Assembly (NCBI GenBank): GCA_009692925.1
Contig: SHYG01000009.1
Location: forward strand, 1 to 49,683
Source of the DNA: Dehalococcoidia bacterium
GTDB taxonomy: Bacteria > Chloroflexota > Dehalococcoidia > Lucifugimonadales > UBA3495
Reading direction: 5' to 3'
DNA: 49,683 nt
Shown: one piece after another, positions 1-49,683 of the stretch
How positions within the stretch are numbered: position 1 is the stretch's first letter
Layout of the letters: each line of letters opens with the position of its first letter
The notes under the pieces: generated by a model
Told to the model about the DNA's origin: nothing
Databases searched by the model: none
The model's input: only the letters and a program-made list of their open reading frames with translations
Made by a program: the position numbers and the translations under genes

Positions 1-72
1 GAATAGGTTGGGTGGATCATTTGAACCCTCGTCCGAGACGTCGGCACTTGGTCAATAGGGGCCTACGGCCCT

Positions 73-600
73 GTGGTGGACCAATTTGGAGGGGTTTGCC
101 CTCTTCGTCTAGCTCCTTGGGGGTTTGGCGGGCAGACTACCCCCTGGGGGGGCAGCCTGGGGCCGGCAGCCTTGCTGGAACGATTGGCCCGTTACCTGGA
201 CGCCCTGCCCCGAGATTTCGGCCTGGCGTTGGTGGATTCCCCCAGCGCCCTCATGCCCACCTGGCTGCGGGAGCCGCTACTGGTCTCCTTAGAGCACTGC
301 CGGCAGCTGTGCAACCAGGGACGGACCGTGGTGGTGGTGATGGATTCCGGACCTGCCTTGGACTGGGCCGTTGCCCGGCTATTCAGGCCGCCGGAAGTCC
401 ACATGCGCCTGCGGCTAGCCGCGGTACAGATGGGCCACGCCGTGCGAACCCTAGAGATCCGCCGGTCCGACGAGCACCCAGAGTGGCCGGCCCAGCCGGT
501 GGCCTTCCGGGTAGAGGAACGTGTCGGGATCCGCGTGGTCCACTGGCGGCGGTTCCGGCTTCCCACCGGAGCTTGGCAGGAAGCGGCTGACCTGACCTAA
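73..600 (+). CDS. C-terminal part of a RecA/KaiC/FlaH-like ATPase (partial or broken)
   Basis: The 175-residue product resembles the second half of a RecA-superfamily ATPase of the KaiC/GvpD/FlaH type. A hydrophobic strand ending in Asp, FGLALVDSPSALM (about residues 49-61), looks like Walker B. A second core strand, RTVVVVMD, follows, and the C-terminal beta-rich stretch (GHAVRTLEIRR...VAFRVEERVGIRVV) is typical of these families. No Walker A (GxxxxGKT) is present. The frame is open only from base 25, after stops at 4 and 22, so the N-terminal half is either on the other side of a frameshift or lost. The GTG at 73 is the first plausible start but may not be the real one. Family assignment is inference from the fold-like pattern only. 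Confidence 0.5.
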   Translation: MVDQFGGVCPLRLAPWGFGGQTTPWGGSLGPAALLERLARYLDALPRDFGLALVDSPSALMPTWLREPLLVSLEHCRQLCNQGRTVVVVMDSGPALDWAVARLFRPPEVHMRLRLAAVQMGHAVRTLEIRRSDEHPEWPAQPVAFRVEERVGIRVVHWRRFRLPTGAWQEAADLT

Positions 601-602
601 TT

Positions 603-696
603 GTAGGGGCAGACCGGAGCCTGCCCTGAGCAGCGCCGAAGGGTGTCTGCCCCGGCCTCGCCCAACCCCAGGGCGCACACATAGGTGCGCCCCTAC
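603..696. repeat. Two palindromic GTAGGGGC-type repeats
   Basis: Two members of the interspersed palindrome family lie in this 236-bp gap. The first (603-655) has arms GTAGGGGCAGAC and GTCTGCCCC around about 30 inserted bases. The second (671-696) is GGGCGCAC-acatag-GTGCGCCC followed by CTAC. Both can form hairpins. Apart from them and the leader of the next gene I see nothing in 601-836. Confidence 0.6.
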
Positions 697-836
697 GTCA
701 TCTCAACTAATATCACGCATCTCCGCAAGGGGGAGAACCCGGGACTTACCCTCCGCCGCAGTCCGCAGTTTGCATACGCTCCCCCTTATGCATTATTATC
801 TCCTGACAGCAGATACTGGCATTGGCGGGAGAGAAA

Positions 837-1610
837 ATGAGCTATCAACACATCCAGATTGACCAGCGGGACCGGGTGGCCGTCGTCACCCTGAACCGGC
901 CCGAGGTGCTGAACGCCTTGAACCTTGGGCTGGTGCAGGAGCTGGACCAGGCCATCACTCAGATGGAGGGGGATGATGGGGTGGGCGCCATTGTGCTCAC
1001 CGGCAGCGGGGAGCGGGCCTTCTCCGCGGGCGCGGACATTCATGAGAACCGGGAGCTGTCGCCCGAAGAACGCGAGCGGGTGACGGCGATGCGCGCCGAT
1101 TACACCTGGCACCTGGCCTCCTGCAGCAAGCCGGTCATCGGCGCCATCAACGGGCTGTGCTACGGCGGCGGCACGGTGATGGCCACCTCCCTGGACCTGC
1201 TGGTGGGGTGTGAGCGCAGCAGCTTTCGGTTCCTGGCGGTGAACTACGGGCAGATGAACGCCACCTGGAGCCTGCCCATGATGGTGGGCTGGCCGCGGGC
1301 CAAGGAGCTGCTGTACAGCGGGCGGGAGATTTTTGCGGAAGAAGCCTACCGCTTCGGGTTGCTGAACCACCTGGTGCCGGCGGCGCAGGTGGTGGACAAG
1401 GCGGTGGAGATTGGCGCGGGCTTTGCCAAGAACCGGCCCCAGAGCATTGCCAACATCAAGCAGATGCTGCTGGAGCACACCGGCCTGTCCCAGGAGGAGC
1501 AGTTCCGCAACGAGGTCAACGCCCGCCAGGGCCGAATGAAGGGCCTGACGGTGGAGGAAGGCTTCAAGAGCTTCCTGGACCGCAAGGGGCGCAAGCCCCG
1601 GGCCTCGTAA
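837..1610 (+). CDS. Enoyl-CoA hydratase/isomerase (crotonase) family protein
   Basis: A 257-residue crotonase-fold protein acting on acyl-CoA thioesters in the cytoplasm. The family signature is clear: VAVVTLNRPEVLNALN near the N-terminus, the first oxyanion-hole segment AFSAGADIHE (about 61-70) and the second, NGLCYGGGTVMATSLDLLVG (about 103-122). The second segment has Val where hydratases carry the catalytic Glu after the GGG, and the later Glu region also lacks an acidic residue. A classical hydratase reaction is therefore doubtful; isomerase, hydrolase or another crotonase reaction is possible. The ATG at 837 is chosen because GGCGGGAG lies just upstream. An in-frame TTG at 822 is possible but has no ribosome site. 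Confidence 0.88.
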   Translation: MSYQHIQIDQRDRVAVVTLNRPEVLNALNLGLVQELDQAITQMEGDDGVGAIVLTGSGERAFSAGADIHENRELSPEERERVTAMRADYTWHLASCSKPVIGAINGLCYGGGTVMATSLDLLVGCERSSFRFLAVNYGQMNATWSLPMMVGWPRAKELLYSGREIFAEEAYRFGLLNHLVPAAQVVDKAVEIGAGFAKNRPQSIANIKQMLLEHTGLSQEEQFRNEVNARQGRMKGLTVEEGFKSFLDRKGRKPRAS

Positions 1611-1649
1611 GGACACGGTGTCACCGTTCTGACCCGTCCATCCAACAGG

Positions 1650-3032
1650 GTGCTGGCCCTCAAGCTGGCCATCCCCGTGGTTCTGATGGCCGCCATCCTG
1701 CTGGCGCCCGCACCTCCCGGCCTTACCGCCCAGGGGCAACGCGCCCTGGCGGTGATGGGCTTGGCCGTGGCCCTGTGGCTCACCGAGGTCATCCCGGCGG
1801 CGGTCACCGGCTTGGTGGGCATAGTCCTCCTGGTGGTGCTGGGCGGCGTCCCCGACCTGGGGGTAGCCCTCCACGGATTCTCCCAGCCGGTAACTTACTT
1901 CCTCATTGGCATCCTCACCCTGGGCATGGCGGTGCACCGCTCCGGCCTGGCGGAGCGTCTGGCCGTGCTACTCATCCGCGGAGCGCGCGGCAACCCCCGG
2001 GCGCTCTACTTCCAGATGCTGTTCTCCTTCGCCGCCCTCACCTTCGCCTTGCCCTCCGCCAGCACCCGCGGCGCCATCATGGTGCATATCTATGAGGAGG
2101 TGATGGCCCGCTGGAGGGTGCCCAAGGAATCGCCCATGTACCGGGGCATTTTTCTGGCCATGGCCTCCTTGAACCGGCTGGGGTCCACCGCCCTGCTGGC
2201 GGGAGGCATCACCCCAGTGGTGGCCTCCGGGCTGCTGGGGGATTTCTCCTGGACGCAGTGGTTCCTGCTGATGAGCGTGCCTTTCTACACCAACCTGCTG
2301 GCGGGCGGAGTGCTGGTGTACCTGTACCACCGGGCCGGCTTCCGCCTGGCCGACACCCTGGACTTATCCGGACTGGGCGGCGGCCCCATCAAGCCGGTGG
2401 AGGTGCGCGCCGGGCTGATTGCTCTCGGCACCGCCCTGCTGTGGTTCACCGACTTTGCCCACGGCCTGCCGCCGGCGGTGCCCGCCCTGATCGCGCTGGT
2501 GATTATCCTGCTGCCCGGTGTGGGTGTGCTGAGCTTCCGGGACTTTGAACGAGACTTGGGCTGGAGTAACTACCTGGTCATTGCCACCTCTTTGTCCCTG
2601 GCCCACGCCCTGGTATCCAGCGGCGCGGCGGCATGGTTCTCCGGCGCCCTGGTGGCGGGCATCCAGGACCTCAACCTGGGCAGTTCACCCATGCTGGTGG
2701 TCCTGGCGCTGGGATTGATGGCGGCGGTGGTGCGGCTGGCGGTGCCCAACATCGCCGGATACCTGGCCCTGGTCATTCCCATAGCCATGTCCACCGGCCA
2801 AGCGCTGGGCCTCAACCCGGTGGCGTGCGGCCTTGCCGTGGTAGTGGTGGGCGATTCAGTAATCTACTACCCGGCCCAAAGCACCGCCAGCGTCTTCATC
2901 TACCAGCGAGCCGGCCTGCAAACCCCCGTGGTGTTTGCCTTTGGGTTGGTAATGACCGTAGTGGCTCTGGCGGTGTTGCTGGGCCTGACAATACCCTACT
3001 GGAGCTTGGTGGGCCAGCCCCTGTCCCCCTGA
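1650..3032 (+). CDS. DASS/SLC13-family anion transporter
   Basis: A 460-residue polytopic inner-membrane protein with about 11-12 hydrophobic segments, resembling the divalent anion:Na+ symporter family (Na_sulph_symp), which carries dicarboxylates, citrate or sulfate. Supporting stretches are ALWLTEVIPAAVTGLVGIVLLV near the N-terminus, the repeat-type motifs NRLGSTALLAGGITPVVASGLLG (about 172-194) and a matching region around PNIAGYLALVIPIAMSTGQALGLNP (about 365-389). It starts with GTG 39 bases after the crotonase stop and may be co-transcribed with it, which would suit organic-acid uptake. The substrate cannot be told from sequence. Confidence 0.8.
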   Translation: MLALKLAIPVVLMAAILLAPAPPGLTAQGQRALAVMGLAVALWLTEVIPAAVTGLVGIVLLVVLGGVPDLGVALHGFSQPVTYFLIGILTLGMAVHRSGLAERLAVLLIRGARGNPRALYFQMLFSFAALTFALPSASTRGAIMVHIYEEVMARWRVPKESPMYRGIFLAMASLNRLGSTALLAGGITPVVASGLLGDFSWTQWFLLMSVPFYTNLLAGGVLVYLYHRAGFRLADTLDLSGLGGGPIKPVEVRAGLIALGTALLWFTDFAHGLPPAVPALIALVIILLPGVGVLSFRDFERDLGWSNYLVIATSLSLAHALVSSGAAAWFSGALVAGIQDLNLGSSPMLVVLALGLMAAVVRLAVPNIAGYLALVIPIAMSTGQALGLNPVACGLAVVVVGDSVIYYPAQSTASVFIYQRAGLQTPVVFAFGLVMTVVALAVLLGLTIPYWSLVGQPLSP

Positions 3033-3118
3033 ATGCCAGTCCCCTAGTATTTCATTCCCGCCAGCACAATACTAAAACAAGAGCTGTTTTTTGCCATCAT
3101 CTAGCCGGGGCCAGAGGG

Positions 3119-3124
3119 TATAAT
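3119..3124 (+). promoter_or_regulatory. Candidate -10 box for the SlyD-like gene
   Basis: TATAAT lies about 55 bases upstream of the ATG at 3180, in a short AT-richer gap after the transporter. No convincing -35 box sits at 16-18 bases, so this is a weak promoter call based on the -10 alone. Confidence 0.35.
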
Positions 3125-3179
3125 GCCGTTATGTTGACCCCCAGCAACGGCCAACTTGCGTTGGGACGGGAAGGTGCAG

Positions 3180-3608
3180 ATGACTCAGGCGCAGCGCGGC
3201 AAGACAGTTCAGGTCCATTACACCGGCACACTGGCCGACGGCAGTGTTTTTGACTCCTCCCAGGGGGGCAGCCCCTTGGAGTTCACCATCGGCCAGGGGC
3301 AGATGATCCCCGGGTTTGAACAGGGTGTGCTGGGCATGGCGCAGGGTGATTCTAAGACCATCACCATCGCCGCCACCCAAGCCTACGGGCCGCACCATGC
3401 CGAGCGCGTGATTAAGGTTGAACGTGGGGATATGCCGCCAGACATAAGCCTGGAGGTGGGCGTCCAGGTGCAAGGCAACGGTCCTGGAGGCCGGCAGGCG
3501 TCCTTCACCGTGGTGGCCCTCACCGAAAGCCAGGTAACCCTGGACGGCAATCACCCCCTGGCCGGCAAGGACCTCACCTTCGAGATTAAGTTGGTGTCGG
3601 TCAGCTAA
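3180..3608 (+). CDS. FKBP-type peptidyl-prolyl isomerase, SlyD-like
   Basis: A 142-residue cytoplasmic prolyl isomerase/chaperone. It has the FKBP core of SlyD-type proteins: KTVQVHYTGTLADGSVFDSS (about 8-27), FTIGQGQMIPGFEQGVLGM (about 34-52), an insert-in-flap domain in the middle, and the closing strand DGNHPLAGKDLTFEIKLVSV (about 120-139). There is no His/Cys-rich metal-binding tail, so it is like the short SlyD/FkpB forms. The ATG at 3180 has GGGAAGGTG upstream; a TTG at 3156 would add eight residues not expected for the family. It stands alone between unrelated genes. Confidence 0.92.
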   Translation: MTQAQRGKTVQVHYTGTLADGSVFDSSQGGSPLEFTIGQGQMIPGFEQGVLGMAQGDSKTITIAATQAYGPHHAERVIKVERGDMPPDISLEVGVQVQGNGPGGRQASFTVVALTESQVTLDGNHPLAGKDLTFEIKLVSVS

Positions 3609-3708
3609 CGGCGCCGGATTACCCCGGATCAAATGTCCAGGCGGTACGGGGCCCGGCGGTACGGAAACAGGAGCAAACATATTGGCACACCAATAGCACC
3701 TCAGAATT

Positions 3709-3912
3709 GTGCGGGAAGGGCGGGAGGCCATCGAAGCGTGGCGTCACACCCACCCGGACGTTGCCCTGGACCTGCGGGAGCAAGATGTACTGTTCCTGGT
3801 CCGGCTGGACAACTTCGTATTTGACGGCTGGCAACACCCCCGCAAGTACGAGCACTCCCTGAATACCCTGCTGCACGCCCTGGACGGCAAGACCTGGCCC
3901 GCGACGGAGTAG
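3709..3912 (+). CDS. Small hypothetical protein
   Basis: A 67-residue product from GTG at 3709. The composition is protein-like, with an amphipathic stretch (REGREAIEAWRHTHPDVALDL), a hydrophobic core (DVLFLVRLDNFVFDGW) and a Lys/His-containing helix (HPRKYEHSLNTLLHALDGKTWP). I do not recognise it. The reading frame is closed just upstream (stop at 3694), there is no good ribosome site, and the first bases read better in another frame. It could be the 3' part of a decayed gene. Confidence 0.4.
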   Translation: MREGREAIEAWRHTHPDVALDLREQDVLFLVRLDNFVFDGWQHPRKYEHSLNTLLHALDGKTWPATE

Positions 3913-3926
3913 GGGAGAACCGATTT

Positions 3927-4004
3927 ACCACAGAGAGCGCAGAGAAGTTCACGATTGATTGCCCATTGTGTTATGTGTAGGGGAGACGCATGCGTCGCCC
4001 CTAC
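3927..4004. repeat. CACAGAGAGC-type repeat plus 28-bp palindrome
   Basis: 3927-3947 (ACCACAGAGAGCGCAGAGAAG) matches the repeat fragments at 5892 and 25267. 3977-4004 is a 28-bp palindrome with arms GTAGGGG/CCCCTAC and core GACGCATGCGTC, a member of the interspersed hairpin family. Both lie between the small ORF and the 3' end of the SDR gene. Confidence 0.65.
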
Positions 4005-4055
4005 AGTTTTCTCCGCGTACCCCTTTCTGGATAGGGCATACGCCCCAGCCCGCCC

Positions 4056-4880
4056 CTACCCCGGCCGTTGGTATTGCTGCTGGGCCAGGGTGGTGTAGGT
4101 GGCCGGAGTGGTCATGGCCAGGCCAGCGTCCACCGGCAGCACCACGCCGCTAACCCAACGCGCCTCGTCGCTGGCTAGAAACACCGCCGCCCAAGCAATG
4201 TCCCAGGCAGTGCCCTCCGTGCCCAGCGGCGCCGCCTGCTGCCGCTGCTCCCGCAAGGTCGCATCCATCCGTGGAGCCACCATGGGCGTGTAGACCAGGC
4301 CAGGCGCAATGCAGTTGACTCGGATGTTGTCCCGCCCGTGGTCGGCGGCCATGGAGAAGGTGAGGCCCACCACCGCCGCCTTGGAGGCCGTGTAAGGCGT
4401 GCTGCTGTGGGCGCGCAGCCCGGCGATGGAGGAGATGTTGATGATGGAGCCGCCGCCGGACTTGATCATTTGCGGGATGGCGAACTTGCTGGCCAGGACA
4501 ATGCTCTTGACGTTCACCGCCATCACGAAGTCCCAGTCCGCCTCGCTGACCTCCACCACGGTGCCCCGTCGGGAGATCCCCACGTTGTTGTCCAGGATGT
4601 CCAGCCGTCCGTAGCGCGCCACCGCCGTCTCCACCATGCGGCGGCAGTCGTCGGCATTGATCATGTTGCCGGCCAGCGCGGAGGCCTCACCCCCTTCCTC
4701 ATGGATCAGGGCGAGCGTTTCATTCGCCCGATCCAGCACCGAATCCACCAGCAGCACCTTGGCGCCCTCCCGGGCAAAGAGCATCGCTGTGGCCCGGCCG
4801 TTGCCCACTCCCGGCCCGCTGGAACCGGCGCCGGTGACAATGGCAACCTTCCCTTCCAACCTAGGTCTGCGCTCTGGCAT
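4056..4880 (-). CDS. Short-chain dehydrogenase/reductase (SDR)
   Basis: A 274-residue classical SDR, an NAD(P)-dependent oxidoreductase. It shows the Rossmann cofactor motif TGAGSSGPGVGNG (about 16-28, with a longer Gly loop than the usual TGxxxGxG), NNVG in place of NNAG (about 98-101), the catalytic Ser in SIINISSIAG, and YTASK (about 162-166) with catalytic Tyr and Lys. The C-terminus PVDAGLAMT is also typical. The start at 4880 is supported by AAGGAGC upstream. The substrate is unknown, and no neighbour suggests a pathway. Confidence 0.9.
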   Translation of the reverse strand: MPERRPRLEGKVAIVTGAGSSGPGVGNGRATAMLFAREGAKVLLVDSVLDRANETLALIHEEGGEASALAGNMINADDCRRMVETAVARYGRLDILDNNVGISRRGTVVEVSEADWDFVMAVNVKSIVLASKFAIPQMIKSGGGSIINISSIAGLRAHSSTPYTASKAAVVGLTFSMAADHGRDNIRVNCIAPGLVYTPMVAPRMDATLREQRQQAAPLGTEGTAWDIAWAAVFLASDEARWVSGVVLPVDAGLAMTTPATYTTLAQQQYQRPG

Positions 4881-5064
4881 GGTGTTGCTCCTTGTGCTTC
4901 AGACTTCTGCCGCGGGCAGTAACGGCACGGCAGGAGTAACATCCGTCAAACCGTCCGGCTTGTCAAGGGCCGGGCCGAACCCTCTAAACTGGCAGTTGGG
5001 CGTCGCCCCCAGTCTTGTATCCCCAGCGGCCCACCCGATATCCTAAAGAGCGGGAGTAAGAGTG

Positions 5065-5877
5065 ATGGCTGCTGGATACAATGTAGAAGACAAGAGCCGC
5101 TCCACCCGCAATGCCTTGCTGCTGGGAGCAGTGGTGTTGCTGATCGTGGGGGTTGTCGCGACCATACCCATCTACCGGCCCCAACTGGCGGTTTACGTAA
5201 CCCTGCTGGCGCTGTCCTTCATGGTGGCGCTGCAGAAGTACATGGCCAGCTTTGTGGGGTATTTTGTCCTGCGGTTCTCCCGGCTGTTTGACGTGGGCGA
5301 CCGCATTCGCATCGGCGCCCTCAAAGGCGACGTCACCCACATTGGCTTCCTGCACTTCCTGCTGGACGAGGTGGGCGAGGGCGAGAAGTTCGGCGGGGAG
5401 CTTACCGGCCGGATCCTGCACATACCCAACCACACGGTGCTGGACCAGCCGGTGCTGAACTTCTCCCAGAACTACACCGTCCACGGCCGCTTCCTGTCTT
5501 GCAGCTACATGTTCGACGAGGTCAGCATCCCAGTGCCCGACGGCGTGCAGGTGCGGCTGGCCCGCGGCATCCTGGAGGACATTCTCCGCCAGGAGGACCG
5601 GCCCTCCCGCCAGGAGGCGGAGCGCGTATATGCCGCCGACACCCCCACTTTCCTGGAGGCGGAGGACCAGCAGCCCAGGGTAATGGTCTTCATTGAGGGA
5701 GACAAGACGGTGCTGGTGGGCAAGTTCGTGGCCCCGGTACGAAGCCGCAACGATCTGAAGAGCACCATCACCCTGCGCTTTCTGGAGGAGATGGACCGGC
5801 TGAAGACCCCCGCCGCTCTGGAGACGGAGCGACTCAAAACTCCCGCCGTCGTGCAGGCCAAGCGGCCCGCAGCCTAG
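5065..5877 (+). CDS. MscS-family mechanosensitive channel protein
   Basis: A 270-residue membrane protein. Two N-terminal transmembrane segments (NALLLGAVVLLIVGVVATIPI and LAVYVTLLALSFMVALQKY) are followed by the MscS pore-to-beta-domain signature RLFDVGDRIRIGALKGDVTHIGFLHFLL (about 72-99) and HIPNHTVLDQPVLNFS (about 118-133). It has fewer transmembrane helices than large MscS paralogues and a charged C-terminal tail with two LKTPA repeats. It likely releases solutes under hypo-osmotic stress. The ATG at 5065 lies 8 bases after GGGAG; an adjacent GTG at 5062 is less likely. Confidence 0.83.
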   Translation: MAAGYNVEDKSRSTRNALLLGAVVLLIVGVVATIPIYRPQLAVYVTLLALSFMVALQKYMASFVGYFVLRFSRLFDVGDRIRIGALKGDVTHIGFLHFLLDEVGEGEKFGGELTGRILHIPNHTVLDQPVLNFSQNYTVHGRFLSCSYMFDEVSIPVPDGVQVRLARGILEDILRQEDRPSRQEAERVYAADTPTFLEAEDQQPRVMVFIEGDKTVLVGKFVAPVRSRNDLKSTITLRFLEEMDRLKTPAALETERLKTPAVVQAKRPAA

Positions 5878-5891
5878 CCCCCGGGGGATTC

Positions 5892-5971
5892 ACCACAGAG
5901 AGCACAGAGGACGCAGAGCCTTTATGGGTAGCTTTCCCTGATATCTCAGCGTTCTCCGCGCTCTCTGCGGT
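5892..5971. repeat. CACAGAGAGC inverted repeat
   Basis: The left end ACCACAGAGAGCAC (5892-5905) and the right end GCGCTCTCTGCGGT (5958-5971) are near-perfect inverted repeats enclosing about 50 bases. Partial copies occur at 3927 and 25267. It lies between two convergent genes, where it could act as a bidirectional transcript end. Confidence 0.6.
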
Positions 5972-5992
5972 AAAATCGCACTTGCCAATGTC

Positions 5993-7609
5993 TCACTCCA
6001 CAATCGGACGGGAGACGATCCACAGGCTAACCACCGTGTAGCTCACCATCAGCGCCAGCAGGGGCAACTGGCTCCGCAGGGCCAAGCCACGGTCGGGGTA
6101 GAGGGCCAGGGAACGCAGGTGCGCCAGGTACACCGCCACTATGTGGCCCGCTACGATGGCCCCCACCGAGAAGATCCAGATGAACCGGGCGTTGGTGATG
6201 CCGATATTCACTTTGTATCCTGCGGTACCCAGCAAGTCCCAGCCCGCGCCGAAGGGGTCTGAGGACAGGGGAATAATCAGCTGCCCCTGAATCAGCAGAA
6301 AGCTCAGGTAGTGGGCGAACAGGTAGGCCAGCGAAATGGGTATCAGGGTGTAGACGAAGGTCCGCGCCAGGACGCCGGTGGCCGTGCGGCGGGCCACAGC
6401 CAGGTGCATCAGGAAGGTAAATCCCCAGTACAAACCCGCGAAGGCCAGGGTGAAGGCCAGCAACCCCAGGGTGTTGGCAATAACCGCCCCACTGAGGAAT
6501 GGAATGCTGGAGCGAGGGAGCTGCAGCAGGAAATAGAGCTGCACGTTCAGCCACTCAGGCGTGGCGCTGAACCCGTCAAAGGATACCGTGGCCAGCAGTA
6601 GCATGACCATGGCCATCCCATCCCCGGAGGCGGCTCCCAGAGTTTGGCCTGTCCTGCCCGCTCCGTCGCCCCGGTGCAAGCCCACCGCGGGCGGGCGCAG
6701 GTTCAGCTCCCAGCCCTGGCTGCGCTCTAGACACTCGTAGCAGTCTACGCACCCGGTCTCCCCGATTCCGTCGGCGCCGCCGCAACCCGCGCCGCACTCC
6801 CGGCAGGCCGCCGGATCGGGTACCCGCACTTCCGTGATGGAGAAACGGGACAGGAGGCCAAATACCACGGAGAACACCTCGCCGTGGCGCAGCCACTGGT
6901 GCTTGCCGAAGATGAACATCCCCGACCAGGTGATGCCGCTGTAGATCAGCACGATCCGGGCCAGGCTCTGGGGAGTGGAGTTCTCCCCCAGGGCGTTTTC
7001 CACCCAGCTAAAGGCAAAGAACAGGGCCACCGCCGGCCAGACTCCCCAGTGCGCCGGATACTCCCGCCCTAGGTCCAGCCCCTGGCCTTGGTTGCGCGTG
7101 TTAAGCCTGTTGACCCGCAGATATAGGAACTCGGCCCAGCTAAAGAGCACCTTCCAGGGGTTGACCAATGCCCACAGGTTGCCCAGTAGGGCGATGACAA
7201 AGCTCATGCCCACCCACCAGATTACCCAAACAAAGGTGGGCGCGAAGTTCTCCACCGGCGAGGCTGAGCCCAGCAGGCCTGCGGCCACCACCAGCAAGAA
7301 CAGCAGCACCGCCAGCAGCCGGGCCAGCGGGGCCAGCAGCCGGGTGAGCAGGATTCGCAGCCAGGCGTGGCGGAGCAGGTCAAGCCTGGGGCAGTCCATG
7401 GCGTGGGAGGCGCCCTTGATCATGCCGCCCATGAGGACGAAGGAGAACACCACCGCGGCCGCCGCGCCCGCCGCAAAGAAGCTCAGGGGCAGCGGCAGGT
7501 CATACCTCTCACCAAAGCCGTGGGCCTGGGCAACACGCAGGGGCCCCAGCAGGCCCAGGAAGAGAGCCAGCAAAGCTACTGGCAAAATTGTCCAGCGCCG
7601 ATTCACCAT
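5993..7609 (-). CDS. Polytopic membrane protein with six-cysteine loop
   Basis: A 538-residue integral membrane protein with a signal-like first segment ending AQAHGFGERYDLPLPL (about 28-42) and roughly 11-12 transmembrane helices. Its central soluble loop carries six cysteines as CxxCxxxC (C269, C272, C276) and CxxCxxC (C287, C290, C293), a likely metal or Fe-S site. The AHGFGERYDLP start recalls proteins annotated, on thin grounds, as fenitrothion hydrolase-like membrane proteins. I do not trust that function. AAGGAGGTGG sits just before the ATG. It is the last gene of a minus-strand run with a YtkA-like protein, a His-rich secreted protein and a cupredoxin-like lipoprotein, which suggests metal transport or assembly. 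Membrane topology is clear; function is inference. Confidence 0.75.
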   Translation of the reverse strand: MVNRRWTILPVALLALFLGLLGPLRVAQAHGFGERYDLPLPLSFFAAGAAAAVVFSFVLMGGMIKGASHAMDCPRLDLLRHAWLRILLTRLLAPLARLLAVLLFLLVVAAGLLGSASPVENFAPTFVWVIWWVGMSFVIALLGNLWALVNPWKVLFSWAEFLYLRVNRLNTRNQGQGLDLGREYPAHWGVWPAVALFFAFSWVENALGENSTPQSLARIVLIYSGITWSGMFIFGKHQWLRHGEVFSVVFGLLSRFSITEVRVPDPAACRECGAGCGGADGIGETGCVDCYECLERSQGWELNLRPPAVGLHRGDGAGRTGQTLGAASGDGMAMVMLLLATVSFDGFSATPEWLNVQLYFLLQLPRSSIPFLSGAVIANTLGLLAFTLAFAGLYWGFTFLMHLAVARRTATGVLARTFVYTLIPISLAYLFAHYLSFLLIQGQLIIPLSSDPFGAGWDLLGTAGYKVNIGITNARFIWIFSVGAIVAGHIVAVYLAHLRSLALYPDRGLALRSQLPLLALMVSYTVVSLWIVSRPIVE

Positions 7610-7629
7610 GCCACCTCCTTTGCTTGGGA

Positions 7630-7791
7630 TTTCCGTCCCGAACTCTTCACAACCGCTTTAGATACTTATGCACGGCGCAGTAAGAACCACCGACAAAATG
7701 ACTCCTCCGTTCCCCTTGATGGGAGAGGATTAAGGCGAGGGGTATCACCCTCACCTCAGCCCTCTCCCTCGGGGAGAGGGAGTACAGGGTG
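7630..7791. repeat. 41-bp dispersed repeat and GC-rich hairpin
   Basis: 7630-7670 is a 41-bp sequence found again, same orientation and 36 of 41 bases identical, at 34629-34669. Downstream, about 7772-7790 contains CCCTCTCCCTCGGGGAGAGGG, a strong hairpin. This 199-bp gap separates the cupredoxin-like gene from the membrane protein gene of the same operon and holds no gene. Confidence 0.6.
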
Positions 7792-7808
7792 CCCAAAGAA
7801 GCACGTCG

Positions 7809-8246
7809 CTACGTGGGGAGGACCTCCAGGAACCCCACCTCTTTCTCCTCCTCCTCAGCGTGCGCCGGGGCGGGAGTGCCCGCGGGCGGCGCCGCGTGAC
7901 CGTCCTCTGCCGCGTGGAAGGTGAGCTTGAACCGGCCGGTGGCGGTGGCGGTGAACGCCAGCTCAGTTACCCCATCGGCGGTCACATCTTTCTCAATATC
8001 GTAGCCGTGGAGGTGGATCTCCCCCGCCTCGTGGGCCTGAATCTTCAGCGTGACCGTGTCCCCCTGCTTGGCCTTGACGACATTGGGGGTCATGCCCGTT
8101 TCTTCCAGCTTAACCGATACTTCCACGTGCTGGGGCCCGCCGGAGTAGCAGGCCGCGGTTAGGAGCATACCCACACTAGTCGCCAACACCAGGGCGGACA
8201 TCAGACCTGTCTTGAGCCCTTGCGAAAGGAATTGTTTGGTGCTCAT
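7809..8246 (-). CDS. Cupredoxin-like lipoprotein
   Basis: A 145-residue exported lipoprotein. The signal peptide ends in a lipobox-like LTAAC (about 29-33). A cupredoxin-type beta domain follows (HVEVSVKLEETGMTPNVVKAKQGDTVTLKIQAHEAGEIHLHGYDIEK...GRFKLTFHAAEDGH), then a Pro/Ala/Glu-rich tail. Plastocyanin-like copper sites use His-Cys-His-Met. Here His residues are present (HLHGYD, FHAAEDGH) but no ligand Cys, as in EfeO/YtkA-associated cupredoxin-like domains, so metal binding would be by His/Met/acidic groups. AAAAGGAGA precedes the ATG. It is third in the 9.35-6.0 kb operon. Confidence 0.8.
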   Translation of the reverse strand: MSTKQFLSQGLKTGLMSALVLATSVGMLLTAACYSGGPQHVEVSVKLEETGMTPNVVKAKQGDTVTLKIQAHEAGEIHLHGYDIEKDVTADGVTELAFTATATGRFKLTFHAAEDGHAAPPAGTPAPAHAEEEEKEVGFLEVLPT

Positions 8247-8378
8247 GGTAGTTCTCCTTTTGATGAATGGTGCAGTGTGCCAGCCAGTGGCTCCGCGCTC
8301 CAGACGCGCCGGATTGCCGGCAGGATGTTGTACGGCGGAGAGCGGGCAACCGATGGGAAATCCGAGAGATGCGGCGGG

Positions 8379-8785
8379 CTAGAGCGAGGCCAGCGGGGGC
8401 CGCCCTAAGGGAGCAACGGCGGTCTCGGCCAGGCTTGAAGATGCGGCCAGGGCCACTAGGAGCGGGCCGTCGCCGTGGTTGGGGAACACCGGCACTGCAT
8501 CCAGCAAGGGAGTGCCGGCGGTGGACAAGTCCAGGCCAACGCCGTCATAGTTCGTGAGGTAGACCGTATATTCGGTCATGAGAGAGGCACCCTCCGCCTC
8601 ATGGTGGGAGTGGGCCACTTGAAAGGGATGCTGATGGCCCGGGACTTGATCGCCCAGATAGATGTGGGCATGACCCGGCTGTCGCTCGGCAAAGTGGTGG
8701 TCCGCACCGGCCCCAAAGAGGCCAAAGACCGGGCCAGCAGGGCGAATACCGCCAGAAGCAGCGGCAGTTTAGGAAGCCGGCGCAT
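8379..8785 (-). CDS. His-rich secreted protein, frameshifted
   Basis: ATG at 8785 opens a signal peptide (MRRLPKLPLLLAVFALLA) overlapping the end of the upstream gene by 17 bases. That frame soon turns nonsensical, while the next frame reads on from about 8731 as a sensible protein, VFGLFGAGADHHFAERQPGHAHIYLGDQ, followed by HQHPF and HSHHEAEG and then a 70-residue region to a stop at 8379. One missing C in a GGCCC run near 8731 would join both parts into about 135 residues. The join is either a real mutation or an assembly error. The mature N-terminus is very rich in His, which suggests binding of copper, zinc or nickel. I recognise no family. It is the second gene of the operon. Confidence 0.55.
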
Positions 8786-9347
8786 CGCCATCTGTGGCCG
8801 CGGAACGAGGCTTCTTGCCCTTGATTCTATCGAAAGTCCAAACGCCCAGGGCCAGCACCACCACGGCGATGGCCGCCACCAGAATGCCGTTGATCTCCAT
8901 GCTGGGCTCCCGCACATCCAGCGGCACGGTGATGGACTCGAAGCCCTGGCTGCCATGCACGTCCACTCGCACCTGCCACGGGCCGGGCTTGTCAAAGGGC
9001 ATGGCCGTTTCATAATACTGGGGGGAGAACAGGTGCCCTGCCTCCAGGGGGCCAAAGGCGGTGGACCCCTCCGGCCCAGATAGAGAGGCAATCCTGACCG
9101 TGGCCTGGGTCAGGATTTCGTTGCTGCCCAGGGAGCGCACCAGAATGCTGGCGTGGGTGCTGCCCACCACCGGCTTGGCCGGCAGGATGCTGAAATCAAC
9201 GCGGTAAGGACCGGCAGTTTGGGTAGACACCAGCCGGGCGCTGCCGTTGGCGCCAGCCAGACCGGTCCCCAAGGCAAGCCCGAAGAGCAAGACTGCGAGG
9301 GCCGCCACTGACCCCCAGAGAGAAGAGGGAACACACGGAAACTTCAA
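8769..9347 (-). CDS. YtkA-like membrane-anchored extracytoplasmic protein
   Basis: About 192 residues from a TTG at 9347. It has a signal-type hydrophobic segment (LWGSVAALAVLLFGLALGTGLAG), a beta-rich domain (GPYRVDFSILPAKPVVGSTHASILVRSL...GPWQVRVDVHGSQGFESITVPLDV) of the YtkA/FixH-like kind, and a C-terminal transmembrane helix (GILVAAIAVVVLALGVWTF) followed by Lys/Arg. Such proteins are often found near copper or cytochrome oxidase assembly genes. The frame is open to 9533, but the promoter at 9416-9444 puts the transcript start near 9408, which excludes upstream starts. It is the first gene of the four-gene operon. Confidence 0.65.
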   Translation of the reverse strand: MKFPCVPSSLWGSVAALAVLLFGLALGTGLAGANGSARLVSTQTAGPYRVDFSILPAKPVVGSTHASILVRSLGSNEILTQATVRIASLSGPEGSTAFGPLEAGHLFSPQYYETAMPFDKPGPWQVRVDVHGSQGFESITVPLDVREPSMEINGILVAAIAVVVLALGVWTFDRIKGKKPRSAATDGDAPAS

Positions 9348-9415
9348 ACCCGTCCACTGCCCCTGGGCATCAATCTCTTTCCTGCGCCTTTTAGTCGGAT
9401 ACCGTAGTTGGAATG

Positions 9416-9444
9416 ATTGTAGCATAGGGCAGGCCCGGTCACAA
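9416..9444 (-). promoter_or_regulatory. Sigma70-type promoter of the YtkA-cupredoxin operon
   Basis: On the minus strand, TTGTGA (9444-9439), a 17-base spacer and TACAAT (9421-9416) form a good match. The -10 is also extended (TGC before TACAAT). The predicted start is near 9408, upstream of the TTG at 9347. Confidence 0.65.
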
Positions 9445-9559
9445 CGAAACCCGGCAGAAGCAATGGCGGACTTCGACGCTGGCGCCCCATCAGAGGCGCC
9501 GGGCCGGCCATTGGCCCTGAGTCGAATCACCACTGACGATTCAGTAGCACCGGCGATTC

Positions 9560-9588
9560 TTGACTCAGAAGAGGGCGACCTTTACACT
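9560..9588 (+). promoter_or_regulatory. Sigma70-type promoter of the NYN-LOTUS gene
   Basis: TTGACT (9560-9565), exactly 17 bases, TACACT (9583-9588). The predicted start is near 9595, about 35 bases before the ATG at 9631. It decides that start against the in-frame ATG at 9463. Confidence 0.65.
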
Positions 9589-9630
9589 GGAGTAGAAGCA
9601 ATCAGCACGGGAGCGGTGTTCATAATCGGT

Positions 9631-11247
9631 ATGGTCGGAAGGGAAGGGAACCAACCACGGGGCGAAGACGTAGCGCTATTCATCGACTGGGAAAACTTCA
9701 AGATTAGCTTGGCCGCGGGCGGCCGAATCCCCAACCTCTCGGCCCTCAAGGAAGAGGTCTCCAACTACGGCCGGGTGGTGGTGGCCAAGGCTTACGCCGA
9801 CTGGGTAACCCGCTCACCGGAGCTAAAGGGCGCCAGCCAGTTCATTCTTGACCCGCCGGCCCTCTATGCCACCGGGATTGAGCCTGTGTACGTGCCCACC
9901 CGCCTGCCGGGGGGCCAATCCTACTCCTCCCAGTACACGCGCATGGTGCGGGTCAAGAACAGCGTTGACGTCAAGATGACCGCGGACTGCATCGAGTGCG
10001 CCCACTCCTACCCCAACATCGGCACCTTTGTCCTGGTATCGGGTGACTCCGACTTCATCCATGTAGTCATAGCCCTGCGGACTATGGGCAAGCGCGTGCT
10101 GGTCATCGGCGTGTCCTGGGCCACCTCCCGGCGGCTAGCCGACCAGGTGGACGGCCTCATCCTCTACGACGTTGACGTAGACCCCGTGACATTGCCGGAG
10201 CCCGCGCTGCCGCCACCCCCAGTCTATACGCCAGTCCCAGCCCACGCGCCGGCGCCGGCTCCAGTAACCAACGGCAGAGCCACCGCCGCAACCCCGGCAG
10301 GCGGCGAGATTACCCGTCTCGAGCTGCCCGAGGTCATCCGCGCCATCGAGGAAATTGTGCGCGCCGAGCGTCAGGCTGGGCGCACCCCGCTGCTCACCTC
10401 CATAAAGCAGCGCCTGACGCGCCGGTTCCCGAACTTCGACGAGAAGAAGGTGGGCTTCTCCGGCTTCAAGAAGCTCATCCTGCGAGCGGCCCAGGAGGGC
10501 AACATCAAGCTGGTCACCATGGGTTTGGTGGACTGGGTTTTGATGGCCGATGAGCCCTCGCCGGTGGAAACCGCCGCAGAATCTGCCGTGACCGCCGCGG
10601 CGGAGGAAGCGGAAGACCAGGCGCAGCAGCCCGACAATGAGGCTTCCCTTGAGGCAGATGCGGAGCTGGATACCGAGCCCCAGTCGGTGGCAGTGGCCGC
10701 CGCAGACCACGAACCCGCGCCAGCGCCCAGGTCCCCAGACCCCGACATCGCCGCAGCGGGTTTGACGCTGCCCAAGGGCCCCAGCGACGGGCTGGATGCC
10801 GGACGGGTTGCGGACCTCATCGTGATGGCCGACACTCTGGAGCGCCGCGAGGGCGTCAGCCACGTGTCCTTCAACTTCCTGGTGTCAGAAATCTGCCAAG
10901 CCCTGGACGAGGGGCTGAAAGTCGAACACCCGGAGATCGTCCAGCGCTGGCAGGCGTCCCACTCCCAGACCTACGTCACCAAGATGATGCGCAGTCTGAG
11001 CAAGGCGGACATGTTCAAGCACGGCTGGCATACCATCCGGGACGAGACCACCGGCAAGGGCACCCGCCGCCGCACCCTGAACCTGCTCCGCGACCACGCC
11101 CTGGTGCAGAACATTCTGGAGGCTCGATGGGGCATGACCCCCGCGCCTCAGGAAGCGCCCGCCCACGGAGCAGGCGACCATATGCCTGTTCTGGAAGGCC
11201 GCCCCGACGAGGATGCGGAGATGGAGCTGGCCCACACGCGGGATTAG
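9631..11247 (+). CDS. NYN-domain RNase-like protein with LOTUS/OST-HTH domain
   Basis: A 538-residue protein. The N-terminal NYN (PIN-like, DUF88/LabA) domain begins EDVALFIDWENFKISL, with acidic residues for metal binding at FIDWEN, DVKMTAD and VSGDSDF (about 10-160). A Pro/Ala linker follows, then a LOTUS/OST-HTH-like module, LPEVIRAIEEIV...LLTSIKQRLTRRFPNFDEKKVGFSGFKKLILRAAQEGNIKLV (about 235-300). Next is a long acidic Ala/Glu linker and a C-terminal helical domain (about 385-510). Combined with LOTUS, such nucleases are expected to cut or regulate RNA. The ATG at 9631 is chosen from the promoter just upstream and because family homology starts there. It stands alone, divergent from the metal-type operon. 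Confidence 0.85.
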   Translation: MVGREGNQPRGEDVALFIDWENFKISLAAGGRIPNLSALKEEVSNYGRVVVAKAYADWVTRSPELKGASQFILDPPALYATGIEPVYVPTRLPGGQSYSSQYTRMVRVKNSVDVKMTADCIECAHSYPNIGTFVLVSGDSDFIHVVIALRTMGKRVLVIGVSWATSRRLADQVDGLILYDVDVDPVTLPEPALPPPPVYTPVPAHAPAPAPVTNGRATAATPAGGEITRLELPEVIRAIEEIVRAERQAGRTPLLTSIKQRLTRRFPNFDEKKVGFSGFKKLILRAAQEGNIKLVTMGLVDWVLMADEPSPVETAAESAVTAAAEEAEDQAQQPDNEASLEADAELDTEPQSVAVAAADHEPAPAPRSPDPDIAAAGLTLPKGPSDGLDAGRVADLIVMADTLERREGVSHVSFNFLVSEICQALDEGLKVEHPEIVQRWQASHSQTYVTKMMRSLSKADMFKHGWHTIRDETTGKGTRRRTLNLLRDHALVQNILEARWGMTPAPQEAPAHGAGDHMPVLEGRPDEDAEMELAHTRD

Positions 11248-11275
11248 CACCCGCACACACTCCTGGATTCGAGAC

Positions 11276-11303
11276 GTAGGGGCGCACAGCTGTGCGCCCC
11301 TAC
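11276..11303. repeat. 28-bp palindrome, core CACAGCTGTG
   Basis: A perfect 28-bp palindrome with arms GTAGGGGCG and CGCCCCTAC, between the convergent NYN and cupin genes. It is the same subtype as the copy at 15822. Confidence 0.75.
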
Positions 11304-11331
11304 ACATTTGGACAGGCGCCGCGCCGGGTTG

Positions 11332-11667
11332 CTACTCTAGCGGGACAGTGGCGGAAACCCGGGGCACTCGCCCCACCACGCGGGTAGTATGGCCCTTGCC
11401 CGTGAGGTCTTCAATTAGGTTCACGTGCCCCGGCCCAAACCGGTGCTTCGTCCCGTCGCCTAACCCAATCTCCACTTCACCAGAGAGGGTGATCACAAAC
11501 TGCCGCCGCGGCCCCACGTGCCAGTCGCTGAACTGCCCCGGCGGCGTGGTGCGGAAGACTATGCTCTTGGCGACTTGAGGTGAGGTCCAGTCCGGGCTGG
11601 CTTTCAGGTCCAGCTCCTCAATGTGGGACTCCCCGTCCTTGCCAGTGTAGATGCGTGAGATGCTCAT
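11332..11667 (-). CDS. Small cupin-domain protein
   Basis: A 111-residue single-domain cupin. The conserved cupin strands and metal-site region are visible: TTPPGQFSDWHVGPRRQFVITLSGEVEIGLGDGTKHRFGPGHVNLIEDLTGKGHTTRVVG (about 45-104), with GSEVEI-like motif 1 and a GHxTRVVG-type motif 2. The metal-binding His set is partial. The function is unknown; members of this type are often described only as cupin-domain proteins. The ATG at 11667 has GGGAGG 7 bases upstream, so the long upstream open frame is not part of the gene. Confidence 0.8.
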   Translation of the reverse strand: MSISRIYTGKDGESHIEELDLKASPDWTSPQVAKSIVFRTTPPGQFSDWHVGPRRQFVITLSGEVEIGLGDGTKHRFGPGHVNLIEDLTGKGHTTRVVGRVPRVSATVPLE

Positions 11668-11759
11668 ATCTTGCCTCCCGTCGATTTGTGTTGTGGCGAG
11701 CCTGGGCTGACCCCGCGATTCTACTCCAGACCTACAGCCAGCGCAATTTCGCCGCGCCG

Positions 11760-12989
11760 TCACATATCCAGCACCAGGGTGGACCAGCCGAAGTCCCGCG
11801 CGCCCAGTCCCTCTCCAGTGTAGGGGTGGTAGTACTCCCGAAAGCCGGATTTCTCCACCAGCTCCCGGCTGCGGGCTACTATCACATCCGCCAACTCCGG
11901 GTAGCCGTGCTGCCGCAGCGCCCGCGCCAGGAACCAGTTGGTGTTCATCCAGGTGGGGCCGCGCCAGATGAAGCCGTGGGGGTCGCCCGGCAGAAACCGC
12001 GGGTCTGAGGCGGGCACTGAGGGCAGCGGGTAGGGCAGCCAGAAGTGCTGCGGCGACGTGAGCCACTGCTCCACCAGCCGCCGGACAATGGGCCGGGGCA
12101 GGTCCTCCAGCGCCAAAGGCATCAGGGAGCTGATGGTCACCACGCTCACCGGCGTCTCAGCCACGCCCGCCAGGTCAAAGAAGGCGCCGGCCTGCTCATC
12201 CCAGCACTTGGCCAGCAGGGCGTCACGGGTCTTGTCCGCCTCGCGGGCGAACTCCGCCGCCTCGGGGGCAGCGCCCAGCAGCCGCGACAGAGAGCGCATC
12301 CCCAGGGCATAGATGGTGTTGACCAGCACGTCCTCCACGTGGAACACGTCCGCCGCCAGAATTGCCAGGTCGTCGCCTCGCAGCGGCGCGTAAGCGGCAT
12401 AGACCTTCCGCAGCGCGGCGATGAACCCGGCGTTGCTCAGCTCCGTCAGCCCCAGAAGCTCGTCGTACTTGGGCGAGCAGTCAATGCCCGATTCCTCGGG
12501 CTGGATGATGGCGATGAGCCCGTCGCCGTCGGGATCGCGGAAATCCCGAAGCCAGCGGTAGTAGGCAATTAACGGGGGCAGCGCCGCGTCACGGAAGGCA
12601 ACATCGCCGGTGGCCTGGTACACCCGCTCCACGGCGCAGGCGATGATGGGCGGCTGGATGGTGGCGCTGAAGTAGGGTGAGGTCTGGGCCACCAGGTTGC
12701 GCCGCAGGAACTGGGGCTGCTTCTCCATCTCCCAGAAGACCAGGTGCGGGATGAAGCCGCTGGGCTGAGCGGCGCGGAGCAGGGTGGTCAGCTCGGCGCG
12801 GGCCTGGACAGTGTCCAGGTGAATTAGCGCGATGGCGTGGAAGCAGGAGTCCCAGAACCACTGGAAGGGGTAGCTGCGCAGCGACGGGCAGACGAAGCTA
12901 TACTCCTGGCCGTTCCAGGACGCCACCCCCCGGCGCAGGTTGCCCAGCAGAATGCGCCGCGCGGCGGCGGCGAGGGAGGGGGGGTGCAT
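11760..12989 (-). CDS. GH63-like glycoside hydrolase (mannosyl/glucosylglycerate hydrolase type)
   Basis: A 409-residue cytoplasmic (alpha/alpha)6-barrel protein. Motifs match the GH63/amylo-alpha-1,6-glucosidase-like group that includes bacterial mannosylglycerate and glucosylglycerate hydrolases: YPFQWFWDSCFHAIAL (about 40-55), QTSPYFSATIQPPI, DPDGDGLIAIIQPEESGIDCSPKYD (about 151-175, containing the likely acid Asp), FIWRGPTWMNTNWFLARAL, and FREYYHPYTGEGLGARDFGWSTLVLD near the C-terminus, where the likely base Glu lies. It would suit turnover of compatible-solute glycosides. The substrate is inference. There is no signal peptide, and the next gene upstream is an unrelated toxin-antitoxin-like pair. 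Confidence 0.82.
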   Translation of the reverse strand: MHPPSLAAAARRILLGNLRRGVASWNGQEYSFVCPSLRSYPFQWFWDSCFHAIALIHLDTVQARAELTTLLRAAQPSGFIPHLVFWEMEKQPQFLRRNLVAQTSPYFSATIQPPIIACAVERVYQATGDVAFRDAALPPLIAYYRWLRDFRDPDGDGLIAIIQPEESGIDCSPKYDELLGLTELSNAGFIAALRKVYAAYAPLRGDDLAILAADVFHVEDVLVNTIYALGMRSLSRLLGAAPEAAEFAREADKTRDALLAKCWDEQAGAFFDLAGVAETPVSVVTISSLMPLALEDLPRPIVRRLVEQWLTSPQHFWLPYPLPSVPASDPRFLPGDPHGFIWRGPTWMNTNWFLARALRQHGYPELADVIVARSRELVEKSGFREYYHPYTGEGLGARDFGWSTLVLDM

Positions 12990-13019
12990 TAGTTACAACC
13001 TCTCCACACAATCCCTGCT

Positions 13020-13439
13020 CTACTGTCCCATCAGTTCCTCAATCTCCTCGATGAGAACAGACAGGTTGGGCCGGGTGAAACTCACCTGCGGCGCGGGGAT
13101 ACGGTTGCGTCTTAAATCCGGTGGAACGTGCTTGTGATGCGGGAATGTCGCCGCCAACGTTGCGTCATCAGGGTGCGGAAAGTCATCGTACCAGTACAAT
13201 CGGTCCCCGCCGTGATAAGCTTCATAACCATACGACGTGATCAATCCCCCATCAAAATCCAGCTCCTCCCTGATGCGTAACCGGAAGCCTTGAGAGAAAA
13301 ATATCTCGCCCTCAGCGACTCCTGTGTATGGACTGGTATTCCAGACGGACACCGTGTAGCGCTCCACATTTGGCCGGTCAAGCAATTCGACCACAAACCG
13401 GCTGTAGTCGGAGAGAGAGGTGAACTGACCGTTGTCCAT
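13020..13439 (-). CDS. TumE/DUF6516-like toxin candidate
   Basis: A 139-residue protein resembling the DUF6516/TumE toxin group. It has a beta-rich core ([64 protein letters not shown]) and the characteristic [19 protein letters not shown] segment (about 98-116), ending in an acidic helix [13 protein letters not shown]. It starts two bases after the stop of the 89-residue partner gene, as expected for a toxin-antitoxin pair. The GC content looks lower than in neighbouring genes. The toxin assignment rests on motif memory and pairing, not on a search. Confidence 0.65.
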
Positions 13440-13441
13440 TG

Positions 13442-13711
13442 TCAGTATGCGGGTTGGAAGCGCAAGACTTCAGCCACATCGTGGTGTTTGAGTTGAACCG
13501 TGTAGCCCTCTTTGCGTCGTTGCCACGTCTCGTATATCCCCTTCCAACGACTAAAATCCGTTCGAGTCTCGTCGTACTCATCATAGCGTGATAGGTTACC
13601 TGCCATGAGGGCTGCGTGGAAGTCCTCGCTGAGAATCCCGTACTTTTCTTCGTAAAGAGTTAGGCGGCGTTCGAGGAGCTTCATCTCGATGACAAACTCG
13701 TGGAGTTCCAT
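13442..13711 (-). CDS. Putative partner/antitoxin of TumE-like protein
   Basis: An 89-residue, strongly helical, acidic protein ([70 protein letters not shown]). Small proteins of this look commonly precede DUF6516 genes. GAGAGG lies just upstream of the ATG. Its stop is two bases before the next start, so the two are translationally linked. There is no recognisable DNA-binding fold in the visible sequence, so an antitoxin acting by protein contact is the simplest guess. Confidence 0.6.
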
Positions 13712-13813
13712 ATGTACCTCTCAAGGCTCAAGCATCACGACTATTGCAATTGAACTGGCCGGTCCACGCGGGGCGTAATACACCGCCGGAAGCCACGCCC
13801 CAGCACAGACTCG

Positions 13814-14038
13814 TCAAGCGGTACTCGCATGCGCGACTAGCATCTCTTTGGCGAGTTCCAGCGCTGCGACGGCCTGCGCACGGCTTACACTGGGAAAATG
13901 GCCGAGGAACACATCAAGCGCCTCGCCAGCCTCCAGATAATCCAACAATGTCTTCACAGGCACACGTGTGCCGACAAACACCGGTGTGCCGCCGAAGATG
14001 TCAGGATTGCTATGGATGATCGATGGCTTCCCTGGCAT
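13814..14038 (-). CDS. DUF433 antitoxin-like protein (orphan)
   Basis: A 74-residue DUF433 protein with the typical start IIHSNPDIFGGTPVFVGTRVPVKTLLDYLEAGEALDVFLGHFPSVSRAQAVAALELAKEML. DUF433 proteins are winged-helix-like antitoxins usually followed by a DUF5615/PIN-type toxin. None follows here: the 73 bases to the next gene hold nothing. The ATG at 14038 has AAGGAG 8 bases upstream. It sits directly after the TumE-like pair on the same strand side. Confidence 0.8.
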   Translation of the reverse strand: MPGKPSIIHSNPDIFGGTPVFVGTRVPVKTLLDYLEAGEALDVFLGHFPSVSRAQAVAALELAKEMLVAHASTA

Positions 14039-14118
14039 ATTCCGACTCCTTACAGCGTGACACCACCATACCGCAGCCCTCAACAGTTAGCCTTCTCTCT
14101 ATGCCACCCTCCCACCCC

Positions 14119-15768
14119 CTACCGCCACTGGAACTTGGACTGGGCGCCCTCCTCCTTGGTTATCATCTCCAGCAGCGCCGGCTGGCCCGCGTTGATGGCC
14201 TCCTGAGCCCGCCCGATGGCCGGGATAATGTCTTGGGGGTGGATTACCTGCTCGGCATAGGCGCCGAGAGCCTGGGCCACCCCGGCAAAGTTGCCCGACA
14301 GCTCCTTGAGGTGGTACTTGCTCTGCGCCGTGGGCACCCGGCTGTCGGCGTAGATGGCCATGGTGGAGTTGTTCAGCACAATGGTCAGTATCGGAATCTT
14401 GGCCCGCACCGCCGTCTCCACATCCAGGCCCACCATGCCAAAGGCGGCGTCGCCCATGATGTTCACCACCAGCTTCTCCGGCGCGGCCAGCTTGGCCCCC
14501 ATGGCCAGGCCCAAGCTGTAGCCCAGCTGGGTGGACTTGCCCCAGCCAATGAAGCTGCGCGGCGCGCGGGCCTCCCAGAAAGGCGCCACCTCCTCCCGCG
14601 AGCTGCCCGAGTCGTGGGTGACGATGACGTTGTCCAGGTCCACGGTGTGCATTAGGTCCCAGATGACTCGGTAGGGGTTGATGGGCGTCTCGTTGGAGGT
14701 GAGCTTGGGCATCCACTGCTTCAGCCACTGCTCCTTGACTCCCGCCAGTTCCTGCTGCACCGCCTGGCCCGCGGCGCGGCTCTTGGGCTTGCCCTGGCGC
14801 TTCAGCTCCTCCAGCAGTTGGGTCAGCACCAGCTTGGCGTCGCCCACCAGCGGGAACTGGCTGGCGTAGTCCTTGTTGATGTCGTCAATGTCGTTGGTGG
14901 CGTGGACCAGCACCTTGCCCGGCAGGATGGGCGACGCGGTGTTGGCCTTGGTGAAGCTGGTGCCGATGCCGAACACCAGGTCGGCGCGGGTGAGGAAGTG
15001 GTGCACCATGCCGGTGGTGCTGCCCGCGCCGGTGCCCAGGGCCAGGGGATGGTTCTCCGGGAAGGCGCTCTTGCCGGACAGGGTGGAGTACACCGGCGCC
15101 TGGAGGAACTCGGCCACCTCCATCAACTCGGGGGTAGCTTCGGCGTAGAGCACGCCCTGGCCGGCCTGGATTACGGGCCGCTGGGCCTGGAGCAACGCCC
15201 GCGCCGCCCGGCGCACGCCCTCGGGGTCGGCGGCGGTGCGGATGAACTGGGGCGGCTGGTAGTCGAAGGCTTCCTCGCCAATCTCTTCCACAGCCACGTC
15301 CGCGGGGATCTCCAGCAGCACCGGGCCGGGGCGGCCGGAGCGCAGCTTGGTGAAGGCCTGGCGCATCAGCTCCGGCACTCGGTCGGCGAAGTTAATCTGG
15401 GCCGACCATTTGGTGATGCTCTCATAGCTGCGGGTGGAGTTGAACACCGGATGCACCCCCTGGCGCCGGCGCGAGGCCCCGGCGGGAAGCAGCAGTATCG
15501 GCACCGAGTCGGCGTAGGCCACGGCGACGCCGCCCATGGCGTTCTCCGACCCCGGCCCGGCCTGCATCAGGAAGATGCCGGTGCGCTTGCCGTTGTTGAT
15601 GCGGGAGAAGGCGTCGGCCATATGCACGCCGGTGCGCTCCTGCCGGAACACGATGGGCCGGATGCCGGCCACAGCGGCGGCCTCGATGAGCGGGTTGGAC
15701 GGCATGCAGCCGATAAACTCCACCCCTTCCAGCTTCAGGATGTTGGCGATGGCGGTGACTCCGTTCAT
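14119..15768 (-). CDS. Thiamine diphosphate-dependent enzyme (acetolactate synthase large-subunit-like)
   Basis: A 549-residue ThDP enzyme with the standard three domains. The Pyr domain carries the activating Glu in VFRQERTGVHMADAFSRI (about 38-55). A central nucleotide-fold domain follows, then a PP domain with the ThDP/Mg motif GDAAFGMVGLDVETAVRAKIPILTIVLNN (about 439-467). It fits the acetolactate synthase/oxalyl-CoA decarboxylase/benzoylformate decarboxylase family; no small regulatory subunit gene is nearby, so branched-chain biosynthesis is not assured. The ATG at 15768 has AGAAGGAGC upstream, better than an ATG 12 codons earlier. Confidence 0.88.
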   Translation of the reverse strand: MNGVTAIANILKLEGVEFIGCMPSNPLIEAAAVAGIRPIVFRQERTGVHMADAFSRINNGKRTGIFLMQAGPGSENAMGGVAVAYADSVPILLLPAGASRRRQGVHPVFNSTRSYESITKWSAQINFADRVPELMRQAFTKLRSGRPGPVLLEIPADVAVEEIGEEAFDYQPPQFIRTAADPEGVRRAARALLQAQRPVIQAGQGVLYAEATPELMEVAEFLQAPVYSTLSGKSAFPENHPLALGTGAGSTTGMVHHFLTRADLVFGIGTSFTKANTASPILPGKVLVHATNDIDDINKDYASQFPLVGDAKLVLTQLLEELKRQGKPKSRAAGQAVQQELAGVKEQWLKQWMPKLTSNETPINPYRVIWDLMHTVDLDNVIVTHDSGSSREEVAPFWEARAPRSFIGWGKSTQLGYSLGLAMGAKLAAPEKLVVNIMGDAAFGMVGLDVETAVRAKIPILTIVLNNSTMAIYADSRVPTAQSKYHLKELSGNFAGVAQALGAYAEQVIHPQDIIPAIGRAQEAINAGQPALLEMITKEEGAQSKFQWR

Positions 15769-15802
15769 GGTTTTGCTCCTTCTTCTTTGCGGGTTTGGCC
15801 CC

Positions 15803-15808
15803 ATTATA
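15803..15808 (-). promoter_or_regulatory. Candidate -10 box for the ThDP enzyme gene
   Basis: TATAAT on the minus strand, with a predicted start near 15796, 28 bases upstream of the ATG. No matching -35 box was found because a palindromic repeat occupies that place. Confidence 0.35.
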
Positions 15809-15821
15809 CCCTCAGCAGCAA

Positions 15822-15849
15822 GCAGGGGCGCACAGCTGTGCGCCCCTGC
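15822..15849. repeat. 28-bp palindrome, core CACAGCTGTG
   Basis: A perfect palindrome GCAGGGGCG...CGCCCCTGC. The outer base pair is changed on both sides compared with the GTAGGGG...CCCCTAC copies, so pairing is kept. It lies between the MFS gene end and the ThDP gene start. Confidence 0.75.
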
Positions 15850-15853
15850 CGCC

Positions 15854-17146
15854 CTACCCCTCCGGCACCTGCGGCCGGGGCAGGAACCAGAAGCACAACC
15901 CGCCGCCGACTACCAGGGCCAGGGCGGGCCAGAGCACCCAGGTGTAGCCGCCGGTATGGTCGTAGACCCAGCCCGAGTACACCGGCGCACCCACGCCCAT
16001 CAGCGACTGCACCGCGATAATGCCGCCCCGCAGCGTGGCGAAATGCCTGCGGCCAAAGAGGTCGCCGATCATGGCCCAGCCCAGGCCCCAGCCGGCCTCG
16101 TTGGGCGCCAGCAGCAGCATCACCACCAGCATCTGCCACACTGCCACCTGGTCCAGCAGGGCCAGCATCAGCACGCCCCCGGCGGCGATGAAGCTGCCCA
16201 AAGCGGCAATCTTCTGCTTGGACCATCGGTCGCCCAGCCAGCCCATTAGCAGCACCGCCGGGGCCCAAGCCAGAGCCCAGAACCCCATCAGGTAGCCGCT
16301 GGTGGGCTCGCTGATCCCCTTCCACACCATGATGGCCACCAGATGCACTCCCATGGCCCCCCACACCATGCTGCGCAGGCCAAAGCACCAAGCCAGCATC
16401 CAGTAGGTGGGAGTATGCAGGGCACTGCGCACGGGAACTTCCCCGCGGACGAGGTGCGTCCGGCCCGGCGTTAGCACGTCGGTGGCTGCGCCTTCGGGGA
16501 GCGGCGGGTCGCCGTCGGGCCGCATGCCCATGCTCTCGGGAGACCTGCGGAGCTGGGTAGACAAGGGCAGGACAATTGTCCACATGCCCAGTCCAGCAAT
16601 GAGCGCCGTGGCGCGCCAGCCCACGGTCTGCACCCCCAGGGCAAAGAGGGGCGGAATGATTGCGCCGCCAAAGGAGTACCCAGTCTGCGCCACCGCCATG
16701 GCCAGGCTGCGCCGTCGCACAAACCACTGGGTAACGGCGGTGGCGGTGGCCGCACCGAAGCCGCTCTGCATCCCCACGCTCACCAGTCCCAGGTACACTA
16801 CCAGGAACCAGGTGTAGCTGCTGGTCCAGTACAGGAGGACGAACCCCAGGCCGCCCAGCAGCGCCGCGAAGGTGAGCACCCGGCTGGGGCCGAACCGGTC
16901 AATCAGGGGGCCGGCGATGGGCCCCAGCGCGCCGCCGATGATGCGAGCCAGGGAGAATGGCACCGAGATGGCGGTGCGGCTGACCCCCAGGTCGCGGCTG
17001 ATGGGCAGCAGCAACACGGTGAAGCCCAGGAAGTAGGTGCCGTCGGCAAGGGCGTTAATCAGGAAGCCGGCAGCGGTGACGCGCCAGCCGTAGTAGACGC
17101 CGCGGGTGCGCCGCCGCAAGGCATTCGCAATTGTTCGTGGACCCAT
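15854..17146 (-). CDS. MFS transporter (MCT/OFA-like)
   Basis: A 430-residue protein with 12 predicted transmembrane helices and a central loop near residue 200-225. MFS hallmarks include GPLIDRFGPSRVL after helix 2 (about 77-89) and the repeated motif GWLGDRWSKQKIA after helix 8 (about 303-315). Helix 1, with GWRVTAAGFLINALADGTYFLGFTVLLLPI, resembles the monocarboxylate/oxalate-formate antiporter branch. It could move an organic acid linked to the neighbouring ThDP enzyme, which is on the same strand just upstream. The substrate is not determinable. Confidence 0.85.
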   Translation of the reverse strand: MGPRTIANALRRRTRGVYYGWRVTAAGFLINALADGTYFLGFTVLLLPISRDLGVSRTAISVPFSLARIIGGALGPIAGPLIDRFGPSRVLTFAALLGGLGFVLLYWTSSYTWFLVVYLGLVSVGMQSGFGAATATAVTQWFVRRRSLAMAVAQTGYSFGGAIIPPLFALGVQTVGWRATALIAGLGMWTIVLPLSTQLRRSPESMGMRPDGDPPLPEGAATDVLTPGRTHLVRGEVPVRSALHTPTYWMLAWCFGLRSMVWGAMGVHLVAIMVWKGISEPTSGYLMGFWALAWAPAVLLMGWLGDRWSKQKIAALGSFIAAGGVLMLALLDQVAVWQMLVVMLLLAPNEAGWGLGWAMIGDLFGRRHFATLRGGIIAVQSLMGVGAPVYSGWVYDHTGGYTWVLWPALALVVGGGLCFWFLPRPQVPEG

Positions 17147-17159
17147 ATCTACCGCAGTT

Positions 17160-17264
17160 TAGCAGGGTGCTGAAAAAGGGGTCGACGACCCGAAATCGTC
17201 CCAATTTTCGTATCTGAGAGTCCGTCCATTTTTCGCAAGATCGGGGTTTTTCAGCAGCCTGTTA
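17160..17264. mobile_element. MITE-like element with 18-bp inverted ends
   Basis: A 105-bp non-coding segment with ends TAGCAGGGTGCTGAAAAA and TTTTTCAGCAGCCTGTTA; 16 of 18 positions are complementary. The size, coding emptiness and GCTGAAAAA termini resemble small non-autonomous transposons or hairpin repeats seen in many genomes. It lies between the MFS start and the PPOX gene end. Confidence 0.45.
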
Positions 17265-17284
17265 GGGAAGAACCACTGCGGTGG

Positions 17285-17746
17285 TCAACTCCAATCGCCC
17301 CAGGCCACCACCCGGCGGGGGGTAATCTTGATCACCGGGCTAGTCTCTATAGATATGGCCGGGGGCATATCCCGGTACTGGGGGTACTTGGCCCGCAGCA
17401 GCGCAATCGCCTTGGCCTGTTCGGTCTTAGCCGGTTCATCGCCGGCATCCAGCAGCTCTGCCGTGCCGGTAATCAGCAGGTACCACAGGTGGCGCCAGTC
17501 CGAGTCGTAGCGGTCCACCACCAGGGACACCTGGGGGTTGGCCTGAATGTTGCGCACCCGGCGCAGTCGCGCGACTGGGATTCGCTTGGGCTTCTGGTCC
17601 AGGGCCGAGTAGATGAACTGGCCGTCGCAGGCGTAGCAGACGGGGATCACGTGGGGCCAGCCCTTGCCATCGGCGGTGGCCAGGTGGGCAATTGGGCTTT
17701 CGGCCAGCCGCTGGACCTGGGCGGCGGACAGTTGCGGGTGCGGCAG
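17285..17746 (-). CDS. PPOX-class (F420/flavin-type) oxidoreductase
   Basis: About 153 residues with a pyridoxamine 5'-phosphate oxidase-like split barrel. The core is SPIAHLATADGKGWPHVIPVCYACDGQFIYSALDQKPKRIPVARLRRVRNIQANPQVSLVVDRYDSDWRHLWYLLITGTAELL (about 17-100). This matches the Rv0121-like PPOX group thought to use F420 or flavin. The start is uncertain: homology begins close to a CTG at 17746, five bases after the stop of the HEAT-repeat gene. No ATG, GTG or TTG is well placed there, and the open frame upstream lies within the HEAT gene. Translational coupling with a rare start is possible. Confidence 0.75.
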   Translation of the reverse strand: MPHPQLSAAQVQRLAESPIAHLATADGKGWPHVIPVCYACDGQFIYSALDQKPKRIPVARLRRVRNIQANPQVSLVVDRYDSDWRHLWYLLITGTAELLDAGDEPAKTEQAKAIALLRAKYPQYRDMPPAISIETSPVIKITPRRVVAWGDWS

Positions 17747-17750
17747 GTTG

Positions 17751-18674
17751 TTACGGCTCCGAGGGGAAGGCCATGGGATCTTCCAGGAACTCGATGTTCT
17801 CCAAGGCGGCGCGGGCGGCCTCCTCCAGGGTGGCGTCGCCCTCCTTGATGCAGCGCAGCAAAGCGCGCTTGGCCAGCGGGCCGCCAACCTTGCCCAGGGA
17901 GCTGATGCCCGCCAGCTGCACCTGGTAGTCGTCGTCGTGCAGCAGAGGGATCAGATGCGGCGCCACTGCGTCGTCACCCAGCTCGCCGCAGGCCTGGGCA
18001 GTCTCGTAGCGGACCACCGGCTCCCGGCTCTGCAGCTCTTTGATCAGCACGGATAGCCAAGAGGTCTCACCGGTGCGCCCCATGGCGAAAATGGCGCTGG
18101 ACTTGAGTTTGGGCTCCTGACTCTTGTACGCCCACTGGACGAACTTGCGCACCTCGCCGCCGTTGAAGGGCGCCACCGCTTCCAGGCTGCGCCGCCGCAC
18201 CTCCAGATGCTCACTGGCGTCCTGCAGCACCTTCATCAGACTGTCGCGGACCAGGTTACCGTCCTTGGCCAGGATCTTCCCGTCCTGGGCCAGGGTGGCG
18301 AACTTGCCCAGGGCGTTGGCCGCGGCGGCCCGCACCTCCGGGCTTTTCTTGGATTGCAGCACCTGCACCAGCGCCGGGATGGTGGAGCGGTCTTCGTACT
18401 CCCACAAGCCTTCCATGGCCTTGGAGAGCACCTCCTCGGAGTCGCTCTTCAGGCAAATCTTGAAAATGGAGAAAAAGTCCATCTCCGCATTGTCCTCCGC
18501 CAGCCCCACCAAAGAGCTGATGAGCTGACACTGGCGGGGAGCCGGGAGCCCAAACCATACCTTGGCGAAGGCGCCCAGCTCCGACGGAGATAGGTCGGTA
18601 AGCTCAGCCATTTCCGCATGAGTGAACTCGGCGGAGGGATTGACCAGAATATCCAGAAAGTGTTGTAGCGACAT
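17751..18674 (-). CDS. HEAT-repeat protein
   Basis: A 307-residue all-helical protein of HEAT/PBS-lyase-like repeats, for example STIPALVQVLQSKKSPEVRAAAANALGKFA (about 97-126), EHLEVRRRSLEAVAPF, EPKLKSSAIFAMGRTGETSWLSVLIKEL, EPVVRYETAQACGELGDDAVAPHLIPLLHDDDYQVQLAGISSLGKVGG and a final EGDATLEEAARAALENI. Such proteins act as scaffolds; no catalytic site is seen. GAGGAG precedes the ATG at 18674. It probably shares a transcript with the downstream PPOX gene. Confidence 0.82.
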   Translation of the reverse strand: MSLQHFLDILVNPSAEFTHAEMAELTDLSPSELGAFAKVWFGLPAPRQCQLISSLVGLAEDNAEMDFFSIFKICLKSDSEEVLSKAMEGLWEYEDRSTIPALVQVLQSKKSPEVRAAAANALGKFATLAQDGKILAKDGNLVRDSLMKVLQDASEHLEVRRRSLEAVAPFNGGEVRKFVQWAYKSQEPKLKSSAIFAMGRTGETSWLSVLIKELQSREPVVRYETAQACGELGDDAVAPHLIPLLHDDDYQVQLAGISSLGKVGGPLAKRALLRCIKEGDATLEEAARAALENIEFLEDPMAFPSEP

Positions 18675-18828
18675 GGGCTGCTCCTCTAAGGTTTGGGTAG
18701 CAGTGGCTACTCGGGCTTAGTATGCAGCTGGGGGATTGAAGACGAGGCCGCTTTGCAGCAGCTGCCAACGTGTCGCCAGTGGCTTGATGGGCAACGCTCC
18801 CACCGCCTAGTGTTCAGAGAGTGGAGTG

Positions 18829-18856
18829 AGTATAGCATAACCTTTGGGACACACAA
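18829..18856 (-). promoter_or_regulatory. Promoter of the HEAT-repeat gene
   Basis: On the minus strand, TTGTGT (18856-18851), 16 bases, TATACT (18834-18829), with an extended -10 TG one base upstream. The predicted start is near 18822, leaving a leader of about 150 bases before the ATG at 18674; nothing further was recognised in that leader. Confidence 0.5.
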
Positions 18857-18868
18857 CCCGCATTGCAA

Positions 18869-20488
18869 TCACTTTCCAATTGGAAACTGGGCGGGAAACT
18901 TGGGCCGGTCTGGGCCATCCTCCGGCCGGCGGCGCAGCGATAAGATGGCGTGAGGCAGCTCATCCAGCAGGTCGGAGGCGATGACGCCGGTGTCGCCCAA
19001 GCGCTGGCTCACCGCCTGGGCCGCCAGCCCGTGGAGGTACACCCCCAGGCTCGCGGCATCCGCGGCGGACAGCCCCTGGGCCAGCAGAGCGGCGATGACC
19101 CCCGTCAGCACGTCGCCGGTGCCGCCGGAGGCCAGCGCCGGGTTGGCGAAGGGCGAAAGGCGCACCAGGCCGTCCGGCTGGGCCACCGCGGTGTGGGCCC
19201 CCTTCAGCACTACCGACAGGTTCCAGCGGGCGGCCCACTGTCGGGCCACCGCCACCCGGTCTTGCTGCACCTGGGCAGTGGTCAGCCCCGTCAATGTCGC
19301 CATCTCCCCCGGATGGGGCGTCAGCACTGCCGGCCCGCCCAGGCGTTGCCACCACTGGGGCAGCCGCGCCAGGTTGTTCAGGCCGTCGGCGTCCACCACG
19401 GTGGGCAGGGACAACGGCGGGTCGTCCAAGAGCAGCCGGCGGATAAATTCCGCGGTGCCGCCGGTGCAGCCCAGGCCGCAGCCCGCCAGCAGCACGGTGT
19501 AGCGGCCAATCTGACTGCGCAGCAGCGGCGCGGCATCGGGATGGACGCGGCCCTCCAGGTCCTCGGGCAGGGGCAGGTGGATGACTTCGGTTAGCTTGAC
19601 GGCGGCGATGGCGTCGGTGCTCTCGGGAGAGGCCAGCGTCACCAGGCCCGCTCCGGAGCGGATGGCCGCCTGGCAAGCCAAATAGGCGGCGCCAACGTAG
19701 TTGCGGGAGCCAACCACCGCCAGCACGTGGCCAAAAGTTCCCTTGTGGGAATTCAGCGGCCGGGCAGGCAAAGCACGGCTGGCCCAGGAGCGAGTCAGCA
19801 GTTCCAGAGGTATGTCCTTCTCTTCATCTAATCCCGAGGGCAGGCCAATATCCGCCACCTCCAGCCTTCCAACCTGGGCCGCGCCGGGGAAGGCCAGCAG
19901 GCCCGCCTTGGGACGGCCCAGCGTCACCGTCAGGTCGGCGGTGGGGCAGGCGGGGTCCACCTGGCCGGTATCGGCGTTGAGGCCGGTGGGCAAGTCCAGG
20001 GCCAGCACCAGCGGGCGGCGGGAGTCCCCACGGCGGGCCTCCAGCCGGGTTGCTGCCTCCCTCACCGAGCCTTCCAGGGCACGGGAGCGGCCCGTGCCCA
20101 GAATCGCATCAATCACCAGCCGGCAGCCGGGGCCCAGCAGCCGGTCCAGCGCCGCCAAATTGGGGTCATCCGCAGCCCACTGGATAATCACGCCAAACTG
20201 CCGGGCCAGCGCTTGCTTGGGGTCGGGGTCTGGGCGGCGGGTGACCATGTAGGCAATGACCTGGGCGCCCCAGATGGAAAGATGCCGGGCCGCCACCAAG
20301 CCGTCGGCGCCGTTGTTGCCGGAGCCTGCCAGCACCACGATCCGGACACCCGCGACCTTACCCAGCTCCCGCCGCGCCGCCTGCGCCACGGCCAGGCCCG
20401 CCTGCTCCATGAGGGCGTCGGCTCTGACCCCACGACGCTGAGCCGCCTGCTCCAGCGCCGCCATCTGGGCCGCGGTGACGATCTTCAT
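18869..20488 (-). CDS. nnr: Bifunctional NAD(P)H-hydrate epimerase/dehydratase
   Basis: A 539-residue fusion that repairs hydrated NAD(P)H. The N-terminal YjeF_N epimerase domain (about 1-215) contains VLAGSGNNGADGLVAARHL and VIDAILGTG. The C-terminal carbohydrate-kinase-like dehydratase domain (about 225-530) contains HKGTFGHVLAVVGSRNYVGAAYLACQAAIRSGAGLVTLA, LTPHPGEMATLTG, VLKGAHTAVAQPDG and the ATP/ADP-binding ASGGTGDVLTGVIAALLAQG. The ATG at 20488 overlaps the acpS stop as ATGA, which fixes the start and shows translational coupling; acpS-nnr is a common pair. Confidence 0.95.
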   Translation of the reverse strand: MKIVTAAQMAALEQAAQRRGVRADALMEQAGLAVAQAARRELGKVAGVRIVVLAGSGNNGADGLVAARHLSIWGAQVIAYMVTRRPDPDPKQALARQFGVIIQWAADDPNLAALDRLLGPGCRLVIDAILGTGRSRALEGSVREAATRLEARRGDSRRPLVLALDLPTGLNADTGQVDPACPTADLTVTLGRPKAGLLAFPGAAQVGRLEVADIGLPSGLDEEKDIPLELLTRSWASRALPARPLNSHKGTFGHVLAVVGSRNYVGAAYLACQAAIRSGAGLVTLASPESTDAIAAVKLTEVIHLPLPEDLEGRVHPDAAPLLRSQIGRYTVLLAGCGLGCTGGTAEFIRRLLLDDPPLSLPTVVDADGLNNLARLPQWWQRLGGPAVLTPHPGEMATLTGLTTAQVQQDRVAVARQWAARWNLSVVLKGAHTAVAQPDGLVRLSPFANPALASGGTGDVLTGVIAALLAQGLSAADAASLGVYLHGLAAQAVSQRLGDTGVIASDLLDELPHAILSLRRRPEDGPDRPKFPAQFPIGK

Positions 20489-20862
20489 GGCTTTTTGGGC
20501 TGGCACTGGGCCACCACAAAGGCCACGGCGTACTCCTGGGAGTGGGACAGGCTGAGGGCCATCTCCAGCACCCCCAAACGCTGGGCGCGGGCCTCCGCCC
20601 GGCCGTGGAGCAGGATGCCAGGTGCGCCGCTGGGCTGCCGCACCACCTCGATGTCCTTCCAGCCCACGCCGCGCACGCCGGTGCCCAGGGCCTTCATCGT
20701 AGCCTCTTTCGCGGCGAAGCGTGCGGCCAAGTTGGGTGCCCGGCCCCGGCAGTAGGCAATCTCGGCGGGGGTGTAGATGCGCTGCAGGAAGCGCGTGCCG
20801 TAGCGCTCCAGCACCTGGCGGATGCGGGGAATTTCGATGATGTCAACGCCGGTGGACAGCAT
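20485..20862 (-). CDS. acpS: Holo-[acyl-carrier-protein] synthase
   Basis: A 125-residue AcpS-type phosphopantetheinyl transferase that moves 4'-phosphopantetheine from CoA to acyl carrier protein. Signatures are STGVDIIEIPRIRQVL with the Mg-binding Asp (about 3-18), YTPAEIAYC, and the second metal site RFAAKEATMKALGTG (about 48-62), with SLSHSQEYAVAFVV at the end. The length is normal. It lies 10 bases after metF and overlaps nnr by four bases. Confidence 0.95.
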   Translation of the reverse strand: MLSTGVDIIEIPRIRQVLERYGTRFLQRIYTPAEIAYCRGRAPNLAARFAAKEATMKALGTGVRGVGWKDIEVVRQPSGAPGILLHGRAEARAQRLGVLEMALSLSHSQEYAVAFVVAQCQPKKP

Positions 20863-20872
20863 CAGGCTTGTC

Positions 20873-21781
20873 TCATTTGGCTGGGCCTATGTGCCCCGGC
20901 AAGCCCAGGTTGTCCAGAATGCGCGACACGGAGTAGCTGCGGTTGAGGACGTAGAAATGGACGCCGGGCACGCCCCACTGCTGCAGCTCCTGCACCTGGC
21001 GGGTGGCATACTCGACGCCCAGCTCCCGCACGGCGTTGTCATCGCCGCCCAGGCGGTCCAGCTCCCGGTCCAGCGCTGCCGGGATTTTGGCGCCGCACAG
21101 GGAGGTGAACCGCCGCACTTGCGCGGCGTTGAGGAAGGGCAACACGCCGGGCACGATGGGCACGTCGATGCCGGCCTTGCGGGCCCGCTCCATGAATCGG
21201 AAGAAGTGGGCGTTGTCGTAGAAGAGCTGGGTAATCAGGAAGTCTGCGCCCAGCTCCACCTTGCGGCGGGTGTGCTTGATGTCGGACTGCAAATCCGGCG
21301 ACTGGGGATGGCCCTCCGGGTAGCAGGCGGCGGCCACGCCAAACTGGAAGCGGCTGCGGATGTGCTGGATCAGCTCGCTGGCGTGGCTGAAGCCGCCGGC
21401 TGCGGGCACGAAGTCCGTCTGGCCGCGGGGCGGGTCGCCGCGCAGGGCGATGACGTTCTCGATGCCCGCCTGCTCCAGCCGCACCAGCACATCGTGAACC
21501 TCCTCCCTGGTCTGCCCCACGCAAGTGAGGTGGGCCATCACCTCCAGGCCGGCGGCGGCTTCGGCCTCGCCCTTGACCTGACCCTTAACCTGAATCGTAA
21601 TCTCCTCGGTGAACCGGCGGGTGGCGCCGCCCGCCCCGTAAGTCACCGAGACGAAGTCGGGCCGGTAGGCGCGGAGCTGGTCGATGACCTGCAGCACCTC
21701 CGGGATTCCTTCCGCAGCCCTCGGCGGGAAGAACTCGAAGGAGACGGTAGGCCGCTGCTGGAGAATGTCTTTAATCTTCAA
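20873..21781 (-). CDS. metF: 5,10-methylenetetrahydrofolate reductase
   Basis: A 302-residue FAD-dependent TIM-barrel enzyme reducing methylene-THF to methyl-THF for methionine synthesis. Characteristic stretches are SFEFFPPRAAEGI with the catalytic Glu (about 14-26), FVSVTYGAGGATR, MAHLTCVGQTREEV, ENVIALRGDPPRG (about 113-125), CYPEGHPQS and DFLITQLFYDN. It starts with TTG at 21781 and leads into acpS with a 10-base gap. It may feed the same folate one-carbon pool as the glycine cleavage genes at 44.5-49 kb. Confidence 0.94.
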   Translation of the reverse strand: MKIKDILQQRPTVSFEFFPPRAAEGIPEVLQVIDQLRAYRPDFVSVTYGAGGATRRFTEEITIQVKGQVKGEAEAAAGLEVMAHLTCVGQTREEVHDVLVRLEQAGIENVIALRGDPPRGQTDFVPAAGGFSHASELIQHIRSRFQFGVAAACYPEGHPQSPDLQSDIKHTRRKVELGADFLITQLFYDNAHFFRFMERARKAGIDVPIVPGVLPFLNAAQVRRFTSLCGAKIPAALDRELDRLGGDDNAVRELGVEYATRQVQELQQWGVPGVHFYVLNRSYSVSRILDNLGLPGHIGPAK

Positions 21782-21872
21782 CGATACTTCTCTGTCCTGC
21801 CGCTCTGGCGGGCCATTCCACCATAGCGCGGGGCAAGTTTCCGGTCAAGGGAACGGGGACGCCCTGCTGGGG

Positions 21873-22652
21873 TTAGAACCGGGGCTGGCGCTTTTCCTTG
21901 AACGCCTGGATGCCCTCCCTAGGATGGGGTGATGTGGCCACATATTCAGCAAAGGCGAGACTCTCCAGGGCGATGCTGTCTCGCAGGGGCAGGTCTTGGC
22001 CCCGCCGTGCCACGGACTTGATCCAGCCCAGCCCAGGGCGGCTCTTACCCCGCAGGGGAGCCACCAGCTTCTCCAGCTCGGCGTCCAGGGCTGCGGCGGG
22101 CACGGCGCGCAGCACCAGCCCCCAGGCCGCCGCCTCCGCGCCGGAGAGCCAGCGCCCGGTGGCCAGCAGCTCCATGGCCCGTTGCATGCCGATGCGCCGG
22201 GGCAGGCGCTGGGTGGAGCCGCCGCCGGGCATCAGGCCAAAGTTGGCGTGCTGGTCGCCCAGGCGGGCATCCTCCGCGGCTAAGGCCAAATCGCAGGCCA
22301 GCATCAGCTCCAACCCGCCGGCTAGCGCGTACCCATGCACCACGGCGATGACCAGAATGGGCAGCTCTTCCAGTTGGAACAAGCAGCCGTTGAGGCGCTG
22401 GAGGTATGCGACGAACTGGTCCAGCTGCTGGAACGCCGACTCAAAGAAGAGCAGGTCTGCGCCGGCGCAAAAGGCCCGGCCCTCGCCGCGAACCACCAGC
22501 GCCTTGAGGGATTCGTCGCCAGCCACCTCAGCCACGGCGTGGGAGAACTCGGCCAGCAGCTCCGGGCTCAGGGCGTTGAGGGCGCTGGGCCGGTCCAGCC
22601 GCAGGGTGGCAACGGCGTTTTCCGTTGACAGCTTGATGTTGGTATACTCCAC
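21873..22652 (-). CDS. Enoyl-CoA hydratase/isomerase family protein
   Basis: About 259 residues, crotonase fold. Visible motifs are VATLRLDRPSALNALSPELLAEF (about 14-36), the oxyanion-hole segment GRAFCAGADLLFFES (about 61-75) and GYALAGGLELMLACDLALAAEDARLGDQHANFGLMPGGGSTQRL (about 106-149). The first catalytic Glu (GGLEL) is kept, but the second Glu position (before FGLMPGG) appears to be His, so hydration may be altered. GTG at 22652 has GAGG six bases upstream; a GTG four codons earlier has none. It heads the run that leads to metF. Confidence 0.88.
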   Translation of the reverse strand: MEYTNIKLSTENAVATLRLDRPSALNALSPELLAEFSHAVAEVAGDESLKALVVRGEGRAFCAGADLLFFESAFQQLDQFVAYLQRLNGCLFQLEELPILVIAVVHGYALAGGLELMLACDLALAAEDARLGDQHANFGLMPGGGSTQRLPRRIGMQRAMELLATGRWLSGAEAAAWGLVLRAVPAAALDAELEKLVAPLRGKSRPGLGWIKSVARRGQDLPLRDSIALESLAFAEYVATSPHPREGIQAFKEKRQPRF

Positions 22653-22699
22653 TGGGCACCTCACTGGAGAGGTTTTAGAGGCCGGTCAGCACGGCAATT

Positions 22700-22708
22700 A
22701 CTATAGCA
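22700..22708 (-). promoter_or_regulatory. Extended -10 promoter upstream of the crotonase-metF run
   Basis: The minus strand reads TGCTATAGT, an extended -10, about 48 bases upstream of the GTG at 22652. No -35 box is evident. Confidence 0.4.
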
Positions 22709-22743
22709 GACCGAAGCAGGCCGGTGCGTCGGCGCGTGCCGCC

Positions 22744-22771
22744 GTAGGGGCGAGGCATGCCTCGCCCCTAC
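22744..22771. repeat. 28-bp palindrome, core AGGCATGCCT
   Basis: Arms GTAGGGGCG and CGCCCCTAC with a core differing from the copies at 11276 and 41112 yet still perfectly self-complementary. It lies between divergent genes. A half copy (GTAGGGGCTGGCTAGC) occurs at about 23092. Confidence 0.75.
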
Positions 22772-22793
22772 GGCGGTCAGAGGACTCCTTCAC

Positions 22794-23078
22794 ATGTCGC
22801 AACAACCCCAGACTGCCGCCATACTCCACGTTCGGGTGCAGCCGCGGGCCTCGCGCAACGAGGTCGTGGGCTACCAGGGCGAGGTGCTGCGGGTGCGAGT
22901 GACCGCGCCTCCGGAAGATGGCCGGTCCAACGACGCGGTGGTGGCGCTGCTGGCTGAGTCCCTGGGCGTGCCCAAGAGCCGGGTGCGCATCTTGCGTGGC
23001 CACGCGTCCCGGAACAAGGTGGTGTCGGTGGAGTCCCTGTCTTTGGAGGAGGCAACCCGGCGCCTGGAGGCTTTGTAA
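22794..23078 (+). CDS. DUF167/YggU-family protein
   Basis: A 94-residue DUF167 protein with the family pattern AILHVRVQPRASRNEVVGYQGEVLRVRVTAPPEDGRSNDAVVALLAESLGVPKSRVRILRGHASRNKVVSV. This conserved small protein has no settled function. It is about 100 bases upstream of the phosphatase/JAMM pair but has its own context with the half palindrome and a TATAAT box between. Confidence 0.9.
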   Translation: MSQQPQTAAILHVRVQPRASRNEVVGYQGEVLRVRVTAPPEDGRSNDAVVALLAESLGVPKSRVRILRGHASRNKVVSVESLSLEEATRRLEAL

Positions 23079-23122
23079 TCCAGCCGTCCCTGTAGGGGCT
23101 GGCTAGCTTCCGAGACCCTGCG

Positions 23123-23128
23123 TATAAT
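23123..23128 (+). promoter_or_regulatory. Candidate -10 box for the phosphatase-JAMM pair
   Basis: TATAAT about 48 bases upstream of the GTG at 23176; the -35 region is weak. Confidence 0.4.
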
Positions 23129-23175
23129 TAGTCTCCAGACAGAATGATTCGGACTGTGGTACAGGCGGCAGCATT

Positions 23176-23646
23176 GTGAAGAACCACCTGAGCTTTAGCT
23201 GGATTCTGGAGGGGTCCCTGGCGGGCGCCGAAGGTCCAACCACTCCTCAAGATTTGCTGTTTTTCAAACGCAACGACATCCTGGCCTTGATTCGGATGGA
23301 GCAGCGCACCATCTCCGGCGAACCCTGGAGCTTGGTGGATATGTTTGAGCCGGTGCCGGATTTCACGCCCCCGAACTTGGAACAGATCCAGCGCATGGTG
23401 AAGTTCATCAAGCTGCAGATCGAGACCTGGGAGCGGCCCGTGGTCGTCACCTGCGCCGCCGGCATCGGCCGCACCGGCACCGTGCTGGCCTGCTACCTGG
23501 TGAGCACCGGCTATGCGCCCGAGGACGCCATCCAGTTCGTGCGGGGGCTGCGGCCCGGCTCCATTCAGACCCGCGCGCAGCAAGATGCGGTGCACGACTA
23601 TGCCGGCTTCCTGAAGTCGCAGCCCAAGGGCCCCAGCGCGCCGTGA
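23176..23646 (+). CDS. Dual-specificity protein phosphatase-like protein
   Basis: A 156-residue cysteine phosphatase of the VH1/DUSP23-like type. The P-loop CX5R motif is intact as VTCAAGIGRTGTVLACYL (Cys at about 94, Arg at about 100). An upstream Asp-containing loop around MFEPVPDFTPPNLEQI could supply the general acid, and the helix GYAPEDAIQFVRGLRPGSIQTRAQQDAVHDYAGFL completes the domain. It starts with GTG at 23176. Its stop overlaps the next start, so it is coupled to the JAMM protease. The substrate (protein, lipid or nucleotide phosphate) is not known. Confidence 0.88.
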   Translation: MKNHLSFSWILEGSLAGAEGPTTPQDLLFFKRNDILALIRMEQRTISGEPWSLVDMFEPVPDFTPPNLEQIQRMVKFIKLQIETWERPVVVTCAAGIGRTGTVLACYLVSTGYAPEDAIQFVRGLRPGSIQTRAQQDAVHDYAGFLKSQPKGPSAP

Positions 23647-24131
23647 CCACGCCATCGGCGCCGATACAAGTGCCACCCACTCTGCTGGCGCAGGTCTACC
23701 GTGAGGCGCGACGGGCCTTCCCCCACGAGTGCTGCGGCTGGCTAGCGGGATCACGGGATGGCCCGGCGGTGGACCGGCTGCGCCCATGCATCAACGCTCA
23801 GGAGTCTGGCGGGCACCCCACCGTGGCCCAGCGCGGCGCCGAGACTGCTTATGTGCTCAGCGGACCGGACCTGCTGGCGCTGAACCACTCGCTGGACAGC
23901 CCCCAGCCGGCGCGGATTATCTACCACTCGCATCCCAACGGCCGGGCTTACTTCTCGCCCACGGACCGGCAGGTGGCCCGCAGCCCCTGGGGCGATGGCC
24001 CCGCCTACCCGGTGCAGCAGCTGGTGGTGGGAATTGACGCCCAGCGGGTGGTAGAAGCCGCGCTGTTCGCCTGGTTCGATGCGGCGGGCGACTTTGTGGA
24101 GATCGCCCGGTACCAGGGCGCGGCGGTTTAG
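23643..24131 (+). CDS. JAMM/MPN+ (Mov34) metalloprotease-like protein
   Basis: A 162-residue JAB1/MPN domain protein. The zinc-site motif is complete: the acidic residue in PHECCGWLAGS (about 27-37) and HSHPNGRAYFSPTD (H-x-H and the final Asp, about 95-108). Bacterial members cleave isopeptide or C-terminal tails of ubiquitin-like sulfur carriers (ThiS/MoaD type). No carrier gene is adjacent. It begins with GTG overlapping the phosphatase stop as GTGA. Confidence 0.88.
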   Translation: MTTPSAPIQVPPTLLAQVYREARRAFPHECCGWLAGSRDGPAVDRLRPCINAQESGGHPTVAQRGAETAYVLSGPDLLALNHSLDSPQPARIIYHSHPNGRAYFSPTDRQVARSPWGDGPAYPVQQLVVGIDAQRVVEAALFAWFDAAGDFVEIARYQGAAV

Positions 24132-24146
24132 ACCTACCCCATTTAG

Positions 24147-25238
24147 TTACCCCAGGGCCGCCGCAATGCGGTCGCCCATCTCCTTGGTGCCCACCTTGGT
24201 GCCGCCAGGGGTGGCAATGTCCGGGGTGCGGCAGCCTTGGCTCAGCACCTGGTCCACCGCCCGCTCCACGCTGGCCGCCTCTTCCGTCAGCCCCAGGGAG
24301 TAGCGCAGCAGCAGCGCCGCGCTGAGGATCGCGCCGACGGGGTTGGCAATGCCCTTGCCCGCAATGTCCGGGGCCGTGCCGTGGATGGGCTCGTAGAAGC
24401 CCCGCACGGTTTGGCCTGGCACCGGAACATCGGGCAGGCTGGCCGAGGGCAGCAGGCCCATAGATGCCGCCAGCACCGCCGCCTCGTCGGTGAGGATGTC
24501 GCCAAAGGTGTTCTCCGTGACGATAACGTCGAAGCGCGCCGGGCGCTGCACCAACTGCATGGCGCACGCATCCACCAGAATGTGCTCCAGCGCCACCTCC
24601 GGGTACTCCTTGCCCAGGCGGGTGGCCACCTGCCGCCACAGCCGCGAGCAGTCCAGCACATTGGCCTTGTCCACCGAGGCCAGCTTGCCCCGGCGCTGTC
24701 GGGCCAGCTCAAAGCCGACACGCAGCACCCGCTCAATCTCCGCCTCGCTGTAGCGCATGGTGTCCACCGCGGTCCAGCCGTGGCGGGTCTGGCGGCGGCC
24801 CTTGGGCTTGCCGTAGTACAAGCCGCCGGTAAGCTCCCGCACCACCACCAAATCCACGCCGGCCAGCACCGCGGGTTTGAGCACGCTGGAGTCCACCAGT
24901 TGGGGGAACACCTTCACCGGGCGAATGTTGGCAAAGACACCCAGGTGGGCGCGGAGCTGCAGCAGTCCGTCCTCAGGCCGGGTGGGCGCCGCCGGGTCGT
25001 CCCACTTGGGGCCGCCCACCGCACCGAAGAGCACCGCGTCGGCGGCACCGGCCAGGTCCCGCACCTGGGGGGTCAGCGCCACCCGGTGTTTGTCGATGGA
25101 GATGCCGCCCACGTCGCCGTACTCGGCGTGGAAGCGGTGGCCAAAGGCGCGGCCCACTCCCTCCAGCACCTTGACAGCTTCGCGGGTGACCTCCGGCCCG
25201 ATGCCGTCGCCGCCCAAGACCGCTATGTGGAACTCCAC
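24147..25238 (-). CDS. leuB: 3-isopropylmalate dehydrogenase
   Basis: A 363-residue NAD-dependent beta-hydroxyacid dehydrogenase of leucine synthesis. It shows [18 protein letters not shown] (about 9-26), [12 protein letters not shown] (about 70-81), the substrate Arg set in [32 protein letters not shown] (about 134-147), the Lys/Asp pair in [13 protein letters not shown], and [25 protein letters not shown]. The C-terminus is complete. No leuC/leuD genes are nearby, so the leucine pathway is dispersed. A CACAGAGAAC repeat and a palindrome lie just upstream. Confidence 0.95.
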
Positions 25239-25266
25239 GGAACGCCTCCTTGAATACGCTTGTTAA

Positions 25267-25310
25267 ACCACAGAGAACACAGAGTAGGGGCAGACCAATG
25301 TGTCTGCCCC
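25267..25310. repeat. Fused CACAGAGAAC fragment and GTAGGGGCAGAC palindrome
   Basis: 25267-25284 repeats the ACCACAGAGA element and runs directly into a GTAGGGGCAGAC...GTCTGCCCC hairpin (25284-25310). Two repeat families touch here without spacer. Confidence 0.6.
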
Positions 25311-25329
25311 GGACGCCTGCACCGGGTGT

Positions 25330-26010
25330 CTACGCCAGCGGCGGCAGCACCTTGGCCAGCCAGGGCACCAGGTCGGCGATGACCTCGTCGGAAATCTGAT
25401 GGGCCATCTCATACTCGTGGTAGTCGGGAAGATAACCCGCGCCCTCCAGAAACTTGCGGGTGGCCCGGGCGCTCTCCAGGGAGACCAGAGAATCGGCGCG
25501 GCCGTGGGCCACAAATATGGGCTGCTCCCGCCGGCTGGGCAGCTTGGGCTCCAGCTCTTGGGGGTTGGGCACCGAGGCGCTGAGGGCAACCAACCCGGCA
25601 AAGATGTCGGGGCGGCCCAGGCCGCACCGGTAGGTCATGCCGCCGCCCTGGGAGAAGCCCATCAGCACCGCCTTGCCAGGCACCGCCTTCAGCTCCAGGA
25701 ACGCCTCGTCAAAGAAGCCGGCCAGCAGCGACTCCGCCTCCCGCACCTGTTCCGGCGTGCTCTGACCCCGCGGCGGATACCAGCCGTAGCCCATCTGTCC
25801 CATGCCCAGGTCAAATGGCATGGGGGCATTGGGGCAAGCGTAGACGTAGCCGGTTTCGTTAATCACCGGCGCCAGGCCCGACAGGTCCATCATGTTGGCG
25901 CCAAACCCGTGGAGCATAATCACCAGGGGGTAGGTCACCGCCAGGTCATAGTCGTCGGGCAGGACAGTGATGTACTTCAGCCCCTTGCCCTGGTACTGTT
26001 TGCCTTTCAT
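25330..26010 (-). CDS. Carboxylesterase/phospholipase-family alpha/beta hydrolase
   Basis: A 226-residue serine hydrolase of the YpfH/carboxylesterase type. The oxyanion segment LVIMLHGFGANMMDL (about 26-40), nucleophile elbow GFSQGGG with the catalytic Ser (about 113-119), acid loop VAHGRADSLV (about 172-181) and His in EMAHQIS (about 209-215) are all visible. There is no signal peptide. The ATG at 26010 has GGGAG upstream, so the longer upstream open frame is not coding. Confidence 0.88.
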   Translation of the reverse strand: MKGKQYQGKGLKYITVLPDDYDLAVTYPLVIMLHGFGANMMDLSGLAPVINETGYVYACPNAPMPFDLGMGQMGYGWYPPRGQSTPEQVREAESLLAGFFDEAFLELKAVPGKAVLMGFSQGGGMTYRCGLGRPDIFAGLVALSASVPNPQELEPKLPSRREQPIFVAHGRADSLVSLESARATRKFLEGAGYLPDYHEYEMAHQISDEVIADLVPWLAKVLPPLA

Positions 26011-26116
26011 CCTAAACTCTCCCGGTAAATACCCCTCTTTTATAGCTGGAAGAAGTCCAACCATCCTACCACCAACGGGCCACCGGGACAAATCTGAAAC
26101 GCAGGAGGCCGCGCCC

Positions 26117-26473
26117 GTGATAAAATGCGGCGTGGCTATAATCTTGCACCTGATTAAACGCGCCGAGTGGGAGGCCGCCCAGGCCGCCGCCGAGCACCGG
26201 GCGGAGAGCCTGGCCGCCGAGGGGTTTATCCACTGCTCCCAGGATGCGGCCCAGATGCTGCTGGTGGCGCAGCGCCTGTACCCTGGCCGCCAAGACTTGC
26301 TGGCCCTGGAGGTGGAGACTGACCGGCTTACCGCGCCGGTGAAGCGGGAGCCCAGCCGGTCTGGAGAGCTGTACCCCCACATCTACGGGCCGCTGAACAC
26401 CGACGCGGTGGCGGGGGTGCGCCCCCTGCTGCGGGATCCCCAGGGGCGGTTTTACCTGGGCGAACCGGAGTAG
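26117..26473 (+). CDS. DUF952 protein
   Basis: A 118-residue DUF952 protein: IILHLIKRAEWEAAQAAAEHRAESLAAEGFIHCSQDAAQMLLVAQRLYPGRQDLLALEVETDRLTAPVKREPSRSGELYPHIYGPLNTDAV, with the conserved EGFIHCS and PHIYGPLN. The family is related to ADP-ribosyl-cyclase-like/RES-type folds, but its role is unknown. GTG at 26117 has AGGAGG eight bases upstream. It is divergent from the esterase and convergent with the oxidase operon. Confidence 0.85.
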   Translation: MIKCGVAIILHLIKRAEWEAAQAAAEHRAESLAAEGFIHCSQDAAQMLLVAQRLYPGRQDLLALEVETDRLTAPVKREPSRSGELYPHIYGPLNTDAVAGVRPLLRDPQGRFYLGEPE

Positions 26474-26520
26474 GGGATTACCCCAAGCTCTTCCAGCGGG
26501 TCTTAGCGAATCCCCGCTGA

Positions 26521-26554
26521 CAAAAAAGCACCCCTGTCTTGGAGACAGGGGTGC
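26521..26554 (-). terminator. Intrinsic terminator of the cytochrome oxidase operon
   Basis: A perfect 12-bp stem (26528-26539 with 26543-26554), a 3-base loop, then TTTTTTG on the minus strand, 26 bases past the end of the subunit IV-cytochrome c gene. It is the clearest terminator in the window. Confidence 0.92.
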
Positions 26555-26579
26555 ACGATGTTTATATTGGGCGGTTTGG

Positions 26580-27302
26580 CTACTTCTGGGCTACCAGGAA
26601 GGCCACCAGCGCCTCGAACTCATCCGCGGTCAAGGTGGTCTTGAGGTTGGCGGGCATGACTCCCGGGGGGAAACCGGGGTGCACGAAGGCGCCGGGGTCT
26701 TCAATGGACTCCCGTATGTAAGCTTCGGAGCTCATGCCCGCCTTGTGCACGGCCCTTTCCGTGCCAATGTGGGTCAGCTCCGGCCCAACGGCCCCGGCGG
26801 ACACGCCCTGAATCTTGTGGCAGGCAAAGCAGGTGCCCTTGCCCGTGAAGACCGCCTTGCCCTGCGCCAGCTTCTCGGCGTCGCCGCCCGTCATTGAGCC
26901 GGAGCCCGGCTTGGGTTCCATGGCCCCGTCCTCGCCGTGATCCGAGACGTAGGGCACTCTGTGCTCCCGGGCAAACCCCCGCGGCTGGGCCTCGGTTCGC
27001 AACGCCCCGAACAAGCTCAACAGCGCCAGGCCTACGGCAAAGGCCAGCGCCAGCCCTCCCAGGAAAATCCAGGTTAACAACCGGGCGTCAAACTTCAGGT
27101 GCATGTAGAAGAAGATGACGATGGCAAACTTGATGGCGGACAGGCCAACCAGGATCACCACCAGCGGGAGGCCGGTGATGCGCTGGTGCGGGAAGATAAT
27201 GTAGAACTCCACAATGGTGATGAGGAACAGAATAAGCGCCACCACCACATATTGCATGAAGGTGGGGTGCCGCACCTGTTCCTGGGCGTGGCCGGTAGTC
27301 AT
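26580..27302 (-). CDS. Cytochrome c oxidase subunit IV fused to a cytochrome c domain
   Basis: A 240-residue fusion. The N-terminal half (about 1-105) is a prokaryotic oxidase subunit IV with three transmembrane helices and HPTFMQYVVVALILFLITIVEFYI...FAIVIFFYMHLKFD. A polar linker leads to a C-terminal class I cytochrome c domain with heme motif CFACH (about 158-162) and a Met ligand candidate in GFPPGVMPANLK. The heme domain would face outside and could deliver electrons to subunit II. It ends the coxB-coxA-coxC-this gene operon, just before a strong terminator. Confidence 0.9.
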   Translation of the reverse strand: MTTGHAQEQVRHPTFMQYVVVALILFLITIVEFYIIFPHQRITGLPLVVILVGLSAIKFAIVIFFYMHLKFDARLLTWIFLGGLALAFAVGLALLSLFGALRTEAQPRGFAREHRVPYVSDHGEDGAMEPKPGSGSMTGGDAEKLAQGKAVFTGKGTCFACHKIQGVSAGAVGPELTHIGTERAVHKAGMSSEAYIRESIEDPGAFVHPGFPPGVMPANLKTTLTADEFEALVAFLVAQK

Positions 27303-27314
27303 GGACCTAACTCC

Positions 27315-27977
27315 TTAAACTGGGAGGACCGAGGGTATCGGGCCGGTGAGCACGCCTGCGGCCACCGGCCCGGCATCATAACCACCAATGAGGTAGACCA
27401 GGGTGAAGATAACGATCCAGACGATGTCTACGAAGTGCCAGTACAGGCCGGCAAGCTCCACGTCCAAGGCGGTGCTAGGCCCCAGGCGGCCCTTAAAGGC
27501 GACGATAAAGAGGCTCACCAGCCACACCACGCCCAGGGTTACGTGGGCGCCGTGGAAGCCGGTCAGGGTGAAGAAGGTGCTGCCGAATAGGTTGGTGCCG
27601 ATGAACAGTCCTTCCACCACGCTGAAGGTGTAGAACTCGTAGACCTGAAAGCCCAAGAAGGTGAAGCCCAGCAACGCCGTGGCCAGCAGCCAGATTTTGA
27701 TGCCCCGCTGGTTGTTGCGGTTGGTGGCCGCCAGCGCCTGCACCATGGCAAAGCTGCTGCACAGCAGCACGAAGGTGCTGATGGTGGTCACCGGAATGTT
27801 CAGGATATCCACCGGGTATGGCCCGACGATACTCTGGCCCCGGTAAACCATGTAGGTGGCGATAAGGGCGCCGAACAACATGCAGTCGGAACCCAGGAAA
27901 ATCCACATGAGGAGCTTCCGGTGGTTCAGGCCGGTGGTCGTCGCCTCGGCGTGATGAGCTGTTTCTGCGTGGGCCAA
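27315..27977 (-). CDS. Cytochrome c oxidase subunit III
   Basis: A 220-residue membrane protein with about five to six transmembrane helices. Subunit III signatures are KLLMWIFLGSDCMLFGALIATYM (about 21-43), FTLTGFHGAHVTLGVVWL (about 136-153) and the final ELAGLYWHFVDIVWIVIFTLVYL (about 174-196). It is 12 bases upstream of the subunit IV fusion. This is the shorter form lacking the first two helices, common in bacterial caa3-type enzymes. Confidence 0.93.
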   Translation of the reverse strand: MAHAETAHHAEATTTGLNHRKLLMWIFLGSDCMLFGALIATYMVYRGQSIVGPYPVDILNIPVTTISTFVLLCSSFAMVQALAATNRNNQRGIKIWLLATALLGFTFLGFQVYEFYTFSVVEGLFIGTNLFGSTFFTLTGFHGAHVTLGVVWLVSLFIVAFKGRLGPSTALDVELAGLYWHFVDIVWIVIFTLVYLIGGYDAGPVAAGVLTGPIPSVLPV

Positions 27978-28014
27978 GAACTACACTCCTGCAATCCGGC
28001 TTCTAAGTCGCACG

Positions 28015-29910
28015 TTAGTGGGCCGCGCCATGGCCGGCCTCATGCCCGCCGTGATGGGCGTCGGGAGCGGACGCCGGCTCGTTAGCCCAACCCACGACTC
28101 CAATGAACGCGATGAGCCCCCCCACAAAGCTGATGGGGAACTTAATGTAATCCCAGCCAACATCGATGAGCATCCCGCCGCCAATCCATACTACCCCAAA
28201 GGCGGTAACCAGCGGCCAATAGGACGGGCTGGGCATGTGGACGCTGCCGGGCGCGGCATGAGGCTCAGGGCCTGGCACGGGCTGGCCCGCCGCTCGAGCC
28301 TCCCGCTTGACAATCCAGTAGTGATCCAGGCCACGGACGTGGGGTATTTCGGCGAAGTTGTACTCAGGCGGCGGCGAGGAGATGCTCCACTCCAGCGTGG
28401 GAGCGTCCCACGGGTCGTGGCCGGCAACCTGGCCCTTCTTGAGACTGTGGAAAATGTTGTGGACGAACATCACGAACCCAACAAAGAGGAGCACGTATCC
28501 CAGGCTGGAGAGCAGATTGTAGACCTCCCAGCCGTAGCCAACCGGGTAAGTGTATATCCGCCGCGGCATGCCATCCAACCCAGCAAAGTGCATGGGGAAA
28601 AAGGTGATGTTCATGCCGATGAACATGAGCCAGAAATGCCACTTGCCCAGTCCCTCGCCCAACATCCTATTGGTGAGTTTGGGGAACCAGTAGTAGATGC
28701 CGGCGAAGATGCCGAAGATGGAGCCGCCAAAGAGCACGTAGTGGATGTGCGCCACGATGTAGTAAGTATCCTGCTGCTGGAAGTCCGAGGGCGACACCGC
28801 GTGGGAGACGCCGCTCAGCCCGCCGACGATGAACAGGGCGATGAACCCGATGGCGAACAGCATGGGGGTTTTGAACTCCAGAGACCCGCCCCACATGGTG
28901 CCGATCCAGTTGAAGATCTTTACCCCCGTGGGCACGGCGATGAGCATGGTGGTGATAGTGAACACCGAGTTGGCCACCGGCCCCAGGCCCACGGTGAACA
29001 TGTGGTGGCTCCACACCGCCCACCCCATGATGGCGATGACGATGCCGGAGAAGATGACCACGGGATACCCGAATAGGGGCTTCTTGGAGAAGGTGGGCAG
29101 AATCTCCGACACGATGCCCATGGCGGGGAGAATCAGGATGTACACTTCGGGGTGGCCAAACACCCAGAACAGGTGCTGCCACAGCACCGGGTCGCCGCCG
29201 GCAGAGGTGTTAAAGAAGTTGGTGCCGAAGTTCCGGTCCATGGTCAGCTCAATCAACCCCACGGTGATGACCGGGAAGGCCAGCACCAGCAGGATGGAAG
29301 TGAGCAGGGTCATCCAGATAAACACGGGCATCCGCCACAGGCTCATGCCCGGCGCCCGCATATTGATGATGGTGACGGTGAAGTTCAAAGCGCCCGCCAC
29401 AGAGGAGGCGCCCATGACCAGCAGGCCGATGGCCCAGAAGTCCAGCCCCGCTTCAGGGGAGAAGGTGCGCGAGGTGAGGTTGGCGTAGGAGAACCAGCCG
29501 GCATCGGGAATCTGGCCCACCAGAAAGCTGGTGTGCATCAGCAAAGCGCCGAAGAGAAACACCCAGTAGCTAAAGGCATTGAGGCGCGGGAAGGCCACGT
29601 CCCGCGCGCCGATGGCCAAGGGCACCACAAAGTTGAAGAAGGCCACGCTCATGGGCATGATGGCCATGAAGATCATGGTGGTGGCGTGCATGGTGAACAT
29701 GGCGTTGAAGGTCTGCCCGTCCACTATGGTGCTGTTGGGCCGGGCCAACTGCGCCCGCAGCACCCCGGCTTCAAGCCCGGCAATGAGCAAGAAGATAAAC
29801 GCGGTGGCCCCGTACAGGACCCCAATGCGTTTGTGGTCCACGGTGGTGAGCCAGCTCCACACCCCGGAGTAACTGGTGGGGCGGGCTAATACGCCGGTTG
29901 TAGTCGCCAT
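28015..29910 (-). CDS. Cytochrome c oxidase subunit I
   Basis: A 631-residue heme-copper oxidase catalytic subunit. Visible are the low-spin heme His in FTMHATTMIFMAIMP, the CuB His and crosslinked Tyr in FGHPEVYILILPAMG (about 250-264), the CuB His pair in WSHHMFTVGLG, and the heme ligands in YYIVAHIHYVLFGGSIFG (about 378-395). The HPEVY motif marks an A-type (K-channel Tyr) enzyme. Additional C-terminal helices and a His-rich tail (DAHHGGHEAGHGAAH) extend it beyond 550 residues. Proton-pumping terminal respiration indicates an aerobic organism. Confidence 0.96.
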   Translation of the reverse strand: MATTTGVLARPTSYSGVWSWLTTVDHKRIGVLYGATAFIFLLIAGLEAGVLRAQLARPNSTIVDGQTFNAMFTMHATTMIFMAIMPMSVAFFNFVVPLAIGARDVAFPRLNAFSYWVFLFGALLMHTSFLVGQIPDAGWFSYANLTSRTFSPEAGLDFWAIGLLVMGASSVAGALNFTVTIINMRAPGMSLWRMPVFIWMTLLTSILLVLAFPVITVGLIELTMDRNFGTNFFNTSAGGDPVLWQHLFWVFGHPEVYILILPAMGIVSEILPTFSKKPLFGYPVVIFSGIVIAIMGWAVWSHHMFTVGLGPVANSVFTITTMLIAVPTGVKIFNWIGTMWGGSLEFKTPMLFAIGFIALFIVGGLSGVSHAVSPSDFQQQDTYYIVAHIHYVLFGGSIFGIFAGIYYWFPKLTNRMLGEGLGKWHFWLMFIGMNITFFPMHFAGLDGMPRRIYTYPVGYGWEVYNLLSSLGYVLLFVGFVMFVHNIFHSLKKGQVAGHDPWDAPTLEWSISSPPPEYNFAEIPHVRGLDHYWIVKREARAAGQPVPGPEPHAAPGSVHMPSPSYWPLVTAFGVVWIGGGMLIDVGWDYIKFPISFVGGLIAFIGVVGWANEPASAPDAHHGGHEAGHGAAH

Positions 29911-29942
29911 TCCTGCCTCCGCTGCTGCGGTCCGGTGTCCAT

Positions 29943-31127
29943 TTACTTCAGGCTCATCAAGTATGCAACAAGGTCGCTGACCTGGACATCGCTGAGCGTG
30001 ACCTTGGTGCTGCCGTCCGGGTACAGCGCCTTGGCCCGGCCGGCCATGTGGGTGCTAGGCTTCAAGTCGTTGGGGTTGTTAATCCATTTGCGCAGGTTGT
30101 CTGGGTTCAGCGGCTCCACGGTGCCTGCGGCGAAGCTGGTGCGGGTGGCCAAATCGGTGAGGTTGGGCCCCGGCGCAATGGCCCCACCGGAGTTGAAACC
30201 GGCCACGCGGCCGTCCACCACCGCGGGATTATCCACGCCGCTGGCGGTGTGGCACACGGTGCAGGTGCCCGCGCCCTGAAACACCGCCTGTCCCTTCAGA
30301 GCGTCGGCGGATAGCTGGGGCGCCTTGCCATAGCCCGCCACCCAGGTGTCGTACTCCGCGTTGGTCAAGACCTGGACACGGAACTTCATCAGGGCGTGGA
30401 TCACGCCGCAGAGCTCGGCACACTGCCCGTAGTAGGTGCCGGTGGCATCTGCCTGAAACCACATCTTGTTGGAGCGGGTGGGAATCACGTCCATCTTGCC
30501 GGCCAGCTTGGGCACCCAGAAGCTGTGAATCACGTCGTCGCTGTGCAGAGTAATGTTAATGGGCCGGTTCACCGGCACCCGCAGCTCGTTGGCCGTGGAA
30601 ATCACCTTGCCCGCGCCGTCGGCATCGGGGTACTCAAACTCCCACCACCACTGATGGCCCGTGACCACCACCTCCAGAGGCTTGCCGGCGGAAGCGGGAG
30701 GCTGGTCCAGCCGGAACAGCGTTGCCACCGACCACCCACCCACTGCCAGGACCAGGATGGTTGGGATAATGGTCCAGGCTATCTCCAGCGGCATGTTGCC
30801 GTGGGTCTGGTGAGGCAGCGGCTGACCGGGGCGACGGCGGTAGCGGATGATGGCGTAGAGGAGAATGCCCTCCACCAGCACGAACACCACCACCATCACC
30901 CACAGGAGCACGTTGAACAGGTGGAGCTGGCCCCGGGCCACCGGCCCGAAGGTCTCCCACGTGGACATGTTGGACTGAGGGCTGCACGCCACCAGCAAGG
31001 CCAGAACGGCCATGGCCGCCAGCAGCGCGAGGGGCGGGACGCGGCTCAGGCCCGGCCGGGAAACTTGCCGGAAACTGCCAGGCGTCCCGTCAGTGACGTT
31101 CCGTGACCGGAAGGGCAGAAACCCCAT
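29943..31127 (-). CDS. Cytochrome c oxidase subunit II with C-terminal cytochrome c (caa3 type)
   Basis: About 394 residues. A signal peptide with lipobox-like LLVAC, two transmembrane helices, and a cupredoxin CuA domain with VTGHQWWWEFEYPD, the His in DDVIHSFWVPKLAGKMDVIPTR and the CuA set CAELCGVIHALM. Then a class I cytochrome c domain with CTVCH and the distal Met in KPSTHMAGRA. This makes it a caa3-type oxidase. The ATG at 31127 has GGGAG eight bases upstream, and the promoter at 31232-31260 drives it. It heads the oxidase operon. Confidence 0.95.
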   Translation of the reverse strand: MGFLPFRSRNVTDGTPGSFRQVSRPGLSRVPPLALLAAMAVLALLVACSPQSNMSTWETFGPVARGQLHLFNVLLWVMVVVFVLVEGILLYAIIRYRRRPGQPLPHQTHGNMPLEIAWTIIPTILVLAVGGWSVATLFRLDQPPASAGKPLEVVVTGHQWWWEFEYPDADGAGKVISTANELRVPVNRPINITLHSDDVIHSFWVPKLAGKMDVIPTRSNKMWFQADATGTYYGQCAELCGVIHALMKFRVQVLTNAEYDTWVAGYGKAPQLSADALKGQAVFQGAGTCTVCHTASGVDNPAVVDGRVAGFNSGGAIAPGPNLTDLATRTSFAAGTVEPLNPDNLRKWINNPNDLKPSTHMAGRAKALYPDGSTKVTLSDVQVSDLVAYLMSLK

Positions 31128-31231
31128 GTGGTGACTCCCTGTGCGCTGTGCTGCCGCGGCGCCCCTTGCAATGGGCGTTGGGCCACCGCCAGCGGCGACA
31201 GATGGAATGTGCAAAATTTCACTAGCGGCAT

Positions 31232-31260
31232 ATTATCCCAGGGCGGCATGGGCCTGTCAA
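31232..31260 (-). promoter_or_regulatory. Sigma70-type promoter of the cytochrome oxidase operon
   Basis: On the minus strand, a consensus TTGACA (31260-31255), exactly 17 bases, then GATAAT (31237-31232). The predicted start is near 31225, about 98 bases upstream of coxB. It separates the oxidase operon from ctaB upstream. Confidence 0.7.
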
Positions 31261-31343
31261 CGGCATTTGGGGCATCTTTGGCAGACACTGCCCTCGTCGG
31301 AACCAACCACGGCCCGCCCGCAGGCCTGGGGCCGTTGCCGCCT

Positions 31344-32261
31344 TTAATAGTGGAAGACGCTGTCCACCATCAGGACGGCGAAGAGCAACGCCAGGTAGAG
31401 CAGGGAGTAGAGGTACAGGGTACGGGCGCGCGGCCGCGTGTCCTGCCGCCAGAGGCACCACGCCAGCGCGATGAAGACCAGCCCCAACACCGCCGCGCCG
31501 CCCAGGTACACCCACCCCACGGCCCGGGTGAAGCCAAACATGAGAGTCAGGGCCACCAGGGCCAGGCTGTACAGAAGAATATGCAGAACGGTGTCCCGGC
31601 GGCTGGTGACCACCGGCAGCATGGGGACGCCCGCCTCGCGGTAGTCCTCCTGGAGCAGCAGAGACAACGCCCAAAAGTGGGGCGGCGTCCAGAAAAAGAC
31701 GATGGTGAAAAGGTACAGGGCCGGCAGGTGCAGCCCGCCGGTGACGGCCACCCACCCCACCACCGGAGGGATGGCGCCCGCCGCGCCGCCGATGATGATG
31801 TTGTGGGGCGTGCTGCGCTTCAGCCACTGGGTGTAGACCAACGCGTAGAAGAGGGTGGCTGCCAGGGTCAATGCCGCCGCCAGCCAGTGTACCCACAGGT
31901 ACAGCACCGCGAAGGCCACCACGTTGAGCACTACGCCGAAGGTCAGGGCCTGCCAGGGGGCGATGCGCCCTCCCGGCACCGGACGCCGCCGGGTGCGCCC
32001 CATGCGCTCGTCGATGTCCCGGTCCAGGAAGTGGTTCAGGGCGTTGGCCCCGCCGGAGGCTAGCGCTCCGCCCAGTCCTACCAGGCACATGAGGAGCAGC
32101 GACGGCACCGCCTGGGCCGCCAGGAACATTCCCCCCGCCGCGGTGACCAGCAGCAGCACCACGATGGGCGGCTTGGTCAGGGCCAAATAATCACGCAACA
32201 CGCCCACGGAGAATTTTCGGCGGAGAGGCGCGGGCGATGCCAAGACGGGCGGCTCAGGCAT
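31344..32261 (-). CDS. ctaB: Protoheme IX farnesyltransferase (heme O synthase)
   Basis: About 305 residues with nine predicted transmembrane helices; it farnesylates heme B on the way to heme A. The prenyl-diphosphate motif NALNHFLDRDIDERMGRTRRRPVPGG is intact, as is YTQWLKRSTPHNIIIGGAAGAIPP and the second Asp-rich-like region FWTPPHFWALSLLLQEDYREAGVPMLPV. The ATG at 32261 overlaps the end of ctaA; an ATG at 32303 would add 14 basic residues and has a GAGG nearby, so the start is not certain. It is paired with ctaA upstream of the oxidase. Confidence 0.93.
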   Translation of the reverse strand: MPEPPVLASPAPLRRKFSVGVLRDYLALTKPPIVVLLLVTAAGGMFLAAQAVPSLLLMCLVGLGGALASGGANALNHFLDRDIDERMGRTRRRPVPGGRIAPWQALTFGVVLNVVAFAVLYLWVHWLAAALTLAATLFYALVYTQWLKRSTPHNIIIGGAAGAIPPVVGWVAVTGGLHLPALYLFTIVFFWTPPHFWALSLLLQEDYREAGVPMLPVVTSRRDTVLHILLYSLALVALTLMFGFTRAVGWVYLGGAAVLGLVFIALAWCLWRQDTRPRARTLYLYSLLYLALLFAVLMVDSVFHY

Positions 32262-33246
32262 GGGCGGGGCCCGCCTGGGGCGCCGGACTCGCGGCGGCGG
32301 CATGGAGCCTCGGAAGGCTGAGGGCCGCCAGGGCTACCACCGACGCCCAAGTTGCGCTGGCCAGAGCCAAATGCAGGGCCAGAAGAACTACCGGGAACCC
32401 CAGCCAAATCATTAGCGCGCCCGCCAGCACCTGGGCGGCAAAGAGGCCCGTGGCGGTCATGGACAGGAGGCGGGTAGCGCCACTCCCCGGGCGACGAATA
32501 CCCCGGTGCAGCACGTACAGCACAAACAACCCAAGGAGCAGCGCCGCCAGCCGGTGAAGCATGTGGATGTGGGACAACCGGCCCGCCGGCCCGCCCAGAA
32601 CCGACGTCCCGTCGCACAGCGGCCAGCTAGGGCAGGCGGCAAGGGCGCCGCTGGCGGTGACGAAGGCCCCAGTGAGCAGCAACAGGTAGAGGACGCCCGC
32701 GGCGGCCAGCGCCAGCCGGGGAGACAATCCCGGCGCTTCTCCGCTGGCGTCCGCAGATCGCGTATGTTCATGCGCCGCTGCGCTGCTAGGCCGGCGGGCG
32801 GCTACCGCCAGCACCACCAAACAGGCCAGCAGCGCCTGCCCCAGGGCCAGATGCGCCGCCACGGTGACCGGCGGCAACTCCCACAGCACCGTCACTCCGC
32901 CCAAGATCGCTTGGCCCGCCAGCAGCACCACCGCCAGAGTGGCAGTCACCACCAGCCACGGCTCTTGCCGGCGAGTCCACCAGACCAGCCCCGCGGTGGC
33001 CAGCACCAGGGGGCTCACCACCGCCGACGCCACGAACCGGTGGGTGTATTCAATTACCGCCGTCAGCTCCCAGGGGGGCAGCACCCGGCCGTGGCACAGG
33101 GGCCAGTCGGGGCAGCCCAGGCCGGAGCCGGAGACCCGCACCACGCCGCCCACCACCACCAGCACCAAGGTGGCCAGGGCCGCCAGCAGGGAGAGGGTCT
33201 GAATCAGGCCTTGCCCGCGTTCCGCGCTCATGACGTTAGCCCGCAT
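32254..33246 (-). CDS. ctaA: Heme A synthase (COX15/CtaA)
   Basis: A 330-residue, eight-helix membrane protein oxidising heme O to heme A. Two related halves are visible, each with a Cys pair loop: RVSGSGLGCPDWPLCHGRVLPP (about 33-54) and ALAACPSWPLCDGTS in the second half. Heme-ligand His candidates lie in EYTHRFVAS, AHLALGQALL, HMLHRLAALLLG and ALHLALASATW. The start could also be the ATG at 33231. It overlaps ctaB by eight bases, and the pair supplies heme A to the downstream oxidase. Confidence 0.92.
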   Translation of the reverse strand: MRANVMSAERGQGLIQTLSLLAALATLVLVVVGGVVRVSGSGLGCPDWPLCHGRVLPPWELTAVIEYTHRFVASAVVSPLVLATAGLVWWTRRQEPWLVVTATLAVVLLAGQAILGGVTVLWELPPVTVAAHLALGQALLACLVVLAVAARRPSSAAAHEHTRSADASGEAPGLSPRLALAAAGVLYLLLLTGAFVTASGALAACPSWPLCDGTSVLGGPAGRLSHIHMLHRLAALLLGLFVLYVLHRGIRRPGSGATRLLSMTATGLFAAQVLAGALMIWLGFPVVLLALHLALASATWASVVALAALSLPRLHAAAASPAPQAGPAHA

Positions 33247-33263
33247 CTATTATCTGTCTCGCC

Positions 33264-33318
33264 GGGATTTGGGGATTAGGGGATGGATTATGCACGTATC
33301 CCCTAACCCCCAAATCCC
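33264..33318. repeat. 20-bp inverted repeat hairpin
   Basis: Arms 33264-33283 and 33299-33318 match at 19 of 20 positions around a 15-base loop (GGGGATTTGGGG-type sequence). It lies between divergent ctaA and the ABC ATPase gene, so it is not a terminator for either and is more likely an interspersed palindrome or a regulatory structure. Confidence 0.6.
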
Positions 33319-33374
33319 CGCCCTTCGTAACATCTTCATCCGGCCCTGTAATGCGCCATACCGGGAAAAGATTG

Positions 33375-33383
33375 TGATATAAT
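33375..33383 (+). promoter_or_regulatory. Extended -10 promoter of the ABC exporter
   Basis: TGATATAAT, a perfect extended -10, ends only 13 bases before the ATG at 33397. The predicted transcript starts at about 33390, leaving a leader of about seven bases without room for a Shine-Dalgarno site. Confidence 0.65.
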
Positions 33384-33396
33384 TCCCAATACTATC

Positions 33397-34326
33397 ATGG
33401 TTGAGGCGGTTAGTGTAGAAGGCCTGGTCAAACGCTTCGGCTCCTTCACCGCCGTGGACGCCGTGTCCTTCGGCGTGGAGGCCGGAGAGATTTTCGGCAT
33501 CCTTGGCCCCAACGGCGCCGGCAAGACCACCACTCTCGAGATCATCGAGGGGCTCCAAAAACCTACCCAGGGCCGGGTCACCGTCCTGGGAATGGACATC
33601 CTCAAGGAACCCCAGCGAATCAAGGCCCGCATGGGCGTCCAGCTCCAGTCCTCATCCTACTTCGATTACCTGACGTTGCGAGAATTGCTGACTCTCATGG
33701 GCAGCTTCTTCGGCAAGAAGGTTAAACCCGACGGGCTCTTGGAGCAAGTAGGGTTGCTGGACAAGGCCAAGAGCCGGGTGAACCAACTCTCCGGCGGGCA
33801 AAAGCAGCGGTTCACCGTGGCCGCCAGCCTGGTCAACGACCCAGAGCTGCTGGTGCTGGACGAACCGACCATCGGTCTCGACCCCCAGTCCCGCCGTCAC
33901 CTGTGGGAGCTGATCCGGCAGGTGCATGAACGGGGAGTGACGGTGATGCTCACCACCCACTACATGGACGAAGCCCAAATCCTGTGCCACAGGCTGGCCA
34001 TCATGGACCGAGGGAAGCTGGTGGCGGTGGATACTCCCCAGCACCTCATCGGCAGGCTCCAGGCCACCTACTCGGTAAAGCTGGTGCTGGCCCAGCCCCT
34101 GTCGGAAACCCAGCTTGCCTCGTTAAACGGCGGCCCCGGCGCCCCGAAGGTGCAGACCCTGGAGGAGAACACCTACATCCTGCGACTGGACAACTCCCCC
34201 GGCGCCCTGGACAAAGTCCTGGACACCATTGTCCGGGGCAACATCAGCCTGCAGCATATGGAGGTCACACCGGTGACGCTGGAGGATGTGTTCCTGGAGC
34301 TCACGGGACAAGAGCTGCGGGACTAG
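33397..34326 (+). CDS. ABC-2 type transporter ATP-binding protein
   Basis: A 309-residue ABC ATPase of the DrrA/NodI-like exporter group. Walker A GPNGAGKTTTLE (about 38-49), the signature LSGGQKQRF (about 129-137), Walker B LLVLDEPTIGLDPQ (about 152-165) and the H-loop LTTHYMDEAQ (about 184-193) are complete. A C-terminal extension (about 220-309) is typical of drug/lipid exporters. It partners with the permease 375 bases downstream. The transcript looks almost leaderless. Confidence 0.94.
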   Translation: MVEAVSVEGLVKRFGSFTAVDAVSFGVEAGEIFGILGPNGAGKTTTLEIIEGLQKPTQGRVTVLGMDILKEPQRIKARMGVQLQSSSYFDYLTLRELLTLMGSFFGKKVKPDGLLEQVGLLDKAKSRVNQLSGGQKQRFTVAASLVNDPELLVLDEPTIGLDPQSRRHLWELIRQVHERGVTVMLTTHYMDEAQILCHRLAIMDRGKLVAVDTPQHLIGRLQATYSVKLVLAQPLSETQLASLNGGPGAPKVQTLEENTYILRLDNSPGALDKVLDTIVRGNISLQHMEVTPVTLEDVFLELTGQELRD

Positions 34327-34700
34327 GCGTTGAATTACAGACCCTTGCAAACCTCGCTTAGAGGGTGTGTGACAATTCCATCTCCATTTGCATTCGCACG
34401 AAACAAGCCTTGCACAGGGGGAGGAAGATGGCCCATCCCCGTCCCCCCTTACGAAGGGGGGACTACAGGGGGGCGTACCCCGTCCATCGCTGCGCGGCGC
34501 AGGACGCAGACCACCCCCTCTGTATCTCCCCCTTCGCAGGGGGAGAAGGACGGGTTCCCACACGCCCTCTTAATCGAATCTGAGGAAATCCCCCCTCGCT
34601 CCCCTTTGCAAGGGGGGGGTGGTGGGAGTTTCGGTCCCGAATGCTTCACAACCGCATTAGATATTTATGAAAGTCTCGGTAGAAGGACGTAAGGAAGACG
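34327..34700. repeat. Repeat-rich 374-bp gap with three GC-rich hairpins
   Basis: No gene is seen here although it splits an ABC exporter operon. It contains three CCCCCTT...AAGGGGG-type hairpins (34441-34463, 34525-34546, about 34600-34617) and a 41-bp repeat (34629-34669) shared with 7630-7670. The permease ribosome site (AAGGAAG) follows at the end. Confidence 0.65.
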
Positions 34701-35777
34701 ATGCTGGCGCTGACCCTGGCAAACTTGAGAATGATGTCCCGGAACTACCACTCCACCTTCTGGGCGCTGTTTTTCCCGCTGCTCTTGGTGGCGGTGTTCG
34801 GACTGTTTGACGTAGGGTCGGGTCCGGGAGCATTCAGCCTGGCGGTGGTTGATCAGGACAACTCTCCCCGTTCCCGCCAGCTGGTCGAGCAACTGGCCAA
34901 GGTGGAGTCGCTGGAGCTGGAGGAGCAAGCCTACTCTCTGGATACGGCGCGCCGGCGGGTGGCCCGCGGGGACTTGGACTACTTGCTGGTCATCGCCCCT
35001 GGCTTTGGCGCGGCGTCGCAGGCTGGCAGTGCGCCGCTCCTGACGCTGGCATACGACTCCGCCAAGGGCCGTCAGCACGAGATGGTGGAGGCGCTGGTGC
35101 GCGACCACGCGGGCCAGTCCGCGTCTCCCGCGGGGGTCGCTGCCCCAACCTTGGCGAGTCAAGGTCTGACGGTAACCAAGCCATCTTATTTTGACGTGGT
35201 GCTGCTAGGACTGGTGGGGTTCGGCACCATGACCCACTCCATCATCTCCATCGCCGTGCGCATCACGGCCAACCGCAACCTGTCCATCTACAAGCGGCTG
35301 CTAGTGACGCCCTTGCCGGTGTGGAAGTACTTCGCCGCGGAAATCAGCTCCCATCTCATGCTGGCCATCACCCAAGCCGCCATGATCCTGGGCGTGGGGG
35401 TGTGGGTCTTTGGCGCGCATCTGCCGGGCAACCTGCTGGCAACCCTGGCGGTGGTGGCATTGGGCAGTTTGGTGTTCCTGAACATCGGCTTCATCATCTC
35501 GGCCTGGACCAACACCCCGGCGGCGGCGTCGGGAATGGGCAACGCGGTGGCCCTGCCCATGGTGTTCTTCGGCGGCGCCTTCTTCTCCACGGCATCCCTG
35601 CCCTGGTTGCTGCCCCAACTGGCCCAAGCGCTGCCCCTGACACCCATGCTCAGCGCCATGAACCTGGTGGCCCTGCAGAACGCGCCCCTGTGGCAAGCCT
35701 GGCCCCAACTGGCGGTGCTAGGCGCATGGGTGGGGACCACCTCCCTGGTGGCGATAAAGGTGTTCCGGTTTAGCTAA
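34701..35777 (+). CDS. ABC-2 type transporter permease
   Basis: A 358-residue ABC-2 membrane subunit. One N-terminal transmembrane helix (FWALFFPLLLVAVFGLF) is followed by an extracytoplasmic domain (about 40-165) and five C-terminal helices including VVLLGLVGFGTMTHSIISIAVRI, the coupling-helix region RNLSIYKRLLVTPLPVWKYFAAE (about 192-214) and NAVALPMVFFGGAFFSTASLPWLL (about 281-304). It pairs with the ATPase at 33397 to export a drug, lipid or similar molecule. AAGGAAG lies upstream of the ATG. Confidence 0.9.
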   Translation: MLALTLANLRMMSRNYHSTFWALFFPLLLVAVFGLFDVGSGPGAFSLAVVDQDNSPRSRQLVEQLAKVESLELEEQAYSLDTARRRVARGDLDYLLVIAPGFGAASQAGSAPLLTLAYDSAKGRQHEMVEALVRDHAGQSASPAGVAAPTLASQGLTVTKPSYFDVVLLGLVGFGTMTHSIISIAVRITANRNLSIYKRLLVTPLPVWKYFAAEISSHLMLAITQAAMILGVGVWVFGAHLPGNLLATLAVVALGSLVFLNIGFIISAWTNTPAAASGMGNAVALPMVFFGGAFFSTASLPWLLPQLAQALPLTPMLSAMNLVALQNAPLWQAWPQLAVLGAWVGTTSLVAIKVFRFS

Positions 35778-35814
35778 GGCTTGGTGCTGAACTCCACGGG
35801 CTCGAGGAAGGCAG

Positions 35815-36330
35815 ATGAACCTCTCGGCAAACCTGCTGGAACAACTCCCCCGCTGCAGGGCTTCGGCATCGTTGCTGGGCGTGGCCCTGGTTGCGTTGAG
35901 CCTCGCGTTGAGCCTGCAGTTGATGAGTTGCGGCTACACCGCTCCCGAACCAACACTTCCTGCGACACCGGCGCCGGCGACATCTGGCCCAGCCACAGCG
36001 GCGCCAGCCACTCTATCGCCAACAGCGAATCCACCACCGCCCACTGCGACGGCCGTGGTTACTCCAATCCCATCTACTCCGCGAATCGAGCCAACTGTTG
36101 CGCGCCAGCAAGTGCGGGGGATAATCCTGGAGGTGACGGCGCGGAACCTGAACGAAGTGGCGCTGCTGCGCATCAGGGATGCCCAGGGCCGGGAGTGGAG
36201 CTTTACCACCGATGGTCCGGTGGGCGTCAGTCCGTCGCACTTGAAGGAGCACCAAGCCTTTGGATTTGGAGCGCTGGTGACCTATACCGAGCGGCAAGGG
36301 CAGTTCGTTGCGCTGGCGATTCTGGACTGA
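35815..36330 (+). CDS. Lipoprotein of unknown function
   Basis: A 171-residue exported lipoprotein. The signal peptide ends in LQLMSC (lipobox Cys at about residue 39), followed by a Pro/Thr/Ala-rich linker of about 55 residues and a small beta domain (QVRGIILEVTARNLNEVALLRIRDAQGREWSFTTDGPVGVSPSHLKEHQAFGFGALVTYTERQGQFVALAILD). The domain looks like an OB-type or similar barrel. I do not recognise a family. It may be co-transcribed with the ABC exporter just upstream. Confidence 0.7.
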   Translation: MNLSANLLEQLPRCRASASLLGVALVALSLALSLQLMSCGYTAPEPTLPATPAPATSGPATAAPATLSPTANPPPPTATAVVTPIPSTPRIEPTVARQQVRGIILEVTARNLNEVALLRIRDAQGREWSFTTDGPVGVSPSHLKEHQAFGFGALVTYTERQGQFVALAILD

Positions 36331-36341
36331 CCGCGCCCGCC

Positions 36342-37247
36342 TTACAGCACCTCTTGCAGCGCCGCCGCAACCTCATCAACGGTGGAGAACTGCTCAAACC
36401 GGGCGTGGACTTTCCCGGCCCGGTCAATCACGAAAGTCCACGGCTCGGTGGGCAAACCCCACTCCGTGACCGCCGGCGCCGTCTTCCCCTGGACCCGGCC
36501 CCCTTTCAGGAGATGGGGGTCTTGGAAGACCTCCACGTGGATGAAGTTGGCCTGCTCCCGGTACCGGTCTTTAAGCTCCGACAACACCTCCACCTGGGGG
36601 CCGCAGGTGGCGCTGACGCAGAAGGCGGGAGTGGCAAACACCACCACCAGCGGCTTGCCGGCATCTAAAGCCTGGGCGATGGACAGGCGGTAGAGGTCCG
36701 GGTCGGCTCGGTTGGACGAAGTGATGGTGGACAGGTCCGTAACCTGGCCCGCGGTAGGGGAATTGCTTCGGGGAGCGGGATCGCCCACATTGGGCGCAAA
36801 GGTCTTCTCCTTGACCTGCACTGCTCCCTTGGCTACCACCGGTGTGCCATCGGCGCGGGCGGCGGTGACCTCCAGCTCCCAGAACCCCACGCGGTCGAAG
36901 GCAAGTTTGGCGGCGTAGATACCCTGCTCCCCCGCGGGCCAGCGCAGGAACTGGGCCGTGGCGGTGGCGCGAACCTCCCCGGCAGCCTGTCCCGGTGGCA
37001 GGAACAACGCTCGCACCTGGGCCTGGGGTGTCTGACCCGCCGCGCCAGCCGGGGGACGCACGGGGAAGCCATCCCGGTCCACCAGGCCAAACACCACCCG
37101 GTTGGCGCCCATGGCGATGTCGCTGGTGATTACGATTACTCCAACCTCTGGGCTGGACGGCAGAGGCGTGGGAGTGGGCGCCGCCGGACCGCAGGCTGCG
37201 CCCAGAAGCAGCAGAAAAATGATAAGGCAGGAGAGCCCCGATGGCAT
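36342..37247 (-). CDS. Thioredoxin-fold lipoprotein
   Basis: About 301 residues. A signal peptide with lipobox LLGAAC (Cys at about 19), a Pro/Thr linker, an immunoglobulin-like domain (EVGVIVITSDIAMGANRVVFGLVD...GFWELEVTAARADGTPVVAKGAVQV), then a C-terminal thioredoxin-fold domain (about 195-300) with VVFATPAFCVSATCGPQVEVLSELKDRY. The Cys pair is CVSATC, four residues between the Cys rather than the usual two, so redox activity is likely of an atypical kind. Start: ATG at 37247 with GGAGAG upstream. A strong hairpin covers this start. Confidence 0.75.
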   Translation of the reverse strand: MPSGLSCLIIFLLLLGAACGPAAPTPTPLPSSPEVGVIVITSDIAMGANRVVFGLVDRDGFPVRPPAGAAGQTPQAQVRALFLPPGQAAGEVRATATAQFLRWPAGEQGIYAAKLAFDRVGFWELEVTAARADGTPVVAKGAVQVKEKTFAPNVGDPAPRSNSPTAGQVTDLSTITSSNRADPDLYRLSIAQALDAGKPLVVVFATPAFCVSATCGPQVEVLSELKDRYREQANFIHVEVFQDPHLLKGGRVQGKTAPAVTEWGLPTEPWTFVIDRAGKVHARFEQFSTVDEVAAALQEVL

Positions 37248-37262
37248 CGGGACTCTCCTGCC
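37226..37262 (-). promoter_or_regulatory. Hairpin over ribosome site and start codon
   Basis: Arms 37226-37242 and 37246-37262 pair at 16 of 17 positions around a three-base loop. On the minus strand the structure buries the GGAGAG site and the ATG at 37247 of the thioredoxin-fold lipoprotein, and is followed by TTATCATTTTT. It could block translation, or act as an attenuator/terminator for transcripts from the 468-residue gene upstream. Confidence 0.55.
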
Positions 37263-37294
37263 TGAGAAAACCGCGCCAGGTCCAGATGAGGAGG

Positions 37295-38701
37295 CTAGGC
37301 CGCGTTCAGCGACCGGCTCTCCTCGGCATTGACCCCGCCCTCCAGCGCACGCAGCAATGATGCGCCGTCGAAGGCTGCCAGGCTCAGGACCGAGTTCAGA
37401 CATTGGATTGCATCCTTCTCGTAGATGCTGCTGGCAACCCGCTCCACCACCGGATGCAGGTTTTCCACACCCTCTACATAGGTAATCTCGCCGCGCTCCC
37501 GAGGCTCGCCACTCCGGCTCATCAGGGGATCGTAAAACTCTTTGGCAGCGCCCGTCAGCCGCGCCCGCACGAAGTGCTCCTTGGCGTCGCTGCCCACGCG
37601 CTCGGTAGTGACGATCACCGGGTGCTGCGGACGGACTACCCCTATTTTAGCACCCATGGAGTAGGCGTCGCCCAGGGTAAACTCCCGCTCGGTGAGATCA
37701 AACAGGGTAACCTCACCGCTGATGTTGGCGATGCAGTTCACGCCGTCCTCCACGGGGTTGTACTCCAGGAGCACCGCATCCCGGGTGAGGCCCACGGCGC
37801 ACAACTCTTCCACCAGCAGGATGGTGAGCCAGCGGGACTTGTCCAACATGCTGCGGCCCAGCTCGGTGATGGTGAGGGCCTCTTCCATTCGCTCCTCATT
37901 CAGCGGCTTGCCGCAGGCGCACTTGATGCCCTTCTCCGGCAGCTCGTTAATCACCTCGCGGCTGGGAGATCGGGTAATCTGACCGTGGGCCTTGGTGCAT
38001 ACCACCACGCTCTCCGACTCGATGATGCGGGTGTCTTTCAAGTTGTCGGTCAGCCCCTCGATGCGGTCATGGGCGTCCGCCGACACCTGCTTCAGCAGGT
38101 CTCGCACCAGCAGTCCGCCCGAGGACTTGATGGCGAGGGTGAGGGTCCGGGCCACCCGGTCCTGGAGCAGCTCTGCCGCCCGCAGCTCCTGGCGGGAGGG
38201 TTCCGGCGCTGGCTCGCGGCCTTCCGCCCGCAGATCGTTGAACCGCTCGGAGGACAACCAGTAGGGGGCAAGCTGGATGCCCAGGGTTTCCTGGGTGGCG
38301 CTCAAGACATAGGTCAGGGTTTCCGACTCCCAACTCTGGCCGATGGCGACAATGCGGAGTTGGTAGGACAGTTGGCCCTCCTCTTCCTGCACCACGGTGC
38401 CCAGGCGAGAGTGGGTGGGCTTGCGCTGCCGGCCCGGCGTAACTGTCAGAACAATCAGCATCCGCCGGTCGGTAAAGATCTCGCCGTCCAGCACCAGGGT
38501 GTCGGGGGCCGAGAGGCTGCGCCGGACGACGTTGGACTTGCGCAGGTCCTCCGGCGCGGCGCTGAGCACGCTGGCCGGGGACTGAAGGGCCGGACGCAGC
38601 AGCGGCTGCAAGCGTTCGCTAAGGCGCGACTTGAGGGCCCAGAAGGCGTTGAAATTCTCTTCGTTGAGCTTGGCCTGGAACTGTCTGACCACTCTGACCA
38701 C
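37295..38701 (-). CDS. Hypothetical protein, possible degenerate restriction-endonuclease fold
   Basis: A 468-residue cytoplasmic protein I do not recognise. The N-terminal half is alpha/beta with charged helices. A CAC motif (IKCACGKPL, about 266-274) follows, then a core VEDGVNCIANISGEVTLFDLTEREFTLGDAYSMGAKIGVVRPQHPVIVTTERVGSDAKEHF (about 327-387). This resembles a nuclease core in which D...(D/E)xK would be expected, but the Lys after FDL is Thr. If the fold is right, the catalytic site is damaged. The GTG start lies just after a TATACT box and looks leaderless. Fold assignment is speculative. Confidence 0.6.
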   Translation of the reverse strand: MVRVVRQFQAKLNEENFNAFWALKSRLSERLQPLLRPALQSPASVLSAAPEDLRKSNVVRRSLSAPDTLVLDGEIFTDRRMLIVLTVTPGRQRKPTHSRLGTVVQEEEGQLSYQLRIVAIGQSWESETLTYVLSATQETLGIQLAPYWLSSERFNDLRAEGREPAPEPSRQELRAAELLQDRVARTLTLAIKSSGGLLVRDLLKQVSADAHDRIEGLTDNLKDTRIIESESVVVCTKAHGQITRSPSREVINELPEKGIKCACGKPLNEERMEEALTITELGRSMLDKSRWLTILLVEELCAVGLTRDAVLLEYNPVEDGVNCIANISGEVTLFDLTEREFTLGDAYSMGAKIGVVRPQHPVIVTTERVGSDAKEHFVRARLTGAAKEFYDPLMSRSGEPRERGEITYVEGVENLHPVVERVASSIYEKDAIQCLNSVLSLAAFDGASLLRALEGGVNAEESRSLNAA

Positions 38702-38708
38702 TAGGAGA

Positions 38709-38714
38709 AAGTAT
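38709..38714 (-). promoter_or_regulatory. -10 box of the 468-residue gene
   Basis: TATACT on the minus strand ends seven bases before the GTG at 38701, so the transcript would begin at or next to the start codon. The upstream sequence TTTCTCC is the opposite of a Shine-Dalgarno site. Confidence 0.5.
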
Positions 38715-38854
38715 AGCGTTCCAAGCTCAGTAAATTCCTGCCGACGGCTAGCTGGCTGCCCAACGTCCAGCTAGGGGCCCGCCAACCCACACCAAAGGCA
38801 CTAGACGGGCACACAGAAGGCCGGGAAAATTCCCACCGTGGCCCGACCAGCTCA

Positions 38855-39088
38855 TCATGCGAACATGAGACGGCCCTTGGGTTCTGGGATGGTACGTCCC
38901 AGTTCAGTTGCCGTCTCAATCCACTCCTGGATTACGCCCTGAGCGTTGGATAGCGCCTCGTGGTAGGACGCCCCGTCGGCGGTGCAGCCCGGCAGCTCCG
39001 GCACCTCGGCGACAAAGGCCTGGTCTTCCTCACTCCAGTAGATGATGATTTCGTAGCGGTAGCTATCCTTCAACGTCTTGGCCCCCAC
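38855..39088 (-). CDS. HicB-like antitoxin, solitary
   Basis: A 77-residue HicB-type protein: SYRYEIIIYWSEEDQAFVAEVPELPGCTADGASYHEALSNAQGVIQEWIETATELGRTIPEP. This is the single partial RNase-H-like domain with the PELPGC motif. HicB usually pairs with a small HicA RNase encoded next to it. No HicA-like frame is present on either side, so it is either an orphan antitoxin or a free regulator. The start may be GTG at 39088 or a TTG five codons later. Confidence 0.8.
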   Translation of the reverse strand: MGAKTLKDSYRYEIIIYWSEEDQAFVAEVPELPGCTADGASYHEALSNAQGVIQEWIETATELGRTIPEPKGRLMFA

Positions 39089-39142
39089 ATAGGTGTGTGG
39101 AAATCCCCCGGCCCGCGTTTGCGCCGGACGCAGCGGTGCTCC

Positions 39143-40090
39143 CTACTTCTTGCGTACCCCCACCGTGGAAAAGGTCTCTGTAGCACGTTTGAAGAACCAC
39201 TGCTCGATTTCTAAGAACTCTGACCGATCCGTCCAGACAGAAGCCGGCAATGACCATAAGTATCCATGACGGCAGAAGTATAAACCGAGTCTGTTGATGG
39301 GTGGAAAAGCCGAATCAACTTGACGCTGCTTTCGGGCGAGCAGAAAATAACCAAGAAGTTGATCCAGATCACTAACTCTCATCTCGCCAGTCTTCGTGGC
39401 CTTGAAGTCCACAAGCAAATCGCCTGTAATCAGATCAGTATCACCTCCGCCAACGAGTTGAGAGGTCTCCTGGAAATTCGGATTGAGTAACATCAGCTTT
39501 GGGTGCAGCAACTCATTGAATGGCACTATTGCCAGCATCTCTATCAGATCTTGGACATCTTCAGCATCTGCTTGGTCAAAGCGTGGGTCCAGACGCCCGG
39601 CGCGAAAGACCGGATCAAGTTTGGCCAGGCGAATCGCATGGGCCGCCAAATCCGTCTGAGCAGTGTGGGTCGGCGTTTTGTTCTTCACATACTCTGCTAC
39701 GGCTGCCTTGGCCTCGGCCACGCTGCGGCGAGCACGCTCGCCGACTTCCTTGGGAGGCATATAAAACTCCGGGGCAACGTGCTTCAACAGATCAAATCCA
39801 TGTGCCCCAACGTCCCCCAGAATAATGCCATCCTTGTCGGTCACCGTGTGGGTCTCTTGCCAGAGCATGTCTGGGACGTATTCAGCTATCCACTCTTCAG
39901 ACAAGGCATGGGGCGATTGGCGCTGGAGTTCAAAGCGGAGCAAATAGTCGAATGCAGTGCCAACGAGCGAGTAGTGGTTGCTACGAGGCTCAACTTTAAG
40001 CGGCTGGGTGATCTTGCGAGCCAGTTTGGGACGCAAAGGCTTAACCTTCGCCATCACGTCTGGCATGTCAAGGAAACTTGTTAGGCTCAT
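39143..40090 (-). CDS. PD-(D/E)XK nuclease-like protein
   Basis: A 315-residue protein with a nuclease-type core near residue 225-265: LVGGGDTDLITGDLLVDFKATKTGEMRVSDLDQLLGYFLLAR. The pattern D-x(9-10)-D-x-K fits a PD-(D/E)XK active site with an added conserved Gln-containing helix. A helical N-terminus precedes it (LVGTAFDYLLRFELQRQSP). Its base composition looks less GC-rich than the neighbours, which fits acquired DNA. It could be a defence or restriction component, but no methylase or helicase is beside it. The ATG at 40090 is chosen by AGGA upstream. Confidence 0.7.
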   Translation of the reverse strand: MSLTSFLDMPDVMAKVKPLRPKLARKITQPLKVEPRSNHYSLVGTAFDYLLRFELQRQSPHALSEEWIAEYVPDMLWQETHTVTDKDGIILGDVGAHGFDLLKHVAPEFYMPPKEVGERARRSVAEAKAAVAEYVKNKTPTHTAQTDLAAHAIRLAKLDPVFRAGRLDPRFDQADAEDVQDLIEMLAIVPFNELLHPKLMLLNPNFQETSQLVGGGDTDLITGDLLVDFKATKTGEMRVSDLDQLLGYFLLARKQRQVDSAFPPINRLGLYFCRHGYLWSLPASVWTDRSEFLEIEQWFFKRATETFSTVGVRKK

Positions 40091-40266
40091 AATCCTGATC
40101 CCATTTCCCTTATGATGGTCTGACCCGTATGACGCTAGTCTACCCCGGCACACACATTCGCAACAACCGGTCCGCCCCGGCCTCCTCCTCCAGACGGGTG
40201 ACGGTTTGCAGCAGTGCGTCCAGTTCGCAGCCTTGACCGGCCCAGCAAGCAAGACCGCTGGAAGTT

Positions 40267-41073
40267 CTACGCCGGCAGGCTCTTCACGAAGTCCAGCCAC
40301 ACACGGGCGCAGGGCACCGGCAGGATGTGCTGAATGAACCCGGTGACGCCGGGGAACACCACCTGCCGCCCGTTGGGGACAACCTTGGAGGCGTCCCGGA
40401 AGTCGCCCAGCACCTCGCCTTGCAGATTGGCGGCCGCCAGCACCAGGGTGGGCGTCCGCACGGTCTTGAGGGCAGGCCGCAGGTCCACGCCGGGTGCGTA
40501 GCGCGAGAACGCCGCCACCACATGGGGGGACGTAACCGACATCTGTTCTGCGTACCAGCGGGTGTAAGCGGGATCTACTATCTGCGGGTCCAGGCGGCGG
40601 GAGATGGTGCTGGCTACCCAGGAAGCAGTACCCTCGGTTTCCAACTGGTGGACGTTATGAGCGCGGTCGCCATCCTCCTTGGGAAAGTTAGTGGGGGAGG
40701 TGCACACCGTCAGGGAGCGCAGCCGCTCCTGGTGCAGGGTGGCAAACTTCATGGAGATGGTGCCGCCCACAGTCTCGCCGATGAGGTGGACCCGGTCCAA
40801 CTCCAGCTTGTCCAGAACCCCCAGCAGGTCTTTGGCGTAGTTCTCCAGCGACCAAGAATATCCCTGCGGAGGTACGGAAGACTGCCCCATGCCCCGCATG
40901 TCGTAGCGCACTACCCGGTAGTGGCGGGCGATGATGGGGATCCACGCGTACCACAGTTTGTGGTTCTTGGCCATGCCGTGATGGAGCACCACCGTCTCCG
41001 GTTTCGTCCAGGGATCGGTGAAGTCGTCAACCCGATAAAACAGCTCGGCGCCGTCGTCCAACCGTACTTTCAT
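40267..41073 (-). CDS. Alpha/beta hydrolase with an unusual nucleophile elbow
   Basis: A 268-residue alpha/beta-hydrolase fold protein: VVLHHGMAKNHKLWYAWIPIIARHYRVVRYDMRGMGQSS (about 28-66), a helix DLLGVLDKLELDRVHLIGETVGGTISMKFA (about 82-111) and a C-terminal His in GFIQHILPVP (about 248-257). The elbow reads GETVGG, so the usual nucleophile Ser at GxSxG is Thr. Either Thr is the nucleophile or the enzyme is not a hydrolase in the usual sense. The cap domain lies between about 135 and 205. The substrate is unknown; homologues act on esters or C-C bonds. Confidence 0.85.
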   Translation of the reverse strand: MKVRLDDGAELFYRVDDFTDPWTKPETVVLHHGMAKNHKLWYAWIPIIARHYRVVRYDMRGMGQSSVPPQGYSWSLENYAKDLLGVLDKLELDRVHLIGETVGGTISMKFATLHQERLRSLTVCTSPTNFPKEDGDRAHNVHQLETEGTASWVASTISRRLDPQIVDPAYTRWYAEQMSVTSPHVVAAFSRYAPGVDLRPALKTVRTPTLVLAAANLQGEVLGDFRDASKVVPNGRQVVFPGVTGFIQHILPVPCARVWLDFVKSLPA

Positions 41074-41111
41074 ACAACCCTCCCATGTGTAGACTGAGAT
41101 GTAGTCCCGCC

Positions 41112-41139
41112 GTAGGGGCGCATAGCTATGCGCCCCTAC
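41112..41139. repeat. 28-bp palindrome, core CATAGCTATG
   Basis: The same arms GTAGGGGCG/CGCCCCTAC as the copy at 11276, but the core has changed at symmetric positions (CACAG/CTGTG to CATAG/CTATG), keeping every pair. Confidence 0.75.
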
Positions 41140-41159
41140 GCCAGAGACACCTCGCGCTC

Positions 41160-41972
41160 TTACCGGCCTGCCTGCTTGCCGATGCCCTGCTCAACGAAGA
41201 CCGAGCGGGCCACCTGCATGGCGGTGCGGGTGTTAAAGTAGCCCCCGTACAGCATGATCTGGATGAAGACCTCCATGATCTCGTCGGGGGTCATGCCCAC
41301 GCGCAGGGCGCCCTCAATGCGGCGGCGAAGCTGGCGGTCGTAGCGGCCCAGCACCGTCATGGACGAAAGGCCGCACATGGCGCGGGCCTTGTCGTCCAGA
41401 TGCGGCCTGGTGTAGATGGCCCCCCAATGGTACTCGTTAATCAGCCGGTCCACCTGCATCTCTGGGGAGTCCGGGTCATCGGTCTGGTAGACGGTGATGT
41501 CCCCCATGTGTTGCTCGTGGGCGGCCACGCCAGCCTGGTACAGCTCGTCGGCAGTCTGCTGGGAGTCGTAGACCTGGGTGGGCGTAAACTGGATGCCCCA
41601 GTCATCAAAGACCTCTTTGGTGATGCGCAGGGCGGTCTCCACCGCGGGCACACCCACATAGAAGGTCAGCTGGATGAACACCTCCACCACCTGGTCGGGG
41701 GCCAGGCCCAGGTTGATGGAGCGCTCAATGTGCCGTCGCAGCAGGGGGAGCTGGCCCAGGGCCATGAGCGCCGACATGGTGCAGACGCAGCGTTGCTGGG
41801 AGGTGAGGCCCGGCCGGGTCCAGACGGACCCAAAGAGCGATTCATCAATAATACGCTTCAGGTCCGGGGCTAACTGGTCAATTCCGGGCAGACTGAAGTG
41901 GCTCCGGTCCCCCCCTGCCATATGGGACCGCATGGCTTGGCCTTTTTCGTACCGGTCGTTCAGCGAATCCAA
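41160..41972 (-). CDS. Tandem carboxymuconolactone decarboxylase-like protein
   Basis: About 270 residues containing two CMD/AhpD-like helical domains. Domain 1 (about 30-130): FGSVWTRPGLTSQQRCVCTMSALMALGQLPLLRRHIERSINLGLAPDQVVEVFIQLTFYVGVPAVETAL. Domain 2 (about 180-270): WGAIYTRPHLDDKARAMCGLSSMTVLGRYDRQLRRRIEGALRVGMTPDEIMEVFIQIMLYGGYFNTRTAM. No CxxC redox pair is present, so it is of the decarboxylase-like rather than AhpD redox type. A TTG at 41972 has GGGAGGA six bases upstream, which selects it over an ATG 21 codons earlier. The substrate is unknown. Confidence 0.83.
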   Translation of the reverse strand: MDSLNDRYEKGQAMRSHMAGGDRSHFSLPGIDQLAPDLKRIIDESLFGSVWTRPGLTSQQRCVCTMSALMALGQLPLLRRHIERSINLGLAPDQVVEVFIQLTFYVGVPAVETALRITKEVFDDWGIQFTPTQVYDSQQTADELYQAGVAAHEQHMGDITVYQTDDPDSPEMQVDRLINEYHWGAIYTRPHLDDKARAMCGLSSMTVLGRYDRQLRRRIEGALRVGMTPDEIMEVFIQIMLYGGYFNTRTAMQVARSVFVEQGIGKQAGR

Positions 41973-42229
41973 GTCTGTTCCTCCCAATTTATTTCCCCAA
42001 GCGCTCGCGCTCTGCGGGCTGTAGCCTGCTTCCATAAAACACTATGGCACAATGGCTAGAATGGCGAACAGCTTGGGGACACTGGCGTTTTCCGACAGCA
42101 CATTATAGCGCATCATCAGTAATGTCACAGCCCATGCTCCCAGTCTGCCGCTCCCGCAGAGCCGCCCCGAGTCCCGGTGCGCAGGGCGTAGGGACTGCAT
42201 GAGTAATGGCGACTAAGCGTGGCCAGTTG

Positions 42230-42238
42230 TGCCATAAT
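42230..42238 (+). promoter_or_regulatory. Extended -10 box of the CrtC-like lipoprotein gene
   Basis: TGCCATAAT lies such that transcription would begin near 42245, beside the GTG at 42246. The -35 region is poor. Confidence 0.4.
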
Positions 42239-42245
42239 GGCGGGC

Positions 42246-43508
42246 GTGCGCTTAAAGGAATTGCTAAGTAGTCACCGTGGCGCCCTGCTGTTCGTGGTGG
42301 CCACAGCACTGATTGCAGCCTTCTCCGCCACGGCTTGCGGGAAGAGTCCCTCTGCGGCGCCGTCAACTCCTACAAAAGCGCCCACGACTATCGGCACTGC
42401 CTCACCCAGCACCACCTCCCCGACTCCCGTGTCCACCCCTCCCTTCCCTTCACCCACTCCGGCGCTGGCAGCGGGCAGAACTCCCTTCCCACTTGGGGCA
42501 GGGACACCCATCCCACCGACAACGTTGCCGTTAATCCAATCACCCCTGCCCCGGGATGAAGGCTCCCATAACGCGCCCATCGAGTGGTGGTATTTCAACG
42601 GCCACCTGGCAGATGCCAGCGGCAAGGAGTATTCCTTCCATTACGTCACCTTCCAGCGGCCCACCGACAGCGGGCTGGCGACTCAGGTGATGCATGCCAG
42701 CTTTGGCGATTCTACCAAGCAAGCGTACTATCTAGGGGAGAAGCTGGCGCTGGGGACAACTTCCCCATTGCCGGGGAGCTTCCTTTTTCAAGCCGAGGGC
42801 TGGCGAATGGCGGGGGACGGCCTGGACTACGTGCTCGCCTTCGATCTTAGGGATGTCTCCCTGCTGCTGCGGGCCGGCTCCCGCAAGCCTCCGGTGCTGC
42901 ACCAGGAAACCGGGCTGGTGAGCCTGGGCCCCGCCGGACAGAGCTACTACTACTCCCGCACCCGCCTGGAGGCGTTGGGCACCGTGACCTTTGGCAGGGA
43001 GCCAGTAGAGGTGCGAGGCACACTTTGGATGGACCACCAGTGGGGATCCTTCAACACCTCTCCGGTGGGTTGGGACTGGGTGGCACTGCAGTTGGGCGAC
43101 GGCTCGGAGCTGATGGTGTCGGCGGTTTGGGGCGTTATCAACCACCGGCCGTTGGTATCCTATGGCACGTATGTTGCCGCGGACGGTTCGGTGAAGCACT
43201 TGGCGGGACATGAGGTGGCCTTCACCCCCACGGGCGTTTGGACCAGCCCCTCTAACGAAACCGTTTATCCCATGGGATGGCAACTGGGAGTGCTGCCGCT
43301 TTCTCTGGTTGTTGCAGTAACTCCGGTGCAACAGAACGCCGAGTTCAACGCCAGCACCTACATTCCCGTGCCCTATTGGGAGGGCGCGGTTAAGGTGCAG
43401 GGAACACGCGGCGGTGTCGCTATTGCGGGCAAGGGGTTTGTGGAGATGGTCGGTTACGCGGCTCGCAAGGCCGGCCCCGGCGCTACCGTGGGAACCCAGG
43501 GGCGGTAG
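42246..43508 (+). CDS. CrtC/AttH-like lipocalin-domain lipoprotein
   Basis: About 420 residues from GTG at 42246 (an ATG at 42237 is the alternative). A signal peptide with lipobox-like FSATAC, a 60-residue Pro/Thr/Ser linker and then a two-part beta-barrel domain with the family marks APIEWWYFNGHLADASGKEYSFHYVTF (about 110-136) and VRGTLWMDHQWGSF (about 257-270). This domain occurs in CrtC (hydroxyneurosporene synthase) and AttH-type lipocalin proteins. The lipoprotein nature makes a carotenoid role unlikely; it may bind a lipid or isoprenoid at the cell surface. Confidence 0.8.
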   Translation: MRLKELLSSHRGALLFVVATALIAAFSATACGKSPSAAPSTPTKAPTTIGTASPSTTSPTPVSTPPFPSPTPALAAGRTPFPLGAGTPIPPTTLPLIQSPLPRDEGSHNAPIEWWYFNGHLADASGKEYSFHYVTFQRPTDSGLATQVMHASFGDSTKQAYYLGEKLALGTTSPLPGSFLFQAEGWRMAGDGLDYVLAFDLRDVSLLLRAGSRKPPVLHQETGLVSLGPAGQSYYYSRTRLEALGTVTFGREPVEVRGTLWMDHQWGSFNTSPVGWDWVALQLGDGSELMVSAVWGVINHRPLVSYGTYVAADGSVKHLAGHEVAFTPTGVWTSPSNETVYPMGWQLGVLPLSLVVAVTPVQQNAEFNASTYIPVPYWEGAVKVQGTRGGVAIAGKGFVEMVGYAARKAGPGATVGTQGR

Positions 43509-43534
43509 CACCAGTTAGGATAACGCCCTGCGCT

Positions 43535-44362
43535 TTACAAACTTGGCGACAAGTTGCACGGTATGCCAATACCCTGCTCGTCTATCTCCGGCCCCAGTCT
43601 GCCGGCGTAGGCCTCAAAAAACCTCTTGATGCGGCTCCGATCCACTCCGCGCATTGTGTCCAATACCCCCCAGGCGGCTAGGGACACGCTCCCCGGTTCC
43701 GGCTTGTCGTAGTAGCGGGTGACGCCCCAGGCCCGGCTAAGGTCCACGTCGTCTACCGTCTGCCTCAACTGACTTGCCTCGGCCGGCGTCAAGTTGTAGC
43801 TGACCACGATGTTGCTGTGCTCCAGGTTGTGGACAATCCGCTCGTCGGGCAGCCCTTCCGGGTAGAAGCCGCAGTCGGCCCAGCGGGGCCAGTGCTGGCC
43901 GGAGGTGGGTGGGATGGTGCTGTAGATGACGGTGCGGCCTTCGGGCACGTGAGAGGCGTCGTCAATCGGGTATTGGACGCCGACTCCGGGTTTGTAAGTA
44001 GTGCTGTTGCCGGCCGGCGGGGACGTCAGAATCCCCGGTTCGAACCCACCCTTGCTGCCGATCTCGGAAAGCAGTGTCACTGCCAACACAGCCACCAGGA
44101 CCGCCACCACGATGGACGCGGCGATGATCACCCAGAAGGCGATCAAGTAGGAGCCGAACCGCTGACCCAGGCTGGCCAAGTCTTCCATCCGAGGCCGTTG
44201 CGGAGTGCCCGCGGGTGGTTGCGGCGCGCCCAGCACCGGCAATGGTGGCGGTGCCACGACCAGGTCGGGCTGGAGCGACACCGTTGGGGTCAGGTTATTC
44301 CCGCACTGGGGGCAGAAGACAGAGGAGTCCTGGATCTGGGCGACGCACTTGGGACAGAACAT
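43535..44362 (-). CDS. Zinc-ribbon membrane protein with DUF3105 domain
   Basis: A 275-residue protein. An N-terminal zinc ribbon with CPKC...CPQC (about 3-21) is followed by a Pro-rich linker, one transmembrane helix (SYLIAFWVIIAASIVVAVLVAVLAVTLL, about 91-118) and an external DUF3105 domain with IYSTIPPTSGQHWPRWADCGFYPEGLPDERIVHNLEHSNIVVSYN (about 146-190). DUF3105 has conserved His and Cys that could bind metal, but its function is not known. The fusion with a zinc ribbon is recurrent in Chloroflexota-like genomes as far as I recall. Confidence 0.85.
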   Translation of the reverse strand: MFCPKCVAQIQDSSVFCPQCGNNLTPTVSLQPDLVVAPPPLPVLGAPQPPAGTPQRPRMEDLASLGQRFGSYLIAFWVIIAASIVVAVLVAVLAVTLLSEIGSKGGFEPGILTSPPAGNSTTYKPGVGVQYPIDDASHVPEGRTVIYSTIPPTSGQHWPRWADCGFYPEGLPDERIVHNLEHSNIVVSYNLTPAEASQLRQTVDDVDLSRAWGVTRYYDKPEPGSVSLAAWGVLDTMRGVDRSRIKRFFEAYAGRLGPEIDEQGIGIPCNLSPSL

Positions 44363-44455
44363 GTTGAGCCCTCCATTGAGTCTTACTACTTTGTATCATA
44401 TTGGAAGCAGATTAGCATTCCGCAAGCATGATTCTTAACTGATGTTATCCATGCC

Positions 44456-44485
44456 TTGCGCACCGTCCCGCGCTGCCCGTATCAT
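44456..44485 (+). promoter_or_regulatory. Promoter of the glycine cleavage operon
   Basis: TTGCGC (44456-44461), 18 bases, TATCAT (44480-44485). The predicted start is near 44492, so the GTG at 44491 cannot be the gcvT start and the TTG at 44527 is preferred. No glycine riboswitch was recognised in the short leader. Confidence 0.45.
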
Positions 44486-44526
44486 GCTTCGTGCTGCAAG
44501 TATCTCCACCTGAGAGGCAACCCAAG

Positions 44527-45651
44527 TTGACCCTGCCCAGCCTGCGGACCGCGCTCTACTCCACCCACCTGGCGCTGGGGGCGCGCATGGTGCCCTTCGG
44601 CGGGTGGGACATGCCGGTGCAGTATTCCAGCATCCTGGCGGAGGTCAAGGCGGTGCGCACCGCCGTGGGGCTGTTCGACGTCTCCCACATGGGCCGGCTG
44701 TACATCTCCGGCCCCCGCGCCACCCAGTTCCTGGACTGGGTGCTCACCGGCTCGGCCTCCAGCCTGCGGGCGGGACGGGCCCGGTACTGCTTCATCTGCA
44801 ACGAGCGCGGCGGCGTGATTGACGACACCATCTTCTACCGGCTGGCGGAGGACCAGTACTTGCTCGTCCCCAACGCGGGCAACCGCCCGGCGGTGCTGGC
44901 CTGGTTTCAGGACTGGATCGGCCGCCGGTTCCCCGGGGGCGTGACCATTCAGGACCGCACCCAGTCCACCGGCCTGCTGGCGCTGCAGGGGCCGGGCGCG
45001 GCCCAGGCGCTGGACCAGGTGTGTCGGCTGGATGGGGGAGATGCCCCTTCAACGCTGCGGGCCTTCGCCTGGGGTCGCGGGAAGCTGGCGGGCAAGGCGG
45101 TGTTCATGGGCCGCACCGGGTATACGGGCGAGGACGGGTTTGAGCTGGTGACAGAGGCCGCCGACGCGGAGTTCCTGTGGCGCACGCTGCAAGACCAGGG
45201 TGCGTTGCCCTGCGGCCTGGGAGCGCGGGACGTGCTGCGGCTGGAGGCGGGGCTGCCCCTGCACAGCCACGAGATTGACCCGGAGACCACGCCCATCCAG
45301 GCGGGGCTGGAGAGGTTTGTCCGCCCCGAGGGGGAATTTGCCGGCGCGCCGGTTCTGCGGCGGCAACAGAGTGAGGGCGTGGCGCGCAAGCTGGTTGGCC
45401 TGACGCTGCCGGGGCGCAGCGCTCCGCGGGCGGGATACCCCATCCTGGAGGGCGGCCAGCCGGTGGGAGCGGTCACCAGCGGCAGCTACTCGCCCACCCT
45501 TGACACCAGCATCGCGATGGGCTACGTTTTGGTGCGTTGCGCCACCCCCGGCCAAACTCTGGAGGTGGACATACGGGGCCGGGCCGCCGCCGCGCAGGTG
45601 GTTCCCCTGCCCTTCTACACGCGGCCCAGGCGACGTCCTGAGCCTGCCTAA
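44527..45651 (+). CDS. gcvT: Glycine cleavage system T protein (aminomethyltransferase)
   Basis: A 374-residue folate-binding enzyme that takes the aminomethyl group from lipoyl-GcvH and gives methylene-THF and ammonia. Signatures are MVPFGGWDMPVQYSSILAEVKAVRTAVGLFDVSHMGRL (about 22-59), ALQGPGAAQAL, GRTGYTGEDGFELV (about 196-209) and LGARDVLRLEAGLPLHSHEID (about 233-253). The length is normal. The TTG at 44527 has GAGAGG nine bases upstream. It is the first gene of gcvT-gcvH-gcvPA-gcvPB. Confidence 0.95.
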   Translation: MTLPSLRTALYSTHLALGARMVPFGGWDMPVQYSSILAEVKAVRTAVGLFDVSHMGRLYISGPRATQFLDWVLTGSASSLRAGRARYCFICNERGGVIDDTIFYRLAEDQYLLVPNAGNRPAVLAWFQDWIGRRFPGGVTIQDRTQSTGLLALQGPGAAQALDQVCRLDGGDAPSTLRAFAWGRGKLAGKAVFMGRTGYTGEDGFELVTEAADAEFLWRTLQDQGALPCGLGARDVLRLEAGLPLHSHEIDPETTPIQAGLERFVRPEGEFAGAPVLRRQQSEGVARKLVGLTLPGRSAPRAGYPILEGGQPVGAVTSGSYSPTLDTSIAMGYVLVRCATPGQTLEVDIRGRAAAAQVVPLPFYTRPRRRPEPA

Positions 45652-45668
45652 GGGAGGTCTCCGTCCAG

Positions 45669-46061
45669 TTGAACCCCGACGACCGCAAGTACACCAAGGA
45701 GCACGAATGGGTCAAGTTGGAGAACGCCCGCACTGGCCTGGCGCTGGTGGGCATAACCCACTACGCCCAGGACCAACTGGGCGACATCGTCTACTTTGAC
45801 CTGCCCAAGCCCGGCGCCAGTCTCAAGCAACTCCAGAAAATGGGCGAGGTGGAGTCGGTGAAGGCGGTGTCCGACCTGTTCTCGCCGGTGACCGGCCAGG
45901 TGGTGGAGACCAACCCGGAGCTGGGCAGCCACCCGGAGCTGGCCAACCATGACCCCTTCAACGCGGGCTGGCTGCTGCGCGTGACCATCGCCGGCGCCGG
46001 CGAGCTCCAGAAGCTGATGTCCGCTGCGGAGTACGATGCCTTCATCGGGGGTTTGCATTAA
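45669..46061 (+). CDS. gcvH: Glycine cleavage system H protein
   Basis: A 130-residue lipoyl carrier protein of the glycine cleavage complex. It contains KYTKEHEWVKLE (about 7-18), GITHYAQDQLGDIVYFDLP and the lipoylation motif GEVESVKAVSDLFSPVTGQV with the target Lys (about residue 64), ending with GWLLRVTIA...EYDAFI. It starts with TTG at 45669 after GGGAGGT, 17 bases past gcvT. Confidence 0.96.
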   Translation: MNPDDRKYTKEHEWVKLENARTGLALVGITHYAQDQLGDIVYFDLPKPGASLKQLQKMGEVESVKAVSDLFSPVTGQVVETNPELGSHPELANHDPFNAGWLLRVTIAGAGELQKLMSAAEYDAFIGGLH

Positions 46062-46066
46062 CGCGT

Positions 46067-46156
46067 TCAGCATTCAGCTATCAGCCATCAGCCCCCGCCC
46101 CGTGGTGCGGGTGGGGCTGGGAAGCTGTCTGCTGACCGCTGAGAGCTGATTGCTGA
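46067..46156. repeat. CAGC-rich inverted repeat inside the gcv operon
   Basis: Arms 46067-46092 and 46131-46156 pair at 22 of 26 positions (TCAGCATTCAGC... type). The 38-base middle contains a second small hairpin (CCCCGCCCCGTGGTGCGGGTGGGG). It sits between gcvH and gcvPA and could lower read-through or affect RNA stability. Confidence 0.65.
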
Positions 46157-46164
46157 GAGCTACT

Positions 46165-47508
46165 ATGCCTTTCCAGTCCCACTACATCCCCAACACCCAG
46201 CAGGAGCAGGCGGAGATGCTGGCGACGCTGGGCCTTAGCTCCATCGACGAGTTGTTCCTGGACATCCCCCAGGAGCACCGCAACCCGTCGCTGGACCTGC
46301 CGCCGCCCATGTCGGAGCTGGAGATCCAGCGGGAACTGGGGGGCCTGGCCGCCCGCAATCGACCCCTGGGCAGCGGCCCCTCGTTCCTGGGCGCGGGGTC
46401 ATACCACCACTTCATCCCGGCCATCGTCAAGGCGCTGATGACTCGCGGAGAGTTCCTCACCGCCTACACGCCCTACCAGCCGGAAGCCAGCCAGGGCACC
46501 CTGCAGGTGATCTACGAGTTCCAGACCCTGGTGAGCAACCTCTACGGCATGGAGGTGGCCAACGCCGGCATGTACGACGGCGCCACCAGCCTGGCGGAAG
46601 GGGCGCTCATGGCCTGCCGGGTGACGCGGCGCTCCCAGGTGGCGGTGTCCGACACCGTATCCCCCGCCTGCGTGGAGGTCATCCGCACCTACTGCCAGCC
46701 CCAGGGAATTGCGGTAGACCTGGTGCGCCATTGGGACCCCCAGGTGACCAGCCAGACTGCCTGTCTGGTGGCCCAGTACCCCAACTTCTACGGCTCCATC
46801 GAGGATATTGCGGGGCTGGCCCGGCTGGCCCACGGCCAGGAGGCGCTGCTGGTGCTCTCGGCGGATCCCACGGCCATGGGCCTGTTGCAGTCGCCGGGCC
46901 ACTACGACGCCGACATCGTCACCGGGGAGGGCCAGCCCCTGGGCATCCCGCCCAGCTTTGGCGGCCCATATCTTGGGCTGTTCACCTGCAAGCAGCAGTA
47001 CATCCGCCAGATGCCCAGCCGCCTGGTGGGCCGCACCGTGGACCGCCTGGGCCGCACCGGCTACGTGCTGACCCTGCAGACCCGGGAGCAGCACATCCGC
47101 CGGGAGCGGGCCACCAGCAACATCTGCACCAACGAGGCCCTGTTCGCCCTGGCCGCCACCATCTACCTGGCCGCCCTGGGCAAGCAAGGCCTGAAACAGG
47201 TGGCGGAGCTATGCTACCACAAGGCCCACTACGCCGCGGCGCGCATCGCGGAGCTTCCCGGCTACTCCCTGCCCTTCCAGCGCGGGGCCTTCTTCCAGGA
47301 GTTTGTGGCGCAGTGCCCGGCGCCGCCCGCGGAGATTAACCGCCGGCTGCTGGAGCGCAACATTCTGGGGGGCCTGGACCTGAGCGGGCCAGTCTACCGG
47401 CCACTGCTGCCCCCGGCGGTGGATAAGGGGATGCTGCTGTGCGTCACCGAGATGAACACCCGCGCGGACATTGACGCCCTGGTGGCGGCCCTGGGGGAGT
47501 TGGGCTAA
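46165..47508 (+). CDS. gcvPA: Glycine dehydrogenase (decarboxylating) subunit 1
   Basis: A 447-residue alpha part of the split P protein, which decarboxylates glycine and loads aminomethyl onto GcvH. It has YIPNTQQEQAEMLATLGLSSIDELFLDIP (about 6-34), SFLGAGSYHHFIPAIVKAL, YTPYQPEASQGTLQVIYEFQTLVSNLYGMEVANAGMYDGATSLAEGALMA (about 98-147), PPSFGGPYLGLFTCKQQYIRQMPSRLVGRT and ATSNICTNEALFALAATIYLAALG. The PLP Lys is on the beta chain. The ATG at 46165 is chosen over a TTG five codons earlier. It is directly followed by gcvPB. Confidence 0.95.
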   Translation: MPFQSHYIPNTQQEQAEMLATLGLSSIDELFLDIPQEHRNPSLDLPPPMSELEIQRELGGLAARNRPLGSGPSFLGAGSYHHFIPAIVKALMTRGEFLTAYTPYQPEASQGTLQVIYEFQTLVSNLYGMEVANAGMYDGATSLAEGALMACRVTRRSQVAVSDTVSPACVEVIRTYCQPQGIAVDLVRHWDPQVTSQTACLVAQYPNFYGSIEDIAGLARLAHGQEALLVLSADPTAMGLLQSPGHYDADIVTGEGQPLGIPPSFGGPYLGLFTCKQQYIRQMPSRLVGRTVDRLGRTGYVLTLQTREQHIRRERATSNICTNEALFALAATIYLAALGKQGLKQVAELCYHKAHYAAARIAELPGYSLPFQRGAFFQEFVAQCPAPPAEINRRLLERNILGGLDLSGPVYRPLLPPAVDKGMLLCVTEMNTRADIDALVAALGELG

Positions 47509-48999
47509 ATGATCAAGGGCGGCAACCGAAACACAGCCAAACTGCTCATGGAGCGCAGCGTGCCCGACCGGGTGGGCTCGGTGCTGCCAGCCCTGGACGT
47601 GCCGGAGCAGCCTCTGCCCGACAGGGCGCTGCTGCGGGATGATCTGGCCCTGCCGGAGGTGTCCGAGCCGGAGGTGGTGCAGTACTTCACCGGGTTGAGC
47701 CAGCTCAACTACTCTATTGACACCCACTTCTACCCCCTGGGCAGCTGCACCATGAAGTACAACCCCAAGATTAACGACGAGGTGGCCTTCTGGCCCGGCT
47801 TTGCCGGCATCCACCCGCTGCAACCGCCGGAATTGGCCCAGGGGGCGCTGGAGCTGCTGTGGCGGCTGCAGGGGTTCTTGCAGGAGATTACCGGCATGGC
47901 GGGAGTCAGCCTGGCCACCCTGGCGGGCGCCCACGGCGAGTTGGCCGGGGTGCTGATGATCCGCGCCTGCCACCTGGCGCGGGGCGACACGGCCCGCCGC
48001 AAGATGGCCATCCCCGACAGCGCCCACGGCACCAACCCCGCCTCGGCGGCCATGGCGGGGTTCGAGGTAGTGACCCTGCCCTCCGACAAGGCCGGCAATG
48101 TGGACCTGGCCGCCCTGCGCCAGTTGGCCGGGCCAGACCTGGCGGGGGTGATGATCACCCTGCCCAGCACCCTGGGGCTGTTCGACACCCACATCGTGGA
48201 GGTATGCCGGATAGTCCACCAGGCCGGCGGGCTGGTCTACGGCGACGGGGCCAACATGAACGCGCTGCTGGGCCGGGTTAAGCTGGGCGACTTGGGCTTC
48301 GACGTGGCCCACCTGAACCTGCACAAGACCTTCAGTACGCCCCACGGCGGCGGCGGCCCTGGCGCCGGGCCGGTGTGCTGCGTTGAGTCTCTGCTGCCCT
48401 ACCTGGCGGCGCCGGTGGTGGCTAGGGGCGGCGACGGCCCGGACTACACCTACCGCCTGATGACGCCGGAGGCCAGCATCGGCAAGGTCAGCGCCTTTCA
48501 CGGCAACTTTGGCGTGCTGGTCCGAGCCTACACCTATATCCGAACCCTGGGCGAGGCGGGCATCCGCTCCATCAGCGCCAACGCGGTGCTCAACGCCAAC
48601 TACATCCTGCAGGCATTGAAAGACACCTACCACCTGCCCTACGACCGCCGCTGCATGCACGAGGTGGTGTTCTCCGCCGATTGGCAGAAGGCGCGCGGCG
48701 TCAGCGGGCTGGAAATCGCCAAGCGGCTGCTGGACTACGGCTTCTACGCCCCCACGATGTACTTCCCCCTCATCGTGCCCGAAGCGCTGATGATTGAACC
48801 CACGGAGTCGGAGACGCGGGAGACCCTGGACGCCTTTATCCAGGCGTTGCGGGACATTGACCGGGAGATTACCGACAACCCCGACCTGGTGCGGCAGGCG
48901 CCCCACAGCACGCCGGTGACGCGGCTGGACGAGGCCCGCGCCGCCCGCCAGCCGAACCTGCGGTGGCGGAGAGAGCGATCAGGATCTGAGTACCCATGA
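47509..48999 (+). CDS. gcvPB: Glycine dehydrogenase (decarboxylating) subunit 2
   Basis: A 496-residue PLP-binding beta part of the split P protein. Key stretches are LSQLNYSIDTHFYPLGSCTMKYNPKINDEVAFWPGFAGIHPLQP (about 63-106), DSAHGTNPASAAMAGFEV and the PLP site DVAHLNLHKTFSTPHGGGGPGAGPV (about 265-289; Lys is the Schiff-base residue). It starts with ATG immediately after the gcvPA stop (no gap), fixing the operon order. The final residues (RERSGSEYP) go beyond the usual RWR ending and may reflect decay at the 3' junction. Confidence 0.95.
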   Translation: MIKGGNRNTAKLLMERSVPDRVGSVLPALDVPEQPLPDRALLRDDLALPEVSEPEVVQYFTGLSQLNYSIDTHFYPLGSCTMKYNPKINDEVAFWPGFAGIHPLQPPELAQGALELLWRLQGFLQEITGMAGVSLATLAGAHGELAGVLMIRACHLARGDTARRKMAIPDSAHGTNPASAAMAGFEVVTLPSDKAGNVDLAALRQLAGPDLAGVMITLPSTLGLFDTHIVEVCRIVHQAGGLVYGDGANMNALLGRVKLGDLGFDVAHLNLHKTFSTPHGGGGPGAGPVCCVESLLPYLAAPVVARGGDGPDYTYRLMTPEASIGKVSAFHGNFGVLVRAYTYIRTLGEAGIRSISANAVLNANYILQALKDTYHLPYDRRCMHEVVFSADWQKARGVSGLEIAKRLLDYGFYAPTMYFPLIVPEALMIEPTESETRETLDAFIQALRDIDREITDNPDLVRQAPHSTPVTRLDEARAARQPNLRWRRERSGSEYP

Positions 49000-49036
49000 C
49001 TGCCACAAAGTGCTTCAGGACGTTCCCCTGGACATG

Positions 49037-49591
49037 TTACTGGAGTGAGTCCTGATTTAGCCGCTCGATTCTTACCTTGATCCGAGTTAAGCGTGTCATG
49101 GAGAAAATAATCAACAGCCCCACGGAACGGGCCCAGCGCTTCCGTTCGTTAGGTAACATCGCCCGATAGACCTGGACACTAATTGACCTGGGCCGTATCC
49201 ACCTGGAGATTTCGCGCCAGTCCACGTTGCCTTTGGTCGCCGCAACGGACAGACAGCGCTGAACCGCCTCATCCTGCTGCGCATAGAAGAAGTATCCGTT
49301 CACAGCGAGAAAGACCCCCATGGTGGTTAGCGCAGTCCGCTTGTTACCGTCCACCAAGGAGTGGTTCTTGATGATGGAGCACAACAAGACGGCCGCCTTG
49401 TCGAAGATTGTTCGGTACAAGAATCGGCCGCCAAAAGTCTGCGAGGGTTGGGCCAGGGCGGATTCCAACAGGCCCTTCCCATGATCTCCACCCAAATACC
49501 GGAAAGCGGGCATCGGGTCCGGATAATCAGGGTAAGATGAGCTTGTCCCACAAACCCCCTTCTCGCAGGGTAGGTAAAGCAGTAAGCTCAT
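49037..49591 (-). CDS. Doc/Fic-family toxin with disrupted N-terminus
   Basis: Up to 184 residues in frame. The Fic/Doc active motif HSLVDGNKR (H-x-F/L-x-D-G-N-K-R type) lies in FDKAAVLLCSIIKNHSLVDGNKRTALTTMGVFLAVNGY, preceded by FRYLGGDHGKGLLESALAQPSQTFGGRFLYRTIF. Doc proteins AMPylate or phosphorylate translation factors. Family similarity begins only at about MPAFRYLGG (49513); the helix that normally precedes it is missing and the upstream residues do not look like Doc. A transposase starts 27 bases beyond the ATG at 49591 on the other strand, so an IS probably cut off the true 5' end. No antitoxin is seen. Confidence 0.6.
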   Translation of the reverse strand: MSLLLYLPCEKGVCGTSSSYPDYPDPMPAFRYLGGDHGKGLLESALAQPSQTFGGRFLYRTIFDKAAVLLCSIIKNHSLVDGNKRTALTTMGVFLAVNGYFFYAQQDEAVQRCLSVAATKGNVDWREISRWIRPRSISVQVYRAMLPNERKRWARSVGLLIIFSMTRLTRIKVRIERLNQDSLQ

Positions 49592-49617
49592 GGAAACATG
49601 GAGCGAGGTACGAGGGG

Positions 49618-49683
49618 ATGGCGTACAACCTGCTGGCGGGTGACCGAGAGCAAGGGTATCTGCTGCCGCCGTCGGTGCGGGAG
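49618..49683 (+). mobile_element. Transposase N-terminus, IS1182-like (partial at window end)
   Basis: ATG at 49618 reads MAYNLLAGDREQGYLLPPSVRE to the window edge. The REQGYLLPPSVRE pattern matches the start of IS1182/IS4-type transposases (QxxLLPPSLxDWLPxxH...). The IS left end must lie between about 49535 and 49617. The rest is outside the window. Confidence 0.6.

Follow-up and report, generated by a model that had tools for sequence, protein, structure and literature searches.

Genes and features of the cluster

The window, a 49,683-nucleotide stretch of a Chloroflexota (SAR202/Dehalococcoidia-like) contig, carries on its minus strand genes for a YtkA-like protein, a His-rich protein, a cupredoxin lipoprotein and a membrane protein, here called mem. 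A first-pass annotation made from the sequence had described these genes as a four-gene operon behind one promoter. All four families are indeed present on the minus strand, but the His-rich gene is not one open frame. A single extended −10 promoter-like site (TTGTGA-17-TACAAT, with TG before the −10; 9444–9416, minus strand) lies ~70 nt upstream of the first gene, as proposed, although a site of this kind, found by consensus scan, is by itself no evidence of function.

The YtkA-like gene (8769–9347, minus strand; assigned from its ORF, Pfam score and predicted fold) is intact, with the TTG start at 9347 that had been proposed and a stop at 8769. The protein consists of a signal segment, an Ig-like β sandwich and a C-terminal transmembrane helix that would anchor it, and H65 is invariant in its family. 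Its score against Pfam YtkA (PF13115), 19.9 bits, is below the curated cut-off of 25.9 bits, and 8 of 26 family members match PF13115 at E ≤ 0.01. The best PDB fold match of an AF2 model (pLDDT 88) is Helicobacter pylori CrdA (Foldseek E = 1.8e-6, TM 0.74 on the target), in both its apo and Ag-bound forms.

For the His-rich secreted protein, the signal peptide and the His-rich domain both exist, but they are split by a one-base frameshift. The 5′ part of the gene (8576–8791, minus strand), which overlaps the 3′ end of the YtkA-like gene, encodes the signal peptide (MAMRRLPKLPLLLAVFALLARSLASLGP), which starts at 8791 or 8785; this frame runs as far as 8576. The mature domain (DHHFAERQPGHAHIYLGDQVPGHQHPF...) lies in another frame (8379–8768, minus strand), which reads DHHFAERQPGHAHIYLG...HQHPF...HSHH. 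The frame switches at ~8703–8713, a stretch that is one base short when compared with the family pattern GPxxDHHFAER. Since 13 relatives carry the homologue as a single intact gene, we attribute the frameshift to an assembly error or a local mutation, and we rejected programmed frameshifting for the same reason.

The cupredoxin-fold lipoprotein (7809–8246, minus strand) is encoded by an intact gene with the lipobox ...LLTAAC. Its assignment draws on Pfam Cupredoxin_1 (PF13473; 27.1 bits, just above the curated cut-off of 27.0), a family alignment and profile matches to the PDB. As the annotation had noted, it lacks the usual Cys ligand: in the family alignment, the mature domain contains no conserved Cys and instead has three invariant His, two in an HxHxY motif and one later in the sequence (H78, H80 and H111). 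Because a type 1 blue copper protein uses Cys and two His, this protein does not belong to that class. The family profile matched Cu nitrite reductase (1.2e-6), nitrosocyanin, laccases and CuA domains.

Cupredoxin and mem genes are mostly 0–52 nt apart in relatives but ~200 nt apart in this contig, because a dispersed intergenic repeat (7626–7792) sits between them. The repeat has many genomic copies and folds into a strong RNA hairpin (z = −3.65); an Rfam search of the region returned no RNA family.

The membrane protein mem and its partner genes

The mem gene (5993–7609, minus strand) is an intact ORF for a 538-residue polytopic membrane protein, characterized here by alignment, structural modeling and charge bias. 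The predicted topology is a cleavable signal followed by His30 and ~10 transmembrane helices. H433, H489, H497 and M521 are invariant in 66 of 66 aligned homologues, and all four are in predicted transmembrane helices. The CxxC...CxxC loop singled out in the annotation exists (residues ~269–293) and is cytoplasmic by charge bias, but it is a subfamily trait; since entire subfamilies lack it, we rejected it as the core metal site.

No known transporter, or enzyme of unrelated role, was recovered as a match to mem by Pfam, NCBIfam, PDB sequence or PDB fold comparison or in comparisons with CopD and CtaG. Searches of Pfam, NCBIfam and PDB sequences returned no family and no relative. Although the model has a pLDDT of 89, Foldseek found nothing in the PDB below E = 0.06 (TM ~0.13). 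We rejected the possibility that mem is a divergent CopD (PF05425), as there was no Pfam match and hhalign against 13 CopCD proteins gave a probability of 0.4%, and also that it is a divergent CtaG (Caa3_CtaG; hhalign probability 0.5%). Proteins of this kind may carry the label "fenitrothion hydrolase." We dropped this lead, as annotated plasmid homologues are named "hypothetical protein" and the literature gave nothing usable.

Genes of the four families (His-rich, YtkA-like, cupredoxin and mem) do occur together: 11 other, related loci carry all of them on the same strand. Of 103 mem loci, about half have a cupredoxin gene upstream of mem, in nearly every case as the immediate neighbor. Locus counts are approximate, as L088 is a duplicate of L048 and several other loci are contigs that were entered twice. 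In Chloroflexota, Actinomycetota and Pseudomonadota, cupredoxin and mem genes lie side by side, and mem alone extends to haloarchaea. The cupredoxin–mem pair is the older, two-gene core, and the four-gene set is a lineage-specific expansion of it.

Not all loci are equally telling. The close homologues L065–L068 stand alone, so their neighborhoods are uninformative. Distant homologues, in Rhizobium, Sagittula and Variovorax, lie in catabolic loci (nicotinate genes in Rhizobium; TctC/TRAP/liv genes), as might be expected if the role of mem, as an enzyme or a transporter, had nothing to do with copper and its place near copper genes were incidental. However, Variovorax, Mycolicibacterium, Pseudonocardia and Rhodococcus still have the cupredoxin gene directly upstream of mem, even at 26–41% mem identity, and copper neighbors are numerous and independent, making an unrelated function the least probable of the explanations we considered.

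Copper genes near mem and in the host genome

If the module handles a metal, which metal is it? CopC with CopD is encoded near mem at five Pfam-verified loci (L075, L080, L084, L156 and L162) and at L157 by a home-made profile; these six CopD-bearing neighborhoods compare with ~0.27 expected by chance (Poisson P ~4e-7). CopC alone occurs at L170 and L172 and, by home-made profile, at L171 and L175. Matches of the "copcd" profile at L177 and L178 are COX2–cytochrome c proteins and were excluded from this count. Other neighbors of mem are COX2/COX1 of a caa3 oxidase (L076), COX2–cytochrome c (L177 and L178), CtaG (L160), CtaB (L052), PCuAC (Sulfitobacter) and, on plasmids of M. dioxanotrophicus and M. 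chubuense NBB4, the copper hydrocarbon monooxygenase hmoCAB. Copper, which had been offered as an example of the metal, is thus backed by neighbors in unrelated organisms, by the PDB matches of the cupredoxin, by the match of the YtkA-like model to CrdA and by the three His and one Met that are invariant in mem, which together make strong and independent support. We consider it very likely that the cluster has a copper role.

His-rich proteins bind Zn and Ni well, ZnuA adjoins the mem homologue at L168 and genes annotated as "iron transporter" lie near mem in Haloarcula and Haloferax, any of which could indicate a module for zinc, nickel or iron or one of mixed specificity. This is improbable, given that the metal-related neighbors are mostly copper specific and that the folds of the cupredoxin and the CrdA-like protein are those of copper proteins.

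Whether copper is supplied or removed is a closer question. A copper P-type ATPase is encoded near mem at L079 and, by profile, at L178, and heavy-metal ATPases are near mem in the haloarchaea Haloarcula and Haloferax and in M. gallinarum, where a multicopper oxidase is also nearby. These genes likewise speak for copper but, together with the naming of CrdA as a copper resistance determinant, would also suit a resistance module, in which the exported proteins would tie up copper and mem would either export it or bar it from the cytoplasm. We regard resistance as unlikely, though the strongest of the alternatives, since the copper-requiring neighbors (hmoCAB, caa3 oxidase and CtaG) and CopC–CopD point to supply.

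The host genome points the same way. As the annotation had noted, the window also contains a caa3-type oxidase, not adjacent to the operon (26580–33246, minus strand; COX4/cytochrome c, COX3, COX1, COX2–cytochrome c and the heme A genes CtaB and CtaA), which is a plausible client. The genome (91% complete) encodes caa3, a CtaG away from the operon and a two-HMA protein, but CopC (PF04234), SCO1 and PCuAC were not detected in it. Since caa3 is present and these three are undetected, the operon could fill a vacant supply role. The operon itself contains no CopC, which adjoins mem only in some relatives. On the other side, COX1 was not detected in three of 66 mem-bearing genomes, and its enrichment with mem is modest (63 of 66 versus 157 of 195; Fisher P = 0.003, uncorrected for phylogeny).

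It could also be that mem is a dedicated assembly factor that, as CtaG, Sco and CtaK-type factors do, inserts copper or performs a redox step at the outer face of an oxidase or monooxygenase, with no transfer across the membrane. CtaG, COX2–cytochrome c, Redoxin and hmoCAB neighbors fit such a role, and CtaK, a YtkA protein, acts in CuA assembly (PMC13344008). However, the genome already has a CtaG, mem accompanies several cuproenzymes that are unrelated to one another, three mem-bearing genomes have no detected COX1, and the invariant His and Met, spread over transmembrane helices, would resemble a path rather than a single outer site. We therefore view an assembly factor as somewhat less likely even than resistance.

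A candidate copper supply module and its known counterparts

On the sequence evidence, the module probably works in the direction of copper supply, and copper acquisition and delivery is the explanation we favor, with some reserve. The His-rich, YtkA-like and three-His cupredoxin proteins would bind copper on the outer side of the cytoplasmic membrane and pass it on to mem, perhaps via His30 at the new N terminus left by signal cleavage. Copper could then pass along H433, H489, M521 and H497, through or into the membrane. In SAR202-type mem proteins, the cytoplasmic Cys loop (CxxC...CxxCxxC) may take up or sense copper. The copper would end in cuproenzymes, in this genome most likely the caa3 oxidase.

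The route of copper across bacterial membranes to oxidases and to methane- and alkane-oxidizing enzymes is only partly known, and for this gap mem is a concrete candidate that can be tested: it is a widespread, unnamed membrane protein, it has a cupredoxin partner and its four invariant residues are copper-type ligands. More tentatively, with the odds slightly against, mem might be the founding member of a new copper transporter class that has a fold of its own, spread across Chloroflexota, Actinomycetota, Pseudomonadota and haloarchaea, in bacteria mostly with a three-His cupredoxin donor, and supplying oxidases and copper monooxygenases where CopC–CopD is absent. If true, many "hypothetical" proteins would gain a function, among them those encoded on mycobacterial hmo plasmids and in SAR202-type genomes from the sea.

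How does this module compare with known systems? The fold of the YtkA-like domain is that of H. pylori CrdA, from which it differs in that CrdA is classed with resistance; we know of no mem-like partner of CrdA. Like Caa3_CtaG and CtiP, which are linked to oxidase copper, mem is polytopic and has invariant His, but a profile comparison with CtaG showed no similarity. The operons of copper monooxygenases in methanotrophs and nitrifiers carry copC/copD/PCuAC (PMC6189053). In mycobacterial hmo loci, the cupredoxin–mem pair adjoins the copper membrane monooxygenase in the place taken elsewhere by the pmo/amo accessory genes (copC, copD, PCuAC and pmoD), although the membrane protein is unrelated and the cupredoxin lacks Cys.

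The closest parallels are in Bacillus subtilis, where YtkA/CtaK domains act in the assembly of CuA and the copper importer YcnJ supports heme-copper oxidases under copper limitation, in a pathway still treated as speculative and needing biochemistry (PMC13344008). Like CtaK, our YtkA-like protein is membrane anchored, has a conserved His and shares its genome with a caa3 oxidase; unlike CtaK, it has a marginal Pfam score and a transmembrane anchor instead of a lipoprotein form, and no Sco was detected in its genome. With YcnJ, a CopC–CopD–YtkA fusion, and YcnI, the operon would share extracytoplasmic copper capture, a YtkA-type domain and a polytopic membrane part, and we count the essential His in the membrane part of YcnJ (PMC13344008) as a further likeness. 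It differs in that CopC is absent, mem is not CopD and copper would be captured by a cupredoxin and a His-rich protein. The operon may thus be a functional equivalent of YcnJ, built around an unrelated membrane protein.

Layout of the operon

The operon, carried on contig C50 of a 2.07 Mb genome (91% complete), is transcribed from the minus strand in the order YtkA-like protein, His-rich protein, cupredoxin lipoprotein and 538-residue membrane protein, hereafter mem. A promoter-like site with an extended -10 (9444-9416) lies upstream of the YtkA-like gene (TTG start at 9347, to 8769), and the cupredoxin and mem genes occupy 8246-7809 and 7609-5993. The four-gene run proposed in the first-pass annotation holds for these three genes, but the His-rich gene is broken across two frames: the signal peptide is read in one that ends at 8576, the His-rich part in a second, spanning 8768-8379. 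As the gene is one base short at ~8703-8713 relative to the family pattern GPxxDHHFAER and is intact in 13 relatives, we take it that the frameshift stems either from faulty assembly or from a mutation that arose recently at this site. The cupredoxin-mem gap, mostly 0-52 nt in relatives, is ~200 nt here and is filled by a dispersed intergenic repeat (7626-7792) with a strong hairpin and many copies in the genome. Partial copies are found on many other contigs, and the repeat has landed within the operon.

Divergent from the operon is an NYN-domain gene, followed by an MGH1-like glycoside hydrolase (9247-12989); NYN-type genes also occur near mem at loci L040, L084, L089 and L097. A TumE-type toxin gene and a small upstream gene (13020-13711) are likely a toxin-antitoxin pair.

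Distribution and the cupredoxin-mem pair

The closest named relatives of mem are in SAR202/Dehalococcoidia genomes (Chloroflexota). It is present in 39 of 59 related genomes, including 26 of the 30 of good quality, and phylum-wide in 66/261; homologues also occur in Thioglobus, Alphaproteobacteria, Rubrobacter and Microvirga. When profiles of all four proteins were compared with every ORF of 103 mem loci, the four families were found together at 11 (L040, L041, L046, L054, L070, L072-L076 and L086), bearing out their expected co-occurrence in related genomes. A same-strand cupredoxin gene is upstream of mem at about half of the loci, nearly always adjacent, and a YtkA-like protein is beside mem at ~30. 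Since a cupredoxin also immediately precedes mem in Variovorax, Mycolicibacterium, Mycobacterium dioxanotrophicus, Pseudonocardia and Rhodococcus, whose mem proteins are just 26-41% identical to a Rubrobacter mem, we take this pair as the operon core and the His-rich and YtkA-like genes as lineage additions.

Other genes also adjoin mem. A large sortilin/BNR-type beta-propeller protein is encoded directly upstream in Thioglobus and one Chloroflexota genome (L044:3-2681, L090:2656-5931); a similarly large ORF lies upstream at L151 (7980-11165). In Alphaproteobacteria, a YncE-like beta-propeller gene is divergent from the pair (L050:4262-5437 and similar loci). In haloarchaea, the place of the cupredoxin ahead of mem is taken by a very small C2H2-like protein that has a single TM helix and the pattern CxxC...HxxxxH (L179:4544-4810, L180:4615-4872).

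The membrane protein and its copper-related neighbors

The mem model is confident (pLDDT 89, pTM 0.88), yet matches no solved structure, and mem belongs to no Pfam or NCBIfam family; profile comparison ruled out both CopD and CtaG. In these comparisons it matched no known transporter or unrelated enzyme. H433, H489, H497 and M521 are invariant across 66 homologues, haloarchaea included, while D345 is conserved in 64/66 and His30, likely the first residue after signal cleavage, in 62/66. The alternation of loop charges fits ~10 TM helices, with the N terminus predicted outside and the CxxC...CxxCxxC loop (~269-293) predicted cytoplasmic. This loop, although present in the window's mem as first described, is missing from whole branches.

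Copper genes lie beside mem in unrelated genomes: CopC and CopD (L075, L080, L084, L156, L162; L157 by profile only), CopC without CopD (L170, L172; L171 and L175 by profile only), copper-type P-ATPase (L079; L178 by profile), caa3 oxidase COX2 and COX1 (L076), COX2-cytochrome c (L177, L178), CtaG (L160), CtaB (L052), heavy-metal ATPases (Haloarcula, Haloferax, M. gallinarum), multicopper oxidase (M. gallinarum) and PCuAC (Sulfitobacter). Six CopD-bearing neighborhoods were observed among 75 loci versus ~0.27 expected from the density of CopD genes (30 over cut-off in 40 genomes; locus number and genome size approximate), giving a Poisson P of ~4e-7 that ignores relatedness, although the six fall in several families. 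CopC-CopD near mem is often fused to cytochrome c, with a C-terminal domain at L075:8605-10908, L080:3755-6004, L084:1561-3837 and L156:3259-5490, a hint of coupling between copper uptake and a redox step. The copper hydrocarbon monooxygenase loci of M. dioxanotrophicus and M. chubuense NBB4 contain the cupredoxin-mem pair; copC, copD and PCuAC hold a comparable place in methanotroph and nitrifier operons (PMC6189053).

As a plausible client, the window encodes a caa3 oxidase, together with CtaB and CtaA, 17-27 kb from the operon. The same genome encodes CtaG and an 852-aa frame with two HMA domains, taken to be a putative copper P-type ATPase; CopC, SCO1 and PCuAC were not detected in this 91% complete genome, although the oxidase and CtaG are there. 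Phylum-wide, COX1 is in 63/66 mem-bearing genomes versus 157/195 without mem (Fisher P 0.003), a modest association confounded by phylogeny.

Copper supply or resistance

Three His are invariant in the cupredoxin family, two in an HxHxY motif and a third further on, and the mature domain has no conserved Cys, in agreement with the reported lack of the usual Cys ligand. In the PDB the family profile picks up copper nitrite reductase, nitrosocyanin, laccases and CuA domains. The YtkA-like protein scores under the Pfam cut-off, but the top fold match of its model (pLDDT 88) is H. pylori CrdA, apo and silver-bound. Together with the neighboring copper genes, these matches uphold copper as the metal, and the operon very probably handles it.

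In which direction is copper moved? The main rival to supply is copper resistance, the function for which CrdA is named. By analogy with YcnJ, a CopC-CopD-YtkA fusion that in B. subtilis supports the two haem-copper oxidases when copper is limiting (PMC13344008), we lean toward supply of cuproenzymes. Copper would be captured outside the cell, relayed to mem and passed through or into the membrane. The operon would then work like CopC-CopD, yet it is not a member of that system.
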